A stretch of 64,000 bases of DNA from Marinomonas hwangdonensis (lineage in GTDB: Bacteria; Pseudomonadota; Gammaproteobacteria; Pseudomonadales; Marinomonadaceae), in the NCBI RefSeq assembly GCF_003721245.1, contig NZ_RIZG01000002.1:342571-406570 (forward strand), given 5' to 3'. This document shows positions 1-64,000 of this stretch, piece after piece; position 1 is the stretch's first letter; the number at the start of each line of letters is the position of its first letter. The position numbers and the translations under genes were made by a program. A model generated the notes under the pieces. It worked only from the letters and a program-made list of their open reading frames with translations. It made no database searches and was not told the origin of the DNA.

Positions 1-224
1 CAGAGCGGTGCGCCAGAAGCCGCCATGGCAACAAACAAAAACTGTGATGCGCCAGCGTAAATAAACGTAGAAATCAGAATGGTCTCTAGTACGCTAAAAC
101 CAGACTGAACCGAAATAAGACCAAATGAAATCGCCACCGGAATGTAACCGCCAAGCAGCGGAATCGCGTCTTTAACGCCTTGTTTCCAAGGCGCTCCTGC
201 AAGGGTTTGAGTTGTTGTATTCAT
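1..224 (-). CDS. azlC: AzlC family branched-chain amino acid exporter subunit, N-terminal part
   Basis: Only the first 74 codons are present; the gene runs off the left edge. The start ATG is at 224. The translation begins MNTTTQTLAGAPWKQGVKDA and continues with hydrophobic helices containing PVAISFGL and YAGASQF, which is the conserved N-terminus of AzlC permeases (large subunit of the AzlCD branched-chain amino acid exporter of the inner membrane). The ATG overlaps the stop of the upstream XRE/cupin regulator gene by four bases (ATGA), so the two are probably translationally coupled and the regulator likely controls the exporter. An azlD gene would be expected beyond the window. Confidence 0.8.
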   Translation of the reverse strand, partial: MNTTTQTLAGAPWKQGVKDAIPLLGGYIPVAISFGLISVQSGFSVLETILISTFIYAGASQFLFVAMAASGAPL

Positions 225-769
225 GGTTGCAACTCCTGTTTAGCGTATTCCTGTTTAGCGTAGGTAATGACCATCATTAAGGTCGCCCATGAATCGTCTG
301 TTTGATAACGATGCGGCACATCGGCGGCAAACGTATGCGTTTTACCAATGTCTAAATAGCGCAAGTCATCATTTTCACCCGCCAGCAATTTCCCACTGAT
401 TAAGGTGATGGCTTCTGTCGTGCCAGCAATATGCGGCTCAGATTGCTTAATGGTATTGGGCGCACAAGACATCCAATACACATCCACCCTCGGGTTGTCG
501 TCGCCTTGATCAATCAGCCTAACCTGCACACCGTTTTCTCCCAAAGGGGATTCCACACTGGCAACCAAATCTCCAAACGGCACATCCAGCTGCACCGCCA
601 ACCGCCAAATCGTTTCTAAAGTCGGATTGCCATCGCCCTGCTCAATACGAGACAAGTTCGACTTCGCCAGTCCCGCATCTAACGCCAGCTGAGACAAAGA
701 CAGCGCCTTTGCCATACGTAACTTTTGTATATTTCGACCCAAGGAGCCGAGAATGGGTTTATTCATCAT
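221..769 (-). CDS. XRE family transcriptional regulator with C-terminal cupin domain
   Basis: A 182-residue DNA-binding regulator. An XRE helix-turn-helix spans about residues 10-70 (SLSQLALDAGLAKSNLSRIE), followed by a small cupin-like sensor domain (residues 95-170, with SEPHIAGTTEAITLISGKL and HTFAADVPHRY). This architecture is common among regulators placed beside azlCD exporters. An upstream TTG at 778 is possible, but the GAGAGG ribosome-binding sequence lies between it and the ATG pair at 769/766, so one of the ATGs is the likelier start. The last residues contain a 15-bp tandem duplication giving AKQE twice. The gene lies directly downstream of two tandem palindromes that probably form its own operator. 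It is coupled to azlC. Confidence 0.85.
   Translation of the reverse strand: MMNKPILGSLGRNIQKLRMAKALSLSQLALDAGLAKSNLSRIEQGDGNPTLETIWRLAVQLDVPFGDLVASVESPLGENGVQVRLIDQGDDNPRVDVYWMSCAPNTIKQSEPHIAGTTEAITLISGKLLAGENDDLRYLDIGKTHTFAADVPHRYQTDDSWATLMMVITYAKQEYAKQELQP
234..262. repeat. 15-bp-period tandem duplication in the regulator C-terminus
   Basis: TCCTGTTTAGCGTA occurs at 234-247 and again at 249-262. Because the period is 15 bases the duplication stays in frame, adding a second AKQE block just before the stop codon that overlaps the azlC start. Confidence 0.85.
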
Positions 770-782
770 ACCTCTCAAATTT

Positions 783-814
783 GTTCTATATAAAGAACGT
801 TCTATATAAAGAAC
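783..814. promoter_or_regulatory. Tandem palindromic operator upstream of the XRE/azlC operon
   Basis: The 16-mer GTTCTATATAAAGAAC occurs twice head to tail with no gap (783-798 and 799-814). Each copy is a near-perfect palindrome (GTTCT...AGAAC arms). The array sits immediately upstream of the regulator start. A minus-strand promoter fits across it: TTGACT at 827-822 and TATAGA at 806-801 inside the second copy, with a 15-base spacer. Binding of the XRE protein here would block its own promoter; autoregulation is inferred. Confidence 0.7.
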
Positions 815-866
815 AGAAGAAAGTCAATGAGATTATATAAAATGGAGAGGGACTAGAGGGAGGAAA

Positions 867-965
867 CGAGTTCATCAGCTAACGCTTTGATGGACTCGTT
901 ATAGCTTGAGATATGTTTTGAGGATGTAAGCCTAACGCTGTTTTTGTCTTTGGTTTAATGTGAAA
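867..965 (-). pseudogene. Decayed duplicate of the 5' end of the neighbouring acetyltransferase gene
   Basis: This stretch aligns with 1450-1548, the beginning and upstream leader of the GNAT gene on the same strand. Readable pieces on the minus strand include SSKHISSYNESIKALADEL against SSKYIPSYNEYIKELGDEV in the intact gene. The start codon is replaced, and there are two one-base deletions (near 925 and 870), so it cannot encode the protein. It is a partial tandem duplication that has degenerated. Confidence 0.75.
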
Positions 966-1028
966 AGCTTGAGTTGAAGTGCCGTTTGGACCAGATGAAA
1001 ATTAGGTCTTATTTGCACCTGATTCCAT

Positions 1029-1526
1029 TTAACTGACTCGATACCGTTGAACCACTTTACCATCCAAAATCAGCTCAGAACTTAACTCGCCGCCATTAGC
1101 AATAATCGTATTGGCCGATGCGGAGTTATCTTTATAGCAGTGAATATGAACAACACTTACGTCCATAGCATTAAGCTTTTCTATCGACAGCTTCATTAAC
1201 AACTTACCCAAACCTTTGCCTCGATAAGACGGACGAATACCTAATCCAATATGGCCACCACATTCTTCTATATCGCTATTAAGGTAATGACGTAAATTCG
1301 TCACACCAAGTAACTGATCGCCTTCAACAAGCCACAAGGTTGTACTTGGCACAAAACCGTCAGGCAGATTTATACCCAAGGAAAAATCAGACAACTTCGC
1401 TAAAAGTGCATCAAAATCTTGATGATCAAAACCCATAAGAAAAGGATAACGAACTTCATCACCCAACTCTTTGATGTACTCGTTATAGCTTGGGATATAT
1501 TTTGAGGATGGTAAGACTAAATCCAT
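1029..1526 (-). CDS. GNAT family N-acetyltransferase
   Basis: A 165-residue acyl-CoA-dependent N-acetyltransferase of unknown substrate. The GNAT acetyl-CoA-binding motif is visible as LGIRPSYRGKGLGKLLMKLSI, followed by VVHIHCYKDNSASANTIIANGG, the usual motif B region. The start MDLVLPSSKYIP has no better alternative. It stands alone between a degenerate copy of its own 5' end and an AT-rich defence-like gene pair, which suggests an accessory region. Its sequence is closest in style to the YjdJ/RimJ-like acetyltransferases of Firmicutes and gammaproteobacteria, but no substrate can be assigned. Confidence 0.8.
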   Translation of the reverse strand: MDLVLPSSKYIPSYNEYIKELGDEVRYPFLMGFDHQDFDALLAKLSDFSLGINLPDGFVPSTTLWLVEGDQLLGVTNLRHYLNSDIEECGGHIGLGIRPSYRGKGLGKLLMKLSIEKLNAMDVSVVHIHCYKDNSASANTIIANGGELSSELILDGKVVQRYRVS

Positions 1527-1674
1527 TTTGTCTCCGGTTTGATGTGGAATGTTGGGATTCTTGGGGGTGTTTGGGTCAGATTAAAAGCTGTCCTATTTTT
1601 TTATCTGACTCTAAATTATTAATTTTCATTTAAATCTAACCCTAATTTTTCTATTACAGGGATTATTTTTTACT

Positions 1675-2337
1675 TTATTCACCTACAATTTCATAATTTA
1701 AATTCTGTGCCCCCTTAGTTGCCAAAAAAGCCAATTCCCGAAGTATTGCAGCCTTCTCGGATATATCTTCAGTTCCAAGTAAAGCACTAGACAAAGAGTG
1801 AATTTTATAATCATAAGTATCTCTATCATCAAGATCACTAAATATATAAAACCTATTCAACCTATATAAATCTATTGTTTTCTCTCCTTTTTCAGTAAGA
1901 GCTATATAATAGAATCCTTCTTTTATCACCAATATTTTATCTTCATAAGTATCAAAATGAGGATGAATTATATGGTAAAATCTACTCTCAATAGGATAAT
2001 GTATTTTTGCATTACTATTTGTTACAATTTTATCAGATTTTGAACCATTACATTCAATACATGTTACACATAAATTCAGTGGTTCAAACATAAAATTAGG
2101 AACTTTAGCCCTAGGTATAATATGCTCTATGTCCCAACTCCTTCCATGATTTGACCTATTCTCACGCCTACAAAATGGACATATATATTTTTGCTTTTTA
2201 ATGTAGTGTTTTTTAATTTTATTTTTTAAACCACTGATATCTAAGTCAGACCAAGAATTAGATGAAAAGTCATCGGATAATATTTTCTGTTTTATAAAAA
2301 GATCTTCTTCATCTGTATAAGTTACTTTCTCAAGCAT
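1675..2337 (-). CDS. HNH endonuclease, PtuB-like partner of the adjacent ATPase
   Basis: A probable metal-dependent DNA nuclease of 220 residues. CPFC (about residues 53-56) and the later CIEC (93-96) form a Zn-binding pair, and DIEHIIPRA (about 69-77) is the HNH catalytic core, followed by NLCVTCIECNGSKSDK. The start chosen is the ATG at 2337, because it overlaps the stop of the ATPase gene (TAATG) and has AAGG ten bases upstream; an in-frame ATG at 2358 is possible. ATPase followed by HNH nuclease with overlapping ends is the arrangement of Septu (PtuA-PtuB). Base composition is clearly more AT-rich than the flanks. Assignment to Septu proper is inference. Confidence 0.75.
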   Translation of the reverse strand: MLEKVTYTDEEDLFIKQKILSDDFSSNSWSDLDISGLKNKIKKHYIKKQKYICPFCRRENRSNHGRSWDIEHIIPRAKVPNFMFEPLNLCVTCIECNGSKSDKIVTNSNAKIHYPIESRFYHIIHPHFDTYEDKILVIKEGFYYIALTEKGEKTIDLYRLNRFYIFSDLDDRDTYDYKIHSLSSALLGTEDISEKAAILRELAFLATKGAQNLNYEIVGE

Positions 2338-3731
2338 TATTTCGACACCTTCTTCCATGATTCAAAAAGAAGATTTATTAATACCTTAACATCATCCTGT
2401 TCATCTAACTGTTCAGAGACATCCCTCAATTTCTTTAGTTTTTTTTGATCATCTTTATCAAGACTTCCGTACCTACTCAATTTTGACAAAAGAGTAACTA
2501 CAATTCTATTTAGGTATTCATTATTGTTTCCAGCCATCCCAAACACCTCAACAAGTTGGAAATCTGAAGACATATGTTGATAATCAGTAGATTTTTTAGA
2601 GACGCCCTCATCAATATTCAAAACAAAACAATTTTCGCTTGATAGCTCTGAAATTATCAATGGTGAATGGGTAGCAATAATAAAATGACACTTCTTAAAG
2701 TCTTTAAAGAATTCAATTAAGACCTTCATGTATCTCATTTGCCACTTAGGATGCAAGCTAAGCTCGGGCTCATCAATACAAATAATCGACCCATCTCGAA
2801 TCGCGCCAGATATATTAAGAAGGGTTAAAATCATACATTTCTGGCCAGAACTCAGATCAGATAAGCTGATAAGTTTAGAATCTGAATCTAAAAATGAAAC
2901 TTTTTGTACACTTACAACCCCTAGATCAATCAAATAAATTAAACTACTCACAGGAAGGTTGTGTGATGAAAGACTAAAACCAATAAATTCCGCACCATTA
3001 GGTCTATAATATGTATCTTTAATCAAATCACTGTAATCTTGATAAGCACTATAAACCTCTCTTAAAAAATTATTATCGCCATCAGAGTAATGATATAAGC
3101 TTACATTCTTCTGCTTAAACTCTTTGCAAAATTCAGAATAAGAATCGAAACCACAGAAAAGAGACATTTTACTTTTAAAGTTGACAATACACTCTGGAGT
3201 CAAACCTAAAAGAGAAAATAACTTCTTGTTTTCAAATATCTTCGAACTAGTCATCATGGATTTTGCCAGCAAATCAACTAAATTCGATTCATTTAATGAA
3301 TTCTTTGATACCTTAAGACCAATGTATTTATAATTTTCCGACTCTTCAATCCAACGAAGCCTATTGGCTCTTGAGGGTACTGGGAACTTATCAAAAGGCG
3401 TAGTTGTAACAGCTATAACATTGCAATCAATATTCTTAGCATCCATATCACTTTTTTCAGTTCTAATATAAGAGTTAGTTTCAGAAGACGAAGAATATAT
3501 TGAAAGAACATCCCCTTCATATTCTATTTCAGCATGTTTACCATATTTAATTGGGACAGTCTTATAAGACAAATTGTTATTTCTTATTCCATTAACGATT
3601 CGCCTCAACATTCGACTTTTCCCTGTCCCATTACTTCCAACAAGAATCGTATAGTTATTTCTTTCCTTTGAATAAGACTCATCTACTAAAGAAAGCTCTT
3701 TTCTGTTAATCTTCACACTTCGAATGATCAT
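2337..3731 (-). CDS. AAA/ABC-type ATPase, PtuA-like, of a Septu-like defence pair
   Basis: A 464-residue SMC/ABC-like ATPase. Walker A is LVGSNGTGKSR (about residues 30-40), the ABC signature is LSDLSSGQK (290-298), Walker B is IICIDEPELSLHP (316-328) and the H-loop is IIATHSP (352-358). The roughly 250 residues between Walker A and the signature are poorly conserved and hold no recognisable extra domain. Related ATPases (AAA_21, OLD-like, PtuA) work with nucleases in phage defence. Here the stop overlaps the start of the HNH gene, so the two are co-translated. Strong AT bias and position in an otherwise broken-up region suggest horizontal acquisition. No reverse transcriptase gene is next to it, so this is not a retron. 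Confidence 0.75.
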   Translation of the reverse strand: MIIRSVKINRKELSLVDESYSKERNNYTILVGSNGTGKSRMLRRIVNGIRNNNLSYKTVPIKYGKHAEIEYEGDVLSIYSSSSETNSYIRTEKSDMDAKNIDCNVIAVTTTPFDKFPVPSRANRLRWIEESENYKYIGLKVSKNSLNESNLVDLLAKSMMTSSKIFENKKLFSLLGLTPECIVNFKSKMSLFCGFDSYSEFCKEFKQKNVSLYHYSDGDNNFLREVYSAYQDYSDLIKDTYYRPNGAEFIGFSLSSHNLPVSSLIYLIDLGVVSVQKVSFLDSDSKLISLSDLSSGQKCMILTLLNISGAIRDGSIICIDEPELSLHPKWQMRYMKVLIEFFKDFKKCHFIIATHSPLIISELSSENCFVLNIDEGVSKKSTDYQHMSSDFQLVEVFGMAGNNNEYLNRIVVTLLSKLSRYGSLDKDDQKKLKKLRDVSEQLDEQDDVKVLINLLFESWKKVSK

Positions 3732-4311
3732 TAATAATCCGTTATATTCTAGAGAAAAATAAAGTATTTTTTTACAGTATAAAATATCAATCTTTTTTTT
3801 AACACGCCTAACAATATAGCACTACTTTAAAAAAGCATTAGATCAAAAAAAAGCCAAAAATAAATAAACACTTCAATATACAAATATATATCCCACATAC
3901 AGTACTTATATGTACCTTTAAGTGACTAGAAGCTAGTACTTTATACAATATCTATAATAGTTGGGGATAGAGTAAATTTAAACCTTTATAATCAACAATC
4001 GCAGATATTTTCACCCTCGCGCTTTACTGTTTCATATCGTATTAAAAGTGCATTCAACAAAGAAAGCTTCGCTTTCAATCGGCACATTACGCTGCGCACA
4101 TGATGCCCTACGCTTTGGTTTTACACGAATAGATACGATAAAGTCAGTTCGACGCGACGAAGTTGCGCGACTTTATGGAGTTTCAGAGTAATTGTTTGAA
4201 GAGCTGTCTCCCGCCAAATGGGCAATCCATGCCTTATGATATAACGAGCGTAGGTAGCAATCATGCTCCTATGAGGAAAATCAGGCATTAAAGATCTTAA
4301 AGCGAATTTTT

Positions 4312-4343
4312 GGTTACTTTTTGGGCGCTTGCAAAAAGTTACC
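4312..4343. repeat. Palindromic intergenic repeat
   Basis: GGTTACTTTTTG at 4312-4323 and CAAAAAGTTACC at 4332-4343 form a 12-base inverted repeat with one mismatch around an 8-base loop. From general knowledge, similar GTAACTTTTTG hairpins are scattered in intergenic DNA of many proteobacteria; no second copy is visible in this window, so family membership rests on recall. Confidence 0.5.
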
Positions 4344-4436
4344 CGCTCAGCTTTTCCCTGAATTAAAGTGCGGAAAAAAGGTTGGGAATACAAAGTGTTT
4401 GAATAGAACCCAAAGAAGAAAATAACCCCACCCTAG

Positions 4437-4497
4437 CCCTCCCCTTGGAAGACATAAGGGGAGGGAAAAAGAGCTTTCGTCCCCTTGAAGAAAGGGG
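4437..4497. repeat. Double hairpin downstream of cydC, repeat and possible terminator
   Basis: CCCTCCCCTT (4437-4446) pairs perfectly with AAGGGGAGGG (4456-4465). A second smaller hairpin, CCCCTT (4481-4486) with AAGGGG (4492-4497), follows eight bases before the cydC stop. The CCCTCCCCTT...AAGGGGAGGG unit resembles a widespread intergenic repeat. Being just downstream of cydC it may also stop or stabilise that transcript, though a clear U-tract is lacking. Confidence 0.5.
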
Positions 4498-4504
4498 AGA
4501 AAAC

Positions 4505-6172
4505 TTAGAGTTCTATGACTCTTGAGCTGTCGCCGATGCGACTCCCAACGTGGCTGACGAGGATCAAAATATCCGGTTTGTAGTCGTTCTGTAGCGAGTG
4601 ACAAATCGTCTCAATGGTGGCTTTGTCTAGCCCATCAAAAGGTTCGTCCAGTAGTAACACCGGAGATTTTCGAAGCAATAAACGGGCTAAAGCGAGGCGT
4701 TTACGTTGTCCGCCCGATAGATTGCGCCCCTGGAAACTGAGCAGTGTTGTTAAACCGTTGGGGAGACTTTTTACCCAATCTGCCAAAGCAACAGCCCGCA
4801 GAGCGGCCCAGAGTGTTTCGTCCGAAGCCTCTGGGTTACCCAGTAATAGGTTTGCGGCAATGCTTTGTTGGAATATGTAAGGGGATTGTGGCAAATAGCT
4901 GAGTCGAGTTTGATACATTAAGTTGTTGTATAACTCACAGGGCTCATTGTTAATAAAGGCGTTCCCGGACGACAAACAGTCACCCGCTAGTGAGGCCAAC
5001 AAGGTGGATTTACCGGAGCCGCTTGCTCCTCGAACCCATACCTGTTCACCTGACTCTACGGTCAAATCAAGTACCTTATTTCCCATGCCACTGGAACCAT
5101 GAAAACCGCGCCACTCTTTGCATTCTATGCGCTGGATGGCATCCGTGCTACTCACTTTTTGTGGTAGAGCGTCGTGATGTAATTGGTTAAGACGGCGCAG
5201 CCCCACCTGTGATTGACCTTGTGCAACAAAAGACTGGACCAGAGGTAACACAAGTTCATTAACAGCCAATAAAGACAATATGTAACCGACCACCCAAGTT
5301 CCCTGTACGTTGCTGATCAGTACCCAACGGCCAGACAGTGGATCAGTACTTGCCAATAATAGGATGCTACTCATCAATAAGAGGATAGTCACGGCATAGG
5401 CTAACAATCGCCCTAGGGTGACCGCTTGCTGTATGCGCATTTCCGTATGTCGCTGTTTTTCGTCTAACTGAGCAAGACGTTGCGAATAATCTTTCCAGTG
5501 ACCACGAATAGTGAGCGTAATCAGAGCCGAAAACAAACTCACAAAGCGGCTGCGACGATGAACGCCTAAAATCTGCCCGACATGAACTGAGTGACTGGCA
5601 ATTCGACCGCAAACAAAGGGTACGACTAACACATGAAAAGTCCCCGCGATAGCCAAGGGCCACAGCAAATCTGGCAGTATCACGTAAGCCAATATGGCCA
5701 CGGCAAGATACGCCACTAGCGCATACAACCAAGGAAGAAAAACCACCAAGGGCCAACGAATAATCTGATCAAGATCACTGACTAGGCGTTGCAGCAAATC
5801 TCCTCGGCTTTGCTCGTGCAAATTCGCCGCGTCCTTTGCGACTCGCTGGTCCCACACCCACAGCCGTAAAGTGCGCAGCAAGCTAAGCAAGTGATTATGC
5901 GCGCTGACTTGCTCACCGTAACGCCCTGCAGTACGAACAATTGCCATGAAGCGAATAATGGCACCTGGGGTTAAATAGTTAAAAAAAACACCCACACCAA
6001 ATGCAGTAGCTAGACCAGTTGCTGAAATAAACCAGCCGGAAATTCCCAGCAAGGCCACACCTGCTAAGCTGGCCGATACACCCAGTAAAATGGGAATCAC
6101 AAAACTCCAAGGATTAGCCAGTAAAAGGCGCTTAAGTGATAACTTCGCGGTTTTATTAGACAGTCGCTTCAT
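4505..6172 (-). CDS. cydC: Heterodimeric thiol exporter ABC subunit CydC
   Basis: An inner-membrane ABC exporter half-transporter of 555 residues. With CydD it exports glutathione and cysteine to the periplasm and is needed for assembly of cytochrome bd. The N-terminal two-thirds is a six-helix transmembrane domain. The C-terminal ATPase domain shows Walker A (GASGSGKSTLLASLAG), signature NLSGGQRKRLALARLLL and Walker B VLLLDEPFDGLD, then an H-loop LVSHVG. It overlaps the end of cydD by 17 bases and is the last gene of cydABX-DC, whose grouping fits its role in bd oxidase biogenesis. Confidence 0.93.
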   Translation of the reverse strand: MKRLSNKTAKLSLKRLLLANPWSFVIPILLGVSASLAGVALLGISGWFISATGLATAFGVGVFFNYLTPGAIIRFMAIVRTAGRYGEQVSAHNHLLSLLRTLRLWVWDQRVAKDAANLHEQSRGDLLQRLVSDLDQIIRWPLVVFLPWLYALVAYLAVAILAYVILPDLLWPLAIAGTFHVLVVPFVCGRIASHSVHVGQILGVHRRSRFVSLFSALITLTIRGHWKDYSQRLAQLDEKQRHTEMRIQQAVTLGRLLAYAVTILLLMSSILLLASTDPLSGRWVLISNVQGTWVVGYILSLLAVNELVLPLVQSFVAQGQSQVGLRRLNQLHHDALPQKVSSTDAIQRIECKEWRGFHGSSGMGNKVLDLTVESGEQVWVRGASGSGKSTLLASLAGDCLSSGNAFINNEPCELYNNLMYQTRLSYLPQSPYIFQQSIAANLLLGNPEASDETLWAALRAVALADWVKSLPNGLTTLLSFQGRNLSGGQRKRLALARLLLRKSPVLLLDEPFDGLDKATIETICHSLQNDYKPDILILVSHVGSRIGDSSRVIEL

Positions 6173-7913
6173 GCAAACCTCCTGATGTTAACACCCAATG
6201 TCTATTCGCCCATGCAATAGGGTGTGTATCGTGACTTACGATGAGTAAGGTTTTGCCCTTGGAGGCGCGCTCCAATGTCACTAATACGGCTTGTGCCGTT
6301 TCTTTGTCTAGTCCAGAGCAAGGCTCATCCAGTAGCCAAACATCGGCTTTAGACAATAATGCCCGAGCAATAGACAAGCGCTGCATTTGACCGCCAGAAA
6401 GCCCAGAACCCAATTCAGTCAGTTTTGTTTCTAACCCCGCTGGTAACACGTCGATAAATTCATCACATTGGCTTTGTACTAAGGCAGCCCGTAAGGCGAC
6501 ATCACTCGGTGTATCTATCCCCAATAATAAGTTACGACGAATGCTGCCGTTTACCCATTCTGGTGTTTGAGGTAACCAAGCCAATGTTGAGCGCCAAGCA
6601 GAAAGGTTGATTGAACGAAATGGCTGGCCGTTCACTAAAAAATCGCCCTGATATTTTTCTTCAAATCCTAACAACAAATGCAGCAGGCTGGATTTTCCCA
6701 CACCCGATTCACCGCTTAACCACACGCGATCCCCCGCCTGAATACTGGCAGTAATAGGGGCAAATCGATAGCGACCGGCGTCAAGCCAGCTTAGTTTCTG
6801 AAAACGGAGTAAGTCTTTAGTATCCACTTTTTGAGACGATGGAACTGTGTCTGCGGCATCCGTTGTTTTTGTGGTTTTAGCCACACCTTGATTTACAGAT
6901 ACATTGAGTATTTCGAGTAAATCTGTGGCGGCCGCTTCGGCTTTTTGCTTAGCGTGATAATCATTACCCAGCTGACGAAGCGGTAAATAAAACTCGGGGG
7001 CCAACAGCAATAAAAACATCGCTTGAGTCAAGGTCACAGGTGACGAACCTACTTGCCATGGCAAAAGTTCCAGCAACCCCAACCCCAAATACAAAGCAAT
7101 CATTGCAATCGACAACGAAGCAAACAACTCTAATGTCGCGGTCGATAAAAACGCTAAGATCAGCACGCTCATGGTTGTTTTTTGATAATTCGTCGCACTT
7201 TCTGACAAGCGGACTCTGGCTTGATCGGTCTGATTAAGGCGTTTTAACTCCGCGAGCCCCTGACTTAAATCCATAAACTGATTGGATAACATGGCCAATA
7301 CACCAAATTGACGACGATTGGCTTGGGCGGCTTTATGACCTACGAAAATCATGAAGACAATTACCAAGGGCGCTGTCAGCATGAAGACAAAAAAAGCAAT
7401 TCGAGAAATGGGAAGAACAGACAACAAAATCACACAAGGAATGAGCATCACCATAAACACTTGAGGTTTATAGCGGCTGTAGAAATCGTCTAGGGCATCG
7501 ACTTGTTCATACACACGAGTCGACAACGCCGCATCCTCTTCTATTCTTAGGCGCGCTGGCCCAAGTTCAGTAAGGTGCGACAACAGTATGCGACGTAAAC
7601 CATAACGTATGTCACGGCTTGCACTCGCGCACACGCGCTCTCGGCCAAAGTTGGCGAGGGCGCGCACTAATAAAGCAAACAACCCCAACACTAAAAAGGA
7701 CATCGAAAAAGACTGATGCAGTGCCATGTCAGAAAAAACATTGGCTAATGCCCAAGCTTGCAACACCAAAGCTATCGCAAACAGTACACCAAAGCCTTTC
7801 GCTAAGCGGTATTTCGTTGATTGTTGACCCGCTAATTTTTCTAAAAAAGCCACTTCAGGTGTTTTAACTCGACCAGGTCGAGTTGTCTTCTTTGCCCTTT
7901 TCATTGTTGACAT
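6156..7913 (-). CDS. cydD: Heterodimeric thiol exporter ABC subunit CydD
   Basis: The 585-residue partner of CydC. It has an N-terminal basic tail (MSTMKRAKKTTRPGRVK), a transmembrane ABC exporter domain, and an ATPase domain with SGESGVGKSSLLHLLLG, signature LSGGQMQRLSIARALLS, Walker B VWLLDEPCSGLD and LIVSHDTHP. Starts at 7913 or at the ATG three codons in cannot be separated. The gene begins five bases after the cydX stop and ends overlapping cydC, so the whole cluster reads as one operon. CydDC keeps the periplasm reduced enough for haem insertion into the bd oxidase. Confidence 0.93.
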   Translation of the reverse strand: MSTMKRAKKTTRPGRVKTPEVAFLEKLAGQQSTKYRLAKGFGVLFAIALVLQAWALANVFSDMALHQSFSMSFLVLGLFALLVRALANFGRERVCASASRDIRYGLRRILLSHLTELGPARLRIEEDAALSTRVYEQVDALDDFYSRYKPQVFMVMLIPCVILLSVLPISRIAFFVFMLTAPLVIVFMIFVGHKAAQANRRQFGVLAMLSNQFMDLSQGLAELKRLNQTDQARVRLSESATNYQKTTMSVLILAFLSTATLELFASLSIAMIALYLGLGLLELLPWQVGSSPVTLTQAMFLLLLAPEFYLPLRQLGNDYHAKQKAEAAATDLLEILNVSVNQGVAKTTKTTDAADTVPSSQKVDTKDLLRFQKLSWLDAGRYRFAPITASIQAGDRVWLSGESGVGKSSLLHLLLGFEEKYQGDFLVNGQPFRSINLSAWRSTLAWLPQTPEWVNGSIRRNLLLGIDTPSDVALRAALVQSQCDEFIDVLPAGLETKLTELGSGLSGGQMQRLSIARALLSKADVWLLDEPCSGLDKETAQAVLVTLERASKGKTLLIVSHDTHPIAWANRHWVLTSGGLHEATV

Positions 7914-7918
7914 AAGGG

Positions 7919-8029
7919 TTACTGCTGCTCCTCTTCGCCTTCATAGCCTTTAAAATCGAGCCACAAAGCATTAATAATTCCAAACGAACAAGCCAGTAGA
8001 ACACCTAGAATCCAAGCGAAATACCACAT
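7919..8029 (-). CDS. cydX: Cytochrome bd oxidase small subunit CydX
   Basis: A 36-residue single-pass membrane peptide: MWYFAWILGVLLACSFGI, then INALWLDF and an acidic tail EGEEEQQ. The MWYFAWILG start and the helix followed by an acidic C-terminus are diagnostic of CydX, which stabilises haem b595/d in the bd oxidase. A GAGGGG ribosome-binding site lies seven bases before the ATG. It sits between cydB and cydD, 66 bases after the cydB stop and separated from it by a perfect hairpin. Confidence 0.93.
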   Translation of the reverse strand: MWYFAWILGVLLACSFGIINALWLDFKGYEGEEEQQ

Positions 8030-8056
8030 AATTTACCCCTCTATTTTTTCGTTCTA

Positions 8057-8081
8057 AAATAGAGCTCGGTGAGCTCTATTT
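8057..8081. promoter_or_regulatory. Perfect hairpin between cydB and cydX
   Basis: AAATAGAGCTC (8057-8067) and GAGCTCTATTT (8071-8081) form an 11-base-pair perfect stem with a 3-base loop. In the direction of transcription it is followed only by a short TTTT run and then other bases, so it is a weak or partial terminator. It could set cydAB against cydXDC levels or protect the upstream mRNA 3' end. Confidence 0.6.
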
Positions 8082-8094
8082 ACTTAGACAATGA

Positions 8095-9231
8095 CTAGTA
8101 CAGTGAATGATTGTTTTCTTCGATGTGTTTCTTCGTCAAACGACCATACATCACTAAGTAACTCCACAATGTGTATGCCAAAACAATAGGCACGAAGATG
8201 CAAGCCACCACAAACATGATCATCATAGTGTGCTGACTGGAGGTTGCATCCCACATTGTCAAACTCATGCTCGGATAGCTAGAAGAAGGCATCAAGAACG
8301 GAAACATGGAACCGCCCGCTGTGATAATAATGCCCGCAATACCCAATGACGAACTCAAGAACGCCAAAGCACCTTTCTTCATCAATCCGGCAAGTGCCGC
8401 AAACAACATACCAGCAATGCCAACTAAAGGTGCCAACATAAGTGCAGGTACTTTTTCATAGTTTGCTAACCAAGCGCCTGATTGCAGCTCAACGGTTTTC
8501 ATTAATGGCGTAATGGCTTCATTCGTTTGAATTGCACTGGTAATGACATAACCGTCGATACCCAATGCTAACCAAATACCCGCTACGATAAAAAACACGG
8601 CAGCCAATGCACCTGTTATAGCAGTGGCACGGCTCGCTTTAAGATGCAGATTAGCATCGGTTTTCATTAGTAACCAAGCACCACCTTGCGTCATCAACAT
8701 CATCAGACTGACCAAGCCACACAGAATCGCAAAGGGGTTTAACAAGCCAAAGAAAGAGCCTGTGTAAGTCACGCGTAGAAATTGGTCAAACTGAAACGGT
8801 ACGCCTTGCAACAAGTTACCAAATGCCACACCGAAAATAATCGGCGGAACAGCGGAGCCAAACACAATTCCCCAATCCCAAGTCGTGCGCCACTTAGAAT
8901 TTTCCAGCTTAGAGCGGTAGTCGAAACCGATTGGACGGAAGAATAACGCTGCCAAAACCAACATCATCGCAAAGTAAAAACCCGAAAACGACGTCGCGTA
9001 CACCACAGGCCAAGCCGCAAACAAAGCACCACCCGCTGTGATAAACCAAACTTGGTTGCCATCCCAGTGAGGAGCAATCGAGTTGATCATAATACGGCGT
9101 TCAGAATCCGTCCCACCAATGATTTTTAGCAAGCTACCGACGCCCATATCAAAACCATCAGTAACGGAGAACCCGATCAGCAAAACGCCAATCAGTACCC
9201 ACCAAATAACTTTTAATAATTCGTAATCCAT
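8095..9231 (-). CDS. cydB: Cytochrome bd ubiquinol oxidase subunit II
   Basis: A 378-residue integral membrane subunit of the bd quinol oxidase. It starts MDYELLKVIWWVLIGVLLIG and shows the family motifs FSVTDGFDMGVG, PHWDGNQVWFITAGGALFAAWP and FRPIGFDYRSK. The length matches the family. The start codon follows the cydA stop by one base, so expression is tightly linked. The enzyme reduces oxygen to water at high affinity with electrons from quinol and does not pump protons. Confidence 0.96.
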   Translation of the reverse strand: MDYELLKVIWWVLIGVLLIGFSVTDGFDMGVGSLLKIIGGTDSERRIMINSIAPHWDGNQVWFITAGGALFAAWPVVYATSFSGFYFAMMLVLAALFFRPIGFDYRSKLENSKWRTTWDWGIVFGSAVPPIIFGVAFGNLLQGVPFQFDQFLRVTYTGSFFGLLNPFAILCGLVSLMMLMTQGGAWLLMKTDANLHLKASRATAITGALAAVFFIVAGIWLALGIDGYVITSAIQTNEAITPLMKTVELQSGAWLANYEKVPALMLAPLVGIAGMLFAALAGLMKKGALAFLSSSLGIAGIIITAGGSMFPFLMPSSSYPSMSLTMWDATSSQHTMMIMFVVACIFVPIVLAYTLWSYLVMYGRLTKKHIEENNHSLY

Positions 9232-9232
9232 C

Positions 9233-10807
9233 TTACACCTCCTGCTTTAGCTGAGCTGTTTCTTGTTCAAGTGCGTAGCGTCCTGTGTGCAAGCTTGAAG
9301 GGCCTTGCTTCGCAAAGCGAATCATCAGGTACATTTCAGCAATCAAGAACGTGGTATACAACACAGCAAAACCTGCAATCGTGATCCAAATTTCTGTCGC
9401 TGTTAAACTGGATACAGCAACATGCACTGGGAGAATTTCACCAATTGCCCATGGTTGGCGACCATATTCTGCAACAAACCAACCCGCCTCATTCGCAATC
9501 CAAGGCAGTGGTAGACACAACATAATGAACTTTAAGAAAGTACGGTTATTTCCGATGCGGCGACGCGCGTTTTGATAAAATGCAGCAGCGAAAACGAACA
9601 ACATAACGAAGCCACATCCCACCATGATACGAAATGCAAAGAACAGTGGCGCGACTTCAGGAATTGAGTAGTCTACTGCCATATCGATTTCTTCAGAGGT
9701 TACTTTGTTAATGTCTTCATTAAATGCGGTGACCAATAAACCATAACCTAGATCGTCTTTTACTTTTTCAAAGTTCGCTTTAACAAGCGGGTCTGTTGAA
9801 CCACTTCGCAGCTGTTCAAGCAGCTGGTTGGCATAAATGCCATTGATAATACGCTGGCGATTATGCTCTTTTAGCTCTTTGATGCCCTCTACTTCTTTGT
9901 CAAGAGAACGCGTCGCTATCAAGCCCATTAAGCCTGGAATCTTTATCGCATACTCAGTTTCTTGGAGTTCTTGGTTTGGGAAGCCAATCAAAGTGAAATC
10001 AGCTGGCGCTTCTTGCGTTTCCCATTCTGCTTCGATAGCGGCGAGTTTGACTTTTTGAACTTCGCCTAGCTCGTAGCCTGACTCATCACCAAGCAGAATA
10101 ACACTCATGATGGATGCCAAACCAAACGCCGCTGCGATAGCAAATGATCGACGAGCAAATTCAAGATCACGGCCTTTTAATAGGTAGTAGCTTGATATAA
10201 CGAGAACAAACATGGCGCCAGTAACATAACCCGCAGAAACAGTATGAACAAATTTCACCTGCGCCACAGGGTTAAGGATTAACGCGCCAAAGTCCACTAA
10301 CTCCATTCTCATGGTTTCGTAGTTGAATTCGGAACCCACTGGATTTTGCATCCAGCCATTGGCGATTAAGATCCACAAAGCCGATAAGTTAGAACCTAAT
10401 GCTACACCCCAAGTCACCATTAAATGCTTTACTTTACTAAGACGATCCCATCCAAAGAAAAATAAACCAACCAATGTTGACTCAAGAAAGAAAGCCATTA
10501 AACCTTCGATCGCCAAAGGTGCACCAAAAATATCGCCAACATAATGAGAGTAGTAAGACCAGTTCGTCCCAAACTGGAACTCCATCGTCAAACCTGTTGT
10601 TACACCTAGCGCAAAGTTAATACCAAACAGCTTACCCCAGAACTTCACCATATCTTTGTAAACTTGCTTACCGGTAATCACGTAGACGGATTCCATAATG
10701 GCCAGTAAGAAAGCCATCCCTAACGTTAAAGGGACGAACAAATAGTGATACAGAGCAGTAAAAGCAAACTGAAACCGCGATAGTTCCACTACAGCTTCGT
10801 TAATCAT
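9233..10807 (-). CDS. cydA: Cytochrome bd ubiquinol oxidase subunit I
   Basis: A 524-residue haem-bearing subunit. The haem ligand histidines are visible: His21 in [14 protein letters not shown] (b595/d side) and His188 in [14 protein letters not shown] (b558); the conserved GRQPW motif lies in the C-terminal part. The quinol-binding Q-loop is the long form (roughly residues 255-385), as in the E. coli enzyme, which distinguishes it from short-loop CioA. It is the first gene of the cydABX-DC operon. A possible Anr/Fnr box lies about 150 bases upstream, fitting induction at low oxygen. Confidence 0.96.
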
Positions 10808-10959
10808 AATGACTTCAACCTATTCATTTGATTGTGATAAAAGACGCTTGCAGACACTTTTTTTCCTGAGTGCTCTTATTATCTAACGTCCACCGAAACC
10901 TCGAACCATTCGAGGCTTACTATAAGGTCAGATTATGAGTGCTGTTTAGATTGGAAACA

Positions 10960-10973
10960 TTGCGTTAGATCAA
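10960..10973. promoter_or_regulatory. Candidate Anr/Fnr box upstream of cydA
   Basis: TTGCGTTAGATCAA matches the Fnr-type dyad TTGAT-N4-ATCAA at eight of ten defined positions. It lies about 155 bases before the cydA start. Regulation of bd oxidase by Fnr-family proteins is established elsewhere; use of this site here is inferred. Confidence 0.45.
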
Positions 10974-11001
10974 GATATGGAGAGTGAATGGAAGAAGTAG
11001 C

Positions 11002-11021
11002 CTGTTAATTACAATTAACAG
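11002..11021. promoter_or_regulatory. 20-bp palindrome in the cydA upstream region
   Basis: CTGTTAATT (11002-11010) and AATTAACAG (11013-11021) are perfect inverted repeats separated by two bases. It is operator-like rather than terminator-like, since the loop is too short and no U-tract follows. The bound factor is not recognised. The remaining intergenic sequence, 10808-11200, has no gene. Confidence 0.4.
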
Positions 11022-11077
11022 CTTCTTACAAAGTCTTGACGCTGGTTACTGACTTCTTTCGTAGCATGGTAAGCAAA

Positions 11078-11119
11078 AAAAAGACCATCTGAAGTTAACT
11101 TCGAGATGATCTTTTTTTC
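11078..11119 (-). terminator. Rho-independent terminator after metY
   Basis: A stem of about 15 base pairs with one bulge is formed by AAAGACCATCTGAAG and CTTCGAGATGATCTTT around a TTAA loop. A T-run flanks it on both strands, so it can act bidirectionally. It lies about 80 bases downstream of the metY stop and marks the boundary with the cyd promoter region. Confidence 0.8.
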
Positions 11120-11200
11120 TACGAGTATTTTTCCGTGATTATGTCTCTATGGCTATACTGTATACAAACCATTAAATATTAAGCGGCTCCATCGCCAAGA

Positions 11201-12478
11201 TTATTCGCCTACTGCATCCAACGCTTGGCTAATATCGGCGATAATATCGTCAATATTTTCGATCCCTACCGATATACGCACCAAATCCCTGCTCACACCG
11301 GCTTTTGCAAGCTCTTCATCATTTAATTGACGGTGAGTTGTGGAAGCTGGATGACAGGCCAACGACTTAGCATCCCCTATGTTCACAAGACGCAGCACCA
11401 TTTTCAAAGAATCAATAAATTGTGTACCTGCTTCAACCCCTCCTTTTATACCGAAACTAAGCACACCGGACGCCTTTCCGTGAGTAATACGGTGACTCAT
11501 AGCATGGTATTTATTATCTGGCAGCGCAGCATAATTAACCCAATCCACTTTAGGGTGATTTTGCAAATAGGTCGCTAGCTGCTCCGCATTAGAACAATGA
11601 CGCTCCATCCTTAAACCAAGCGTTTCTAAGCCTTGCATAATCAAAAAAGCACTATGGGGAGACAATGCAGCGCCTGTGTTTCGCAGAGGTACAACACGAC
11701 AACGACCTATGTATGCAGCCTCACCTAAGGCTTCCGTATACACAACATCGTGGTAGGAAGGATCAGGTTCGTTAAGCATCGGAAAACGTTTTTTGTTGGC
11801 CACCCAGTCAAATTTGCCAGAATCAACAATAATGCCACCTACTGTCGTGCCATGACCGCCAATGTACTTTGTCAAAGAATGAATCACTATGTGCGCGCCC
11901 AATTCGAAGGGGCGACATAAAAATGGCGTCGCTACCGTATTGTCTACAATCAACGGAATGCCATGTTTATTGGCTATGGCCGCAAGTGCTTCAATATCGA
12001 CAATGTTTCCTGCTGGATTACCGATAGACTCGCAAAAAATAGCACGGGTGTTGTCGTCAATCGCGGCTTCAAAACCGGCAAAATCGTCGGCTGAAACCAT
12101 ACGTGTTTCTATGCCTTTACGAGGAAAGCTATGGGCAAACAAATTGTAGGTGCCACCGTATAACTGGCTGGTGCTAACAATGTTAGAGCCTACATCACAG
12201 ATGCATTCAATTGCATACGTTATAGCCGCCATACCCGACGCTACTGCTAGACCTGCAATACCTCCTTCCATGGCAGCAACGCGTTGTTCAAGCACATCCG
12301 TGGTTGGATTCATAATTCTCGTGTAGATATTGCCTTTAACTTTGAGGTCAAAGAGGTCTGCGCCATGCTGTGTATCATCGAATGTGTAGGACGTGGTTTG
12401 GTAAATCGGAACCGCAGCAGCTTTTGTGGTCGCTTCTGAGGTATAACCGTGATGCAATGCTAGTGACTCTAATTTCAT
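11201..12478 (-). CDS. metY: O-acetylhomoserine sulfhydrylase (O-acetylhomoserine aminocarboxypropyltransferase)
   Basis: A 425-residue PLP enzyme of the Cys/Met metabolism family. It makes homocysteine from O-acetylhomoserine and sulfide in methionine biosynthesis. Seen in the sequence: the N-terminus ESLALHHGYTSEATTKAAAVP, the substrate-phosphate loop SGMAAI, and PLP lysine 204 in SLTKYIGGHGTTVGG. The length (about 425, longer than MetB/MetZ) and the insert following FDWVANKKRFPML favour MetY over cystathionine gamma-synthase. It is a single-gene unit with its own terminator. The leader (12479-12569) shows no recognised SAM riboswitch. Confidence 0.9.
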   Translation of the reverse strand: MKLESLALHHGYTSEATTKAAAVPIYQTTSYTFDDTQHGADLFDLKVKGNIYTRIMNPTTDVLEQRVAAMEGGIAGLAVASGMAAITYAIECICDVGSNIVSTSQLYGGTYNLFAHSFPRKGIETRMVSADDFAGFEAAIDDNTRAIFCESIGNPAGNIVDIEALAAIANKHGIPLIVDNTVATPFLCRPFELGAHIVIHSLTKYIGGHGTTVGGIIVDSGKFDWVANKKRFPMLNEPDPSYHDVVYTEALGEAAYIGRCRVVPLRNTGAALSPHSAFLIMQGLETLGLRMERHCSNAEQLATYLQNHPKVDWVNYAALPDNKYHAMSHRITHGKASGVLSFGIKGGVEAGTQFIDSLKMVLRLVNIGDAKSLACHPASTTHRQLNDEELAKAGVSRDLVRISVGIENIDDIIADISQALDAVGE

Positions 12479-12569
12479 TTTCGCTGATCCCTTTTATTAT
12501 TTGAATAACGTATTTTCTATACTACCTGCCAACGTGGTAAGGTCAAAACAAACTAGCCCCTCTTTTAGG

Positions 12570-12983
12570 CTAATCCCAGTTACTTCGTCTTAAACTTTTG
12601 ATTTGGCCTTTTTGTTTTTTCTGATCAACGCGTTTTTTCTGAGACGAGCGGGAAGGTTTGGTTGGGCGTCGGGCTTTTTGCACTCGAACGGCATCCAGGA
12701 TGAGAGCTTTTAGTCTGGCAAGAGCGTCTTCTCGATTCAGTTCTTGGGTTCGATGCTGCTGTGCTTTTAGTACAATATCACCTTCTTTTGTGAGGCGAGA
12801 ATCGCTTAGAGCCAGCAGGCGTTCTTTGTAAAATTCTGGCAAGGAAGACCCAGCGACATTAAATCTTAGGTGAATGGCAGAAGACACTTTATTAACATTC
12901 TGGCCGCCCGCCCCTTGCGACCGAATGGCTGTCAACTCTATTTCGTGGTCGGGTATGCCTACCGCGAGAGTAATTTTTAACAT
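12570..12983 (-). CDS. arfB: Alternative ribosome-rescue factor / peptidyl-tRNA hydrolase ArfB
   Basis: A 137-residue release-factor-like hydrolase that frees stalled ribosomes lacking a stop codon. The catalytic GGQ lies at residues 26-28 in SQGAGGQNVNKVSSAIHLRF. The C-terminus is a long basic tail (KARRPTKPSRSSQKKRVDQK) that in ArfB inserts into the empty mRNA channel. The lack of a codon-recognition domain and the length separate it from RF1/RF2. It is a single gene, divergent from the hisA-like gene. Confidence 0.93.
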   Translation of the reverse strand: MLKITLAVGIPDHEIELTAIRSQGAGGQNVNKVSSAIHLRFNVAGSSLPEFYKERLLALSDSRLTKEGDIVLKAQQHRTQELNREDALARLKALILDAVRVQKARRPTKPSRSSQKKRVDQKKQKGQIKSLRRSNWD

Positions 12984-13126
12984 AGTTATGATGCTTTTAT
13001 TGTCAATTAATACAGGAATTTCGCTATTGTAGCAGGCTAAAGATATATCTGCTTTTGTCGCATCGTTTATGGGTAAAATATCGGTTACAATATATATTGG
13101 TTTAAATAAATCTTAAGGAGCTTTCT

Positions 13127-13900
13127 GTGACCCTATTTCGTCCTTGTATCGATCTTCACCAAGGCAAGGTTAAACAAATTGTCGGTGGTAGCCTCAATGA
13201 CGCAGGCGCAACAGAAAATTTCATTAGTGAATTCAACGCAGAATACTATGCGGCACTGTACCGTGACCACAACCTAAAAGGGGGTCACGTTATCGCCTTA
13301 GGCAAAGGCAATCAAAGCGAAGCAATCAGTGCCCTACGTGCCTACCCGAATGGCCTACAATTTGGTGGTGGGGTAAATAACACTAACGCCGCGAGCTATT
13401 TATCTGCTGGTGCTTCCCACGTTATTGTAACGTCTTATTTGTTTGACAAAGGCGAGTTTTCTTGGGACAGACTGGACAAAATCAAACGCGAAACGGGCAC
13501 AGACCGCTTGGTGTTAGACCTTAGTTGTCGACGCACTCAGGACGGTTGGTATATTGCTACGGATCGCTGGCAAACGACAACTTCGACTCAGATCAATCAT
13601 GCTAATTTGCTTGAGCTGGCTAACCATTGCGACGAGTTTCTCATTCATGCTGCCGACGTAGAGGGTTTGCAAGCCGGTATCGATGAAGACTTAGTCGCTC
13701 TACTGGGGCTAAACTGCCCGGTATCAGTGACTTACGCAGGAGGCGCGCGCTCTTTAGCGGACCTTAAACGTGTGCACGACCTTTCCAACGGTAATGTGGA
13801 TCTAACCATTGGTAGCGCGTTAGATATCTTCGGAGGCAAAGGGATCACGCTTGATGAGTGCATTTTGTGGAACCACTCTCAACAGGAACCAGGTGAGTGA
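13127..13900 (+). CDS. hisA: ProFAR isomerase, eukaryotic (HIS6) type
   Basis: A 257-residue TIM-barrel enzyme of histidine biosynthesis that isomerises ProFAR to PRFAR. The N-terminus FRPCIDLHQGKVKQIVGGSL, the central LQFGGGVNNTNA and the C-terminal VTYAGGARSLADL fit the eukaryotic-type HisA subfamily (yeast HIS6) rather than the usual bacterial HisA (MIIPAIDL start). The start is GTG at 13127 with an ideal AAGGAG six bases upstream. It stands alone, not in a his operon. Whether it is the only HisA in this genome cannot be seen here. Confidence 0.85.
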   Translation: MTLFRPCIDLHQGKVKQIVGGSLNDAGATENFISEFNAEYYAALYRDHNLKGGHVIALGKGNQSEAISALRAYPNGLQFGGGVNNTNAASYLSAGASHVIVTSYLFDKGEFSWDRLDKIKRETGTDRLVLDLSCRRTQDGWYIATDRWQTTTSTQINHANLLELANHCDEFLIHAADVEGLQAGIDEDLVALLGLNCPVSVTYAGGARSLADLKRVHDLSNGNVDLTIGSALDIFGGKGITLDECILWNHSQQEPGE

Positions 13901-14011
13901 TTTATGCATACGGGAAACAGCATGTATTAAAAGCGATACAGACTTCAACTCGACATATTTTTTACCTTAACGCATACTCAAATCTTATTTTTTTAATCCT
14001 AGGATTATTTA

Positions 14012-14809
14012 ATGTCTACATTTCGTAATGGCCTTTTACTTGCTGCGCTTTTCCTCAGCGCCTGCTCGATGCCAATTTCACAAGACTTAGGCACAGAAAA
14101 AGTAGAGCAACACCCTACTCAAAATACGTCTGTTGATGATTCAGTCAAGGTTCATGCGGATGCGCTAAACACTACAGCGGAGACGAAGAGCACAATACCG
14201 TCAGATGAAAACGTGACAAGAAAGGTGAGTGATATCATCGTTCACGATCACACGCTTTTAGCGCAATTTAACACTCAAAAACAATTGGCAAACCAAGCGT
14301 TTATTGAGTTAAAGCACCGCACAGGAAGCGCCGAGAAGGTGCCGAGCTTTCCCCCCGCTGATACACTTGCAGGGAACACCCTGAGTAACGCAATCGATCA
14401 GCTTACAAGGTACACTAACAACACTAATCAGACACTTGCGGCTTTAAACAAACAGACCTCTGAACGTCAAAACATCATAATGAATGGTGATTTAATACAA
14501 GTATTCTTATCAAAAGCCACCGTTTCTCATGGCACAACAAAATTTGACGCTCAGCCGCTGGTTGGGCAATGGCTGAGAGGCGAAAGTCGAGTTATTCGGT
14601 TAAAGGAAAATATCTTGTTTGAAAACCCTTTATCTGAAGACATGACAATTACCTTTTCAGAAAAATACCAACTGGTTGTAAACGGTGAAATTATCTCTAC
14701 GGTTAACCCTAATAGAGAGAAAAACAGCGCCAGTTTCGATGTTTCAACACCTAATAATCAAGGCCGTATTGTTGGCAAGATAGAATATCGCATTGTGGCT
14801 AATAACTAG
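14012..14809 (+). CDS. Putative lipoprotein of unknown function
   Basis: A 265-residue exported protein. A lipoprotein signal peptide is clear: basic MSTFRNG, a hydrophobic core, then lipobox LSAC with Cys18. A long polar linker rich in Ser/Thr/Asp follows (residues 19-75), then a helical segment (residues 75-160, with KQLANQAFIELK and TNQTLAALNKQ). The C-terminal 90 residues have alternating hydrophobic residues typical of a beta domain (ENPLSEDMTITFSEKYQLVV). I do not recognise the family. It is upstream of, and codirectional with, the sigma-54 activator gene, but a terminator-like hairpin separates them. Confidence 0.75.
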   Translation: MSTFRNGLLLAALFLSACSMPISQDLGTEKVEQHPTQNTSVDDSVKVHADALNTTAETKSTIPSDENVTRKVSDIIVHDHTLLAQFNTQKQLANQAFIELKHRTGSAEKVPSFPPADTLAGNTLSNAIDQLTRYTNNTNQTLAALNKQTSERQNIIMNGDLIQVFLSKATVSHGTTKFDAQPLVGQWLRGESRVIRLKENILFENPLSEDMTITFSEKYQLVVNGEIISTVNPNREKNSASFDVSTPNNQGRIVGKIEYRIVANN

Positions 14810-14922
14810 ACTCAGTAAAAAGCGTGCGCGGCTAATTAGCTAATCTTCTTTGTTATTTGCTCTCACTATATGGTGAGCTTTGTGCAAATAAGGATAATTA
14901 AGGCAATGTTTAACGCAAAGTT

Positions 14923-14952
14923 AAGAGGCCAGTCTATGACTGGCTTCTTCCT
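14923..14952 (+). terminator. Terminator-like hairpin between the lipoprotein and the sigma-54 activator
   Basis: AAGAGGCCAGTC (14923-14934) pairs with GACTGGCTTCTT (14938-14949) around a TAT loop, giving a strong stem followed by a pyrimidine stretch. It is about 115 bases after the lipoprotein stop and about 55 before the next start. Confidence 0.65.
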
Positions 14953-15005
14953 TATGATCAGATGGCGAACATCAATACTATTCGGATCTATTAAGGGACC
15001 TAACA

Positions 15006-16361
15006 ATGCCGACGCCAACGCTCTTTATGCATGTTCACGACCCATTATTAGCATCAAACTTACTGTCTTTAGAGGGCGTTAGGCAATTTCAGCTTAATGT
15101 TAGCCACCAGCAAGAAAGCTGGCTAGATCAACTTTCCTATGCCCAATGCGATGTCGCTTTGATTGAAGTAAATGACTCTCATGACGTTGCTTTGGAGGCT
15201 TTAATCAATAGCCGAACGCTTCATCAAACGGAGTTTCTATTCTTTAGTAAAGGCAAGCCTGACACGGTACTGGATAATTTAATGCGCAAAGGGGCTGGGT
15301 TCCATTATCGAGCACCCTTTGATTTTACCTTGGTAGAGTCATCACTCATGGCAATTTTTGATGAGCGAAACCAGACCCAAGCGCCTGCTTGTCAGCAAAC
15401 CAGCTATCTTGATCAGTTTGGCCTTCTAGTCGGTTCTTCCCCTTCCATGCATGCACTCTACCGGACGATCCGTAAAGTGGCAGGGACTCAGGCGAACGCC
15501 TTTATCATGGGCGAAAGCGGAACAGGTAAAGAGTTAATTGCTAATACACTCCATGTATTTAGTCAGCGCGCTGAAGGGCCTTTTGTGGCGATTAACTGCG
15601 GTGCCTTTAGTTCGGAACTTATCGACAGCGAATTATTCGGACATGTCAAAGGCGCGTTTACCGGCGCACATAAAGATCATAAAGGGGTGTTCGAGCAGGC
15701 AGAAGGTGGAACGCTTTTCTTAGATGAAGTCACAGAAATGCCTTACGAACAGCAAGTCAAATTATTGCGAGTACTTGAAAGCGGTGAATACAAACCTGTC
15801 GGTGCTCAGTCTGTTAAAAAAGCCAACGTGCGTATTCTGGCCGCCACAAATCGTATTCCAGATGACGTTATTCGTAACGGGACTTTCCGAGAAGACTTGT
15901 ATTTTCGATTAGCGCAATTCCCCATCATAGCGCCCCGACTAAGAGATCGTGACGGCGATGCATGTGGTCTTGCTCAACACTTTTTAGCTTACCAAAATAG
16001 CAAAGACGCTCAGCATAAATCATTCTCTGAACAGAGTTTAAAAAAAATCCGTGATTATCATTGGCCAGGCAATGTCAGAGAGTTAAAGCATGCTATTCAA
16101 CGTGCCTATATTCTTGCTGATACGAGTATTGGTCCTGAACATCTTATTATTGATGATCTTCAACAACAAAAAAAGCATCGTGCAACCTCCGGTATTCCGA
16201 TTGGAATGCGTCTTGAGGACATAGAAAAAATTGCCATTCTCAAAACATTGCAAAATAATCATGGCAATAAAACAGACACCGCACTTCAACTTGGGATCAG
16301 TATTAAAACACTTTATAACAAACTGGATAAGTTTGAAAATGCACGAGTGTCAGTCGCATAA
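15006..16361 (+). CDS. Sigma-54-dependent transcriptional activator with degenerate receiver domain
   Basis: A 451-residue enhancer-binding protein. The AAA+ domain has Walker A GESGTGKE (169-176), the sigma-54 contact loop GAFTGA (216-221), Walker B LFLDE (237-241) and an arginine-finger region. A Fis-type helix-turn-helix ends the protein (TALQLGISIKTLYNKL). The N-terminal 120 residues look like a response-regulator receiver, but the phosphoacceptor position is Glu54 (ALIEVND) and the conserved Lys is replaced by Arg102 (YRAPFD), so phosphorylation control is probably lost. No partner kinase is adjacent. The next gene downstream, convergent with it, has a sigma-54 promoter with paired upstream dyads, a plausible target. 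Confidence 0.88.
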   Translation: MPTPTLFMHVHDPLLASNLLSLEGVRQFQLNVSHQQESWLDQLSYAQCDVALIEVNDSHDVALEALINSRTLHQTEFLFFSKGKPDTVLDNLMRKGAGFHYRAPFDFTLVESSLMAIFDERNQTQAPACQQTSYLDQFGLLVGSSPSMHALYRTIRKVAGTQANAFIMGESGTGKELIANTLHVFSQRAEGPFVAINCGAFSSELIDSELFGHVKGAFTGAHKDHKGVFEQAEGGTLFLDEVTEMPYEQQVKLLRVLESGEYKPVGAQSVKKANVRILAATNRIPDDVIRNGTFREDLYFRLAQFPIIAPRLRDRDGDACGLAQHFLAYQNSKDAQHKSFSEQSLKKIRDYHWPGNVRELKHAIQRAYILADTSIGPEHLIIDDLQQQKKHRATSGIPIGMRLEDIEKIAILKTLQNNHGNKTDTALQLGISIKTLYNKLDKFENARVSVA

Positions 16362-16384
16362 ACAAGGTTTTTTTTGTTAAGCCT

Positions 16385-16426
16385 GCTTAAACCGCCTCTA
16401 TTAATAATAAGAGAGGCGGTTTAAGC
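16385..16426. terminator. Bidirectional terminator between convergent genes
   Basis: GCTTAAACCGCCTCT (16385-16399) and AGAGGCGGTTTAAGC (16412-16426) form a perfect 15-base-pair stem with a 12-base loop. A T-run precedes it at 16369-16377. It serves the sigma-54 activator (plus strand) and the small lipoprotein gene (minus strand). Confidence 0.8.
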
Positions 16427-16447
16427 GCATTAAAGTACCACTACATA

Positions 16448-16753
16448 TCAACAATTCGAGTTTGTTGCCTCTACGCCTTCTTTTACGTCTTCACACGCAT
16501 CTTCAATGGCGTTACCAGTATCCGTCATGGTGTCATTAATAGCGTCACCGGCGTTATTCAAGGTGTCACCCGCACTGTCTACTGATTGTCCAATCGCGTC
16601 GCCTGCATCGTCTAGAGTCTGCTCTACAACATCAGCGGCATTGGACATAGATTCCTCTACGTTTTTTTGTTCAGCATCTTGGCCACATGCTACTAAGGCT
16701 CCTGCTGTCATAAGAACCAACACTGTGGTGAGAAAAGTGCGTTTCATCGTCAT
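16448..16753 (-). CDS. Small lipoprotein with 11-residue amphipathic repeats
   Basis: A 101-residue exported lipoprotein: MTMKRTF, a hydrophobic core, lipobox ALVAC, then a mature part of about 75 residues rich in Asp, Ala, Gly and Asn with an apparent 11-residue period (TLDDAGDAIGQ, SVDSAGDTLNN, AGDAINDTMTD, TGNAIEDACED). The pattern resembles entericidin-like and LEA-like stress proteins; the function is unknown. The start is taken at 16753 because GGAGG lies eight bases upstream; an ATG at 16768 would place that site inside the gene. It ends in Cys, and another Cys lies in EDACED. A sigma-54-type promoter sits about 135 bases upstream. Confidence 0.75.
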   Translation of the reverse strand: MTMKRTFLTTVLVLMTAGALVACGQDAEQKNVEESMSNAADVVEQTLDDAGDAIGQSVDSAGDTLNNAGDAINDTMTDTGNAIEDACEDVKEGVEATNSNC

Positions 16754-16886
16754 TACAATAACCTCCATTTACTTTAAAAAAATCTGAGAGCATAAAAAAA
16801 TCGTCTTTTTGGCTCTCTTCATAGTCAACTTAGCCATTCAAGCAAGATCATTACTGCACTTAATGGGCTGAACTCTCTTGGTTCAT

Positions 16887-16903
16887 TGCGAACATCGTGC
16901 CAG
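16887..16903 (-). promoter_or_regulatory. Sigma-54 promoter for the small lipoprotein gene
   Basis: On the minus strand the sequence reads CTGGCACGATGTTCGCA. It matches the consensus YTGGCACG-N4-TTGC at nearly every position and has the invariant GG-N10-GC spacing. The predicted transcript starts near 16876 and reads into the lipoprotein at 16753. The presence of a sigma-54 activator gene next door supports it. Confidence 0.6.
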
Positions 16904-16954
16904 CCTTAAAAATAAAACATAACCTATTGATTTAAATGCATTAAATGATTTATT

Positions 16955-17016
16955 ACTTACCATTCAGTAACACAACAGTGGACTGGGATGCAGTTTTTAC
17001 ACTTACAGTCAGTAAC
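16955..17016. promoter_or_regulatory. Paired dyads, candidate enhancer sites for a sigma-54 activator
   Basis: ACTTACCATTCAGTAAC (16955-16971) and ACTTACAGTCAGTAAC (17001-17016) are near copies, each with TTAC...GTAA inverted arms. Their centres are about 45 bases apart and lie roughly 65 and 110 bases upstream of the -24 element, typical positions for enhancer-binding proteins. The rest of the gap between the lipoprotein and aguA (16769-17188) shows no gene. Binding by the neighbouring activator is inferred. Confidence 0.5.
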
Positions 17017-17188
17017 TTTTTCCGTCGGGGAAATGTAAAGACGCAAAAAATATGACTAAATTATCCGTTAAAATCAAAATCTCCTTGAAAGTTTGCGCCT
17101 CTCCCATAGAATTGGCGCAGATCGTCAGTATTTGAATCCTCCACTTTGACCAATACCATTCAGTCGACAGCAGAAATAAGGACACATT

Positions 17189-18289
17189 ATGAGCGCCATA
17201 CTAACAACAACACCGAAGCAGGATGGCTTTCGAATGCCAGCGGAGCACGAACCGCAAGAGCAAGTGTGGATGGCATGGCCGACTCGCGAAGACAACTGGC
17301 GAGAAAAAGGTCAATACGCTCAACAAGAATTTATCGACGTTGCATCCGCGATTGCCCAATTTACACCCGTTACCTTTATTGTGGGCGCTAACCACTTTCA
17401 GTCAGCACGTATGGCACTACCGGGGTCTATTAGGCTGATAGAAATCCCTTCTGATGACTGCTGGATGCGAGATATTGGTGCCACTTATGTTGTCAACGAT
17501 AAAGGCGAGCGTCGAGCCAATAGCTGGGAATTTAATGCCTGGGGCGGTAAGTTAGACGGCCTCTACGATTCATGGGAACAAGACAACGCGGTAGCCCAAA
17601 GCATGGCCGAGGTGACGCAAGATCTTGTCTACCAGGCCCCTTTGATTTTAGAAGGTGGCTCCATTCACGTTGATGGCGAAGGCACCCTATTCACCACAGA
17701 AGAATGCTTACTTCACCCAAGTCGGAATCCGCACTTAAGCAAAGAAGACATAGAAGCCCTGCTCATTAGCTATCTCAATGTCGATAAAGTCATTTGGTTA
17801 AAAAATGGCTTATTTAACGATGAAACGAATGGTCATATCGATAACATATTGCACGTGATTCGCCCAGGTGTCGTGGCGATCACCGTTTGCGACGACCCTA
17901 GTGACCCTCAGTACGCGATTAGCCAAGACGCTCTTAAGGTCTTAAAGGAAACAACGGATGCTAAAGGGCGCTCTTTAGATATCATCCAGCTCCCTCTACC
18001 AGGGCCTTTGTTTGTCTCTGAAGAAGAAACGAAAAACTTAACCAAAAGCGCTTATATGAATCGACAAGCTGGTGAACGTTTGGCCGCATCCTATGCTAAT
18101 TTTTTAATTTGTAATCAAGGTGTTGTCTTTCCATTACTTGATGAGAAAACCGACCAAAAAGCCCAGCAAATATTACAAGCCGCCTTTCCCGACCACCAAG
18201 TGATAGGTGTTCCTGCGCGAAATATTTTGTTAGGCGGTGGCAATATTCACTGCATTACTCAGCAGGTGCCTAAAAAGCAATCCATTTAA
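17189..18289 (+). CDS. aguA: Agmatine deiminase
   Basis: A 366-residue enzyme of the amidinotransferase (pentein) fold that hydrolyses agmatine to N-carbamoylputrescine and ammonia in the arginine decarboxylase route to putrescine. Signature segments: MPAEHEPQEQVWMAWPTR at the start, SDDCWMRDIGATYVV, LEGGSIHVDGEGT, NDETNGHIDN (catalytic His/Asp region) and the C-terminal GGGNIHCITQQ with nucleophile Cys355. ATG at 17189 is preceded by AAGGACAC. No aguB (N-carbamoylputrescine amidohydrolase) is adjacent. Confidence 0.93.
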   Translation: MSAILTTTPKQDGFRMPAEHEPQEQVWMAWPTREDNWREKGQYAQQEFIDVASAIAQFTPVTFIVGANHFQSARMALPGSIRLIEIPSDDCWMRDIGATYVVNDKGERRANSWEFNAWGGKLDGLYDSWEQDNAVAQSMAEVTQDLVYQAPLILEGGSIHVDGEGTLFTTEECLLHPSRNPHLSKEDIEALLISYLNVDKVIWLKNGLFNDETNGHIDNILHVIRPGVVAITVCDDPSDPQYAISQDALKVLKETTDAKGRSLDIIQLPLPGPLFVSEEETKNLTKSAYMNRQAGERLAASYANFLICNQGVVFPLLDEKTDQKAQQILQAAFPDHQVIGVPARNILLGGGNIHCITQQVPKKQSI

Positions 18290-18583
18290 ACACTTGGTGC
18301 GTAATTAAATGGGCTTTTTATTACGGCTATTTATTCTTTTGTTTATTGATATTTCGGTATAAAAATAGAAATAACAGTGCTTTCTTTTTGCGCTAATATT
18401 TCTGTTTGTGGCGCTCTCACACTGTGCTAATCTCGCAAACTGTCGCTTTCATCGGCCGTTTATCATTCAGCAGTGTTAGTGTCGTTTTTTGGCTAGAACA
18501 TAAAAATTCTTTATGTTCGGTTGTACTAGTTGAAGCGTTTTGCTTCTTATTTACGATGGCGTATTTCGCTCGGGGTAGTATTA

Positions 18584-19561
18584 ATGGATTCCACGTTCAC
18601 TTTATTGGACTTAGGCTGGCAAGCTTACTTTCAACAACAGTTATCATTGGAAGATTTAGAGTCTAATCGTATTGCGCGTGTTTGTTCTAAAAATGGCAAC
18701 CAATACGAAATAGTCAGCGAGTTCGGTTTTTCCACATTAGACGGACATTCAGCCATTCCCATGATGACAGTGGGAGACTGGGTGGTAACCGACATGGAGC
18801 ATCAATTCATACGCCGCTTGGAACCCAGCTCGGTTTTTGAAAATATCGCTTCAAATATAGATACCGTGTTTTTGATGTGTGCTTTAAATGAAGACTTTAA
18901 TCTGGCCCTAATCAAGCGCTATTTAGAAATAACCCATGAAGCGCAAGCGGATGCTGTCGTTATCTTAACCAAAGCTGATGTGTGCGATGACATTTCTGAA
19001 AAACGCGCCCAAGTGGAGAAATTAGACCCACTATTGATTGTTGAAACCGTTAACGCCCTTGATGCAGATAGTCTTCGCTGCTTATCTCCTTTGCTGAAAA
19101 AAGGCAAAACCATTGCTTTGCTAGGTGCAATTGGCTCGGGGAAATCCGCTCTGATTAATACCTTGATGAAAACGACCGGAGACGGCAAGCAACAAATTAA
19201 CATTGGGGAATCTGGAGTCTTAAAAATTATGCCTTCTGGCGCTATATTGCTAGACACAGAAGATATGAGAGAATTACAGCTTGCACAATTAGAGAGTAAT
19301 TTAGCATCCAGCTTTGCTGATATTCTTGCGCTTGAAAAAGAATGCCGTTTTAGTGACTGCCGACATGAAGGCGAACCTGGTTGCGCCATCAAGGCGGCAG
19401 TTAAAGCAAAACGCTTAGACGAGCAACGTGTGGCTGATTTTTTACTGGTTCATAATAACGACAATGACGATGACTCTGTCACGAAATCTAAGCCACAGGA
19501 AAAATTTTATCGCAGTGCACAGTCGGATGCCCGAGCAAGAAAACACAGCTCAGTCGATTAA
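18584..19561 (+). CDS. RsgA-like circularly permuted GTPase with degenerate switch motifs
   Basis: A 325-residue paralogue of the 30S-assembly GTPase RsgA. The permuted order is present: OB-like N-domain, G4 TKAD (129-132), P-loop GAIGSGKSA (181-189), and the Zn knuckle with Cys254, Cys259, His261, Cys267 (CRFSDCRHEGEPGC). The switch I HTTT region is replaced by INIGESGVLKIM, and G3, normally DTPG, reads DTED (224-227). Without the catalytic His and the G3 glycine, normal GTP hydrolysis is doubtful. The start is taken at 18584 (MDSTFTLLDLGW), where paralogues begin, with GGGG upstream; an earlier ATG at 18530 is possible. The true rsgA is probably elsewhere. Confidence 0.8.
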   Translation: MDSTFTLLDLGWQAYFQQQLSLEDLESNRIARVCSKNGNQYEIVSEFGFSTLDGHSAIPMMTVGDWVVTDMEHQFIRRLEPSSVFENIASNIDTVFLMCALNEDFNLALIKRYLEITHEAQADAVVILTKADVCDDISEKRAQVEKLDPLLIVETVNALDADSLRCLSPLLKKGKTIALLGAIGSGKSALINTLMKTTGDGKQQINIGESGVLKIMPSGAILLDTEDMRELQLAQLESNLASSFADILALEKECRFSDCRHEGEPGCAIKAAVKAKRLDEQRVADFLLVHNNDNDDDSVTKSKPQEKFYRSAQSDARARKHSSVD

Positions 19562-19579
19562 AATGCCATATTTATAGTA

Positions 19580-19608
19580 AAAAGGCCTATGTAAAGTAGG
19601 CCTTTTTT
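19580..19608 (+). terminator. Rho-independent terminator after the RsgA-like gene
   Basis: AAAAGGCCTA pairs with TAGGCCTTTT around a short loop and ends in a run of six T. It begins about 19 bases after the stop codon. Confidence 0.85.
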
Positions 19609-19804
19609 GTTTCTAAAAGCACACAAAACAATATCAACTCGCGATAAACCCTCAAAAAAACTAACAGATCACCCTTTACAGGAGGTTTTTGAGTGTTTAT
19701 AACAACTGAGCAATATCATGTTGGCCGCACCAAAATGAGTGTATATTTGTGTGTACTCCATTCAGCTATCCCCATCATACTAGAGGCAGTTTTTCTGAAT
19801 CACC

Positions 19805-20347
19805 ATGTCTAAATCGTTACTTATTTACTCCACTACAGACGGTCATACAAAAAAAATCAGCCTAAAAATGCAAGCTGTTATTGAACAACAAGGGCAAGCC
19901 GTCACGGTATTGCCTATCGAAGAAGTGACGGCCAGCCACTTAGACAGCCATGAAAAGATCATTATTGGCGCAAGCATTCGTTACGGCAAACATCAAAAAA
20001 TCGTAGCGGATTTCATTACAGACAATAAAGCCAAGCTAGACAGCAAAACCACGGGGTTTTATACGGTCAATCTGGTTGCTAGAAAGCCAGAAAAATGCCA
20101 CCCCAACACCAATCCTTATATTATTAAGTTCCTAGCGCAACTTGATTGGCAGCCGTCATTACAGGGTGTTTTTGCAGGTAAGCTAAATTACGCAAAATAC
20201 GGCTTTCTTGATCGCAATATGATTCGTTTTATTATGTGGATGACAAAAGGCCCCACCGACCCCAAAACGAATATGGAGTTTACCGACTGGGCAAGTGTCG
20301 ATCAGTTTGCAAAAAGCCTATGCGAACTGCCTAACCAAACAATCTAA
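19805..20347 (+). CDS. hemG: Menaquinone/quinone-dependent protoporphyrinogen IX dehydrogenase HemG
   Basis: A 180-residue flavodoxin-like enzyme oxidising protoporphyrinogen IX to protoporphyrin IX in haem synthesis and passing electrons to the respiratory quinone. The FMN phosphate loop is YSTTDGHTKKI (residues 8-18), then IIIGASIRYGKHQK and the long HemG-specific insert with NLVARKPEKCHPNTNPYI and FAGKLNYAKYGFLDRNMIRFIMW, which anchors the enzyme at the membrane. It is a single gene. In context it supplies haem for the cytochromes encoded elsewhere in the window. Confidence 0.93.
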   Translation: MSKSLLIYSTTDGHTKKISLKMQAVIEQQGQAVTVLPIEEVTASHLDSHEKIIIGASIRYGKHQKIVADFITDNKAKLDSKTTGFYTVNLVARKPEKCHPNTNPYIIKFLAQLDWQPSLQGVFAGKLNYAKYGFLDRNMIRFIMWMTKGPTDPKTNMEFTDWASVDQFAKSLCELPNQTI

Positions 20348-20386
20348 AAAAACCACTCCAGCTCTAAACACCTCCCCTATGCAGTT

Positions 20387-20779
20387 TTAATGCAAGGTAC
20401 GCTTGTTTAGGTGCTGACTTAAATGTTGCGCAGAAAATTTCGTAAGTCGTTCTTTCCACTTACCAGCGTGGCTTCGTTGACAAGCCTCTTCTGTGTCAAA
20501 ATGCACCTGCTTATCAAGACGACTCAACTTAATATTCACACGATTAAGTTGGTCGTTTATTAATTGATAGAGGTATTCATGCTGTTTGGACTGGTAAGCA
20601 CGTGATAAACCATCGTCTGTTTTAAAAACACAAACCACATTAAGGGATGAAGCAAGGCTTAAATAATTTACCATATGGGTAATCCAGACAAAATCGTCGA
20701 CCGATTCTAATGCAGTTTCACACACTTGGGTCAAGGCCATACAAATCATTTTTTCTGTTTTTTTGTCTGTTTTTTTCAT
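20387..20779 (-). CDS. Conserved hypothetical protein
   Basis: A 130-residue soluble protein with a basic N-terminus (MKKTDKKTEKMI), a central region DDFVWITHMVNYLSLASSLNVVCVF that looks like a mixed alpha/beta core, and a C-terminal FDTEEACQRSHAGKWKERL segment. From memory, proteins with this layout in Pseudomonas relatives are annotated as Fis-like or conserved hypothetical, but no DNA-binding motif is visible here. No signal peptide or membrane segment. It converges on hemG, leaving about 40 bases between stops. Function unknown. Confidence 0.6.
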   Translation of the reverse strand: MKKTDKKTEKMICMALTQVCETALESVDDFVWITHMVNYLSLASSLNVVCVFKTDDGLSRAYQSKQHEYLYQLINDQLNRVNIKLSRLDKQVHFDTEEACQRSHAGKWKERLTKFSAQHLSQHLNKRTLH

Positions 20780-20980
20780 AAAAAACTATCTTCACCCATT
20801 AGACCAGCAACCTAACACATTGCCAAAACAAGACGCTCTTTTCCCCTCATGGGATATATGAGCACATTTACAAACCCACTCTAACAAATTAAAACAAGAA
20901 GCCAAGACACGCGAAAGGTTTTATGGATATGAGCACTTTAGCGCTACTCATTAAAACCCAAACAAGGCTACAATAGCCGA

Positions 20981-21868
20981 ATGAGAATCACACTTAGACA
21001 ATTACAAATTTTCGAAGCCGTTGTGCATACAGGCTCTGTTACGGCAGCGGCCGAGTTGGTTGCAATCAGCCAGCCAGCTGCCAGCCAAGCCTTACGAGAA
21101 TTAGAAGCCTTATTGGGGCGACCACTTTTTCGACGTCACGGAAAACGCCTACAAATTACGCCCCAAGCTAGGCACTTACTGCCTCAAGCCCGCGCTGTTC
21201 TTAGTCAAATAGAACAGATAGAAAGTATGGGTAACGATGACGAATTGAGTGGATCTTTGCATATTGCAGCCAGTGTCAGCGTAGGCAATTATTTGCTCCC
21301 CAAACAAATGTCTTTATTTAAACATCAACACCCTAATATTCGCTTTAATTTAGACATTGGTAACACCCAAAGTGTGATTCAACAGCTGCTGACTGGCAAA
21401 GCCGAAGTGGGCTTTATCGAAGGCTATTGCCAACACGCTGAACTAATGTCTCAAGTTTGGCTAAAAGACCAACTCGTGGTCTTCGGCTCCGCGCAAGAAG
21501 ATCGCTCTGAGCATTTGTCTTGGGAAGACCTCACGGAAGCCAATTGGGTCATGCGGGAATCAGGATCGGGTACTCGCAATATCTTAGAGCAAGCCACAGC
21601 CAGTAAAATCCCTCAGTTAAATGTCGTGCTCTCATTGGCTCATATGGAAGCCGTAAAGCAAGCCGTAATTCATCAAATGGGGTTGGGATGTTTATCAAAA
21701 ATGGCGATATCACAGGAACTTAACGCGGGTCTCATCCGTCTATACCAGACACCTCTGGAACTAAACCGAAATCTGTTGATTGTAACACCAAAAAATACCG
21801 CCTTAACCCAAAACGCACAACGGTTTATCGACCTCTGCTGTGCCGCCCCGGTTCTTTCGACATTGTAG
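20981..21868 (+). CDS. LysR family transcriptional regulator (CbbR/CysB-like)
   Basis: A 295-residue regulator. The N-terminal winged helix-turn-helix is MRITLRQLQIFEAVVHTGSV, then AAELVAISQPAASQALRELE; the effector domain begins LHIAASVSVGNYLLP. The effector domain style (IGNTQSVIQQLLTGKAEVGFIEG) resembles CbbR/YeiE-type regulators of gammaproteobacteria. The 200 bases upstream contain no other gene. The target is unknown; the following gene is a second LysR regulator, 82 bases downstream. Confidence 0.85.
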   Translation: MRITLRQLQIFEAVVHTGSVTAAAELVAISQPAASQALRELEALLGRPLFRRHGKRLQITPQARHLLPQARAVLSQIEQIESMGNDDELSGSLHIAASVSVGNYLLPKQMSLFKHQHPNIRFNLDIGNTQSVIQQLLTGKAEVGFIEGYCQHAELMSQVWLKDQLVVFGSAQEDRSEHLSWEDLTEANWVMRESGSGTRNILEQATASKIPQLNVVLSLAHMEAVKQAVIHQMGLGCLSKMAISQELNAGLIRLYQTPLELNRNLLIVTPKNTALTQNAQRFIDLCCAAPVLSTL

Positions 21869-21950
21869 AGGTCAAGGCTGTGATACGATGTTTATTGGTC
21901 TCTTATAAAGCTCCTTTACAAAGATTCATTTTACGAGCGACAAGTATTTT

Positions 21951-22904
21951 ATGAACATTAATAAAATCGATCTTAACCTGCTGATCTACCTCGACGTACT
22001 GTTGCGAGAGTGCAATGTTACTCGCTCTGCTAGCAAACTAAACATCACTCAGCCTGCTATGAGCAACGGCTTAAAACGTTTACGAGATCTGCTCAATGAC
22101 CCTCTGCTTGTGCGAACCAGTGAAGGCATGAAGCCCACAGAAAAAGCCTTACGCTTACAACCTATTGTACGTAAAGTCTTACTGGAATTAGAAGAAGCGT
22201 TACAGCCTGAAGCCGACTTCGATGAGAAGAAAAGTACTCGCGTGTTCCGCATTATGGCTAGTGATTACGCCGCGTCAACGGTGATTCCAAAATTGCTAAA
22301 TCGACTTCGCGAATACGCTCCTGGCATCACACTTGATATTATGACACCCAGCGATGTGACCTTCCATGATGTAGAAGCAGGCAAAATTGATATGGCCATC
22401 AATCGCTTTGAAGAATTGCCTCAGTCTTTTCATCAAAAAAGTGTGTGGCTGGATACTTTTGTCTGCATGATGAGTTCAAAGAATCCCCTTAAAGATCATT
22501 TTGATATCGACGCTTATCTAGAAGCACAACATATCTGGGTAAGTAAAACCGGCTTTGGGGTAGGCGTGGGAATGGATCCTAATGATGTGCAAAAGCTAGG
22601 ATGGGTCGATGAGGCGCTCCAAGCCTTAGGACACAAGCGGAGTATTCGTGTCTTTACTCGAAGCTATCACACTGCCATGCATTTGGCTTTGGAACAGGAT
22701 CTGATCGCGACCTTACCGAAAAAAGTGGCCATGGTGAATAAGAAAAACCCTGATTTAGTCATTTTGCCGCCGCCCTTCAACATCCCTAAGATTGAACTCA
22801 AGATGATTTGGAGCCCGCTATTGCATCACGACGCCAGCCACATTTGGTTTAGACGACAGGTGATCGATGTAGCAAATGAATTAAAAGCGCAATCGAAACA
22901 GTAA
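21951..22904 (+). CDS. LysR family transcriptional regulator (NodD/LeuO-like branch)
   Basis: A 317-residue regulator with the N-terminal signature INKIDLNLLIYLDVLLRE and NVTRSASKLNITQPAMSNGL, typical of the NodD/NahR/LeuO branch, where the motif begins DLNLL. The effector domain contains RVFRIMASDYAASTVIPKLL and a C-terminal MIWSPLLHHDASHIWFR typical of this branch. It is followed after 11 bases by the VOC-family gene, so the two are probably co-transcribed. The inducer is unknown. Confidence 0.87.
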   Translation: MNINKIDLNLLIYLDVLLRECNVTRSASKLNITQPAMSNGLKRLRDLLNDPLLVRTSEGMKPTEKALRLQPIVRKVLLELEEALQPEADFDEKKSTRVFRIMASDYAASTVIPKLLNRLREYAPGITLDIMTPSDVTFHDVEAGKIDMAINRFEELPQSFHQKSVWLDTFVCMMSSKNPLKDHFDIDAYLEAQHIWVSKTGFGVGVGMDPNDVQKLGWVDEALQALGHKRSIRVFTRSYHTAMHLALEQDLIATLPKKVAMVNKKNPDLVILPPPFNIPKIELKMIWSPLLHHDASHIWFRRQVIDVANELKAQSKQ

Positions 22905-22915
22905 GGAGATATCTT

Positions 22916-23305
22916 GTGTTTGACGTTTCTCATATTCACCACATCGCCATTATTTGCTCAAACTACACGGTCTCTAAACATTTTTACCATACTATATTAG
23001 GGTTTCCGATTATCCGCGAAACCTACAGAGAGGCGAGACAATCCTACAAACTGGACTTAGCCATTAACTCAACGCAGCAGATTGAACTTTTTTCTTTCCC
23101 ATCGCCGCCCCCTCGACCTTCCCAACCCGAAGCTCAGGGATTAAGACATCTAGCTTTTGCGGTAGAGAGCCTATCAAGCTGCATAGAACACTTGCATGAA
23201 AAGGGTATAGAAACCGAAGCCATTCGCGTGGATGAGCTAACGGGGAAGCGTTTTACCTTTTTTGCTGACCCAGATGGCTTACCCCTTGAGCTCTACGAAA
23301 AATAG
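22916..23305 (+). CDS. VOC family glyoxalase-like protein (YaeR/GloA2 type)
   Basis: A 129-residue vicinal-oxygen-chelate protein. HIHHIAIICSNYTVSKHFYHTILGF is the first beta-alpha-beta module with a metal-ligand His, and GLRHLAFAVESLSSCIEHL, then FFADPDGLPLELYE, is the second, with the terminal metal-ligand Glu. This pattern fits the YaeR/GloA2 branch, related to glyoxalase I but of uncertain substrate. The start is GTG at 22916 with AAGGAG eight bases upstream; a TTG two bases earlier is out of frame. It is probably in an operon with the preceding LysR gene. Confidence 0.83.
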   Translation: MFDVSHIHHIAIICSNYTVSKHFYHTILGFPIIRETYREARQSYKLDLAINSTQQIELFSFPSPPPRPSQPEAQGLRHLAFAVESLSSCIEHLHEKGIETEAIRVDELTGKRFTFFADPDGLPLELYEK

Positions 23306-23334
23306 TCCCTACGCACACTCAATATCGTAAACAA

Positions 23335-23372
23335 AAAAAACGTGCATTACGAAATCGTAATGCACGTTTTTT
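23335..23372. terminator. Bidirectional terminator between VOC gene and peroxiredoxin
   Basis: ACGTGCATTACG and CGTAATGCACGT form a perfect stem extended by A/T runs on both sides, with an AAAT loop. It fits termination of both convergent genes. Confidence 0.9.
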
Positions 23373-23391
23373 ATGAGCTTTCTAAACCGTT

Positions 23392-24015
23392 TTACAGTGA
23401 TTTAGCGCTTTCAGAAAGGTAAGCAGCAACGCCTTCTGGTGACGTTGTCATGCCTTTGTCACCTTTGTTCCAGCCAGCTGGGCAAACTTGACCGTGCTCT
23501 TCGAAGAACTGAAGCGCATCAACCACACGTACCAACTCGTCCATGTTACGACCAATTGGTTCATCGTTTACCACTTGTGAACGCACAATGCCTTTTTGGT
23601 CAATAACAAAAGACGCACGCATCGCCACACCCGCTGGGTAGTAAGAATCACCACCTTCAGACTCGATACCATACGCTTTCGCAATGGCATGGTCCATGTC
23701 AGCAGCAAGCGTGTATTCAACCGCACCAATACCGCCTTGTTCAACAGGAGTATTACGCCATGCATTGTGCGTGAAGTGAGAGTCGATCGACACACCAATA
23801 ACTTCTACGCCCATCTCACGGAACTTGTCCATACGGTGAGACATAGCAATGATCTCTGAAGGACAAACGAATGTGAAATCTAAAGGATAGAAAAATACGA
23901 TAGCGTACTTTCCTTTAATCGTCTCTGCCAAATTGAAAGAATCCACAATTTGACCGTCTGCTAATACGGCTGGAACTGTAAAATCTGGTGCTTTTTTACC
24001 GACTAAAATTGACAT
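23392..24015 (-). CDS. Typical 2-Cys peroxiredoxin (AhpC/Prx1 type)
   Basis: A 207-residue thiol peroxidase that reduces hydrogen peroxide and organic hydroperoxides in the cytoplasm. Peroxidatic Cys51 lies in FYPLDFTFVCPSE and resolving Cys178 in GQVCPAGWNKG; the long C-terminal tail is of the Prx1/AhpC group. The start is the ATG at 24015: AAGGAG is nine bases upstream of it but directly abuts an alternative ATG at 24024. It lies 45 bases from the grxD stop, so both may share one transcript for oxidative-stress defence. Confidence 0.92.
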   Translation of the reverse strand: MSILVGKKAPDFTVPAVLADGQIVDSFNLAETIKGKYAIVFFYPLDFTFVCPSEIIAMSHRMDKFREMGVEVIGVSIDSHFTHNAWRNTPVEQGGIGAVEYTLAADMDHAIAKAYGIESEGGDSYYPAGVAMRASFVIDQKGIVRSQVVNDEPIGRNMDELVRVVDALQFFEEHGQVCPAGWNKGDKGMTTSPEGVAAYLSESAKSL

Positions 24016-24059
24016 CTTTAACATCTCCTTGATTAATTAGTATTTCATAACTTTAAACG

Positions 24060-24392
24060 CTATGACTCTTTAGAAGAACCCACGGCGTCGTTGATCAAAG
24101 CCTGTAGCTCACCGTTGCTTGCCATCTCGACAATAATATCACAACCGCCTACCAACTCACCTTTTACCCAAAGCTGAGGAAAAGTGGGCCAGTTAGCAAA
24201 TTTGGGCAACTCGGCGCGAATGTCTGGATTTTCTAGGATATTGACGAACGCAAAACGCTCACCGCAAGACATCAAAGCTTGCACAGCTTTTGACGAAAAA
24301 CCACACTGAGGAGCACGCGGATTGCCTTTCATGTAAAGCAAAATGTCGTTAGTGCTAATTTGCTCTTTAATTGTTTCGATTGTATTACTCAT
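24060..24392 (-). CDS. grxD: Monothiol glutaredoxin GrxD
   Basis: A 110-residue monothiol glutaredoxin with the active site CGFS (Cys30) in RAPQCGFSSKAVQAL and the GSH-binding TFPQLWVKGELVGGCDI. Family members bind a [2Fe-2S] cluster with glutathione and transfer it to client proteins. The start is MSNTIETIKEQ at 24392, with GAGG about nine bases upstream; the frame extends to 24422 but the extra residues are not family-like. It is followed by a 2-Cys peroxiredoxin gene on the same strand. Confidence 0.93.
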   Translation of the reverse strand: MSNTIETIKEQISTNDILLYMKGNPRAPQCGFSSKAVQALMSCGERFAFVNILENPDIRAELPKFANWPTFPQLWVKGELVGGCDIIVEMASNGELQALINDAVGSSKES

Positions 24393-24455
24393 ATCAAAAA
24401 ACCTCGCTTTGAAACTCTGCACTCATCATGGAAAATAGTGCCTATAAACCCTTGC

Positions 24456-24472
24456 AAAATGTAAGACATTTT
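24456..24472. promoter_or_regulatory. Operator-like palindrome between grxD and argF
   Basis: AAAATGT (24456-24462) and ACATTTT (24466-24472) form a perfect inverted repeat with a 3-base spacer. It lies 64 bases upstream of the grxD start and 164 upstream of argF. It is not a good arginine-repressor box. The factor is unknown. Confidence 0.35.
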
Positions 24473-24635
24473 ATGCGTTATAACTTGCTTCAGTTTATGG
24501 GGTCTTAGGACCTATTTACAACCCCAAAAAGCGCCTTTCCTTTGCACTTTCTCTTGTCAATTACCCTTTACTCGTTCACCCGAGTGTATTAAATTGTTCG
24601 ATTCCCTTTTCAAAAGACAATCAAGGAGTCCTAGC

Positions 24636-25541
24636 GTGTCGCCCAGACATTTTCTTACTCTGAAGGATCTAACCTCCGATGAGTTAAAACAGTTATTAAT
24701 GAGAGCTTCTGAGCTTAAGAAGATCCATCACGAAGGCACGTTATTTCAACCATTAAAAGGTCGAGTTCTAGCGATGATTTTTGAGAAGTCATCAACACGA
24801 ACTAGGGTATCTTTTGAAGCTGGTATGGCACAATTTGGTGGCCATGCTCTGTTTCTTTCTTCTCGCGACACCCAGCTTGGTCGCGGCGAACCTGTTGAAG
24901 ACAGTGCTCGTGTTATTTCTAGTATGGTGGATGCGGTGATGATTCGTACCTTTGATCACAAAACCGTCGAAACTTTTGCTAAATATTCTTCTGTGCCAGT
25001 GATCAACGCACTGACCGACGACTACCACCCCTGTCAGCTACTGGCCGATATGCAGACATATCAAGAGCATCGTGGCTCAATTGAAGGCAAAAAGGTGGTT
25101 TGGGTAGGAGACGGCAACAATATGTGTAACTCCTACATCAACGCCGCTGTCTTACTCGACTTTCAACTGGTCATTGCCTGCCCTAAAGGGTACGAGCCCA
25201 ATGCCGAATTAGTCGCTGAACACAACGACAGAGTAACGGTTTTGCATGACGCTCACGAGGCCGCCATAGGCGCAGATTTGATCGTCACTGACGTGTTTGC
25301 CTCTATGGGTCAAGAAGATGAACAAGAACAGCGTCTGAAAGACTTTGACGGCTTTCAAGTCAATGCTGAGCTGATGGCCAAAGCAAATCAAGACGCTCTG
25401 TTCATGCATTGCCTCCCTGCTCATCGGGGTGAAGAAGTGGCTGCTGACGTCATTGATCATCCTGACTGTGTGGTGTGGGATGAAGCCGAAAACCGCCTAC
25501 ACGCACAAAAAGCGCTACTTGAATTTTTGCTGTGTCGCTAA
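24636..25541 (+). CDS. argF: Ornithine carbamoyltransferase
   Basis: A 301-residue enzyme of arginine biosynthesis that joins carbamoyl phosphate and ornithine to citrulline. The carbamoyl-phosphate loop SSTRTR is at residues 52-57, with [11 protein letters not shown] and the ornithine loop [13 protein letters not shown] near the end. The start is GTG at 24636 ([12 protein letters not shown]), since AAGGAG stands eight bases before it; the frame is open back to a TTG at 24594 without such a site. It is a single gene with a strong terminator. Confidence 0.94.
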
Positions 25542-25548
25542 CACAATA

Positions 25549-25585
25549 GGCTCGCTTGGAATCCCCTTTCCAGCGAGCCTTTTTT
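25549..25585 (+). terminator. Rho-independent terminator after argF
   Basis: GGCTCGCTTGGAA pairs with TTCCAGCGAGCC and is followed by TTTTTT. Confidence 0.88.
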
Positions 25586-25626
25586 GCCCCTAGGCATTGA
25601 AGAAAACTCATCAACAGTGAATTACT

Positions 25627-26553
25627 ATGAGCATTATTGAAGTTAGGCACTTAAAAACACTGACCGCACTAAGAGAAACAGGAAGCTTAGTCGAAGCCGC
25701 CGAGCGGGTCCACTTAACACAATCCGCCCTCTCTCATCAGCTCAAAGATCTTGAAGAAAAATTGGGCTGCCCACTCTTCATTCGAAAAACCAAACCCGTT
25801 CGATTTACCAGTGCGGGCTTACGCCTATTACAATTGGCTGATGATGTGCTTGTTTCTTTCCGCTCTGCTCAGCGCGACATACAACGCTTTGCAGAAGGTG
25901 AAAGTGGGCGCTTGCATATCGCGATCGAGTGCCACAGCTGCTATGAATGGCTTATGCCCACCATAGACCATTTTCGTGAACACTGGCCCGATGTGGAACT
26001 TGACCTTTCCACCGCTTTTGGTTTTATGCCATTACCCGCTTTGGCTCGTGGAGATTTAGATCTTGTTGTTACGTCTGATCCGCAAGACATTCCCAATATT
26101 GAATACATTCCTTTGTTTCAATACGAGTCTCAGGTGGCTCTTTCTCGACATCACGCTCTGGCTAAAAAAGACTTTTTAACACCCGACGATTTTACTAAAG
26201 AAACTTTGATCACCTACCCCGTTGAGACAGAACGCCTAGATATTTTTAAGCACTTTTTGAATCCAGCCGACGTTTCACCGGCAAAAATACGTCATAGCGA
26301 GCTGACGCTAATGATGATGCAACTGGTCGCAAGTGGTCGTGGTGTATGCTGTTTACCAAACTGGGCGTTAACAGAATACACTAATCGGCAATATGTCATT
26401 ACCAAGTCATTAGGTGAGGAAGGCGTATGGTGTAAGTTGTATCTGGCTATCAGAAAAGATCAGCGAGATAATGCCTACATGGAAGATCTAATCAATACTG
26501 CATCAAAAACCTGCTTTAAAAACCTCAAAGGTATATTGGCGCCTGAGCTGTAA
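25627..26553 (+). CDS. metR: Methionine biosynthesis regulator MetR
   Basis: A 308-residue LysR-type regulator. The N-terminus MSIIEVRHLKTLTALRETGS and VEAAERVHLTQSALSHQLKD is characteristic of MetR, as is IAIECHSCYEWLMPTID in the effector domain and the C-terminal RGVCCLPNWALTEY. MetR uses homocysteine as coactivator to drive metE/metH and related genes. It is codirectional with argF but separated by a terminator. No clear divergent metE is present; the neighbour downstream is a convergent sensor kinase gene. Confidence 0.92.
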   Translation: MSIIEVRHLKTLTALRETGSLVEAAERVHLTQSALSHQLKDLEEKLGCPLFIRKTKPVRFTSAGLRLLQLADDVLVSFRSAQRDIQRFAEGESGRLHIAIECHSCYEWLMPTIDHFREHWPDVELDLSTAFGFMPLPALARGDLDLVVTSDPQDIPNIEYIPLFQYESQVALSRHHALAKKDFLTPDDFTKETLITYPVETERLDIFKHFLNPADVSPAKIRHSELTLMMMQLVASGRGVCCLPNWALTEYTNRQYVITKSLGEEGVWCKLYLAIRKDQRDNAYMEDLINTASKTCFKNLKGILAPEL

Positions 26554-26591
26554 GATTGCGCTAACAAAACATTTTCCAAATCACTAAAGCA

Positions 26592-28106
26592 TCAGGACAA
26601 GGTGTGCTGATGCTGATCACGAGACCAAATCAAACTGAATCTCGCCCCGCCTGAATCACTGGCGTCAATGAGCACGGCACCACCGTGCCAAAAAGCAATC
26701 CGTTGAACAATGGCTAGGCCCAGTCCATAACCCCCTGATGCTCGGGTACGGCTGTTATCCAGCCGCTCAAAAGGAATGAACACCTTATCTCTGTCTTCAA
26801 ACGCGATACCGGGTCCGTCGTCTTCTATGTCTAGCTGCCAGCGCGCATCGTCTTTAGAAAGCGTTATAACCACTTCACTTTCAGCGTATTTTGCTGCATT
26901 TAATACTAGATTTTGTATTGCTCTGCTCAGGTGATGCTCATCTATTAACGCTTGATCGTCGCCCGTTATCGACACGGTTACATGCAAGTGCTGCAGCAAT
27001 AAATGGTTATGATGCAAAATGGTGTTCACCACTGACGCAATGGATGCCTCACTAAAATTAAGAGACAGTGAGCCACTTTCTAATTTCCCATAAGTGAGCA
27101 CTTCATCTACTAGTGTATTCAGCTCTTCAACATCACCTTCTAAGGCCTCTATTGTTTTCGTCACATTGTCATCAACGTCGTCTTTCATGACCTCCAAGCC
27201 AAATCGTAAACGAGCAATCGGTGTTCTTAACTCATGGGAAATAGCGTTTATCATTTCTCGTTGAACATTGAGGAGTCGCTGGATATGCGATGACATAGAA
27301 TCAAATGAATACGCCAATTCTTTTAGCGTACCACTGCTATCTGGCACACCTTTGGGCAAACCACTTCGACCTCGGGCAATTTGCCGAGTTATACTTTCAA
27401 ATGTTTTACGCTTGAAGTCCAGCGACAAAAGCTCACGCCAAATAACCAGCAACATTACCGTGATACTTATGCCCACCGCAGCAACAGCTAAGAGTGTTAA
27501 GGAGAATTCATCATCATGGGTAACAGAAAAGTACACAGGACTGTCCATCTCAGCACTTTTCCAGATAAAGCCCTGTTCGCCATAAGATCGATGAATTAAA
27601 GTCACCCCTAAGGCGGGATTGACGAAGTCAATAGGGTACGCTTTTTCGGATACACAAGGCATGTCACGCAATAACTGCCTCTTTTCTGACGAATCGAGGT
27701 GACTGGAGGCTAAAAACGACGCAATAAGCGATTCGAGTAAGAAAAAATAACTATCCTGAGAGGCGCTACCTATTAAAACAGGGTTATCAGGAGGGCCAAA
27801 AGTAAGCTGATAACTATTATCCGGTAGTTTAAGCCATTTTTTATTAGCAATATAGGAAGAGACAGTGGCGAGCGGTAGAGGCTCAGTGATTATTCGTTGC
27901 CAAGACAAGCGGGAATCTGCAACGGTTTCACTGGCTTGTGTTAGTAGAAGAGCAGCACTGAAATTCGCATCCACACAGAGCAGTCTTTCCACTCTCATTT
28001 CACCAAAGCGAATTTGCGCAAATGTCATAACGATGTAACAACTCACGACGACTACGACACCCCCTAAAATGAGGTGCCGATACAAGCGCCAAACATCGCC
28101 GTTCAT
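26592..28106 (-). CDS. Sensor histidine kinase, RstB-like
   Basis: A 504-residue inner-membrane kinase. TM1 is about residues 12-30 and TM2 about 202-224, enclosing a periplasmic domain of about 170 residues; a HAMP-like linker follows, then HisKA with phosphorylated His291 in NAISHELRTPIARL and HATPase_c with NLVLNAAKYAE, DDGPGIA, and GYGLGLAIVQ. It is encoded six bases after the response regulator and so forms a pair with it. The regulator is RstA-like, which suggests RstB, but the periplasmic domain is longer than in E. coli RstB, so the signal may differ. Confidence 0.88.
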   Translation of the reverse strand: MNGDVWRLYRHLILGGVVVVVSCYIVMTFAQIRFGEMRVERLLCVDANFSAALLLTQASETVADSRLSWQRIITEPLPLATVSSYIANKKWLKLPDNSYQLTFGPPDNPVLIGSASQDSYFFLLESLIASFLASSHLDSSEKRQLLRDMPCVSEKAYPIDFVNPALGVTLIHRSYGEQGFIWKSAEMDSPVYFSVTHDDEFSLTLLAVAAVGISITVMLLVIWRELLSLDFKRKTFESITRQIARGRSGLPKGVPDSSGTLKELAYSFDSMSSHIQRLLNVQREMINAISHELRTPIARLRFGLEVMKDDVDDNVTKTIEALEGDVEELNTLVDEVLTYGKLESGSLSLNFSEASIASVVNTILHHNHLLLQHLHVTVSITGDDQALIDEHHLSRAIQNLVLNAAKYAESEVVITLSKDDARWQLDIEDDGPGIAFEDRDKVFIPFERLDNSRTRASGGYGLGLAIVQRIAFWHGGAVLIDASDSGGARFSLIWSRDQHQHTLS

Positions 28107-28112
28107 TTGCTA

Positions 28113-28829
28113 TTAAACTTCTTTAACGAACAAGTAACCTTTACTTCGTATGGTTTTTATTCGTCGAGGATGAATGGGATCGTCACCAATTTTAGAACGT
28201 ATGCGAGAAATCCTAACGTCAACCGAGCGATCTTGACCGTCATATTCAATACCACGAAGCTCACTGAAGATTTCCTCGCGGCTTAAGATACGCCCTGCAT
28301 TACTTGCTAGCAGCCATAAAAGATCAAATTCCGCACTGGTCAACTCTAATTCATCTTCCTTTAGCCAAGCCTCACGACGAGAATTGTCTATTTTTAACGG
28401 ACCAAAAACAATGTTTTGATCTTCTTTTGGCAATTCAAAAGAGATCTCTGCACTTTGGCTGCTCCGACGCAATAAGGATTGGATACGTGCTAGCAACACC
28501 CTAGGCTTTGCGGGTTTAGCAACATAATCATCCGCCCCAATTTCAAGACCAAGAATCTGATCTACGTCATCGCCTCGGGCTGTTAACATTAAAATAGGAC
28601 CAGTATATTCATGACGCACACTGCGACATACCGTAAAGCCATCGGCGCCAGGCAGCATTAGATCTAAAATCACCAAAGAGGGCTGCTCGGCAATAATACG
28701 CGATATCGCATTTCGACCATCAGGCTCAATGGCCACATTTAGACCATTTTTTTGTAAATACTCTTGGGTCAACAAAGCGAGACGCTCATCGTCCTCAACA
28801 ATCAAAATGGTATTTTTTTCCAGACTCAC
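28113..28829 (-). CDS. OmpR-family response regulator, RstA-like
   Basis: A 238-residue response regulator. The receiver has acidic pocket EDD (12-14), phosphoacceptor Asp56 in LVILDLMLPGADG, and the TAR/K pair (LMLTARGDD, DYVAKPAKP). The winged-helix effector contains ELRGIEYDGQDRSVDVRISR and IRSKGYLFV, very close to the RstA sequence of E. coli. It is the first gene of a pair with the sensor kinase. Regulated genes are not visible in the window. Confidence 0.9.
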   Translation of the reverse strand: MSLEKNTILIVEDDERLALLTQEYLQKNGLNVAIEPDGRNAISRIIAEQPSLVILDLMLPGADGFTVCRSVRHEYTGPILMLTARGDDVDQILGLEIGADDYVAKPAKPRVLLARIQSLLRRSSQSAEISFELPKEDQNIVFGPLKIDNSRREAWLKEDELELTSAEFDLLWLLASNAGRILSREEIFSELRGIEYDGQDRSVDVRISRIRSKIGDDPIHPRRIKTIRSKGYLFVKEV

Positions 28830-28872
28830 AGATGTTCCTTATTCAGTGCAGGTAACCTTTATTGATGAGTAA

Positions 28873-29349
28873 TTAATTCGATGATGACCCGTTCGATAAC
28901 AACGCACGAATGTTACTTACTCGCTCACGATTGACACCAAAATCATAATAACCAACGCGCGAAGCCGAGCGAAAATGCACAATACTGTCGCCTTCTGGCA
29001 GATAAAATTCAACATCATCAATAAAACCGATCAGACGACTTTTCACTTTAAAGTGAACATAACCTAGCTCACTGGTGACAAGACGCGCCTTCATATCAGA
29101 GTGATTTAACATACTTGATTCAATGAGTAGTTGCGTTGCTTTGCGCTCGCCAGTGTAGATGATAGGGTCAGCATAATGTACCTCATCATCACTAGACGCT
29201 TGACTAGATACACAGTTTGGAGCCGTTGGGCAGGACTTTAAGACACCCTCCGTGATGCCAAGGTCTTCCGGCATTTTACTGCTTACTTTGACGTAAACAA
29301 AAAAAACCACGACCAAAATAACCAACAATGCAAACATCCAGCGCCCCAT
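28873..29349 (-). CDS. DUF1499 domain membrane-anchored protein
   Basis: A 158-residue protein with a single N-terminal membrane anchor (residues 4-22, WMFALLVILVVVFFVYVKV) and a periplasmic domain carrying the DUF1499 signature: CPTAPNCVSSQASS, then HVKVKSRL-like YVHFKVKSRLIGFIDDVEFYL and a C-terminal FRSASRVGYYDFGVNRERV. Function is unknown in the family. It is located just downstream of rluB on the same strand, with a 29-base gap. Confidence 0.83.
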   Translation of the reverse strand: MGRWMFALLVILVVVFFVYVKVSSKMPEDLGITEGVLKSCPTAPNCVSSQASSDDEVHYADPIIYTGERKATQLLIESSMLNHSDMKARLVTSELGYVHFKVKSRLIGFIDDVEFYLPEGDSIVHFRSASRVGYYDFGVNRERVSNIRALLSNGSSSN

Positions 29350-29378
29350 GCTCTTACTACTCCAAACTGTATTGTATT

Positions 29379-30284
29379 TTAACGAAAGGATCTTTTACCC
29401 GGTTTCTTGGGCTTAAATTCTTGCTTATCGCTGCTCTGCCAATCAAAACCTTTCGCCGCACCACCACGGCGAGCGCCGCCTGCTGTGGCTTTATTTTTAT
29501 GGCGTTTCAGTTCAAGCTTTTGTTGCTGAGTTTTAGGTTTTAGCTCAGATAGCTTCAAATCCACCATAGAACACAGAGAGTTTACTTCTGTTTCTTCCAT
29601 CTCTACCCAACGACCGACTTTGGCTTTCGACGGCAAAAATACAGGGCCAAAACGAACGCGTTTCAAGCGATTCACTTTCACACCTTGTGATTCCCACAAA
29701 CGACGAACCTCACGGTTACGACCTTCCATCAAACAGACATAGAACCAACGGTTAATACCTTCACCACCGCCGTCAACAATGTCAGTAAATTTCGCGACAC
29801 CGTCGTCTAATATAATGCCTTTCTTCAAAGCCGCTAAGTTCTCTTCTTTCACCTCACCCATAACCCGAACAAGATACTCGCGATCTATTTCCGTCGATGG
29901 GTGCATTAAACGGTTTGCCAGCTCACCATCTGTGGTGAACAACAAAAGACCAGATGTATTGATGTCGAGACGCCCTACCGCAATCCAGCGCTCACCACGT
30001 AATTTGGGTAATTTATCAAATACGGTAGGTCGACCTTCAGGGTCTTTGCGAGTACAGACTTCGCCTTCTGGCTTGTTGTAGATGATCACTCGACGGTTTT
30101 CACCGGCTTCGGTCGCTACGATCTCGTAGCCATCAATCGTAATCGTATCCTTAGTGCTGACGCGATCGCCTAATGTAGCAACCACACCATTAACCAATAC
30201 ACGACCCTCACGAATACGAGTCTCCATCTCACGACGTGAACCCTGACCTGCTCTTGCTAATACTTTTTGTAACTTTTCGTCCAT
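29379..30284 (-). CDS. rluB: 23S rRNA pseudouridine(2605) synthase RluB
   Basis: A 301-residue enzyme that modifies U2605 of 23S rRNA. It has an N-terminal S4 RNA-binding domain ([20 protein letters not shown]), then the catalytic motif [20 protein letters not shown], whose Asp is the nucleophile, and [15 protein letters not shown]; the C-terminal tail is long, basic and low-complexity, as in RluB. The start is the ATG at 30284 (MDEKLQKVL), although the frame extends to 30317. In Pseudomonas relatives scpA-scpB precede rluB; here the upstream gene is yciO instead. Confidence 0.9.
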
Positions 30285-30433
30285 TACGAACCTCTTAGAG
30301 GGAATGCTTCTCAGCAACCCAGTTTTGATAATATTAATTGACTATTTTATGCGCATTTAGCGTTCATTTTTTCATCACTGTCGCGCATTATAAGCCAGAG
30401 ACCATCGGCCTTGACAGCTGAAAATTCAATAAT

Positions 30434-31066
30434 TTACTCAAACGGTTTAGGGTCACCCGCCCCAACACGAACGATTTCGATACTATCGGCATCCATTTTC
30501 ACCACAGTGGTCGGCTCCATCCCACAAAACCCCCCATCAATAACTAAATCCAAAGCGTGTTGCAAGGTGTCACGAATATCATAAGGGTCCATCATGGGGT
30601 CTGTTTCGCCAGGCAAAATCAGTGACACACTCATGATAGGTTCGCCCAGTTCAGCCAATAAAGCCGATACGATTGGACTGTTTGGAATGCGAACGCCGAT
30701 GGTTTTTCGCTTTGGATGAAGTAGACGTCGAGGCACTTCAGAGGTGGCATTAAAAATAAAAGTATAAGGCCCTGGTGTATTATTTTTAAGCAAACGATAC
30801 AAGCGGTTATCGAACCTCGCATAGGTTGAAATTTCCGACAAATCTTTGCACACCAAAGTAAAGTTATGTTTATCGTCTAGACGACGGATAGCGCGAATCC
30901 GATCCAGCGCGGTTTTATCACCAAGGTGACAACCAAGCGAATAACCACAATCCGTTGGATAGGCAATGACGCCCCCGTTTCGAATTACCTCAGCGGCCTG
31001 TTTGATCAATCTTGCTTGGGGGTTTTCGGGGTGTATCTGAAAAAATTGGCTCAACCTATTCTCCAT
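30434..31066 (-). CDS. yciO: YciO family Sua5/YrdC-domain protein
   Basis: A 210-residue protein of the threonylcarbamoyl-AMP synthase fold: GGVIAYPTDCGYSLGCHLGD, KHNFTLVCKDLSEIS, GPYTFIFNATSEVPRRLLHPKRKTIGVRIP. These features match YciO, a paralogue of TsaC whose biological role is not settled, better than TsaC itself. It follows the PHP-domain RNase gene (96-base gap) and precedes rluB, a common gene neighbourhood. Start ATG at 31066. Confidence 0.88.
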   Translation of the reverse strand: MENRLSQFFQIHPENPQARLIKQAAEVIRNGGVIAYPTDCGYSLGCHLGDKTALDRIRAIRRLDDKHNFTLVCKDLSEISTYARFDNRLYRLLKNNTPGPYTFIFNATSEVPRRLLHPKRKTIGVRIPNSPIVSALLAELGEPIMSVSLILPGETDPMMDPYDIRDTLQHALDLVIDGGFCGMEPTTVVKMDADSIEIVRVGAGDPKPFE

Positions 31067-31161
31067 TTCTAAACGTATTTAACGGGCTGTGTGTATTAAA
31101 TGGACTATGTGCATCAAGGGTAGTTTTGTATTATAACACGCTAATAAAGATACGCCTTGAG

Positions 31162-32013
31162 TTATGGCCAGTTCTGCCATATCAAATCAAGGTGACTTTC
31201 CTGTATCTGAGTAAATTTTCCCACCTGCATCCATGGTCCAAATGGCCCATGATAGTCACTGCCGACGGAGGCTTTTAGAGAAAATTCTTTTGATAAACGC
31301 TCTAACAAACGGACACTGTCAGGGCGCTCGTTACCAGAAACCACTTCGATACCTGTTCCTCCCCATTTTTTAAAATCACTTAGCAGACGCTTTAACTTCG
31401 TCACTGTAAGGGGGTAACGTTTGGGATGCGCTAAAATCAACTCCATTCCTTGACCAGATAACGCGGTCAATACTTCTTCTAACTCTGGCCAAACATCGCG
31501 CAACTGCCCTAATCTTTTGTTACCTAAATAACGATCAAAAGCTTTATTGGCGTCTTTTACTAACCCTTTATTAACCAATAAGCTGGCAAAATGCGGTCGC
31601 CCAAGCTGACTGTCTCCCGCCAAGGCAATGGCTTCATCAAATAAGTCCGGCAAACCTTGTTTAATCAGTAAGTCGGCAATACGGCGCGCTCGGTCGAGAC
31701 GAATCGTTTGATTCTGTGTGACTACCTCAAGCAAGGCAGGATTGTTTAGATCGAAATTCAACGCGACCATGTGCAGAGGAATACCGTTCCATTGCGTCGA
31801 CAATTCAACACCATTAATAAAACTTAAGTTATGCTCAGCGGCACGTACTTGAGCTTCGACAATGCCATCGAGGCTGTCATGATCCGTCAGCGCAAACAAA
31901 GAGACGCCCTGCTCCACCGCGAGATCGACTAACTCCGTTGGCGTAAGCTGTCCATCAGAGCGAGTAGAATGTGAGTGCAAATCGACTTTTCGATAACGTT
32001 CGGATTCAGGCAT
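31162..32013 (-). CDS. rnm: PHP-domain 5'-3' exoribonuclease RNase AM (YciV/TrpH)
   Basis: A 283-residue PHP-domain phosphoesterase. Metal-binding motifs: VDLHSHSTRSDGQLTP (near residue 10), ALTDHDSLDGI, INGVELSTQWNG, ILAHPKRYPL and the C-terminal GSDYHGPF. In E. coli the homologue matures the 5' ends of 5S/23S rRNA and degrades small RNAs. It is the first gene of an rnm-yciO-rluB series and divergent from yciI. Confidence 0.9.
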   Translation of the reverse strand: MPESERYRKVDLHSHSTRSDGQLTPTELVDLAVEQGVSLFALTDHDSLDGIVEAQVRAAEHNLSFINGVELSTQWNGIPLHMVALNFDLNNPALLEVVTQNQTIRLDRARRIADLLIKQGLPDLFDEAIALAGDSQLGRPHFASLLVNKGLVKDANKAFDRYLGNKRLGQLRDVWPELEEVLTALSGQGMELILAHPKRYPLTVTKLKRLLSDFKKWGGTGIEVVSGNERPDSVRLLERLSKEFSLKASVGSDYHGPFGPWMQVGKFTQIQESHLDLIWQNWP

Positions 32014-32079
32014 GAAGTCTATGTTCTTTTAAAGTAATGATGAGTAGAGTAACAACAGCATACATAAGTTGGTTTTTTT

Positions 32080-32151
32080 ATGAAATTACTATTCGACTTT
32101 CTTGTAAGTCCTTATTATGGGCTTGTTTTACATTTTTCTGCTATTTATTAG
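32080..32151 (+). other. Short frame [14 protein letters not shown]..., possible yciB remnant
   Basis: A 23-codon frame begins ATG AAA TTA CTA TTC GAC TTT and stops at 32151. The first eight residues, MKLLFDFL, resemble the N-terminus of the septation protein YciB, which commonly sits in exactly this place (between the PHP gene and yciI). After that the similarity ends. It could be the stub of a deleted gene or chance. Confidence 0.25.
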
Positions 32152-32236
32152 CCCTGTTACGTTAAAACAGACATCTACAAATACACCGCCGTTGTCGGCA
32201 AAAAAACCTTATTGCAATTATAAAAAGGAAACAAAC

Positions 32237-32542
32237 ATGTTGTACTCAATTATTGGTGAAGATGTGCCTAACAGTCTGAACGATCGACTTGAAGCAAGAC
32301 CTGCTCATCTGGCACGCTTGGAAGTGTTGCACAACGAGGGCCGTTTGGTCCTAGCTGGTCCCAATCCATCGATAGACTCAGACAATCCTGGAAATGCGGG
32401 CTTTTCTGGCAGTGTGGTAGTGGCAGAGTTCGCAACATTAGAAGACGCTCAAACCTGGGCCGACGCAGATCCTTATGTGGACGCTGGCGTATACCAAAAA
32501 GTGACCGTAAAACCTTTTAAACAAGTGTTCCCAAAGATTTAA
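32237..32542 (+). CDS. yciI: YciI family protein
   Basis: A 101-residue small ferredoxin-like-fold protein. [44 protein letters not shown] and the tail [17 protein letters not shown] carry the putative catalytic His-Asp pair of the family. The start is ATG at 32237 with an AAGGAAA site upstream; the frame is open back to 32117 but those residues are not family-like. The biochemical role is unknown. It is divergent from the PHP RNase gene, as in relatives. Confidence 0.88.
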
Positions 32543-32557
32543 AATACGAAACACTTT

Positions 32558-32607
32558 CCAGCCGCCTTTTATCTCCCCAAAGACAAGGAGGAAAAAAAGG
32601 CGGTTGG
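32558..32607. terminator. Long hairpin between yciI and the SelW-like gene
   Basis: CCAGCCGCCTTTT (32558-32570) pairs with AAAAGGCGGTTGG (32595-32607) with one G-T mismatch, with an inner CTCC/GGAG stem. It lies between two convergent stops. The internal T/A runs resemble a bidirectional terminator, though the loop is long. Confidence 0.55.
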
Positions 32608-32614
32608 AGGCAAT

Positions 32615-32890
32615 CTATGTATCTGAATGCCCTAGGTTCCGCTCTGGATCAATCACATCACGCATTCTTTGTTTTAATACCTTTGCTTCTGGAAAACCCG
32701 CTTCGGCCTTGCGACACCAAATCTCTGTGCCATTGACTCGAACTTTAAAAATACCACCCTGGGTTGGTAACAAGGTCACACTTTTAATATCACCGTCAAA
32801 TGTAGTAAGTAGCTCCTGAGAGAGCCAGGCTGCGCGCAACATCCAACGACATAAGGTACAATATTCAATTTCTACGGCTGCAGTTCGCAT
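32615..32890 (-). CDS. SelT/SelW/SelH family redox protein (Rdx type)
   Basis: A 91-residue thioredoxin-fold-like protein. The redox motif is EYCTLCRWMLRAAWLSQELL; the CTLC corresponds to the CxxU/CxxC site of selenoprotein W. TQGGIFKVRVNGTEIW and EAKVLKQRMRDVIDPERNLGH complete the Rdx domain. Bacterial members use Cys in place of selenocysteine, as here. The start is the ATG at 32890 (MRTAAVEIEYCTLC), where homologues begin; the frame is open upstream to 32998 over the ppiA start. It is divergent from ppiA. Confidence 0.87.
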   Translation of the reverse strand: MRTAAVEIEYCTLCRWMLRAAWLSQELLTTFDGDIKSVTLLPTQGGIFKVRVNGTEIWCRKAEAGFPEAKVLKQRMRDVIDPERNLGHSDT

Positions 32891-32947
32891 TTGCTTTCTC
32901 TCCGCTACAATAACGTTCGTGTTACATTTATTAAGGAATCTTCTTTC

Positions 32948-33499
32948 ATGCGCAAATCTATCATTACTAGTCTGGTTCTTCTCGCTTTTTGTTCGCATTT
33001 ACATGCGATAGAAGTCGACATTGTTACTAATCAAGGAACTTTTCGAGTTGATCTAGACGACGAAGCTGCGCCTAAAACGGTCGCGAATTTTTTACGCTAT
33101 GTCGACGAAGGCTTCTATGAAAACACCATTTTTCACCGTGTTATTCGAGGCTTCATGGTGCAAGGTGGCGGCTTCACTGAAGATTTAGCGCGCAAAACGA
33201 CACACCAAGCGGTGGCTTACGAAGGGGACAATGGTTTAGCCAACAATCGCGGTACTTTGGCCATGGCTCGTACGCAAAGCCCAAACAGTGCGACATCACA
33301 ATTCTTTATCAACCATGTCGACAATGCCTTCTTAAATCACGGTGTTCGTGGCGGTGCAGGCTACACAGTGTTTGGTAAAGTGATTAGCGGTATGGAGGTT
33401 GTTGACGCTATTGCCGCTGTGTCTACTTCCAATGTTGGGCCTTACCAGAACGTCCCTACTACGCCCGTTACGATTGAGAGTGTTGTCCGTGTTGACTAG
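32948..33499 (+). CDS. ppiA: Periplasmic peptidyl-prolyl cis-trans isomerase (cyclophilin)
   Basis: A 183-residue cyclophilin. A signal peptide (MRKSIITSLVLLAFCSHLHA, cleavage after A20) directs it to the periplasm. Active-site segments: FHRVIRGFMVQGGGF, MARTQSPNSATSQFFINH and GYTVFGKVISGMEVV. The start at 32948 is preferred over 32891 because it gives the signal peptide. It overlaps the start of mnmC by 11 bases, so both are likely in one transcript. The symbol ppiA is by similarity to the E. coli periplasmic enzyme; other cyclophilins may exist. Confidence 0.9.
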   Translation: MRKSIITSLVLLAFCSHLHAIEVDIVTNQGTFRVDLDDEAAPKTVANFLRYVDEGFYENTIFHRVIRGFMVQGGGFTEDLARKTTHQAVAYEGDNGLANNRGTLAMARTQSPNSATSQFFINHVDNAFLNHGVRGGAGYTVFGKVISGMEVVDAIAAVSTSNVGPYQNVPTTPVTIESVVRVD

Positions 33500-35537
33500 C
33501 TACCAACTGAGCTCTCCGCATCTGAGTTGGGGGGACGATGGCGCGCCTCATTCCGACCAATTCAGCGACGTGTATTTTGACCAAGAATCTGGGCTGGAAG
33601 AATCTCGGCACGTTTTTATAAAAAACAATCAGCTTGTCGAGCGCTGGGCAAGATGCCAACAATCGGCATTCGTCATTGCAGAAACGGGCTTTGGTACCGG
33701 GTTAAACTTCCTCTGCACTTGGCACGCTTTTTTAGAGCACGCACCCTGTGATAAACAACTGCATTTTATTTCAGTCGAAAAATTCCCATTAACCAAAGAG
33801 ATGTTGTCGGACGCGCTAAAAATGTGGCCGTCTTTGAGTGCATTCAGTGCGGAGCTCATAGACGCTTACCCGGATGTTTGTCACGGCTTTCATCGGGTGG
33901 AATTAGAGCAAGGACGAGTGCAGCTAACACTTTGGTTTGGTGACGCTGAAGACGGTTTTGCCGCTTTAAATGCAGATATAGATGCTTGGTTTTTGGATGG
34001 TTTTGCCCCCAGTAAAAACCCTGAAATGTGGACAGATACATTATTTCAACACATACACAGACTCAGCCATCAAGGTACCACCTTTTCAACCTTTACGGCC
34101 GCTGGCATTGTTCGCAGAGGTTTAAAAAGCGTGGGCTTTGATGTTCGAAAAGTCAAAGGGTTCGGACAGAAACGCGAAATGACGGTGGGTGAACTCAACA
34201 AAACTTGCAAACCATTAACCGAACGCATGGCGCAGGGACAAGCCTGGTTTAATGTTTGTCATGACACCCCAAGTAATAACACGCCCGTTCGCGTCTTGGT
34301 GGTTGGATCAGGCTTAGCAGGGGCCAACACGGCATACGCTCTAGCAAAACAAGGCGTTAAAGTACAAGTCTGGGAGCAAGGCAACATCATCGCAGGTGAG
34401 GCATCCGGCAATCCTCAAGGCATGTTGTACCCCAAACTGACGGCTCAAGATACTAGGTTAAACCGTTTTTATTTAAGCGCTTATCTGCACGCTGCACGTT
34501 TCTTTAACACATTAAGCAGTGCTCTTGATCATAAGCGCCCTTTTTGGGACCAGTGTGGCTTAATCCAGATCCCCAAAAACGCTAAGGAAGCTGAACGCTT
34601 TCAAAAGCTTTTGAGCCAACAACTCTACCCTGATAGCGTGCTGCACGCATCAACACAAAAACCAGACAGTATTTTTCTACCTTTGTCAGGCTGGGTTGCA
34701 CCACAGGTTCTTTGTGAACACTTGCTGTCTCATCCGAACATTGAGGTGCGACTCAACACACCACTCAAAACATTAAATTTAGCTAGCACGTCGTCTTTTT
34801 CTGGCTCTGACAACCTAGGCTCTGAAAGTAGGGTCTCGGTGTGGCAGGCCAAATCCGACGCTCAGATAACAGAGTTCTCTCATGTGGTCTTGTGCACAGC
34901 AAACGCCACGAACCAACTGCAACTTACGCCCCACCTGCCTACCTCCGCGATCCGCGGACAAGTTTCTCAGATGAAGCAAGACGACGCGGTACGCGCATGC
35001 CTAGACAGTGGCATTGATCCAGATGTTATTCAAATCGACAGTGTTCTATGTGAATTTGGGTACTTCTCCCCCCCTATCAATGGCGAACTCCACTTTGGTT
35101 CAACCTATGATTTAAAAGACAACGACAAGACGGTTAGAGAAGAAGGCCATCAAAGAAATCTCAATATATTGGAAGGTTTATTAGGGCTGAAAAACAGCCC
35201 CTTTAAAACCGAAGATTGCGAAGGCCGAGTGTCGTTTCGTTGCGCTGTTGCTGACTACACACCTATTGTTGGGCCAGTGCAATCTGAAGCGGCTTATCAA
35301 CAAGCGTTTTCGACGTTAAGTAAAAACGCAAAATGGAAAACTGACCAGGTTGCCGAACCCTGTCAAACACTGTACGTCAACATTGGACATGGCTCTAGAG
35401 GCTTAGTCTCAACGCCACTAAGCGGGGAATATTTAGCCAGCTTGATAACCCAAACTCCCTCACCTTTGGAGCAAGACATCGGGCACCTACTTCACCCAAG
35501 TCGCTTTTTAATTCGCGACCTAAAGCGAAAGCAGTGA
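33489..35537 (+). CDS. mnmC: Bifunctional tRNA mnm5s2U34 modification enzyme MnmC
   Basis: A 682-residue two-domain protein finishing the mnm5s2U34 modification of tRNA. The N-terminal methyltransferase part contains IAETGFGTGLNFLCTWHAF and DAWFLDGFAPSKNPEMWT. The C-terminal FAD oxidase part has the dinucleotide motif VLVVGSGLAGANTAYALAKQG and GHGSRGL near the end. The start is taken at GTG 33489, in the first-codons region where homologues begin (TSYQLSSPHLSWGDDGAP); the open frame reaches back to 33399. Translational coupling to ppiA is likely because of the 11-base overlap. Confidence 0.92.
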   Translation: MLTSYQLSSPHLSWGDDGAPHSDQFSDVYFDQESGLEESRHVFIKNNQLVERWARCQQSAFVIAETGFGTGLNFLCTWHAFLEHAPCDKQLHFISVEKFPLTKEMLSDALKMWPSLSAFSAELIDAYPDVCHGFHRVELEQGRVQLTLWFGDAEDGFAALNADIDAWFLDGFAPSKNPEMWTDTLFQHIHRLSHQGTTFSTFTAAGIVRRGLKSVGFDVRKVKGFGQKREMTVGELNKTCKPLTERMAQGQAWFNVCHDTPSNNTPVRVLVVGSGLAGANTAYALAKQGVKVQVWEQGNIIAGEASGNPQGMLYPKLTAQDTRLNRFYLSAYLHAARFFNTLSSALDHKRPFWDQCGLIQIPKNAKEAERFQKLLSQQLYPDSVLHASTQKPDSIFLPLSGWVAPQVLCEHLLSHPNIEVRLNTPLKTLNLASTSSFSGSDNLGSESRVSVWQAKSDAQITEFSHVVLCTANATNQLQLTPHLPTSAIRGQVSQMKQDDAVRACLDSGIDPDVIQIDSVLCEFGYFSPPINGELHFGSTYDLKDNDKTVREEGHQRNLNILEGLLGLKNSPFKTEDCEGRVSFRCAVADYTPIVGPVQSEAAYQQAFSTLSKNAKWKTDQVAEPCQTLYVNIGHGSRGLVSTPLSGEYLASLITQTPSPLEQDIGHLLHPSRFLIRDLKRKQ

Positions 35538-35691
35538 ACTCAGCAATGAACCCAAAGAAAGTCTTTTCTGAAGGCGGTACGCTAAAAACCTAGGCAGCAG
35601 CATTAGAGCGGAGTACCCTTCACTCAATGCTGCCGCACAAGAGATATATTATTGAGCTAATCACTACTTAAGGTAGTCGGCTGAATCAAAC

Positions 35692-36021
35692 TCACAACTC
35701 GAATAATTCACAAGCGCTTGGAATCAAATCTTTAAAGCGACTAGAGGTTTGTGGTCGATAAACGTACTTGCTCAATTCTGGCAACAAAGCGCGTAAGGTT
35801 TCACTTAGTTGCAACAAGCTTGGGTTAATAGGCTCATACGGATAAACATGATCCTGCAAACTCAATTTATGCAATTCATCAAGCTCGTCTTGTAGTATGC
35901 CTTTCATCGCAAAAAAACGATCTTTTTGGTCAATATCATTGGTTTCCCAATACGCATCCGAAATCGTTGTATTTAATTCATAAAAGATATGCAGTGCATC
36001 AGCAACATTTTTTTTAGACAT
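35692..36021 (-). CDS. Conserved hypothetical protein
   Basis: A 109-residue soluble, mainly helical, acidic protein: MSKKNVADALHIFYELNTTI, then a segment with DELDELHKLSLQDH and a C-terminal PQTSSRFKDLIPSACELFEL. No signal peptide, cysteine pattern or known motif is visible. AGGAG-like spacing is weak, but ATG at 36021 is preceded by GGAGATAAC. It lies alone between mnmC and cysE, transcribed opposite to both. I do not recognise the family. Confidence 0.6.
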   Translation of the reverse strand: MSKKNVADALHIFYELNTTISDAYWETNDIDQKDRFFAMKGILQDELDELHKLSLQDHVYPYEPINPSLLQLSETLRALLPELSKYVYRPQTSSRFKDLIPSACELFEL

Positions 36022-36125
36022 GTTATCTCCATCTTTTTAGGCAATCTCTAAATTGCCCCTTGTATTGTTTAACCCTAACCTTATAACCTACATTCTAAAC
36101 GTGAATCGACATAGGTGGATACCCC

Positions 36126-36953
36126 TTGAGTACTTCAATGCAACAAGCCGTGACTTCTGACAATCTATGGTCGTCTTTACAAGCTGAGGCACACAAGCTT
36201 GCACAAGATGAACCTATTTTAGCCAGTTATTTCAACACGACCATTTTACGTCATGAGTCACTGTGCTCAGCGTTGAGTTTTTTACTCGCTAGCAAGCTTG
36301 ATAGCATATCAATACCCGCTATGGTTTTACGAGAAGTCTTTGAAGAAGCCATGGCAGATACTCACTCTGGCATTGTACGATGCATCGAGCAAGACATTTT
36401 AGCCATCAAAGAGCGTGATGCGGCTTGCGATACTTTTACAACACCTCTGCTGTTTTTTAAAGGCTTTCACGCATTACAAACTTACCGTGTTGCAAACTGG
36501 CTGTGGCGTAATAACCGAAAAAGCTTAGCCTTGTATTTGCAGGGGCAAATGTCCATGGTATTTGGTGTAGATATTCATCCCGCGGCCACAATCGGCTGCG
36601 GTGTCATGCTGGATCATGCTACGGGCTTGGTAGTGGGAGAAACCTGCGTCATCGAAGATAACGTCTCTATTTTACAATCTGTGACCCTTGGTGGTACTGG
36701 CAAAGAGCACGGTGATCGCCATCCTAAGATTCGCACCGGCGTATTAATTGGTGCTGGCGCGAAAATCCTTGGCAATATTGAGGTCGGTGAAGGGGCGAAA
36801 ATCGGTGCAGGCAGCGTTGTACTAGAAGCCGTTGAACATCACACAACGGTGGCCGGTGTGCCGGCAAAGGTCGTGGGACGCAACACAGAACAAGAACCTT
36901 CTCGCATTATGGATCACAACATTAACCACTGCCTGCGTGACTGTTCAGAGTAA
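36126..36953 (+). CDS. cysE: Serine O-acetyltransferase CysE
   Basis: A 275-residue hexapeptide-repeat acyltransferase of the first step in cysteine synthesis, making O-acetylserine from serine and acetyl-CoA. The N-terminal helical domain is followed by a left-handed beta helix with ALQTYRVANWLW, VFGVDIHPAATIGCGVMLDHATG, and LQSVTLGGTGKEHGDRHPKI, the active-site region with the catalytic His. The start may be TTG at 36126 (AGGTGG eight bases upstream) or ATG at 36138. Length and the C-terminal tail match E. coli-type CysE rather than the shorter NifP/EpsC forms. Confidence 0.92.
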   Translation: MSTSMQQAVTSDNLWSSLQAEAHKLAQDEPILASYFNTTILRHESLCSALSFLLASKLDSISIPAMVLREVFEEAMADTHSGIVRCIEQDILAIKERDAACDTFTTPLLFFKGFHALQTYRVANWLWRNNRKSLALYLQGQMSMVFGVDIHPAATIGCGVMLDHATGLVVGETCVIEDNVSILQSVTLGGTGKEHGDRHPKIRTGVLIGAGAKILGNIEVGEGAKIGAGSVVLEAVEHHTTVAGVPAKVVGRNTEQEPSRIMDHNINHCLRDCSE

Positions 36954-36988
36954 GATTATCGCTATTTTTGTCATGATCCACTCGTTCT

Positions 36989-37225
36989 TCACATAAGATC
37001 GTAGTGGGTCATATCCTCTTTTCGTACCATCTTGATGGTTTCACTTTCTGTATCAAACAAAAGCACCGCTTCGCCTTTTTTCAAAGATTGCAGTGCCTGT
37101 TGGCGTTTTTGCGCCACTGACAACTCGTAATCGCCATAATCGGTGCCATCACGGGACACGATATCATCCAAAATGGTCTCTAAGGTATCTGGGGCTAACG
37201 AATCGTAGGGTATTAAAGTATCCAA
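36989..37225 (-). CDS. YheU family protein
   Basis: A 78-residue protein: IPYDSLAPDTLETILDDIVS, REGTDYG-like SRDGTDYGDYELS, and KGEAVLLFDTESETI, which together match the small YheU (UPF0270) family of unknown function. The start is TTG at 37225, overlapping nothing but directly adjacent to the ligA stop; GGAG eight bases before it is provided by the end of ligA. It is therefore likely translated from the zipA/ligA message. It converges on cysE with a gap of 35 bases and no obvious terminator. Confidence 0.8.
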   Translation of the reverse strand: MDTLIPYDSLAPDTLETILDDIVSRDGTDYGDYELSVAQKRQQALQSLKKGEAVLLFDTESETIKMVRKEDMTHYDLM

Positions 37226-39265
<2,040 letters not shown>

Positions 39266-39307
39266 TCAATTAACTCGATTGCTTTTGGCTTGTAGTAAAT
39301 ATTAATG

Positions 39308-39340
39308 GCAAAAAACAAGGCCCCTCGGGGCCTTGGTTTA
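39308..39340 (-). terminator. Terminator between zipA and ligA
   Basis: On the minus strand AACCAAGGCCCC pairs with GGGGCCTTGTT, a GC-rich stem with a 2-base loop, followed by TTTTTT. It begins three bases after the zipA stop. It should reduce read-through into ligA, which then needs its own promoter in 39263-39307 or relies on partial read-through. Confidence 0.85.
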
Positions 39341-39342
39341 TC

Positions 39343-40344
39343 TTACTGCTTATTGCGCATTAACCGACGGCGCTCAAAATCACGTATTCGTTGTCGACAA
39401 TGTGCGATGGTTTGCTCACTCATCGGCGAGCGTCGTTCATCACGCAATTCGCCGCCCAAGTTGCGTACTAAGGTTTGAGCCGTTTCGAGCATGAAATCAA
39501 ACGCTTTCATGCTGTTCTTAGGCCCTGGTAGTCCCATAAAAAAGCTCACGCCCGGACTTTCTGTCTCGCCCATAGTATCAAGGTCAAAGGTACCTGGCTC
39601 AATCGCATTGGCCATACTAAATTGCACTCGACCACGATCAAAACCATCCTCGTGACGATGGAAAATGTCCATCTCGCCATAGCGCATGCCACAATTCAAA
39701 ATCAGTTGTAGCAACTCCATACCCGCAAATGGCTTACCATCAGGAGCAAGTATGTTTATCACAATCACTTCTTCAATCTCTGCAGGACTCGCCTGCTGCT
39801 CGGCTTCATTCGCTTCTTTAATAGAATGGGTCGAAGTAGGCTGCCCTACATCCACTTGAGAATAATTGTGTTCATAATCATCATAAGTAGACGATTTACT
39901 GCTACCTTCAGCGAAATCAAGATCCAAATCATCGTGTTCGTAAAAGCCGTCATCAGAGTAATTTTGCTCAGACACCGCAGAATCACCAAAGTCACGCTCT
40001 GGCACCAAAGAGGCTAACTCATCAAGATGTAAATCGTCACTTCGATAAAGCTCCGGACCAGAATCTACCTTATGAGGCACATCGGCGAGGGGCGATTTAG
40101 CCGTCTGACGAGCACTTTCAAACGCATTTACAATAGGATCTACCGACACAGACGCTGCTTTTTTATGCCGAATGGGCATTTGTAGATCTGCAGTGTCACT
40201 GTCATAATCGTCGTAATCAGTAAGATCTTCTTCAAGATGGGTAAGTTCTTGACCCTTTTTATAGCGACGAAATCCATCAATGAGAATCACTATAATAATG
40301 ACGACCCCAATCAAGATTAGCCATTCACGCAAGCTAAATTCCAT
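39343..40344 (-). CDS. zipA: Cell division protein ZipA
   Basis: A 333-residue bitopic inner-membrane protein that tethers FtsZ to the membrane at the division site. The N-terminal anchor (LREWLILIGVVIIIVILID) is followed by a basic stretch, a long acidic/charged linker, and the C-terminal ZipA domain (about residues 195-325) with VINILAPDGKPFAGMELLQL and FMLETAQTLVRNLGGEL. In Pseudomonas-type genomes smc lies immediately upstream; here the upstream neighbour is ccmI, 64 bases away. Confidence 0.92.
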   Translation of the reverse strand: MEFSLREWLILIGVVIIIVILIDGFRRYKKGQELTHLEEDLTDYDDYDSDTADLQMPIRHKKAASVSVDPIVNAFESARQTAKSPLADVPHKVDSGPELYRSDDLHLDELASLVPERDFGDSAVSEQNYSDDGFYEHDDLDLDFAEGSSKSSTYDDYEHNYSQVDVGQPTSTHSIKEANEAEQQASPAEIEEVIVINILAPDGKPFAGMELLQLILNCGMRYGEMDIFHRHEDGFDRGRVQFSMANAIEPGTFDLDTMGETESPGVSFFMGLPGPKNSMKAFDFMLETAQTLVRNLGGELRDERRSPMSEQTIAHCRQRIRDFERRRLMRNKQ

Positions 40345-40408
40345 TACACATTCCGAATAGCATCAATTAAAGTTACGGTATTATCAAACGAAGCGCCTCA
40401 GGATTCAA

Positions 40409-41587
40409 TTACAAGGCCACGTTGATTGCGAAAATCTCTTTAGTATTTATGAGTAAACTCTCTTTTATACCGATAATCCGCCCTTTTGTCAGATCCTTGT
40501 CATGAATACTCGACAATTTTACCATCAAATCGACTGTCTCCGTTTCCGCGAGAGTCACCGTTGGCATTAAAGCATCAAGATTTGTTAGTAAAATCGGCTG
40601 GTTCAAGTCGTCAGGGAAAATCCGCTGTATTGCCACCGGCATTTTTTGCCCCTTTATTACCGCGTATACCAAGAGAACATCATCCGGCTGCCACTTCCTG
40701 TCACCCTCGTCCCACTCTATTTTTACCGCTAATTGGTGAGTAATAATAGGAGCAACTTGCTGATAATCAATCCGACCCCGTTGCCGAGCCTTGGCAATGT
40801 CTGATAGCAAAGCCAAACGTTCTACCGAACGCGGGCTGTAACGAATGGCTTCCTGCCAAGCCAGTACAGCGCCTAAATAATTCTGTTGTGAAAAGGCGGC
40901 TACCCCCTTTAAATCAAGTGCAATGGCTTGAGTTGGGTCTTGTTGCAGGATGGCCTCAACGACCGCCAGCATTTTGGGCGAACTTTGATTATCATTGGCA
41001 TAAAAGATGGCTTGGGCATATTCCACCAGTAAGGCAGTGTGATCTTGCGCATTCTGTGACGGCTTTTCTAACGCTTTTTCAAAGGCACTCACCGCCTCTG
41101 AGTATTTATTCGCGTTCATATAATCCGTTGCTAAAAAATACCAATCTTCTATTCTCTCGTAACGTTCACTTCGGTATTGCAAAAAACGCGTTATCTTTTC
41201 TGGTGTCAGTTGTTGCTTTCGCAAATCTTCTGTAAAGGCGACCTCGGTGGCGTACCCCAGCTGTTGGTATAGGCTCACACTACCCAATACTGACAAAGCA
41301 ACAACACTAAACATCGTCCAACGGGCTAAAGACACGTCAGCACTAAAGAATCGACGTGACTGATTACTTTGCGAGTCAACCTCTTGATCAAGATCATTTA
41401 GCAGCTGTCGAGCTTCGCTAGGAGTAAGTCGCCCCATCGCTTCTTCCTGTGCGATTTCAACTCGCCTAACCCTTGAGAAGTTGTCCTGAGAGGAATGTGT
41501 CAGCTGGCTCGCTGAGCGTTTCACGGCATAATAAAAGTAGACAATGCACACTAATATCATGATGGCCATGAACAAATAAGTCATCAT
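40409..41587 (-). CDS. ccmI: Cytochrome c maturation protein CcmI
   Basis: A 392-residue membrane protein that holds apocytochrome c for haem attachment. An N-terminal TM (MMTYLFMAIMILVCIVYFYY), a cytoplasmic loop with a leucine-zipper-like EAMGRLTPSEARQLLNDLDQ, a second TM (WTMFSVVALSVLGSVSLY) and periplasmic TPR-like repeats (YSEAVSAFEKALEKP, YLGAVLAWQEAIRYSP) precede a C-terminal beta domain. The start is the ATG at 41587, which overlaps the ccmH stop as ATGA. It is the last gene of the ccm operon. Confidence 0.92.
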   Translation of the reverse strand: MMTYLFMAIMILVCIVYFYYAVKRSASQLTHSSQDNFSRVRRVEIAQEEAMGRLTPSEARQLLNDLDQEVDSQSNQSRRFFSADVSLARWTMFSVVALSVLGSVSLYQQLGYATEVAFTEDLRKQQLTPEKITRFLQYRSERYERIEDWYFLATDYMNANKYSEAVSAFEKALEKPSQNAQDHTALLVEYAQAIFYANDNQSSPKMLAVVEAILQQDPTQAIALDLKGVAAFSQQNYLGAVLAWQEAIRYSPRSVERLALLSDIAKARQRGRIDYQQVAPIITHQLAVKIEWDEGDRKWQPDDVLLVYAVIKGQKMPVAIQRIFPDDLNQPILLTNLDALMPTVTLAETETVDLMVKLSSIHDKDLTKGRIIGIKESLLINTKEIFAINVAL

Positions 41588-42012
41588 GATAATGAACGAC
41601 CTCGTCGTTTGCGATTGCTCATTACCACTGTGGTAAAAACCAAAAAGCCGATCGCCAGCAAAATAAAAGGACCATACCAAAGCAAAAACGTCGCCGAAGA
41701 ATGCTGAGGGCGGTACAACACAAAAGCGCCATAACGCGCGACCATATAGTCAACAATCTCCTGATCTGTTTTTCCTTGCTCTATCATAAAGTGGACTTGC
41801 TCACGAAGATCAACCGAAATACCCGCATTTGAATCCGCTAAACTTTGGTTCTGACATTTTGGACAACGTAACTCTGCCAGTAAACTTTGATAGCGGGTTT
41901 TATTTAACTCAGAGCGAAAAGTCATCTGCTCCTGCCCCAGAGCATAGTGCGCAAAACTCAACATAGAAAACAACACACACAACCATAGGGCAAGAGGATT
42001 ATACCGCTTCAT
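41584..42012 (-). CDS. ccmH: Cytochrome c maturation thiol reductase CcmH
   Basis: A 142-residue periplasm-facing thiol-disulfide protein. A signal/anchor at the N-terminus, the signature LRCPKCQNQSLADSNAGI with the redox Cys pair, then REQVHFMIEQGKTDQEIVDYM, and a C-terminal TM (FLLWYGPFILLAIGFLVF). It reduces the CXXCH cysteines of apocytochrome c for haem ligation. The start is the ATG at 42012, overlapping the ccmG stop by four bases; ccmI follows the same way. Confidence 0.93.
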   Translation of the reverse strand: MKRYNPLALWLCVLFSMLSFAHYALGQEQMTFRSELNKTRYQSLLAELRCPKCQNQSLADSNAGISVDLREQVHFMIEQGKTDQEIVDYMVARYGAFVLYRPQHSSATFLLWYGPFILLAIGFLVFTTVVMSNRKRRGRSLS

Positions 42013-42518
42013 TTCAAATATCCTTTGAGCTCTGGCCAATTTTGCTCATTAACGACGCCTTGGTGCCTATGCACAATCACACCTGAGCTATTTATGACAA
42101 AGGTTTCTGGCGCACCTGTCACCCCCATATCTAAGCCAAATAGCCCCATCTCGTCCATCAATACCTGCTGGTACGGATTGCCTTTTTCTATTAGCCACTG
42201 TTCCGCCAAGTGTTTCTGGTCTTTATAATCAATTCCAATAATAGGAACACCCTTCAAAGCAAGCTCGACTAAAAAAGGATGTTCGATATGACATGCTGGG
42301 CACCAGGTGCCCCAGAAATTCATCAGATATGGTCCATGAGGCAAATCCTTTTGAGTCACCATTTGATCATTCTCTAACGAGATCAAGGTGAAATTTGGCA
42401 CCTTTTTCCCCACAAGTGCCGAGGGTACATATTGATTGTCCTTGCCTAATTGCGAATAAAAAACACCACCCAATATTAGAAAACACACTAAGGGTAGAAA
42501 AAATACAAAACGCCGCAT
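42009..42518 (-). CDS. ccmG: Thiol-disulfide interchange protein CcmG (DsbE)
   Basis: A 169-residue membrane-anchored thioredoxin-like protein. N-terminal anchor (VFFLPLVCFLILGGVFY), active site WCPAC (Cys73/Cys76) in FWGTWCPACHIEHPFL, and the cis-proline loop GVTGAPETFVI. It acts in the periplasm with CcmH to keep apocytochrome cysteines reduced, taking electrons from DsbD-type proteins. Start ATG at 42518 follows ccmF by two bases. Confidence 0.94.
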   Translation of the reverse strand: MRRFVFFLPLVCFLILGGVFYSQLGKDNQYVPSALVGKKVPNFTLISLENDQMVTQKDLPHGPYLMNFWGTWCPACHIEHPFLVELALKGVPIIGIDYKDQKHLAEQWLIEKGNPYQQVLMDEMGLFGLDMGVTGAPETFVINSSGVIVHRHQGVVNEQNWPELKGYLK

Positions 42519-42520
42519 TA

Positions 42521-44458
42521 TTAACCTCCTGTTCGCTGGCGATAACGCTTATCCAGCGCGGCTAACAAACCACCCGCCATCATCATCAAGCCACCAAGCC
42601 AAATCCAACGCACGAAGGATTTAACGTAAATGCGCACTCCCCATGCGGACTCATCGAGTTGCTCACCCAAAGAAATATACAAGTCACGAGTAAACCCCGC
42701 ATCCAGTGCGGCTTCCGTCATCACTTGCTGCCTTGTGGTAAAAAACCGTTTCTCAGGATACAACACAGCTACCGCACGACCCGATTGATACGCCGTAAAC
42801 TGCCCTTTATTCGATACATAGTTTGACCCCTGAATCTGCTCCATGCGATCAAAACGGAATTCATAACCCGCCATGCTCACTTTATCCCCTGGTGACAATC
42901 GCAGCATAGAATCATGACTATTGATACTGACCAAGATAATACCAATCAAGGTAACCGCCACACCAATATGCGCCAATAACATGCCATAGTAGTTTCTGGG
43001 TAATTGGCGCGCACGAGGAATCATGCCTTTTGAACCTGCGGTTACCTTACTAAACCAATCAGCGAGAGAGAGTAACAACACCCAAGATGCCACGGACAAA
43101 CACACCCAAGCTAACCAACCAAACTCAAAGCGATAGACTAAACCACCCGCTATTAACATCGCTAAGATCGCCGCGATAACACACGCTTTTAACAGGCTAT
43201 TCAATGACGTTTTATGCCATTTCGACAAAGGCCCGACCGCCATAAAAACAATAAGTAAAAGGGCAATAGGCGTAAATACGCTATTAAAATAGGGCGCACC
43301 AACAGAGATTTTTCCCAATCTCAGTGCATCGAAAATCAAAGGATACAGAGTCCCTAATAAAACAGTTAGGGTTAGCACTGTTAATAAAATATTATTAAGC
43401 AGCAGCCATGCTTCTCGCCCCGTCGCCCCAAACGTGACACTTGATCGCACCTGAGAGGCACGAATGGCATACAAGAATAGGCTGCCACCGACGAATACCA
43501 CAAGCAATCCCAAAATGAAAACACCACGAGTAGGATCGGCTGCAAAGGAATGAACCGACGTCAATACACCCGATCGCACCAGAAAAGCCCCTAATAACGA
43601 CAGGCTAAAAGTGAAAATCGCCAATAAAACCGTCCAGCTTTTAAACACCCCACGTTTTTCTGTGACCGCTAACGAGTGCAGCAAAGCCGTTCCTGAGAGC
43701 CAAGGCAAAAGGGAGGCATTCTCAACAGGATCCCAAAACCACCAGCCGCCCCAGCCTAATTCATAATACGCCCACCAGCTTCCAAGGGTAATGCCCAACG
43801 TTAAGAAGGCCCATGAGCAGGCAGTCCAAGGCCTCGCCCAGCGGGCCCATGCCGCGTTCAAATTGCCCGTAATTAATGCCGTCACAGCAAAAGCAAAAGC
43901 CACTGCGAACCCCACATAGCCCATGTACAAAATAGGTGGATGAACAATCAAACCAAAATCCTGTAGCAACGGATTTAAATCTCCCCCATCAGGGGGGGTA
44001 TCGGGCAATAAGCGCACGAATGGCGAAGAGGTAAACAGCAGAAAAGACAGGAAACCAACACAAATGCTGCCCAAAACAGCAAGTACAATCGGGCCAATAT
44101 CCATAGGTAAGGAACGTATTTTCAACGCTACAGCAGAACACCAGCCGACTAATATGAGCACCCAAAATAGCAGCGAACCCTCATGCCCGCCCCACACAGC
44201 ACTGAATTTATACCAAATAGGCAACTTGATGCTGGAGTTCTGACTCACGTACAAAACAGAAAAGTCGTTCGTTAAAAATGACACCGCTAAAATAACAAAA
44301 CTCATCAATACCAAGGCGGACATGATAAACGTCAGCGGACGGGCGGTCTCCAGTAAAAGTTGATGTCCTTTCCAGTAGCCAACCAAAGGCATGATGGCTA
44401 AGGATAAAGCAAAAAACAAAGCCAATATCAGAGAAAACTGACCAATTTCAGGCAACAT
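42521..44458 (-). CDS. ccmF: Haem lyase CcmF
   Basis: A 645-residue multi-spanning membrane protein. The tryptophan-rich WWD domain (WGGWWFWDPVENASLLPW) binds haem at the periplasmic face; HPPILYMGYVG and the conserved GALFLVRSGVLTSVHSFA-type segment support the family. It ligates haem to apocytochrome c with CcmH and CcmI. The length matches CcmF. The gene lies 12 bases downstream of ccmE. Confidence 0.96.
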   Translation of the reverse strand: MLPEIGQFSLILALFFALSLAIMPLVGYWKGHQLLLETARPLTFIMSALVLMSFVILAVSFLTNDFSVLYVSQNSSIKLPIWYKFSAVWGGHEGSLLFWVLILVGWCSAVALKIRSLPMDIGPIVLAVLGSICVGFLSFLLFTSSPFVRLLPDTPPDGGDLNPLLQDFGLIVHPPILYMGYVGFAVAFAFAVTALITGNLNAAWARWARPWTACSWAFLTLGITLGSWWAYYELGWGGWWFWDPVENASLLPWLSGTALLHSLAVTEKRGVFKSWTVLLAIFTFSLSLLGAFLVRSGVLTSVHSFAADPTRGVFILGLLVVFVGGSLFLYAIRASQVRSSVTFGATGREAWLLLNNILLTVLTLTVLLGTLYPLIFDALRLGKISVGAPYFNSVFTPIALLLIVFMAVGPLSKWHKTSLNSLLKACVIAAILAMLIAGGLVYRFEFGWLAWVCLSVASWVLLLSLADWFSKVTAGSKGMIPRARQLPRNYYGMLLAHIGVAVTLIGIILVSINSHDSMLRLSPGDKVSMAGYEFRFDRMEQIQGSNYVSNKGQFTAYQSGRAVAVLYPEKRFFTTRQQVMTEAALDAGFTRDLYISLGEQLDESAWGVRIYVKSFVRWIWLGGLMMMAGGLLAALDKRYRQRTGG

Positions 44459-44470
44459 AATAAACCTAAA

Positions 44471-44929
44471 CTAATAATAAGTGGGTGTAGCGACGGGGGC
44501 CGGTTTCTCAACAGGTTTCAATGCCTCCGACACTTCTGGGGGCATGTATTTTTCATCGTGCTTTGCCAACACTTGTGAGGCGTCAAACGTCCCCTGCTCG
44601 TTCAGTTGTCCTAACGCAACCACGCCCTGCCCTTCTCTAAACAAATCCGGCAAAATGCCTTGATACTCTATGGTGACACTGTGTTGAAAGTCCGTGACTT
44701 GAAAAGACACCGCCAAGCTATTGGGGTCGCGCTGTACACTGCCCTCTACCACCAATCCTCCCGCGCGAATATTAGTTTTACTGGGTGCTTCGCCCATGGC
44801 AATCTGAGAAGGGGAAAAAAACAAATTAATATTTTGCTTGAGGGCATACATCACCAAAGCAAGCGCAGCACCCAAAACCAACACGATAGCGATAACCGCC
44901 AGTAGGCGTTTTTGTCTTTGCGGATGCAT
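44471..44929 (-). CDS. ccmE: Haem chaperone CcmE
   Basis: A 152-residue periplasmic haem chaperone anchored by an N-terminal TM ([20 protein letters not shown]). The haem-binding His124 with Tyr128 is in [12 protein letters not shown], the typical H-x3-Y site; the OB-fold core includes LRAGGLV-like [13 protein letters not shown] and [12 protein letters not shown]. The start overlaps the ccmD stop by one base (TAATG). Confidence 0.95.
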
Positions 44930-45105
44930 TAGCGAGCTTGATCTCTTAAAAAACGTTTTCGCACTGTGTCGCGCGCCTTGTTACGCATGGAAAGAGTCTG
45001 CCAAATCAGTAATAACAACACCAAAGCACACCCACCATAAGCCGACCAGACATACACTCCGTGCCTTCCCATCGCCAAGAAATCCGCAAAACTATCAAAG
45101 GCCAT
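44929..45105 (-). CDS. ccmD: Haem exporter protein CcmD
   Basis: A 58-residue single-pass membrane protein: [20 protein letters not shown], a TM helix ([15 protein letters not shown]), then a basic tail ([19 protein letters not shown]). The F-F-x-MG-xx-VWxxY pattern is diagnostic of CcmD, which helps release holo-CcmE from the CcmABC complex. It overlaps the end of ccmC by 11 bases and the start of ccmE by one. Confidence 0.93.
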
Positions 45106-45841
45106 TGCCCATTACCTCTTGTTTTACCCAATTTGACCTATGCTCACGCAGGATGATTTCAGACTGTATTCGCCAAAGCAGCAATCCCGCGACTAAGCAA
45201 TACAAACCAACAACAGCAATCAACAAGGGCAACCACATCTCTGCGGGCATTTCGGGCTTTTTCGTTATGGTAAACGTCGGCCCTTGGTGCAAGGTATTCC
45301 AAAGTACGACCGAATACTTAATGATGGGCAAATTTATTAGCCCCACCACGCTCATTATGGCGGCGGCTTTATTCGCTAATGTTATATCTTCTAATGCGTT
45401 TTGCAGGGCAATAACCCCCATAAAGAGTAGAAACAACACTAAGACCGAGGTTAATCTTGCATCCCATACCCACCAAGTTCCCCATGTTGGCTTACCCCAT
45501 ATTGCCCCCGATACCATAGCCATTAACGCCATAACTGCCCCAATAGGCGCTATGGCTTTGATGAACATAGGCGCTATCTTCATTTGCCAGACAAGAAAAA
45601 TCAAACCAGCGACGCCCATTGCGAGATAACAAGATTGCGCTAACATCGCTACAGGAACATGAATATAAATAATACGAAAGCTGTTTCCTTGCTGGTAATC
45701 TTCAGGTGCGAATGCCAGCCCCCACACTAATCCCACTACAAGACCAAAACAACCAATACAAAAGACAGGCAAAGCCCAAGATTTCGACCAAAAGAAAAAC
45801 CATTTTGGAGAACCCAACTTATGAAACCATAACCAACTCAT
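45095..45841 (-). CDS. ccmC: Haem exporter/handling protein CcmC
   Basis: A 248-residue, six-TM protein that presents haem to CcmE. The WWD motif is GKPTWGTWWVWDARLTS, with flanking haem-ligand histidines (IIYIHVPVAMLAQ and LWNTLHQGPT). The start is taken at ATG 45841 (MSWLWFHKLGSPKW), overlapping the ccmB stop by four bases; the frame is open to 46126 but the extra 95 residues lie across ccmB and are not CcmC-like. Confidence 0.95.
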   Translation of the reverse strand: MSWLWFHKLGSPKWFFFWSKSWALPVFCIGCFGLVVGLVWGLAFAPEDYQQGNSFRIIYIHVPVAMLAQSCYLAMGVAGLIFLVWQMKIAPMFIKAIAPIGAVMALMAMVSGAIWGKPTWGTWWVWDARLTSVLVLFLLFMGVIALQNALEDITLANKAAAIMSVVGLINLPIIKYSVVLWNTLHQGPTFTITKKPEMPAEMWLPLLIAVVGLYCLVAGLLLWRIQSEIILREHRSNWVKQEVMGNGL

Positions 45842-46503
45842 CCGCTTACACTCGCTTTTATCGCCATGGCTGTCATAAAAGGCGACACCACCAGTGACAT
45901 CAAAGACAGCGCCAATAGCATGGCCAGAAATCCAGAATAGGGCAACCCAGATTGAGCTGCCTGAACGGCGGACGTTGCAAAAATCAATACTGGTAAATAT
46001 AAGGGCAAAATCAATAACATGACTAACATGGTTCCTTGTCTCACCGAGACCGTTAACGCCGCTCCCATCACCCCAATCAAAAATAAACCAGGCGTCCCAA
46101 CTAGCAAGGTCAATACCAATGCCCAAAAACTCGTATTTGGCATAAACAGCATTTCACTTAACAGAGGCATCATTATCAATAACGGCAATATGATTACCAC
46201 CCAATTTGCCATCACTTTTAACAGCATCAACAGGGGTAAAGACAAACCACTGACAATCCACTGCTCAAGGGAACCATCCTGATAATCTTCTTTAAACATG
46301 TGATCAATTGAGATCAAAATAGATAAGACAACGCCACACCAGATAATGCCAGAGGCCGCTTGAGCCAAAAAAGCGGGTTCAGCGCTGACCCCCAATGGAA
46401 ATAGAATCACGACAATAATAAAAAATAACAACGCATTAAAAACGTCTTGCTTGCGCCGCCACAAAACCAAAAATTCATAGATAAGAAAAGAACGGTACGT
46501 CAT
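45838..46503 (-). CDS. ccmB: Haem exporter permease CcmB
   Basis: A 221-residue membrane component of the CcmABCD complex with six predicted TM segments. Family motifs: RRKQDVFNALLFFIIVVILFPLG, DGSLEQWIVSGLSL and LLVGTPGLFLIGVMGAAL. With the ATPase CcmA it releases haem-loaded CcmE. It overlaps ccmA and ccmC by four bases each (ATGA), consistent with tight translational coupling. Confidence 0.95.
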   Translation of the reverse strand: MTYRSFLIYEFLVLWRRKQDVFNALLFFIIVVILFPLGVSAEPAFLAQAASGIIWCGVVLSILISIDHMFKEDYQDGSLEQWIVSGLSLPLLMLLKVMANWVVIILPLLIMMPLLSEMLFMPNTSFWALVLTLLVGTPGLFLIGVMGAALTVSVRQGTMLVMLLILPLYLPVLIFATSAVQAAQSGLPYSGFLAMLLALSLMSLVVSPFMTAMAIKASVSG

Positions 46504-47141
46504 GGTTGCAACACAACATCATGGGGAATAATTGAGGATAGGCTCTGATGGGTGCTTAACAACACTAAGCCGCCTGATGTTAGATGCTGCTGAATACACA
46601 CTTCTAGCATTACTCCCCCTTCAACATCTAATGAAGCAAACGGCTCATCTAATAGCCAAAGTGTTTTTTTACTTAACCACAAACGCGCCAATGCCACTCG
46701 ACGCTGTTGACCGGCTGATAATGTTTTAACAAGCGAGGCTAAAAACGGAAAAAGACCTAAATCCTTAGCCACATTGTGTAACTCTTCTAGTGAGCGTTCA
46801 GGGCAGTACCAGCGAAGATTTTCTTCAACCGTTAAGGCACTTTTCACCCCCATTAAATGACCAAGATACACCATTTCCTGCTGAAGTGGGCTGCGATCTG
46901 AAGTCACGTTTTGACCCAAGTAAAAAATCTCCCCCTCTAAGGGCATTGAAATCCCTGCTATCACTTTCAGCAAAGACGTCTTCCCAGTACCATTACCGCC
47001 TAAGACACGCCAGGCTTCACCAGGATGAATACTAAAGGACAACCCTTTACACAGGTCATTTCCCCCACGCTCAATCCAAAGGTCTGATATTGTTAAAGAA
47101 GCAGAAGATTGCAAAAGATTTATCCAAATTGGCCGATACAA
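46500..47141 (-). CDS. ccmA: Cytochrome c biogenesis ATPase CcmA
   Basis: A 213-residue ABC ATPase. Walker A LGGNGTGKTSLLKVIAG, signature LSAGQQRRVALARLWLS, Walker B LWLLDEPFASLD and H-loop LLSTHQS. ATP hydrolysis drives release of holo-CcmE from CcmC. The start is uncertain: the frame opens at TTG 47141 without a good ribosome-binding site, and TTG at 47114 with GGAT upstream is an alternative. It is the first gene of the ccmABCDEFGHI operon. Its 5' end overlaps the candidate fliK promoter on the other strand. Confidence 0.93.
   Translation of the reverse strand: MYRPIWINLLQSSASLTISDLWIERGGNDLCKGLSFSIHPGEAWRVLGGNGTGKTSLLKVIAGISMPLEGEIFYLGQNVTSDRSPLQQEMVYLGHLMGVKSALTVEENLRWYCPERSLEELHNVAKDLGLFPFLASLVKTLSAGQQRRVALARLWLSKKTLWLLDEPFASLDVEGGVMLEVCIQQHLTSGGLVLLSTHQSLSSIIPHDVVLQP
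47113..47139 (+). promoter_or_regulatory. Candidate sigma-28 (FliA) promoter for fliK
   Basis: AAAAGATT (47113-47120), an 11-base spacer and GCCGATAC (47132-47139) match the FliA consensus TAAAGTTT-N11-GCCGATAA at six of eight and seven of eight positions with exact spacing. It points toward fliK, whose start is 114 bases downstream, and overlaps the first codons of ccmA on the opposite strand. Confidence 0.6.
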
Positions 47142-47252
47142 AATCAGTTATAAGTGATTACTTGAACACAAAATGAAGGGGTAAACATCCTGTCATTATC
47201 ACTAACAAAGATCACTCATTATATGAAAATTATGGACAAATAGGCAGCCCAG

Positions 47253-48653
47253 ATGATCTCTGATATACGATCTATGCTAAATACCTCATCCAACAAACAA
47301 AGCAATGCAAGCAGCAGTGTGCTTTATAACGCTGGCCCCTTAGCCAAGCTTGGAAGTGAAATTAAGCTAATTGAGAACATGAGCACCATTAAACTCAGTG
47401 GCAGTGAAAGCCTCCTTTTTCAAGGCAAGCCCGCACAGTTATTACACGCCTCTAGCGCAAACCAGTCTTTCAGTTTAATTAACGCGGGCGATCCAATCGA
47501 TGTCAGCACCCTTCAATCTGCGCAAATCACCAAAAAAAAAGGCGCTCAAGTAGCACTTGAACTTTTATCTAACAACCAACTTAAGACAGGCTCTCCAGCA
47601 CTGGGGGCATCTCAATCCTCCATCACGAACACAACCAAAGCAGACAATGTCATGCTGGCCTCCCGTGTGGTGAATTTAACCGTTACTGCGCCTACCACCA
47701 ATCAACAGATCACCATGGTGAGTGATGGTCAAACCGAATTCCCCATAATGACCAGCACAAAACTCAAACTGGGGGAGACAATCCGGGTCATGGTTGATGC
47801 CAATAATAACGTGCAAGCCATTCCTAACAAATCCAACACGAGCACCCACCCCGTGTATTTGGAAGCGCTTAAACAAAGCCTTCCAAAACAATTATCACTT
47901 ACAGATATGACCCATATGATTAAGCAACTACAGACGTTGGGGAGCTCACTTTCTTCTTTGTCACCACAGACCCAGCAAGCGTTACAGCAACTTATTCAAA
48001 ACTTGCCCAACTTAAACGCTTTAACAGCATCGTCTGACAACATGAAACAAGCGATTCAGACCAGCGGATTATTCTCAGAATCCTTACTGCTCAATAATAA
48101 AACGCTCTCACCCACCGATTTAAAACTCAATCTAATGCGCCTGAAGGATAGCCAAGAAAATATTGGCGCGCTACGCCTTGGCAACACACCGACTGAACAC
48201 ATTGCTAACGCTATCGAGCGCATCACCACAAGCCAACTACGGCACCTTTCAGACCAAAACACGACGGCGACGCCAAATTACCCACTGCATATTGAACTTC
48301 CCATCAAAAATGGGAATACCCTTCACATGATGCAGGTTGAAATCGATCAGGATGCCAGCACACAAGAACAAGCACTACAGGACAGACGCTGGCTGGTGAA
48401 ATTAAAATTTGATTTCGAGGAAACAGGTCGATTTGACGCAAGGGCCAGCATTCAAGGTAACAAAGTAGGGATTATGTTCGCGGCAGAACACCCAGACACA
48501 GTGAAAATACTGCAAAAAAACATGCCTAGTTTACGCCAGCAATTACTTGATAAAGACATAGAGGTGGAAAGGCTAGATACATTTCAATCCAAACTGGATA
48601 AAGAAACCAGTATGACGTTAAATACGCAATCACTCATTGATGTGAGGAGCTAA
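47253..48653 (+). CDS. fliK: Flagellar hook-length control protein FliK
   Basis: A 466-residue protein that acts as a molecular ruler for the hook and switches export specificity through FlhB. The N-terminal two-thirds is Ser/Thr/Asn/Gln-rich and low complexity, as usual. The C-terminal FliK domain (about residues 345-445) is recognisable: YPLHIELPIKNGNTLHMMQV, RRWLVKLKFDFEETGRFDAR, VGIMFAAEHPDTVKILQ and LRQQLLDKDIEVERL. Overlap of its stop with the next ATG (TAATG) couples it to the FlhB-like gene, a common pairing in marine gammaproteobacteria. Confidence 0.85.
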   Translation: MISDIRSMLNTSSNKQSNASSSVLYNAGPLAKLGSEIKLIENMSTIKLSGSESLLFQGKPAQLLHASSANQSFSLINAGDPIDVSTLQSAQITKKKGAQVALELLSNNQLKTGSPALGASQSSITNTTKADNVMLASRVVNLTVTAPTTNQQITMVSDGQTEFPIMTSTKLKLGETIRVMVDANNNVQAIPNKSNTSTHPVYLEALKQSLPKQLSLTDMTHMIKQLQTLGSSLSSLSPQTQQALQQLIQNLPNLNALTASSDNMKQAIQTSGLFSESLLLNNKTLSPTDLKLNLMRLKDSQENIGALRLGNTPTEHIANAIERITTSQLRHLSDQNTTATPNYPLHIELPIKNGNTLHMMQVEIDQDASTQEQALQDRRWLVKLKFDFEETGRFDARASIQGNKVGIMFAAEHPDTVKILQKNMPSLRQQLLDKDIEVERLDTFQSKLDKETSMTLNTQSLIDVRS

Positions 48654-48901
48654 TGCAAAAAGCCGTCGCGTTGAAATACGACTACCGCTCCGCACCCACG
48701 GTTACTGCCAAGGGAAGCGGATTATTGGCTGACAAAATAATGCAGGTTGCGAAGGAAAATAATGTATTATTACATCAAAGTCCTGAGCTAGTTGAAATGC
48801 TCAGTACTTTGGATTTGGGGGAAGAGATACCTGAAGCCTTGTATCTGGCGATTGCCGAGATTATTGCCTTTGCGCACAGCATTAAAAGCCATCAATGGTA
48901 G
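48653..48901 (+). CDS. FlhB C-terminal-domain-like protein (FlhX-type)
   Basis: An 82-residue protein that matches only the cytoplasmic C-terminal part of FlhB: VALKYDYRSAPTVTAKGSGL, LADKIMQVAKENNVLLHQSP and IPEALYLAIAEIIAFAH correspond to FlhB VALKYDQSGGSAPVMLAKG, LARAIYF and IPEGLFKVVAQLLAYVY. It lacks the NPTH cleavage motif and the membrane part. Such stand-alone FlhB_C proteins are known beside fliK and can substitute for the cleaved FlhB domain. Its 3' end overlaps the convergent DUF2802 gene by 10 bases. Confidence 0.87.
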   Translation: MQKAVALKYDYRSAPTVTAKGSGLLADKIMQVAKENNVLLHQSPELVEMLSTLDLGEEIPEALYLAIAEIIAFAHSIKSHQW

Positions 48902-49296
48902 TCGGAATTTCTTCGTGACTCTTGTTTCAACAAACTAATCAGTTCTGCTTCAGCACGTATCAAGCCGCATTTAGAAACAAGATCATCAACGGTGGCGCCC
49001 ATTTCCAACAGTTCCATAGCACGGTTGTATGAGACCCCACCTTCTTTGGATAAAATCTCAGACTGCTTCTCAACAGCAAGGTTTAATTTCTTTTCTATAG
49101 CAACCAGTCGACGCCCCATACCTATCGATCCAGACGCAAGCACTTGAACCTGCTTTCTCTGGTTTAGCTCAGACTCTTCATGCCGTTGTTTCATCTGGTT
49201 TAAACGCTTAGACAAACGCAACGCCCACACAATAACACCAATTAAGATGGCAAATTGTAACATTAGCAGGAAGTTGAATAACCACTGAGATTCCAT
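48892..49296 (-). CDS. DUF2802 domain protein of the chemotaxis cluster
   Basis: A 134-residue protein with an N-terminal membrane anchor (WLFNFLLMLQFAILIGVIVWAL), a charged coiled-coil-like segment (residues 28-75), and a C-terminal DUF2802 domain with YNRAMELLEMGATVDDLVSKCGLIRAEAELI. Function is unknown, but the gene is regularly found after cheW in polar flagellar clusters of Vibrio and Pseudomonas relatives. It lies 21 bases downstream of cheW. Confidence 0.83.
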   Translation of the reverse strand: MESQWLFNFLLMLQFAILIGVIVWALRLSKRLNQMKQRHEESELNQRKQVQVLASGSIGMGRRLVAIEKKLNLAVEKQSEILSKEGGVSYNRAMELLEMGATVDDLVSKCGLIRAEAELISLLKQESRRNSDYH

Positions 49297-49317
49297 CTAT
49301 AACATTACCTTAACAAC

Positions 49318-49809
49318 TTACAATGAAGCAACATCAGACCATTCTTCGTCCGAAAGCAACTTGGCAAGCTCAACCAGTATCAGCAAAGTATCATTTTTAT
49401 GACACACACCTTGAATAAACTTGGATGACTCATCGTTACCGACATTAGGTGATGGTTCAATCTCTGACTGTCGCAGGTAAACCACTTCAGAAACTGCATC
49501 AACAAGAATACCAATAATATGGCCTTCAACTTCAAGGATCATGATACGTGTAGAGTCAGTGATCTCTCCAGATGGCAAACCAAAACGCTGGCAAGTGTCG
49601 ATAACAGTGACCACAGTACCCCGTAAATGCACAATACCTAACACAAAACTGGGCGCACCAGGTACGGTTGCAATCTCAGAGTAGCGAAGCACCTCTTTTA
49701 CTTGCATCACATTGACGCCATAAATCTCATGTTCTAAGCGGAAAGTCACCCACTGTAACATTGGGTCATCAGACTGGGTGTCGCTTTTTAATGCTATATT
49801 TGTTGCCAT
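49318..49809 (-). CDS. cheW: Chemotaxis coupling protein CheW
   Basis: A 163-residue adaptor linking chemoreceptors to CheA. The CheW beta-barrel is complete: LQWVTFRLEHEIYGVNVMQVKEVLR, VPGAPSFVLGIVHLRGTVVTVID, GHIIGILVDAVSEVV and FIQGVCHKNDTLLILVELAKLL. No additional domain is present. It is placed between the ParP-like gene and the DUF2802 gene, as in polar chemotaxis operons. Confidence 0.95.
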   Translation of the reverse strand: MATNIALKSDTQSDDPMLQWVTFRLEHEIYGVNVMQVKEVLRYSEIATVPGAPSFVLGIVHLRGTVVTVIDTCQRFGLPSGEITDSTRIMILEVEGHIIGILVDAVSEVVYLRQSEIEPSPNVGNDESSKFIQGVCHKNDTLLILVELAKLLSDEEWSDVASL

Positions 49810-49845
49810 TATTTCCTCCTAAGTGCACTCAATAACCTTTGTCCA

Positions 49846-50556
<711 letters not shown>

Positions 50557-50565
50557 ATATCGTTA

Positions 50566-51339
50566 CTATCCTACTGGGTTCAGCAATGATTCCATCAAAC
50601 TCTCGTACGCTTTAATGCCTCTAGCGTTAGGATCAAGAGCTGAGGGTGCAATTCCTGCTGTACTGGCGTCTCTTAATTTAGTGTCTACTGGAATCACCGA
50701 GTGCCATACCAGATCGTCATAAGTGTCTTTTAAACTTCGTAAACTTTTATTGGATGCCTGAGTCCGTCTATCAAATAAAGTCGGTACAATTAAAAAAGGG
50801 ACAGGACGCTTTCTGGCTCGATTAATCATCGTTAAAGTCCTGACCATTCTTTCTAGCCCCTTAATAGCCAAAAACTCCGTCTGTACGGGGATAATAAGTT
50901 GCTTACACGCAGCCAACGCATTGATCATCAAGACTCCCAGAACAGGTGGGCTGTCAATCAATACATAATCATACTCATCCCAGAGTATCGCTAGTGTTTT
51001 AGATATCACTAGCCCCATACCTCCTTGAGCCTGAGCATGACGCTCAAGCGTTGCGAGGGCCGTTGACGCAGGTAAGAGTGATAAATTCGGATGACCCGTT
51101 TTAATAATAAGCGAAGCGGGGAGATCTGCAGGTATTTTACCGGAGGTTTGAAATAGATTGTACGCACTTTTTTCAACGGAATCTGGATCGAATCGAAAGT
51201 AACTGGTCAGAGAACCGTGTGGATCAAGATCCATCATTAATACTCTATTACCAGCGTCTGCAAGCAACCCTGCTAATGAAACAACAGTGGTGGTTTTTCC
51301 AACACCGCCTTTTTGATTCGCCACTGCCCAAATGTGCAC
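50566..51339 (-). CDS. ParA-family ATPase, ParC-like polar localisation factor
   Basis: A 257-residue MinD/ParA-type ATPase. The deviant Walker A is NQKGGVGKTTT (residues 8-18), with MDLDPHGSLTSYF (switch) and YDYVLIDSPPVLGV (Walker B). ParA proteins in this genetic position (after cheB/motCD, before a CheW-like ParP and cheW) are the ParC polar organisers of chemotaxis arrays in Vibrio, and the Soj-like protein in Pseudomonas clusters. It is not the FlhG/FleN flagellar number regulator, which would sit between flhF and fliA. Confidence 0.85.
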   Translation of the reverse strand: MHIWAVANQKGGVGKTTTVVSLAGLLADAGNRVLMMDLDPHGSLTSYFRFDPDSVEKSAYNLFQTSGKIPADLPASLIIKTGHPNLSLLPASTALATLERHAQAQGGMGLVISKTLAILWDEYDYVLIDSPPVLGVLMINALAACKQLIIPVQTEFLAIKGLERMVRTLTMINRARKRPVPFLIVPTLFDRRTQASNKSLRSLKDTYDDLVWHSVIPVDTKLRDASTAGIAPSALDPNARGIKAYESLMESLLNPVG

Positions 51340-51408
51340 TCCGACTCCCCTGATAACCTATGCTATTAATGTGCCTACTAATTGTTTGCAATCATATACA
51401 GTAATACA

Positions 51409-52224
51409 CTACTGAAACAAGTAATCATGCAGATTATCCGCTTCTCGTTTACTAATCCTTAGTACGACGCGTCTATTTTGCTCTCTTGCAGAATCGCTTG
51501 TATTCCTAACTTTTGGCTGCTCACTGGAAAAACCGATGGGCGCGACCATTTTAGGGTCGACTCCTTGGTATACTAATTCGTCTACAACAGAGGCTGAACG
51601 CAAACCAGACAAATGCCAATTTGACACCAAACGAGGCGAAGTAACGGGTAAATCGTCCGTATTACCTTCAACTAATATGACCGAAGGATAAGCTTTTAAA
51701 ACATTTGCCACCAACATCAGTAAAGCGACCGCTTCATTGGTCAATTCGTATTCCCCTTGACCAAACAACAACCCCGATCTGAGCTCTAAATTCACCCAGT
51801 CAGCAGATTCCGTGACAGAAATTTGGCCTGTTGTATGGAGCCCTGAAAACTGATTCTCCACCACCTGACTTAATAAAGCATATACAGCAGAAGAGACGGT
51901 TTCTTCAATAGCGGGCGGAGCAACAGGAATTGGCTTGGTATCCACAACGTCGACACTTTGTGGCTCCCCAACGACAGGTTCGCCAATATTGATAGGTTTC
52001 ACAGACTTCTGAACAGCATCAAACACACCCTGAAGTGTCTCTTTAAGACGTTGCTCATCACCTTGATTTTGAAGAGAAATAGAGTAAAGAGCGACGAAAA
52101 AAGCAAACAACAGAGTGATAAAATCAGCGTAAGACAATATCCAGCGATCCCGCCCTTGAGAAGCCGATGCCACTGGCCGCTTTGTTGCTTGACGATGCCT
52201 TAAGGGCCGCGAGGTGTCACTCAT
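51409..52224 (-). CDS. motD: Flagellar stator protein MotD (MotB family)
   Basis: A 271-residue stator B-subunit. A short basic cytoplasmic N-terminus leads into the single TM with the proton-binding Asp in SYADFITLLFAFFVALYSIS; the C-terminal OmpA-like peptidoglycan-binding domain contains VEGNTDDLPV and NWHLSGLRSASVVDEL. The start is the ATG at 52224, overlapping the motC stop; a TTG at 52239 is less likely. MotCD is a second stator pair alongside MotAB in Pseudomonas-type polar flagella. Confidence 0.9.
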   Translation of the reverse strand: MSDTSRPLRHRQATKRPVASASQGRDRWILSYADFITLLFAFFVALYSISLQNQGDEQRLKETLQGVFDAVQKSVKPINIGEPVVGEPQSVDVVDTKPIPVAPPAIEETVSSAVYALLSQVVENQFSGLHTTGQISVTESADWVNLELRSGLLFGQGEYELTNEAVALLMLVANVLKAYPSVILVEGNTDDLPVTSPRLVSNWHLSGLRSASVVDELVYQGVDPKMVAPIGFSSEQPKVRNTSDSAREQNRRVVLRISKREADNLHDYLFQ

Positions 52225-52954
52225 AAGCGTTAAGCTCAAGTTCTAAACGGTAAGGGTGTTTTCCAACGGCAATTCCACAAATTCCGTCAATGAGCAACTG
52301 GTGATAAAGCAGCTCTTTATCTATGTGTCCTGTTAACTTTTTTACTATCGGAAAAATAATGAGGTTAGCAAAACCTTGACCATAAAGCGTTGATACAAAG
52401 GCAACCGCTATACCATGACCTAACGCTTCAGGACTATCTAAGTTGGCCATGGCTTGTATCAGACCAAGCACAGACCCCATAATCCCTAATGTAGGCGCAT
52501 ATCCACCGATAGACTCCAGAAAAGACACGCTCCGCATACGTTTTTCATGTATGCGGACGGCATCATCATGCAATCTGTCCATGAGCAAATCAGGATCAGT
52601 ACCGTCAATGGCCATTTGTAAGGCCCTACTCGAAAACGGATTCCTAATTGCTTCGATATCAGATTCAAGAGACAACAAAGACAATCTTCTGGCTTTGTGA
52701 GCTAAATTATTCAGTAATGCGCGGGCGGCATCAAGGTCATATACGGGAGGGAATAGGCTCCATTTCAGAATAGACAAAGCACGATAGGCTTCTTGAATGC
52801 TACTTTGTATGAGAGTGGCACCGATACTGCCAGCGATAACAATAATGGCTGAAGGGAGATTCAGTAAAAGAATCGCCTCCCCCCCTCCTAGCCAATTCGC
52901 TAGAAACACCGCACTGAAAGCGATGACCAAACCAGCTAATGTCACAAAATCCAT
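52217..52954 (-). CDS. motC: Flagellar stator protein MotC (MotA family)
   Basis: A 245-residue stator A-subunit with four TM segments (FVTLAGLVIAFSAVFLANWL near the start) and the conserved GYAPTLGIMGSVLGLIQAM segment of MotA/PomA proteins. With MotD it forms the ion channel that drives rotation. Its ATG overlaps the cheB stop by one base and its stop overlaps motD by eight bases. Confidence 0.92.
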   Translation of the reverse strand: MDFVTLAGLVIAFSAVFLANWLGGGEAILLLNLPSAIIVIAGSIGATLIQSSIQEAYRALSILKWSLFPPVYDLDAARALLNNLAHKARRLSLLSLESDIEAIRNPFSSRALQMAIDGTDPDLLMDRLHDDAVRIHEKRMRSVSFLESIGGYAPTLGIMGSVLGLIQAMANLDSPEALGHGIAVAFVSTLYGQGFANLIIFPIVKKLTGHIDKELLYHQLLIDGICGIAVGKHPYRLELELNAYE

Positions 52955-54018
52955 TAGCTTACCTCACGTACAATACGCTCACCAATGTGGTCTAAATCAA
53001 TTATATCATCGGCTAAATTGGCTTTCTCAACAGCCATGGGCATACCGTAAATAACACAGGAGTTTTCACTTTGAATCCACACTGTTGAGCCTGAACTCTT
53101 CAGCATGCGCGCGCCTTCGCGGCCATCAGCCCCCATGCCAGTCATAACAACAGAAAGTACTTTACCTGGATAACATTTTGACGCTGAACCAAATGTCACA
53201 TCAACAGAAGGCTTAAAGTTAAGTCTATCGTCGCCATCTAAAACGCGTACGCAACCGCCATTTCTTGAATCAATCATCATTTGCTTACCACCGGGCGCTA
53301 AAAGTGCAACACCAGGTACTAAACGATCACCGTCTTTTGCTTCACGCACAGTAATTTTGCAAATATTGTTTAAGCGCTCAGCGAAAGCTCCTGTGAAAGC
53401 AGCAGGCATATGCTGCACCACTACGATAGGCGCAGGGAAATCTGCTGGCAACTTGGTCAACACCGTTTGCAACGCCATTGGACCGCCTGTTGATGTCCCA
53501 AGAGCCACCAAACTGACTTTTTTTCTAGCTCGAGGAATGATAACACCACGACTAGTGACGATTGGTTTTGGCGCTTCTCTTGGTCCTAGCGCCGCCACTG
53601 GCTGACGACTGCCCGCTAACCGTGTTTTGGCAACGGTTAATACTCTTTCTACCAAAGCTCGCTTCACTACTGCTGAATCTCGAGAAATATCCTCGAAATT
53701 CTTAGGCATAAAGTCAACCGCACCCGCTTCTAGAGCATCCAAAGTGACTTTAGCGCCCTCGTGTGTCAAAGAAGAAAACATTAACACAGGTGTAGGCTTG
53801 AGCTTCATGATATTAAGAACAGCCGCTATACCATCTAACACTGGCATTTCGTAATCCATGGTTACCACATCAGGAGAGAGTGACTGTACTTTCTCAATTG
53901 CCTCTCGACCATCATTCGCTGTACCAACAACGGTTAACCTTGGATCTGCTTCAAAAATTTCAACCAGTCGGCGTCGAAAAAAGCCAGAGTCATCAACAAC
54001 CAATACCTTAACAGGCAT
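52954..54018 (-). CDS. cheB: Chemotaxis response regulator methylesterase CheB
   Basis: A 354-residue protein with an N-terminal receiver (DD at 9-10, Asp55 in VTMDYEMPVLDG) and a C-terminal methylesterase with catalytic Ser176 (GTSTGGPMAL), His203 (VVQHMPAAFTGAFAERLN) and Asp298 (GMGADGREGA). It removes methyl groups from chemoreceptor glutamates for adaptation. It lies 26 bases downstream of cheA. No cheR is present in the window. Confidence 0.95.
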   Translation of the reverse strand: MPVKVLVVDDSGFFRRRLVEIFEADPRLTVVGTANDGREAIEKVQSLSPDVVTMDYEMPVLDGIAAVLNIMKLKPTPVLMFSSLTHEGAKVTLDALEAGAVDFMPKNFEDISRDSAVVKRALVERVLTVAKTRLAGSRQPVAALGPREAPKPIVTSRGVIIPRARKKVSLVALGTSTGGPMALQTVLTKLPADFPAPIVVVQHMPAAFTGAFAERLNNICKITVREAKDGDRLVPGVALLAPGGKQMMIDSRNGGCVRVLDGDDRLNFKPSVDVTFGSASKCYPGKVLSVVMTGMGADGREGARMLKSSGSTVWIQSENSCVIYGMPMAVEKANLADDIIDLDHIGERIVREVS

Positions 54019-54044
54019 TAAACATCTCCTAAATGAAAAACATA

Positions 54045-56324
54045 TTACCTATATGCGTAACTTTTCAACATGCTAGGTACATCCAGAATCAATGCAATAC
54101 GCCCATCACCTGTAATGGTTGCACCAGCCATACCTGCTGTGCCTTGTAGCATTCTTCCTAAAGGCTTTATAACCACTTCTTCTTGGCCTACCAACTGATC
54201 AACAACAAAGCCCACCTCACTGATACCAACTTGGATAACAACAACGTGCGCCTCTGCAGGCAGCTCAGCCGTATTATTCCCTTTAATTAACCAGTTTTTA
54301 AGGTTAAAAATTGGCAATGTCTTACCGCGAATAACAACGACTCGTTGTCCATCGACGACATTGGTTTTTTTCAGATTAAGATGGAAAATTTCATTAACAC
54401 TCACCAATGGGAAAGCAAACGCCTGATCCGATAACGTCACCATAAGAGTTGGCATAATGGCAAGCGTTAGGGGAACCTTGATATTAAATCTAGATCCTTG
54501 ACCTAAAGCTGACTTAATGTCTAACGTTCCGTTAAGCTGAGAAATCTTGGTCTTAACAACGTCCATGCCGACCCCACGGCCTGACACATCGGTCACAACG
54601 GTTTTGGTTGAAAACCCTGCTGCAAAAATAAGGTTAAAGGCTTCATTATCAGACAATCTTTCTGCCGCGTCTGCGTCCATTAACCCTTTCTCGACAGCTT
54701 TACTGCGAAGAAAATCAGGGTCCATGCCCGCACCATCATCTTCGATGGAAAGTAATATGTGATCACCTTCTTGCTCCGCTGACAAGGTAACCGTACCCAT
54801 TCTAGGCTTGCCGCTTGCTTCGCGAACGTCTGGTGATTCAATACCATGATCCACAGAGTTGCGAACCAAGTGGACAAGCGGGTCAGCTAAGGCTTCTACT
54901 AAGTTTTTATCAAGATCGGTTTCTTCTCCGCGAAGCACTAAGTTAACTTCTTTTTTCATGCTTCGAGCAAGATCTCGCACGACACGTGGAAAACGACCAA
55001 ACACTTTCTTGATTGGTTGCATACGTGTTTTCATCACCGCGTTTTGCAAATCTCCGGTGACCACATCCAGATTTGATACCGCTTTACCCATTGACTCATC
55101 TTCGCTTTGAAGACCTAATCGAACAAGGCGATTTCGAACGAGCACAAGCTCACCCACCATGTTCATAATGTCGTCTAAACGTTTAGTATCAACACGTACT
55201 GTGGTTTCTTGCACTACCGGCGAGTTGGCGGACTTTTCTTTGCTTTGATCAGGATCTGGCTCATGGTGATCTGGGACCACTTTCGCTTTTTCAGCTGGCT
55301 TAGCTTTTGGCTTTGGAGGCGCTTTGGGCGCGACTTTTGGCTTTTCTGGTTCAGCCTTTGACTTACTCTCTTTACTTTGCAAGGTGTCTAGTAAAGACTC
55401 AAATTCATCTTCTGTAATTAAGTCAGACTCTCCTCCGCTTAACCCAGCTTGCTTTTCTGAGCTGTCTTTATCTGTGTCTTTTTTACCACTAGGAGAACCA
55501 CTTTCACCGTGAAGCTTATTCAACAGTTCTTCAAATTCATCTTCCGTAATTTCATCTGAAGAAGCAGACTCAGCAGATGAATTTGCCTTTGGAGCCTCCT
55601 TTTTATCTGGTTTGTCTGTCGAAGAATCACTGAGACCAGGAGCACCGCTGCCATGAAGCTGGTTTAATAAAGCATCAAACTCGTCTTCTGTAATTTCATC
55701 ATCTGATTTTACTTCTGCGACCGATGCTGTTTTTTCGCTGCTACCTGACGCCTCTGAAGAGGCACCACCAAGCGCATCTAATAAAGATTCAAATTCATCG
55801 TCTGATATATCAGCAGGTTCCTCAGACTCAGTTAGTGACTCTGATTCGCTTTCTTCTGGCTCGTCATCGACTACTTCATCGTCTGATGCTTCATCATCTT
55901 CGTCGTCATTTTGGCCCGAAAGCTCTTCTTCTGTCGGAGGAGAAGCATAGGCACTCAAAGCCGCGATCAATTCAGGCGAGGCACGCTCAGGAATACCACC
56001 AGCACGCACTGTATCAAACATTTCATTGACTGCATCAAGTGCTTGTAAAACGATATCCATCAAATTGGAATCTATTTTACGTTGGCCGTTACGCAATATA
56101 TCAAATACGTTTTCGGCATAATGGCAGCAATCAACTAATGCCGTTAACTGTAAAAATCCAGCGCCACCTTTGACGGTATGAAAACCGCGAAAAATTGCAT
56201 TTAGTAACTGTTTATCATTAGGGTTTTGTTCAATGTCTACCAATTGTTCAGAGAGCTGCTCTAGGATTTCACCAGCTTCTACCAAAAAATCTTGTAGAAT
56301 TTCTTCATCGACCTCGAAACTCAT
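54045..56324 (-). CDS. cheA: Chemotaxis histidine kinase CheA with repeated docking motifs in place of P2
   Basis: A 759-residue kinase. P1: phosphorylated His49 in FRGFHTVKGGAGFLQ. Residues 130-320 are acidic, Ser-rich and carry four copies of a helix motif (see the repeat entry). Residues 325-370 are Pro/Lys-rich. P3 dimerisation begins TTVRVDTKRLDDIMNMVGEL (374-393), P4 kinase shows the N-box region LVHLVRNSVDHGIE and G-boxes DDGAGMD and GRGVGMDVV, and P5 is the CheW-like C-terminus. No globular P2 (CheY-binding) domain can be found. It phosphorylates CheY and CheB. Confidence 0.94.
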   Translation of the reverse strand: MSFEVDEEILQDFLVEAGEILEQLSEQLVDIEQNPNDKQLLNAIFRGFHTVKGGAGFLQLTALVDCCHYAENVFDILRNGQRKIDSNLMDIVLQALDAVNEMFDTVRAGGIPERASPELIAALSAYASPPTEEELSGQNDDEDDEASDDEVVDDEPEESESESLTESEEPADISDDEFESLLDALGGASSEASGSSEKTASVAEVKSDDEITEDEFDALLNQLHGSGAPGLSDSSTDKPDKKEAPKANSSAESASSDEITEDEFEELLNKLHGESGSPSGKKDTDKDSSEKQAGLSGGESDLITEDEFESLLDTLQSKESKSKAEPEKPKVAPKAPPKPKAKPAEKAKVVPDHHEPDPDQSKEKSANSPVVQETTVRVDTKRLDDIMNMVGELVLVRNRLVRLGLQSEDESMGKAVSNLDVVTGDLQNAVMKTRMQPIKKVFGRFPRVVRDLARSMKKEVNLVLRGEETDLDKNLVEALADPLVHLVRNSVDHGIESPDVREASGKPRMGTVTLSAEQEGDHILLSIEDDGAGMDPDFLRSKAVEKGLMDADAAERLSDNEAFNLIFAAGFSTKTVVTDVSGRGVGMDVVKTKISQLNGTLDIKSALGQGSRFNIKVPLTLAIMPTLMVTLSDQAFAFPLVSVNEIFHLNLKKTNVVDGQRVVVIRGKTLPIFNLKNWLIKGNNTAELPAEAHVVVIQVGISEVGFVVDQLVGQEEVVIKPLGRMLQGTAGMAGATITGDGRIALILDVPSMLKSYAYR
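55374..55811 (-). repeat. Four repeated FliM/CheZ-like helix motifs in the CheA linker
   Basis: On the protein level the linker has four copies: DISDDEFESLLDALGG (172-187), DEITEDEFDALLNQLHG (209-225), DEITEDEFEELLNKLHG (257-273) and DLITEDEFESLLDTLQ (301-316). Spacing is 37-48 residues of Ser/Gly/Lys-rich sequence. The consensus (I-S/T-x-D-E-F-D/E-x-L-L-D/N-x-L-x-G) is nearly that of the FliM N-terminal CheY-binding peptide and of the CheZ C-terminal helix. Confidence 0.85.
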
Positions 56325-56336
56325 CCTCAGCTCCTT

Positions 56337-57125
56337 CTAGAAACCAAGACTTGATAGCAAGTCGTCTACTTCGTCTTGACTATTCAGTACTTCAGGGTTG
56401 TTTTGTTTATTGATAGATGGGCCGTGTCCACGAGTATCATCGTGTTCGGCTTCACTCTCTTGATGTTCCATACCAGAGATACTATCAACGCGTCCAGCAA
56501 CAGCAACGAGATGCACAAGTTTTTCTTCTACATCACGAATTAAATCATTCACTCTAGTGATCACTTGACCGGTAAGGTCTTGATAACCCTGCTCTAGGAG
56601 AATTGTGTTGAGGTTTGAATGCAATGTGGTGGCACTTTCGTCCGCATAAGATAAGAAAACATCTATGCGTTTATACAGATCACGAAACTCCTGCGGCGTT
56701 AAATCACGTTGGATTAAACGTCCCCAGTCTTTTCTTAGCGCCCGTGCTTGTGATTGTAGTTCACTGGCAACAGGGACACTACTGTCAACCATGTCCATAG
56801 TTTTATTGGCGGCGGCACTAGTTGTTTCAATAACGTAATTTAAGCGGTCGGATGCGTCAGTAATTTTGGTTGCGGAATCATTACCACCTTCACCAATAAC
56901 TAAATCCATAGAATCAATTTGAAAATCACGGATAGCATCATGCAAACTACGGGTTAAACAACCCACTTCGTTGTAAAAACTATTGTGACGAGCCTCACTC
57001 AATTCTTGGATTATTTTTATAGCCCCACTGAAATCGCCCACTTCAAGGTGATTCAGAAGATCTACCGCACCGTCTTTTACTAGGTTTTCAAATTCCACTA
57101 ATCCAGACCCCAATACTTTTGACAT
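56337..57125 (-). CDS. cheZ: Chemotaxis phosphatase CheZ
   Basis: A 262-residue helical protein that dephosphorylates CheY-P. The four-helix core holds the catalytic Gln in LEQGYQDLTGQVITRV, as in E. coli CheZ. The extreme C-terminus, NSQDEVDDLLSSLGF, is the flexible CheY-binding helix, almost identical in pattern to E. coli. It lies ten bases downstream of cheY and 12 upstream of cheA. Confidence 0.93.
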   Translation of the reverse strand: MSKVLGSGLVEFENLVKDGAVDLLNHLEVGDFSGAIKIIQELSEARHNSFYNEVGCLTRSLHDAIRDFQIDSMDLVIGEGGNDSATKITDASDRLNYVIETTSAAANKTMDMVDSSVPVASELQSQARALRKDWGRLIQRDLTPQEFRDLYKRIDVFLSYADESATTLHSNLNTILLEQGYQDLTGQVITRVNDLIRDVEEKLVHLVAVAGRVDSISGMEHQESEAEHDDTRGHGPSINKQNNPEVLNSQDEVDDLLSSLGF

Positions 57126-57134
57126 CGAAAATCC

Positions 57135-57527
57135 TTATTTAGCAGCGTCTATTCGTTCGAATATTTTCTCAATTTTTTCTTTGAGGGCTACCGCAGTAAA
57201 TGGCTTGACAACATAACCGTTAACACCCGCTTGCGCAGCGGCAATAATTTGATCACGTTTTGCCTCAGCCGTTACCATAAGAACCGGAATGCTTTTTAAT
57301 TTCTCATCCGCTCGCACAGCACGCAACAACTCAATTCCTGTCATACCCGGCATATTCCAGTCTGTTACAAGAAAATCGATCGTTCCACCTTGAAGTATCG
57401 GCAAGGCTGTTGTTCCATCATCTGCTTCAACTGTATTGGTAAACCCTAAATCCCGTAACAGGTTTTTAATGATTCGTCTCATTGTCGAGAAGTCATCAAC
57501 AATTAGGATTTTCATATTTTTATCCAA
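57135..57527 (-). CDS. cheY: Chemotaxis response regulator CheY
   Basis: A 130-residue single-domain receiver. Acidic pair Asp11-Asp12, phosphoacceptor Asp56 in [13 protein letters not shown], Thr86 region LMVTAEAK and Lys108 in VVKPF. Phospho-CheY binds the flagellar switch. The start is taken at TTG 57527 ([13 protein letters not shown]), five bases after a GGAGG site; the ATG at 57515 (MKILIVDD) is an alternative. It heads the run cheY-cheZ-cheA-cheB after fliA. Confidence 0.95.
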
Positions 57528-57569
57528 TGCAACCTCCACACCCCAAAGGTAATATTTCACCGCTCATAA

Positions 57570-58307
57570 TTAATCTCGCCAATCGCTTAGTCTAGCCCTT
57601 AATCGCATAGCCGCTTGACTATGAATTTGACTGACCCTTGATTCACTGACACCTAGTACAGCACCAATTTCTTTTAAGTTGAGCTCTTCATTATAATAAA
57701 GAGACAAAATCAACTTTTCTCTTTCTGGTAAATTATCAATTTCTTTTGCCAGTTGACTCTGAAAATCCCCCTCCTCAACTAATGAGTAAGGTGTATTGTG
57801 AGACTCTGACTCGACACTGTCTAAACTAGTTGTATCAGAGTCTAGCATTTCTTCATAGCTAAACAACTGAGTAGACAGCGAAGAATGTATCATTTCATGA
57901 TATTCATCTATTTTGATACCCATGTGAGACGCAACTTCCAGATCGGAAGCATCACGACCTAGCGTTGCTTCCAACTCCCTTATTGCACTAGACACAGCAC
58001 GACCATTTCTGCGAACGGAGCGAGGAGCCCAATCGGTTTTACGTACTTCATCCATGATAGAACCACGAATGCGGATACCTGCATACGTTTCAAAGCTCGC
58101 CCCTTTCGTGGATTCGAAACGTTTATAAGCCTCAATCAACCCCATCATACCGGCTTGTATAAGGTCATCAACGTCAACACTATCGGGCAATCGAGCCAAT
58201 AAATGATAAGCAATTTTCTTTACCAAATATCCATATTGCTCGACTATCACATCGACAGCCAACGTTGCTTTTTTAGAATATGTGTTATATCCGCTCTTTA
58301 TCTGCAT
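57570..58307 (-). CDS. fliA: RNA polymerase sigma factor FliA (sigma-28)
   Basis: A 245-residue sigma factor for late flagellar and chemotaxis genes. Region 2: YLVKKIAYHLLARLPDSVDV, DDLIQAGMMGLIEAYKRFE and YAGIRIRGSIMDEVRKTDW; region 3 and region 4 with NLKEIGAVLGVSESRVSQIHSQA. The start is taken at ATG 58307 (MQIKSGYNTYSKK); the frame opens at TTG 58355 with extra residues that are not family-like. It follows flhF directly, without the flhG/fleN gene usual in between. Confidence 0.95.
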   Translation of the reverse strand: MQIKSGYNTYSKKATLAVDVIVEQYGYLVKKIAYHLLARLPDSVDVDDLIQAGMMGLIEAYKRFESTKGASFETYAGIRIRGSIMDEVRKTDWAPRSVRRNGRAVSSAIRELEATLGRDASDLEVASHMGIKIDEYHEMIHSSLSTQLFSYEEMLDSDTTSLDSVESESHNTPYSLVEEGDFQSQLAKEIDNLPEREKLILSLYYNEELNLKEIGAVLGVSESRVSQIHSQAAMRLRARLSDWRD

Positions 58308-58403
58308 AAAAAAATTTAAGCAACCTTTATCATTTAAACATGTCGCGATCACCAACTGTACTACATAGTTTAGTGCAACGCTTTCAGTAATAACATATTT
58401 TTA

Positions 58404-59696
58404 CTAGCTACCGTACTTTAATGATCCGTAAAGCTGACTGTAGTGCTCAGCCGTATAAACCGCTCTACTGATCAGGTTATGTGCGCGTGCAGGTTCTATG
58501 TCATCGGGAATTCGCTGACCATCAGCAATATAAACGACGGGCAACCCTTCTTCTATAACAACACTAATTGCTTCACCAAGTGATGCCGACTCATCTAACT
58601 TACTTAAGACACAGCCATCTAATTGTACTTGGGAATAAATATCGACAACTGTCTTTAATACTTGCCTTTGGCTTGTACAAGGTAGAACCAATAGTTTTTT
58701 GAGACTTGCGCGCGCTCTTTTCATCATCAGCAACTGGCGCTCTAAGTTTGAATCTCTCGGATTCATGCCCGCTGTATCGACTAGGACCAAAGAATAATGG
58801 GCATATTTAGCCAACACTTCATTCAGATCGGAATATTCATTTACTACTTCAACCGGCACATTCAAAATACGACCAAAGGTTCTTAGCTGCTCATGGGCCG
58901 CAATTCGATAGGTATCGGTAGTAATTAGCACAACTCCATCCGAACCATGTTTTAACACATGCTGAGCGGCAATTTTACCAATTGATGTCGTTTTGCCGAC
59001 ACCCGTTGGCCCCATAAATGCGATACAGCCTTTGAGTTCTGGCGAGCCTGAACGAACAGGAATATAATCAGCCAAGTGAGCAAGAAGACGATTCCAGTCA
59101 TCTTCGCGCCCCTTAAGATCAATATCATCGATGAGCCTTGAAATAACAAAATCAGACAAACCTAACTTTTTAAGTTTCTCACGGGTTCGTATTTCGATCG
59201 CATTTTCTTTTAGCTCGGAACGCTCTTCACTGCGTTGACGCTGCTCAAGCATGGCTTTGACATTCTTAAGCTCCTGCTCCATATCACGCAATTGCTTATC
59301 GCTTTCATTCTTTTGAATAGACAAAGATTCGGCAATACCAATGTCCTCTTTGTCCTTTTCTAGAGGTGGCATTTCAAATGCAACAGAGGAGCGTTTGTCA
59401 GTGGGACGAACAGGAGAATTCTGAACAGGTGCTTGTTGCTTAGCTCTCTCAATGCGCTCTAGATACTCGGCACTGGGGTCGGTTTTATTTTCGGTTCGTT
59501 CTGGCTGGTAGTTAGGCTGACGCTTTGGCGCCATAGAGGGAGGGAGAGATCCGTCATAATCTAGGGCCGCAACAATCTCTATCTCGCCAGTAGGCAGACG
59601 TTGATTTGACAAAATGACCGCATCGGGGCCAACAGCATCACGAACCTTGCGTATCGCTTGCCGCATGTCAGGTGCTCGAAACCGCCTAATTTGCAT
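58404..59696 (-). CDS. flhF: Flagellar biosynthesis GTPase FlhF
   Basis: A 430-residue SRP-type GTPase that marks the cell pole for flagellar assembly. An N-terminal B domain (MQIRRFRAPDMRQAIRKVRD, AVGPDAVILSNQ) and a charged linker precede the NG domain: G1 GPTGVGKTTS (229-238), TTDTYRIAAHEQL, G3 VDTAGM and G4-like LSKLDESASLGE. It works with FlhG in most polar flagellates; no flhG follows here. The 100-base gap from flhA could hold a promoter. Confidence 0.95.
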   Translation of the reverse strand: MQIRRFRAPDMRQAIRKVRDAVGPDAVILSNQRLPTGEIEIVAALDYDGSLPPSMAPKRQPNYQPERTENKTDPSAEYLERIERAKQQAPVQNSPVRPTDKRSSVAFEMPPLEKDKEDIGIAESLSIQKNESDKQLRDMEQELKNVKAMLEQRQRSEERSELKENAIEIRTREKLKKLGLSDFVISRLIDDIDLKGREDDWNRLLAHLADYIPVRSGSPELKGCIAFMGPTGVGKTTSIGKIAAQHVLKHGSDGVVLITTDTYRIAAHEQLRTFGRILNVPVEVVNEYSDLNEVLAKYAHYSLVLVDTAGMNPRDSNLERQLLMMKRARASLKKLLVLPCTSQRQVLKTVVDIYSQVQLDGCVLSKLDESASLGEAISVVIEEGLPVVYIADGQRIPDDIEPARAHNLISRAVYTAEHYSQLYGSLKYGS

Positions 59697-59797
59697 GAAT
59701 AAACCAATCCTTTCAGTGTATTTTTCTTACAAATCCATAGCTTACCCGAAAGATCTTGATAAATATAGATACATTACATCACGTAGATAGGGCATAC

Positions 59798-61915
59798 CTA
59801 TTGACCAATCACACCGACCACAGTGATACGCTTATGATCTGGCACTTCTTGGTAAGACAACACCGACATATTGACCATACCATATCGCATAAATCGCGCT
59901 AACATAGGACGTATAGGGGCAGAAACAATCAAGATTGGCGTATTCCCCATCGCCTCTTGCTGCTCCGCGGATTGGCGCAATGTCGTCTGCAACTGCTCTG
60001 CCATTTGAGGTTCTAATATAAGCGCCTCTTCATTTTTTATCCCTGACTGCTGACTTTGCTGCACCGTCTGCATTAGCATTTTCTCAAGTTGAGGATCCAA
60101 GGTTAATACAGGGATTTCTTCCACACCATCTGCCAAGGTTTGTATGATCAAACGAGACAATGAGGTGCGTACTGCCGCTGTTAAAATCATTGGGTCTTGG
60201 GTTTTTGGTTGGACCCCCATGATGGATTCAGCAATCGTGCGCATATCTCTTAATGGCACACCCTCTATTAGCAAATTCTGTAGTACTTTAAGTAACACAC
60301 TTAAAGGAACAGTATTAGGCACCAACTCTTCAGCTAATTTTGGGTTGTATTGTTTCAATAAACTCAACAATTGCTGTACTTCATCATGACCAATTAATTC
60401 ATAAGCATGCTTATGCATAATTTGATTTATATGGGTTGCCACAACGGTACTAACATCCACCACGGTATAGCCATAGGTCTGAGCTTGATCACGTTTTTTC
60501 GGATCAATCCATACCGCATCCAAACCAAAAGACGGATCCTTACCTGGTATACCATCAACAGTGCCAAATACCTGACCTGGATCAATGGCTAAATCCTTAT
60601 CTGGGTGAACTTCAGCTTCGGCCAGACTTACTCCCATTAGCGTTACACGATAAGCGTTTGGCATTAAATCCAAATTGTCGCGAATGTGAACACTTGGCAC
60701 CAAGAAACCAAGATCTTGAGAAAGCTTTCTTCTTACGCCCTTGATACGCGCTAGTAACTCGCCGCCTTGTGATTTATCAACCAAAGGAATCAGTCGATAA
60801 CCGACCTCTAACCCCAACATATCAACCGGTGCAACATCGTCCCAACTAAGGTCTTTTACTTCCGCTGGGGCTGAATTGTCGCCCATTTTTTTGCTGGCGC
60901 CTTTTGCTACCTGTTTTGTTTTTTGTTTTTTCCGGTATTCAAGAAAATACGCCAAGCCGCCCAGACATGCCGCCAGGGACAGAAAAGAAAAATGCGGCAT
61001 ACCAGGAACAATTCCCATTACTGTCATCACGCCCGCTGCCACATAAAGCGCTTTAGGAGAACCAAACATCTGCGTAACAATCTGTGACCCCATGTCGCCA
61101 GATTCATTGACACGAGTTACCATTATGGCAGCCGCAGTAGACAGCATAAGGGATGGCAACTGCGCTACCAAGCCATCTCCGATCGTTAACAAGGAGTAAC
61201 GCTCAACCGCTTCAGTGAAAGAAAGGTCATGCTGGGCCATACCCACACCCAAGCCACCAATGATATTAATGCCCAGTATTAATAAACCCGCAACGGCATC
61301 GCCCTTAACGAATTTAGACGCACCGTCCATCGAGCCATAAAATTCGGCTTCAGACGCGATTTCCATACGACGCTGTTTCGCTTGCTCAGCATCTATCATA
61401 CCCGCATTTAAATCTGCATCGATCGCCATTTGTTTACCAGGCATGGCGTCCAAAGTAAATCGGGCACTTACTTCCGAAATACGCCCAGCACCCTTTGTGA
61501 CTACAGCAAAGTTGATAATCATCAAAATAGCAAAAACCACAAAGCCAACAACGTAATTACCACCGATAACCACTTCACCAAAGGCCTGGATTACTTTACC
61601 CGCGGCATCCGGACCTTCATGACCATCCAGAAGAACGACTCGCGTAGAAGCCACATTTAGAGCCAACCTCATCAATGTGGACACCAACAAAACCGTTGGA
61701 AAAACAGCGAAATCTAGAGGGCGTAGCGAATAGACAGCCACCAACAAAACGACGATAGCCAAAGCAATATTAAAGGTAAAAAGTACATCCAGAAGAAAAG
61801 CGGGAATAGGAAGTATCATCATCGCTAATAGCGACAACAACAAAATGGGAATACCTAGATTCCCGCGAAAAACTCCTTGCACTTGTCCCGAAAACCGGCC
61901 GCGATCAAAGTTCAA
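59798..61915 (-). CDS. flhA: Flagellar export gate protein FlhA
   Basis: A 705-residue component of the flagellar type III export gate. The N-terminal eight-TM part includes the FHIPEP signature as TRLALNVASTRVVLLDGHEG and GFVVFAILMIINFAVVTKGAGRISEVSARFTLDAMPGKQMAID; the C-terminal cytosolic domain (after about residue 330) docks chaperones and substrates. The length matches the family. The gene is part of the fliQ-fliR-flhB-flhA-flhF run. Confidence 0.96.
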   Translation of the reverse strand: MNFDRGRFSGQVQGVFRGNLGIPILLLSLLAMMILPIPAFLLDVLFTFNIALAIVVLLVAVYSLRPLDFAVFPTVLLVSTLMRLALNVASTRVVLLDGHEGPDAAGKVIQAFGEVVIGGNYVVGFVVFAILMIINFAVVTKGAGRISEVSARFTLDAMPGKQMAIDADLNAGMIDAEQAKQRRMEIASEAEFYGSMDGASKFVKGDAVAGLLILGINIIGGLGVGMAQHDLSFTEAVERYSLLTIGDGLVAQLPSLMLSTAAAIMVTRVNESGDMGSQIVTQMFGSPKALYVAAGVMTVMGIVPGMPHFSFLSLAACLGGLAYFLEYRKKQKTKQVAKGASKKMGDNSAPAEVKDLSWDDVAPVDMLGLEVGYRLIPLVDKSQGGELLARIKGVRRKLSQDLGFLVPSVHIRDNLDLMPNAYRVTLMGVSLAEAEVHPDKDLAIDPGQVFGTVDGIPGKDPSFGLDAVWIDPKKRDQAQTYGYTVVDVSTVVATHINQIMHKHAYELIGHDEVQQLLSLLKQYNPKLAEELVPNTVPLSVLLKVLQNLLIEGVPLRDMRTIAESIMGVQPKTQDPMILTAAVRTSLSRLIIQTLADGVEEIPVLTLDPQLEKMLMQTVQQSQQSGIKNEEALILEPQMAEQLQTTLRQSAEQQEAMGNTPILIVSAPIRPMLARFMRYGMVNMSVLSYQEVPDHKRITVVGVIGQ

Positions 61916-61946
61916 ACGACATCCCTACAGAAAAAACAGTTCATAA

Positions 61947-63083
61947 TTAACTTCCGTCCCATTGAAACTCTTCAGGCACATCTAGCGAAGGCATTGCTCC
62001 AGGCATAGGAGCCCCCATTCTCGCATTGCGTAATTGATATACGTAGGCAAGCAACTGAGCGACAACTTTAAACAAACCTTCGGGGATTTCATCACCAATC
62101 TCAGTGTGAAAATAAATCGCCCTTGCGAGTGCGGGCGATTGTATCACAGGGATATCATAGTGATTGCCTACTTCACGAATTTTCAACGCAATAAAATCCC
62201 CCCCTTTTGCCAGCATTACAGGCGCACTGCCGCCAGACTGATCGTACTTTAGAGCGACAGAGAAATGCGTAGGGTTAGTAATAATGACATCTGCCTTTGG
62301 CACATCTGACATCATTCGATTCATTGCTGCTTGTCGTTGTAACTGACGAATTCTGCCTCGAACCTGAGGATCACCCTCTTGTTGTTTAAATTCGTCTTTT
62401 ACTTCTTGTTTGGTCATCTTTAACTTTTCTTTGTGAGACCAAACTTGAAAGGGAACATCAATCGCAGCAATAAAAGCCAACGCCAAGCTGATAAAGATAA
62501 ATGACCAAATGATAATATCGATACCATGCGCAAGCGATAATTCAATAGACTGAAAAGTAAGCCCTAGCGTTTCGGGTAAAAAGTAACGTATTACTAGAAA
62601 AGCTACCCCTCCCACCAAAGTCACTTTGGCGATGGACTTAAAAAGCTCGACCAAAGATTGTACCGAAAACATTCTTTTCAAGCCCGCGATAGGATCCATC
62701 TTACTGAGCTTAGGCGTCACAGGCTCCCAAGAGAAACCCAGTCCACCCAATGCAACGCTACCAATAATACCCGCTACCGCTAAAACCGACATCAGCAATA
62801 CCATGGAGTCCATGATACTAACCACGGAAACATAGAGATGAAAAATCATTCGGTTAAGATCGAACAGGTCTTCTCTTTCAACTAAAAAATTAAAATTGAA
62901 GGAGTCAGCCAAGTCTCTGACTAACAGCGTCCCCGTACCATAAATGGTCACAGCAGCCACAATAAGCAGAAGGGCAGAACTCAGATCTTTAGATCGAGGC
63001 AAATTACCTTTATCGCGCGCATCCTGTAATTTCTTACTACTGGCGCTTTCGGTTTTTTCACTACCGTCTTCGTTTTCAGCCAT
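61947..63083 (-). CDS. flhB: Flagellar export specificity protein FlhB
   Basis: A 378-residue membrane protein with four TM segments and a cytoplasmic domain. The autocleavage site NPTH is at residues 270-273 in VIITNPTHFSVALKYD; cleavage allows the switch from hook to filament export, triggered by FliK. The N-terminus EDGSEKTESASSKKLQDARD is characteristic. It overlaps the fliR stop by eight bases. Confidence 0.96.
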   Translation of the reverse strand: MAENEDGSEKTESASSKKLQDARDKGNLPRSKDLSSALLLIVAAVTIYGTGTLLVRDLADSFNFNFLVEREDLFDLNRMIFHLYVSVVSIMDSMVLLMSVLAVAGIIGSVALGGLGFSWEPVTPKLSKMDPIAGLKRMFSVQSLVELFKSIAKVTLVGGVAFLVIRYFLPETLGLTFQSIELSLAHGIDIIIWSFIFISLALAFIAAIDVPFQVWSHKEKLKMTKQEVKDEFKQQEGDPQVRGRIRQLQRQAAMNRMMSDVPKADVIITNPTHFSVALKYDQSGGSAPVMLAKGGDFIALKIREVGNHYDIPVIQSPALARAIYFHTEIGDEIPEGLFKVVAQLLAYVYQLRNARMGAPMPGAMPSLDVPEEFQWDGS

Positions 63084-63858
63084 CGATACGAATCCCCCAT
63101 GTTGTCTTCATCCAATCGATCATTTCACCAAAAAACAACAGGTAAATATTTAAGAAGTCACTCAACATTATCCAGAAAAAGAACAGCGAAAATAGCATTA
63201 TTATAGGAAAACCGAGGGCAAAAATATTCAGTTGAGGAGACGCCTTAGCGACCATACCAAACGCTAAGTTAATCACCAACACAGCAACTGCCAAAGGCAT
63301 CACAATTAATAACGCTTTTTCAAACATCCAACCACCCATTAACACTAATTCCCAGTAACGCTCGCTACTAAAACCAGCACCAATAGGCCAATAAGTAAAA
63401 CTTTCAGCCAAATACTCTATCATCACTAGATGACCATTGGTCCCCAAAAAAGCCAAAGCCACCATGGATAAATAATATTGTCCCAGAGTCGCGACCGATA
63501 TCCCGTTTGCAGGATCATTTGACATTGCAAAGCCCAAACCCGCTTTCATTGCCGCTAACTGACCTGCAAGTGAAAACAGTTGAAATAAAATGGTGACTAT
63601 AAAACCTAACACAAAACCTATCACCAGTTGTTCGGCAATGAGTACGATATAAGCAGGCGATACAGGGTCGTAGGGAGGGATGTCAATAACAGGGGTTATG
63701 ATCACAGCGACCAAAAAAGAAAACATGATTCGAATTCGCGCGTTTACCAAGCGACTACCAAATAGAGGCAGAGCCATAAAAAATGCACCAATCCGAAAAA
63801 ACGGCAATAAAAAACTGATCGTCAAATTCATCAGCTGATCAGGATTTATCTCTAACAT
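63076..63858 (-). CDS. fliR: Flagellar export gate protein FliR
   Basis: A 260-residue, mostly hydrophobic protein of the FliPQR gate core. FLLPFFRIGAFFMALPLFGSR near the N-terminus, ALGFPI-type FALGFPIIMLFSLFFFWIML near the end and VIGFVLGFIVTILFQLFSLAGQ fit the family. Its start overlaps the fliQ stop by one base (TGATG) and its stop overlaps flhB. Confidence 0.95.
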   Translation of the reverse strand: MLEINPDQLMNLTISFLLPFFRIGAFFMALPLFGSRLVNARIRIMFSFLVAVIITPVIDIPPYDPVSPAYIVLIAEQLVIGFVLGFIVTILFQLFSLAGQLAAMKAGLGFAMSNDPANGISVATLGQYYLSMVALAFLGTNGHLVMIEYLAESFTYWPIGAGFSSERYWELVLMGGWMFEKALLIVMPLAVAVLVINLAFGMVAKASPQLNIFALGFPIIMLFSLFFFWIMLSDFLNIYLLFFGEMIDWMKTTWGIRIDG

Positions 63859-64000
63859 CAGCCTATTATCATTGGAATATTAATTAATAAATCCGTAGTG
63901 AAATCAGTCAGCTTAGTCAGAATCCATGAACCAAGCTGCATTATCACCAAAATAGTCACAATTAATCTGGGCAAAAAAGACAAGGTCTGTTCGTTGATTT
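63858..64000 (-). CDS. fliQ: Flagellar export gate protein FliQ, C-terminal part
   Basis: Only the last 46 codons are present; the gene runs off the right edge. The readable sequence INEQTLSFLPRLIVTILVIM, then a second hydrophobic helix ending TDFTTDLLINIPMIIG, matches the second TM and tail of FliQ, an 89-residue gate subunit. Gene order before fliR confirms it. Confidence 0.9.
   Translation of the reverse strand, partial: INEQTLSFLPRLIVTILVIMQLGSWILTKLTDFTTDLLINIPMIIG

Follow-up and report, generated by a model that had tools for sequence, protein, structure and literature searches.

The window, by which we mean the whole 64,000-nucleotide stretch of Marinomonas hwangdonensis DNA that was analysed, encodes at 54045-56324 a CheA histidine kinase whose linker between P1 and P3 contains no P2 domain; a short amphipathic helix motif occurs there four times, with the consensus D-E-I-[TS]-[DE]-[DE]-E-F-[DE]-x-L-L-D-x-L-H-G. 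The four-copy repeat is far above chance, and the array is characteristic of an entire clade of CheA proteins without P2. Judging from the residue pattern, we lean slightly towards the view that each copy docks a receiver by its alpha4-beta5-alpha5 face, with CheY as the principal ligand, and so performs the task of the missing P2. FliM, CheZ and P2 all bind CheY on this face. The features concerned are these:

54045-56324, minus strand: cheA, an open reading frame of 759 amino acids with the layout P1, motif-array linker, P3, P4, P5 (Pfam Hpt, H-kinase_dim, HATPase_c and CheW)
55215-55979, minus strand: disordered linker from P1 to P3 without P2 (CheA residues 116-370); no Pfam P2 or CheY-binding match, low pLDDT outside the motif helices
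55764-55811, minus strand: motif copy 1, DISDDEFESLLDALGG (residues 172-187), from the motif profile; predicted helix
55650-55700, minus strand: motif copy 2, DEITEDEFDALLNQLHG (residues 209-225), from the motif profile; predicted helix, the most FliM-like copy
55506-55556, minus strand: motif copy 3, DEITEDEFEELLNKLHG (residues 257-273), from the motif profile; predicted helix
55377-55424, minus strand: motif copy 4, DLITEDEFESLLDTLQ (residues 301-316), from the motif profile; predicted helix
56337-57125, minus strand: cheZ (PF04344, 5.8e-66), with the C-terminal CheY-binding tail LNSQDEVDDLLSSLGF
57135-57515, minus strand: cheY, the proposed ligand (NCBIfam CheY, 1.9e-56; V. cholerae CheY3, 5.3e-61), counted from the likely start MKILIVDD, the longest open reading frame extending to 57560
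52954-54018, minus strand: cheB (receiver plus methylesterase), an open reading frame recognised from sequence and position; a further receiver possibly served by the array
50566-51339, minus strand: parC, a ParA-family ATPase (PF13614, 7.1e-43)
49846-50556, minus strand: parP, with a CheW-like domain (PF01584, 2e-12; ParP profile, 2.0e-51), the rival partner

The CheA product has P1, P3, P4 and P5, as evidenced by Pfam matches to Hpt (3.3e-18), H-kinase_dim (6.6e-16), HATPase_c (2.3e-18) and CheW (6.7e-26). Gene order in the window is fliA-cheY-cheZ-cheA-cheB-motC-motD-parC-parP-cheW. The arrangement fliA-cheY-cheZ-cheA-cheB-mot-parC-parP-cheW, for which we take F6 (the polar flagellar chemotaxis system) to be the name, occurs both here and in the related loci, and the motif-bearing CheAs form one tree group, so that the system is of the F6 type. 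The cheZ product aligns to the solved E. coli CheZ (1kmi, chain Z), the C-terminal end of which is likewise SQDQVDDLLDSLGF, and the ParP domain contains the conserved block RPWLAGTV.

Two other features of this region were noted. The genes cheY, cheZ and cheA share a reading frame, with single stops between them (window 55350-57560, minus strand), as they also do in about 20 related loci; the shared frame is probably due to chance. At 58356-58403 of the window, there is no flhG between flhF and fliA. It is likewise absent from this position in Marinomonas, Maribrevibacterium and Oceanospirillum loci (L003, L004, L008, L010 and L045), while in Marinobacter and Zooshikella loci the gene occupies this place. 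Compared with Marinobacter FlhG, the whole genome of M. hwangdonensis gives at best a match of 27% identity, about the level of a MinD/ParA paralogue.

The four copies, originally reported at 55374-55811, are indeed present and are located at residues 172-316 (55377-55811). A motif profile searched against the organism's own genome matches these four copies alone up to E=10, the best at 4.7e-12. The spacers had been described as rich in Ser, Gly and Lys; the linker is more precisely D/E/S-rich, these three residues making up about 44% of it, with K, A and P besides. A full SHOCT domain (PF09851, 28 residues) was not found in this CheA, profile positions 14-27 alone being matched; the SHOCT score is 21.6 bits for the whole protein against a cut-off of 27, and 28.3 for the linker by itself over two stretches.

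Across 12 species of Marinomonas and Maribrevibacterium, the motif copies are 85-97% identical, as opposed to 29-37% for the spacers, which also vary in length. Codon differences within the motif are largely synonymous; in copy 1, for instance, 447 are synonymous and 32 amino acid-changing over 990 codon pairs. A scan of genome contigs yielded 80 related CheA loci, in each of which a narrow pattern recognises between one and four copies; they belong to Marinomonas, Marinobacter, Pseudomonas, Cellvibrio, Thalassolituus, Oceanospirillum, Alteromonas, Pseudoalteromonas and other genera. A class-wide and a single-order sample agreed with this. Of 249 Pseudomonadota genomes, 29, all of them Gammaproteobacteria, contain the motif, and it is exclusive to CheA: every locus read is a CheA, one being an N-terminal fragment on its contig. 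Copy number, as counted by eye, runs from one (L131, L134) to at least eight (L139). Number and spacing of the motif vary, and its hydrophobic and acidic core is invariant. Such variability around an invariant core, together with restriction to CheA, is what would be expected of short linear docking motifs.

Some individual loci depart from the common pattern. The CheA of L139 (genome G033) has a linker of 563 residues, in which its eight or more motif copies are accompanied by a long AAPAKP repeat tract. In the CheA linker of L123 (genome G192), three repeats of almost identical sequence, LPEGVDPDGEITDDEFEALLNQRD, lack the LHG tail that is otherwise usual, and the CheZ of the same genome is the only one of 125 without an LGF ending. 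We discount this apparent co-variation of CheA and CheZ, as it comes from a single divergent operon.

No P2 or CheY-binding model matches this CheA in Pfam, and none occurs among the Pfam families listed (25 of 107) for 68 motif-type linkers. The E. coli P2 does not match the linker of this CheA either. A second clade of CheAs carries at this point a conserved block, GWxIxFxPxxxxLxTGNDPxR...FxWVExDCxLxI, which we call P2-like on account of its position and of a weak in-register alignment to E. coli P2 (E 0.0055, probability 6.6%); as the alignment is no stronger and sequence searches of the PDB match no solved P2, naming it outright as P2 was dropped. A profile of the linkers of this second clade matches 33 of 35 of its own kind and 0 of 155 motif-type linkers; having been built from those same sequences, it is informative solely in failing on the motif linkers. 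In a tree of 86 CheA cores, the 53 motif-bearing proteins form one group (support 100/98) and the 31 P2-like proteins another (100/100). Motif and P2-like block are mutually exclusive, no CheA having both, and several genomes encode one CheA of each kind, such as G157 (L088, L114) and G192 (L086, L123). The remaining two of the 86 have neither; these short-linker CheAs (L141 in G199, L149 in G068) adjoin the motif clade in the tree.

The AlphaFold2 model of the linker extends to residue 325. Within a read-through chain, CheA residues 1-325 are predicted as P1 and then disorder, in which the motifs form short helices; a globular domain is absent there. Together with the profile results, this supports the original claim that no globular domain lies between P1 and P3. 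It had further been claimed that this CheA has replaced P2. The array does occupy the P2 position and P2 is absent, but the proper wording is that this CheA clade lacks P2.

The N-terminus of FliM in this genome is MSAQDLLSQDEIDALLHG, and that of E. coli FliM is MGDSILSQAEIDALLNG. Ungapped substitution scoring of the FliM core LSQDEIDALL gives 28 with the CheA motif consensus (permutation p 3e-4), 34 with motif copy 2 (p 5e-5) and 32 with the CheZ tail of the same genome (p 3e-4). In related genomes, the highest score of a CheA copy is 37, whereas the best of 644,000 unrelated windows scores 30; the median CheA copy scores 27, which about 11 in every million unrelated windows also attain. The strict test turned out otherwise. 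With HMMs of FliM N-termini and CheZ C-termini, a check put forward with the original prediction, the CheA motif ranks at background, no higher than unrelated proteins. These profiles are too narrow, since the CheZ profile does not pick out FliM either. Pfam SHOCT, a family without a link to CheY, matches the same stretch in 67 of 68 motif-type linkers, and the first half of the motif is also a generic helix N-cap pattern. The predicted resemblance to FliM and CheZ therefore stands for a 10-residue core, where it equals that of CheZ to FliM, and falls away under strict profiles. As a pattern of residues, the likeness is real. It is insufficient to prove a common ligand, given the frequency at which the median score is reached elsewhere, the failure of the strict profiles and the SHOCT match.

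Short repeats were also seen at the fliM locus L083. A fliK-like gene near fliM (L083:9933-12383, minus strand) has at least five copies of a repeat of about 40 residues, GPVTAVSLTQGAENTPDDLHLVSSTTFDKVGSSSAESAELK, with an unresolved base in the assembly. The fliN product (L083:7864-8325, minus strand) has two copies of DEWAAAMSE at its N-terminus, a further case of a short motif repeated in a protein of the flagellar switch.

In the mechanism that we propose, the P1-P3 linker would be a disordered tether with four short amphipathic helix motifs, each docking a receiver, chiefly CheY, on its alpha4-beta5-alpha5 face in the fashion of the FliM peptide and the CheZ tail. Docking would raise the local concentration of CheY close to phosphorylated P1, and the array would thereby perform the function of the absent P2 domain. 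Several CheY molecules could be bound per CheA, and CheA would compete with FliM and CheZ. We infer the ligand, the face, the multiple occupancy and the competition alike, and regard docking of CheY as plausible. The loci with the motif retain the other players: 124 of 125 CheZ tails end in LGF, FliM, where read, begins with L[STN]Q[DE]E[IV]DALL, and the alpha4-beta5-alpha5 stretch of CheY is strongly conserved and near the E. coli sequence. Because CheY, CheZ and FliM are all retained, the proposed receptor face is under constraint; its conservation follows from the need to bind FliM and CheZ.

Structure prediction was applied to artificial read-through chains with stops read as Gly, CheY-CheZ-CheA(1-325) versus CheZ-CheA(1-325), and compares confidence values. 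Confidence at the four motifs is about 78, 76, 67 and 82 with tethered CheY versus 86, 81, 80 and 89 without it. The CheZ tail, a known binder serving as control, likewise shows no rise with CheY (about 62-63 versus 54-65). Foldseek on the read-through model returned CheY structures only, among the matches listed.

ParP is the main alternative to CheY, as the array might be the CheA 'LID', the segment to which the AIF domain of ParP binds and through which chemosensory arrays are held at the cell pole. According to two publications (PMC7534058, PMC5706961), the LID sits between P2 and P3 of CheA and occurs solely with ParC and ParP. In the CheAs studied here, the motif array is the sole clearly conserved sequence in the LID interval, and array and LID may therefore overlap. 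Moreover, parC and parP are present in this operon and in most motif-bearing loci. The distribution of the motif argues the other way. At least nine motif-bearing genomes have no recognisable ParP, defined by CheW-level matches below 40 bits to a ParP profile that scores 49-200 bits in ParP-bearing genomes. They include G154, G001, G192, G056, G193, G159, G156, G265 and G270, and the same holds for G012, G165, G430 and G536; several of these are drafts and a very divergent ParP could drop to the CheW level, but G192, G012, G165, G430 and G536 are scored 100% complete. In the tree, G012, G165 and G430 are basal within the motif clade, as is G536, itself on a long branch, and several ParP-less genomes retain the LHG tail. 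This implies that the array is independent of ParP, though ParP may use it where present. We consider the LID reading rather unlikely, and ParP is less likely to be the sole partner of the array.

The motifs could also dock another component, such as the receiver of CheB or CheV, CheW, or the P1 or P4 of CheA itself (for example, as an autoinhibitory helix). The P2 of classical CheA binds CheB as well as CheY (PMC11978298), cheB adjoins cheA in the motif loci and the resemblance to FliM is moderate only. No result points specifically to such a partner, and an internal one is hard to square with copy numbers from one to at least eight; we regard this alternative as unlikely. A purely structural role, in which self-capping acidic helices keep a long linker soluble and extended and the FliM likeness stems from helix-capping rules, would agree with the SHOCT match and with the stand-alone helices predicted by AlphaFold2. 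It seems very improbable, as a near-invariant F..LL..L amid diverging spacers, shared by all CheAs of the clade and absent from all other proteins, argues for a specific partner. Docking of CheY is the reading that we favour. Its general form, that a CheA clade spanning Pseudomonas, Marinobacter, Alteromonas, Pseudoalteromonas and many other Gammaproteobacteria feeds CheY via tandem FliM-mimic peptides instead of P2, is put forward tentatively, at somewhat less than even chances.

The array is a conserved, sequence-defined candidate for how P2-less CheAs recruit CheY, in a clade that includes the well-studied Pseudomonas. If the CheY reading is true, one interchangeable peptide code for CheY would operate at kinase, phosphatase and motor, and copy number, from a single motif to eight or more, would be tunable, setting the amount of CheY kept at the array and the strength of the competition of CheA with CheZ and FliM. 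If ParP is the ligand instead, the motif defines the LID at residue level.

CheAs without P2 are already published; for the motif array we found no description. Over half of CheAs have no P2, and an unstructured region in its place, according to PMC10542144 and PMC10782961. The latter, by Berry, Andrianova and Zhulin (2023), treats P2-less CheAs with an unstructured region, as here; in the part accessible, a repeated motif there goes unmentioned and P2 is regarded as dispensable. A repeated CheY-docking motif in P2-less CheA linkers, including the string EFEALLD, was not found described in the literature covered, a partial body that leaves out the original LID paper.

Among known systems, the P2/CheY-binding domain of classical CheA (Pfam; E. 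coli, T. maritima) occupies the same position between P1 and P3, and the two have a common proposed task, to hold CheY near P1; P2, however, is a folded domain, whereas the array consists of short helices in disorder and matches no P2 model. The LID of Vibrio CheA shares the interval of the array, compared by interval rather than by residues, and its ParP and ParC are present in this operon; it is reported only where ParC and ParP are present, whereas the array is found also in genomes without recognisable ParP. The FliM peptide has in common with the CheA motif the core [ST]-x-[DE]-E-hydrophobic-[DE]-x-L-L within a short terminal peptide, but occurs as a single N-terminal copy, with I at the central position where the CheA motif has F, and lacks the L-H-G tail. 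The C-terminal helix of CheZ (LNSQDEVDDLLSSLGF) differs in terminating with LGF at the C-terminus, in having V centrally and in occurring once per chain, but shares with the CheA motif both the core and a third leucine (LLxxL). Conserved in the CheA motif, the LHGKG tail has no counterpart in FliM and only a partial one in CheZ.
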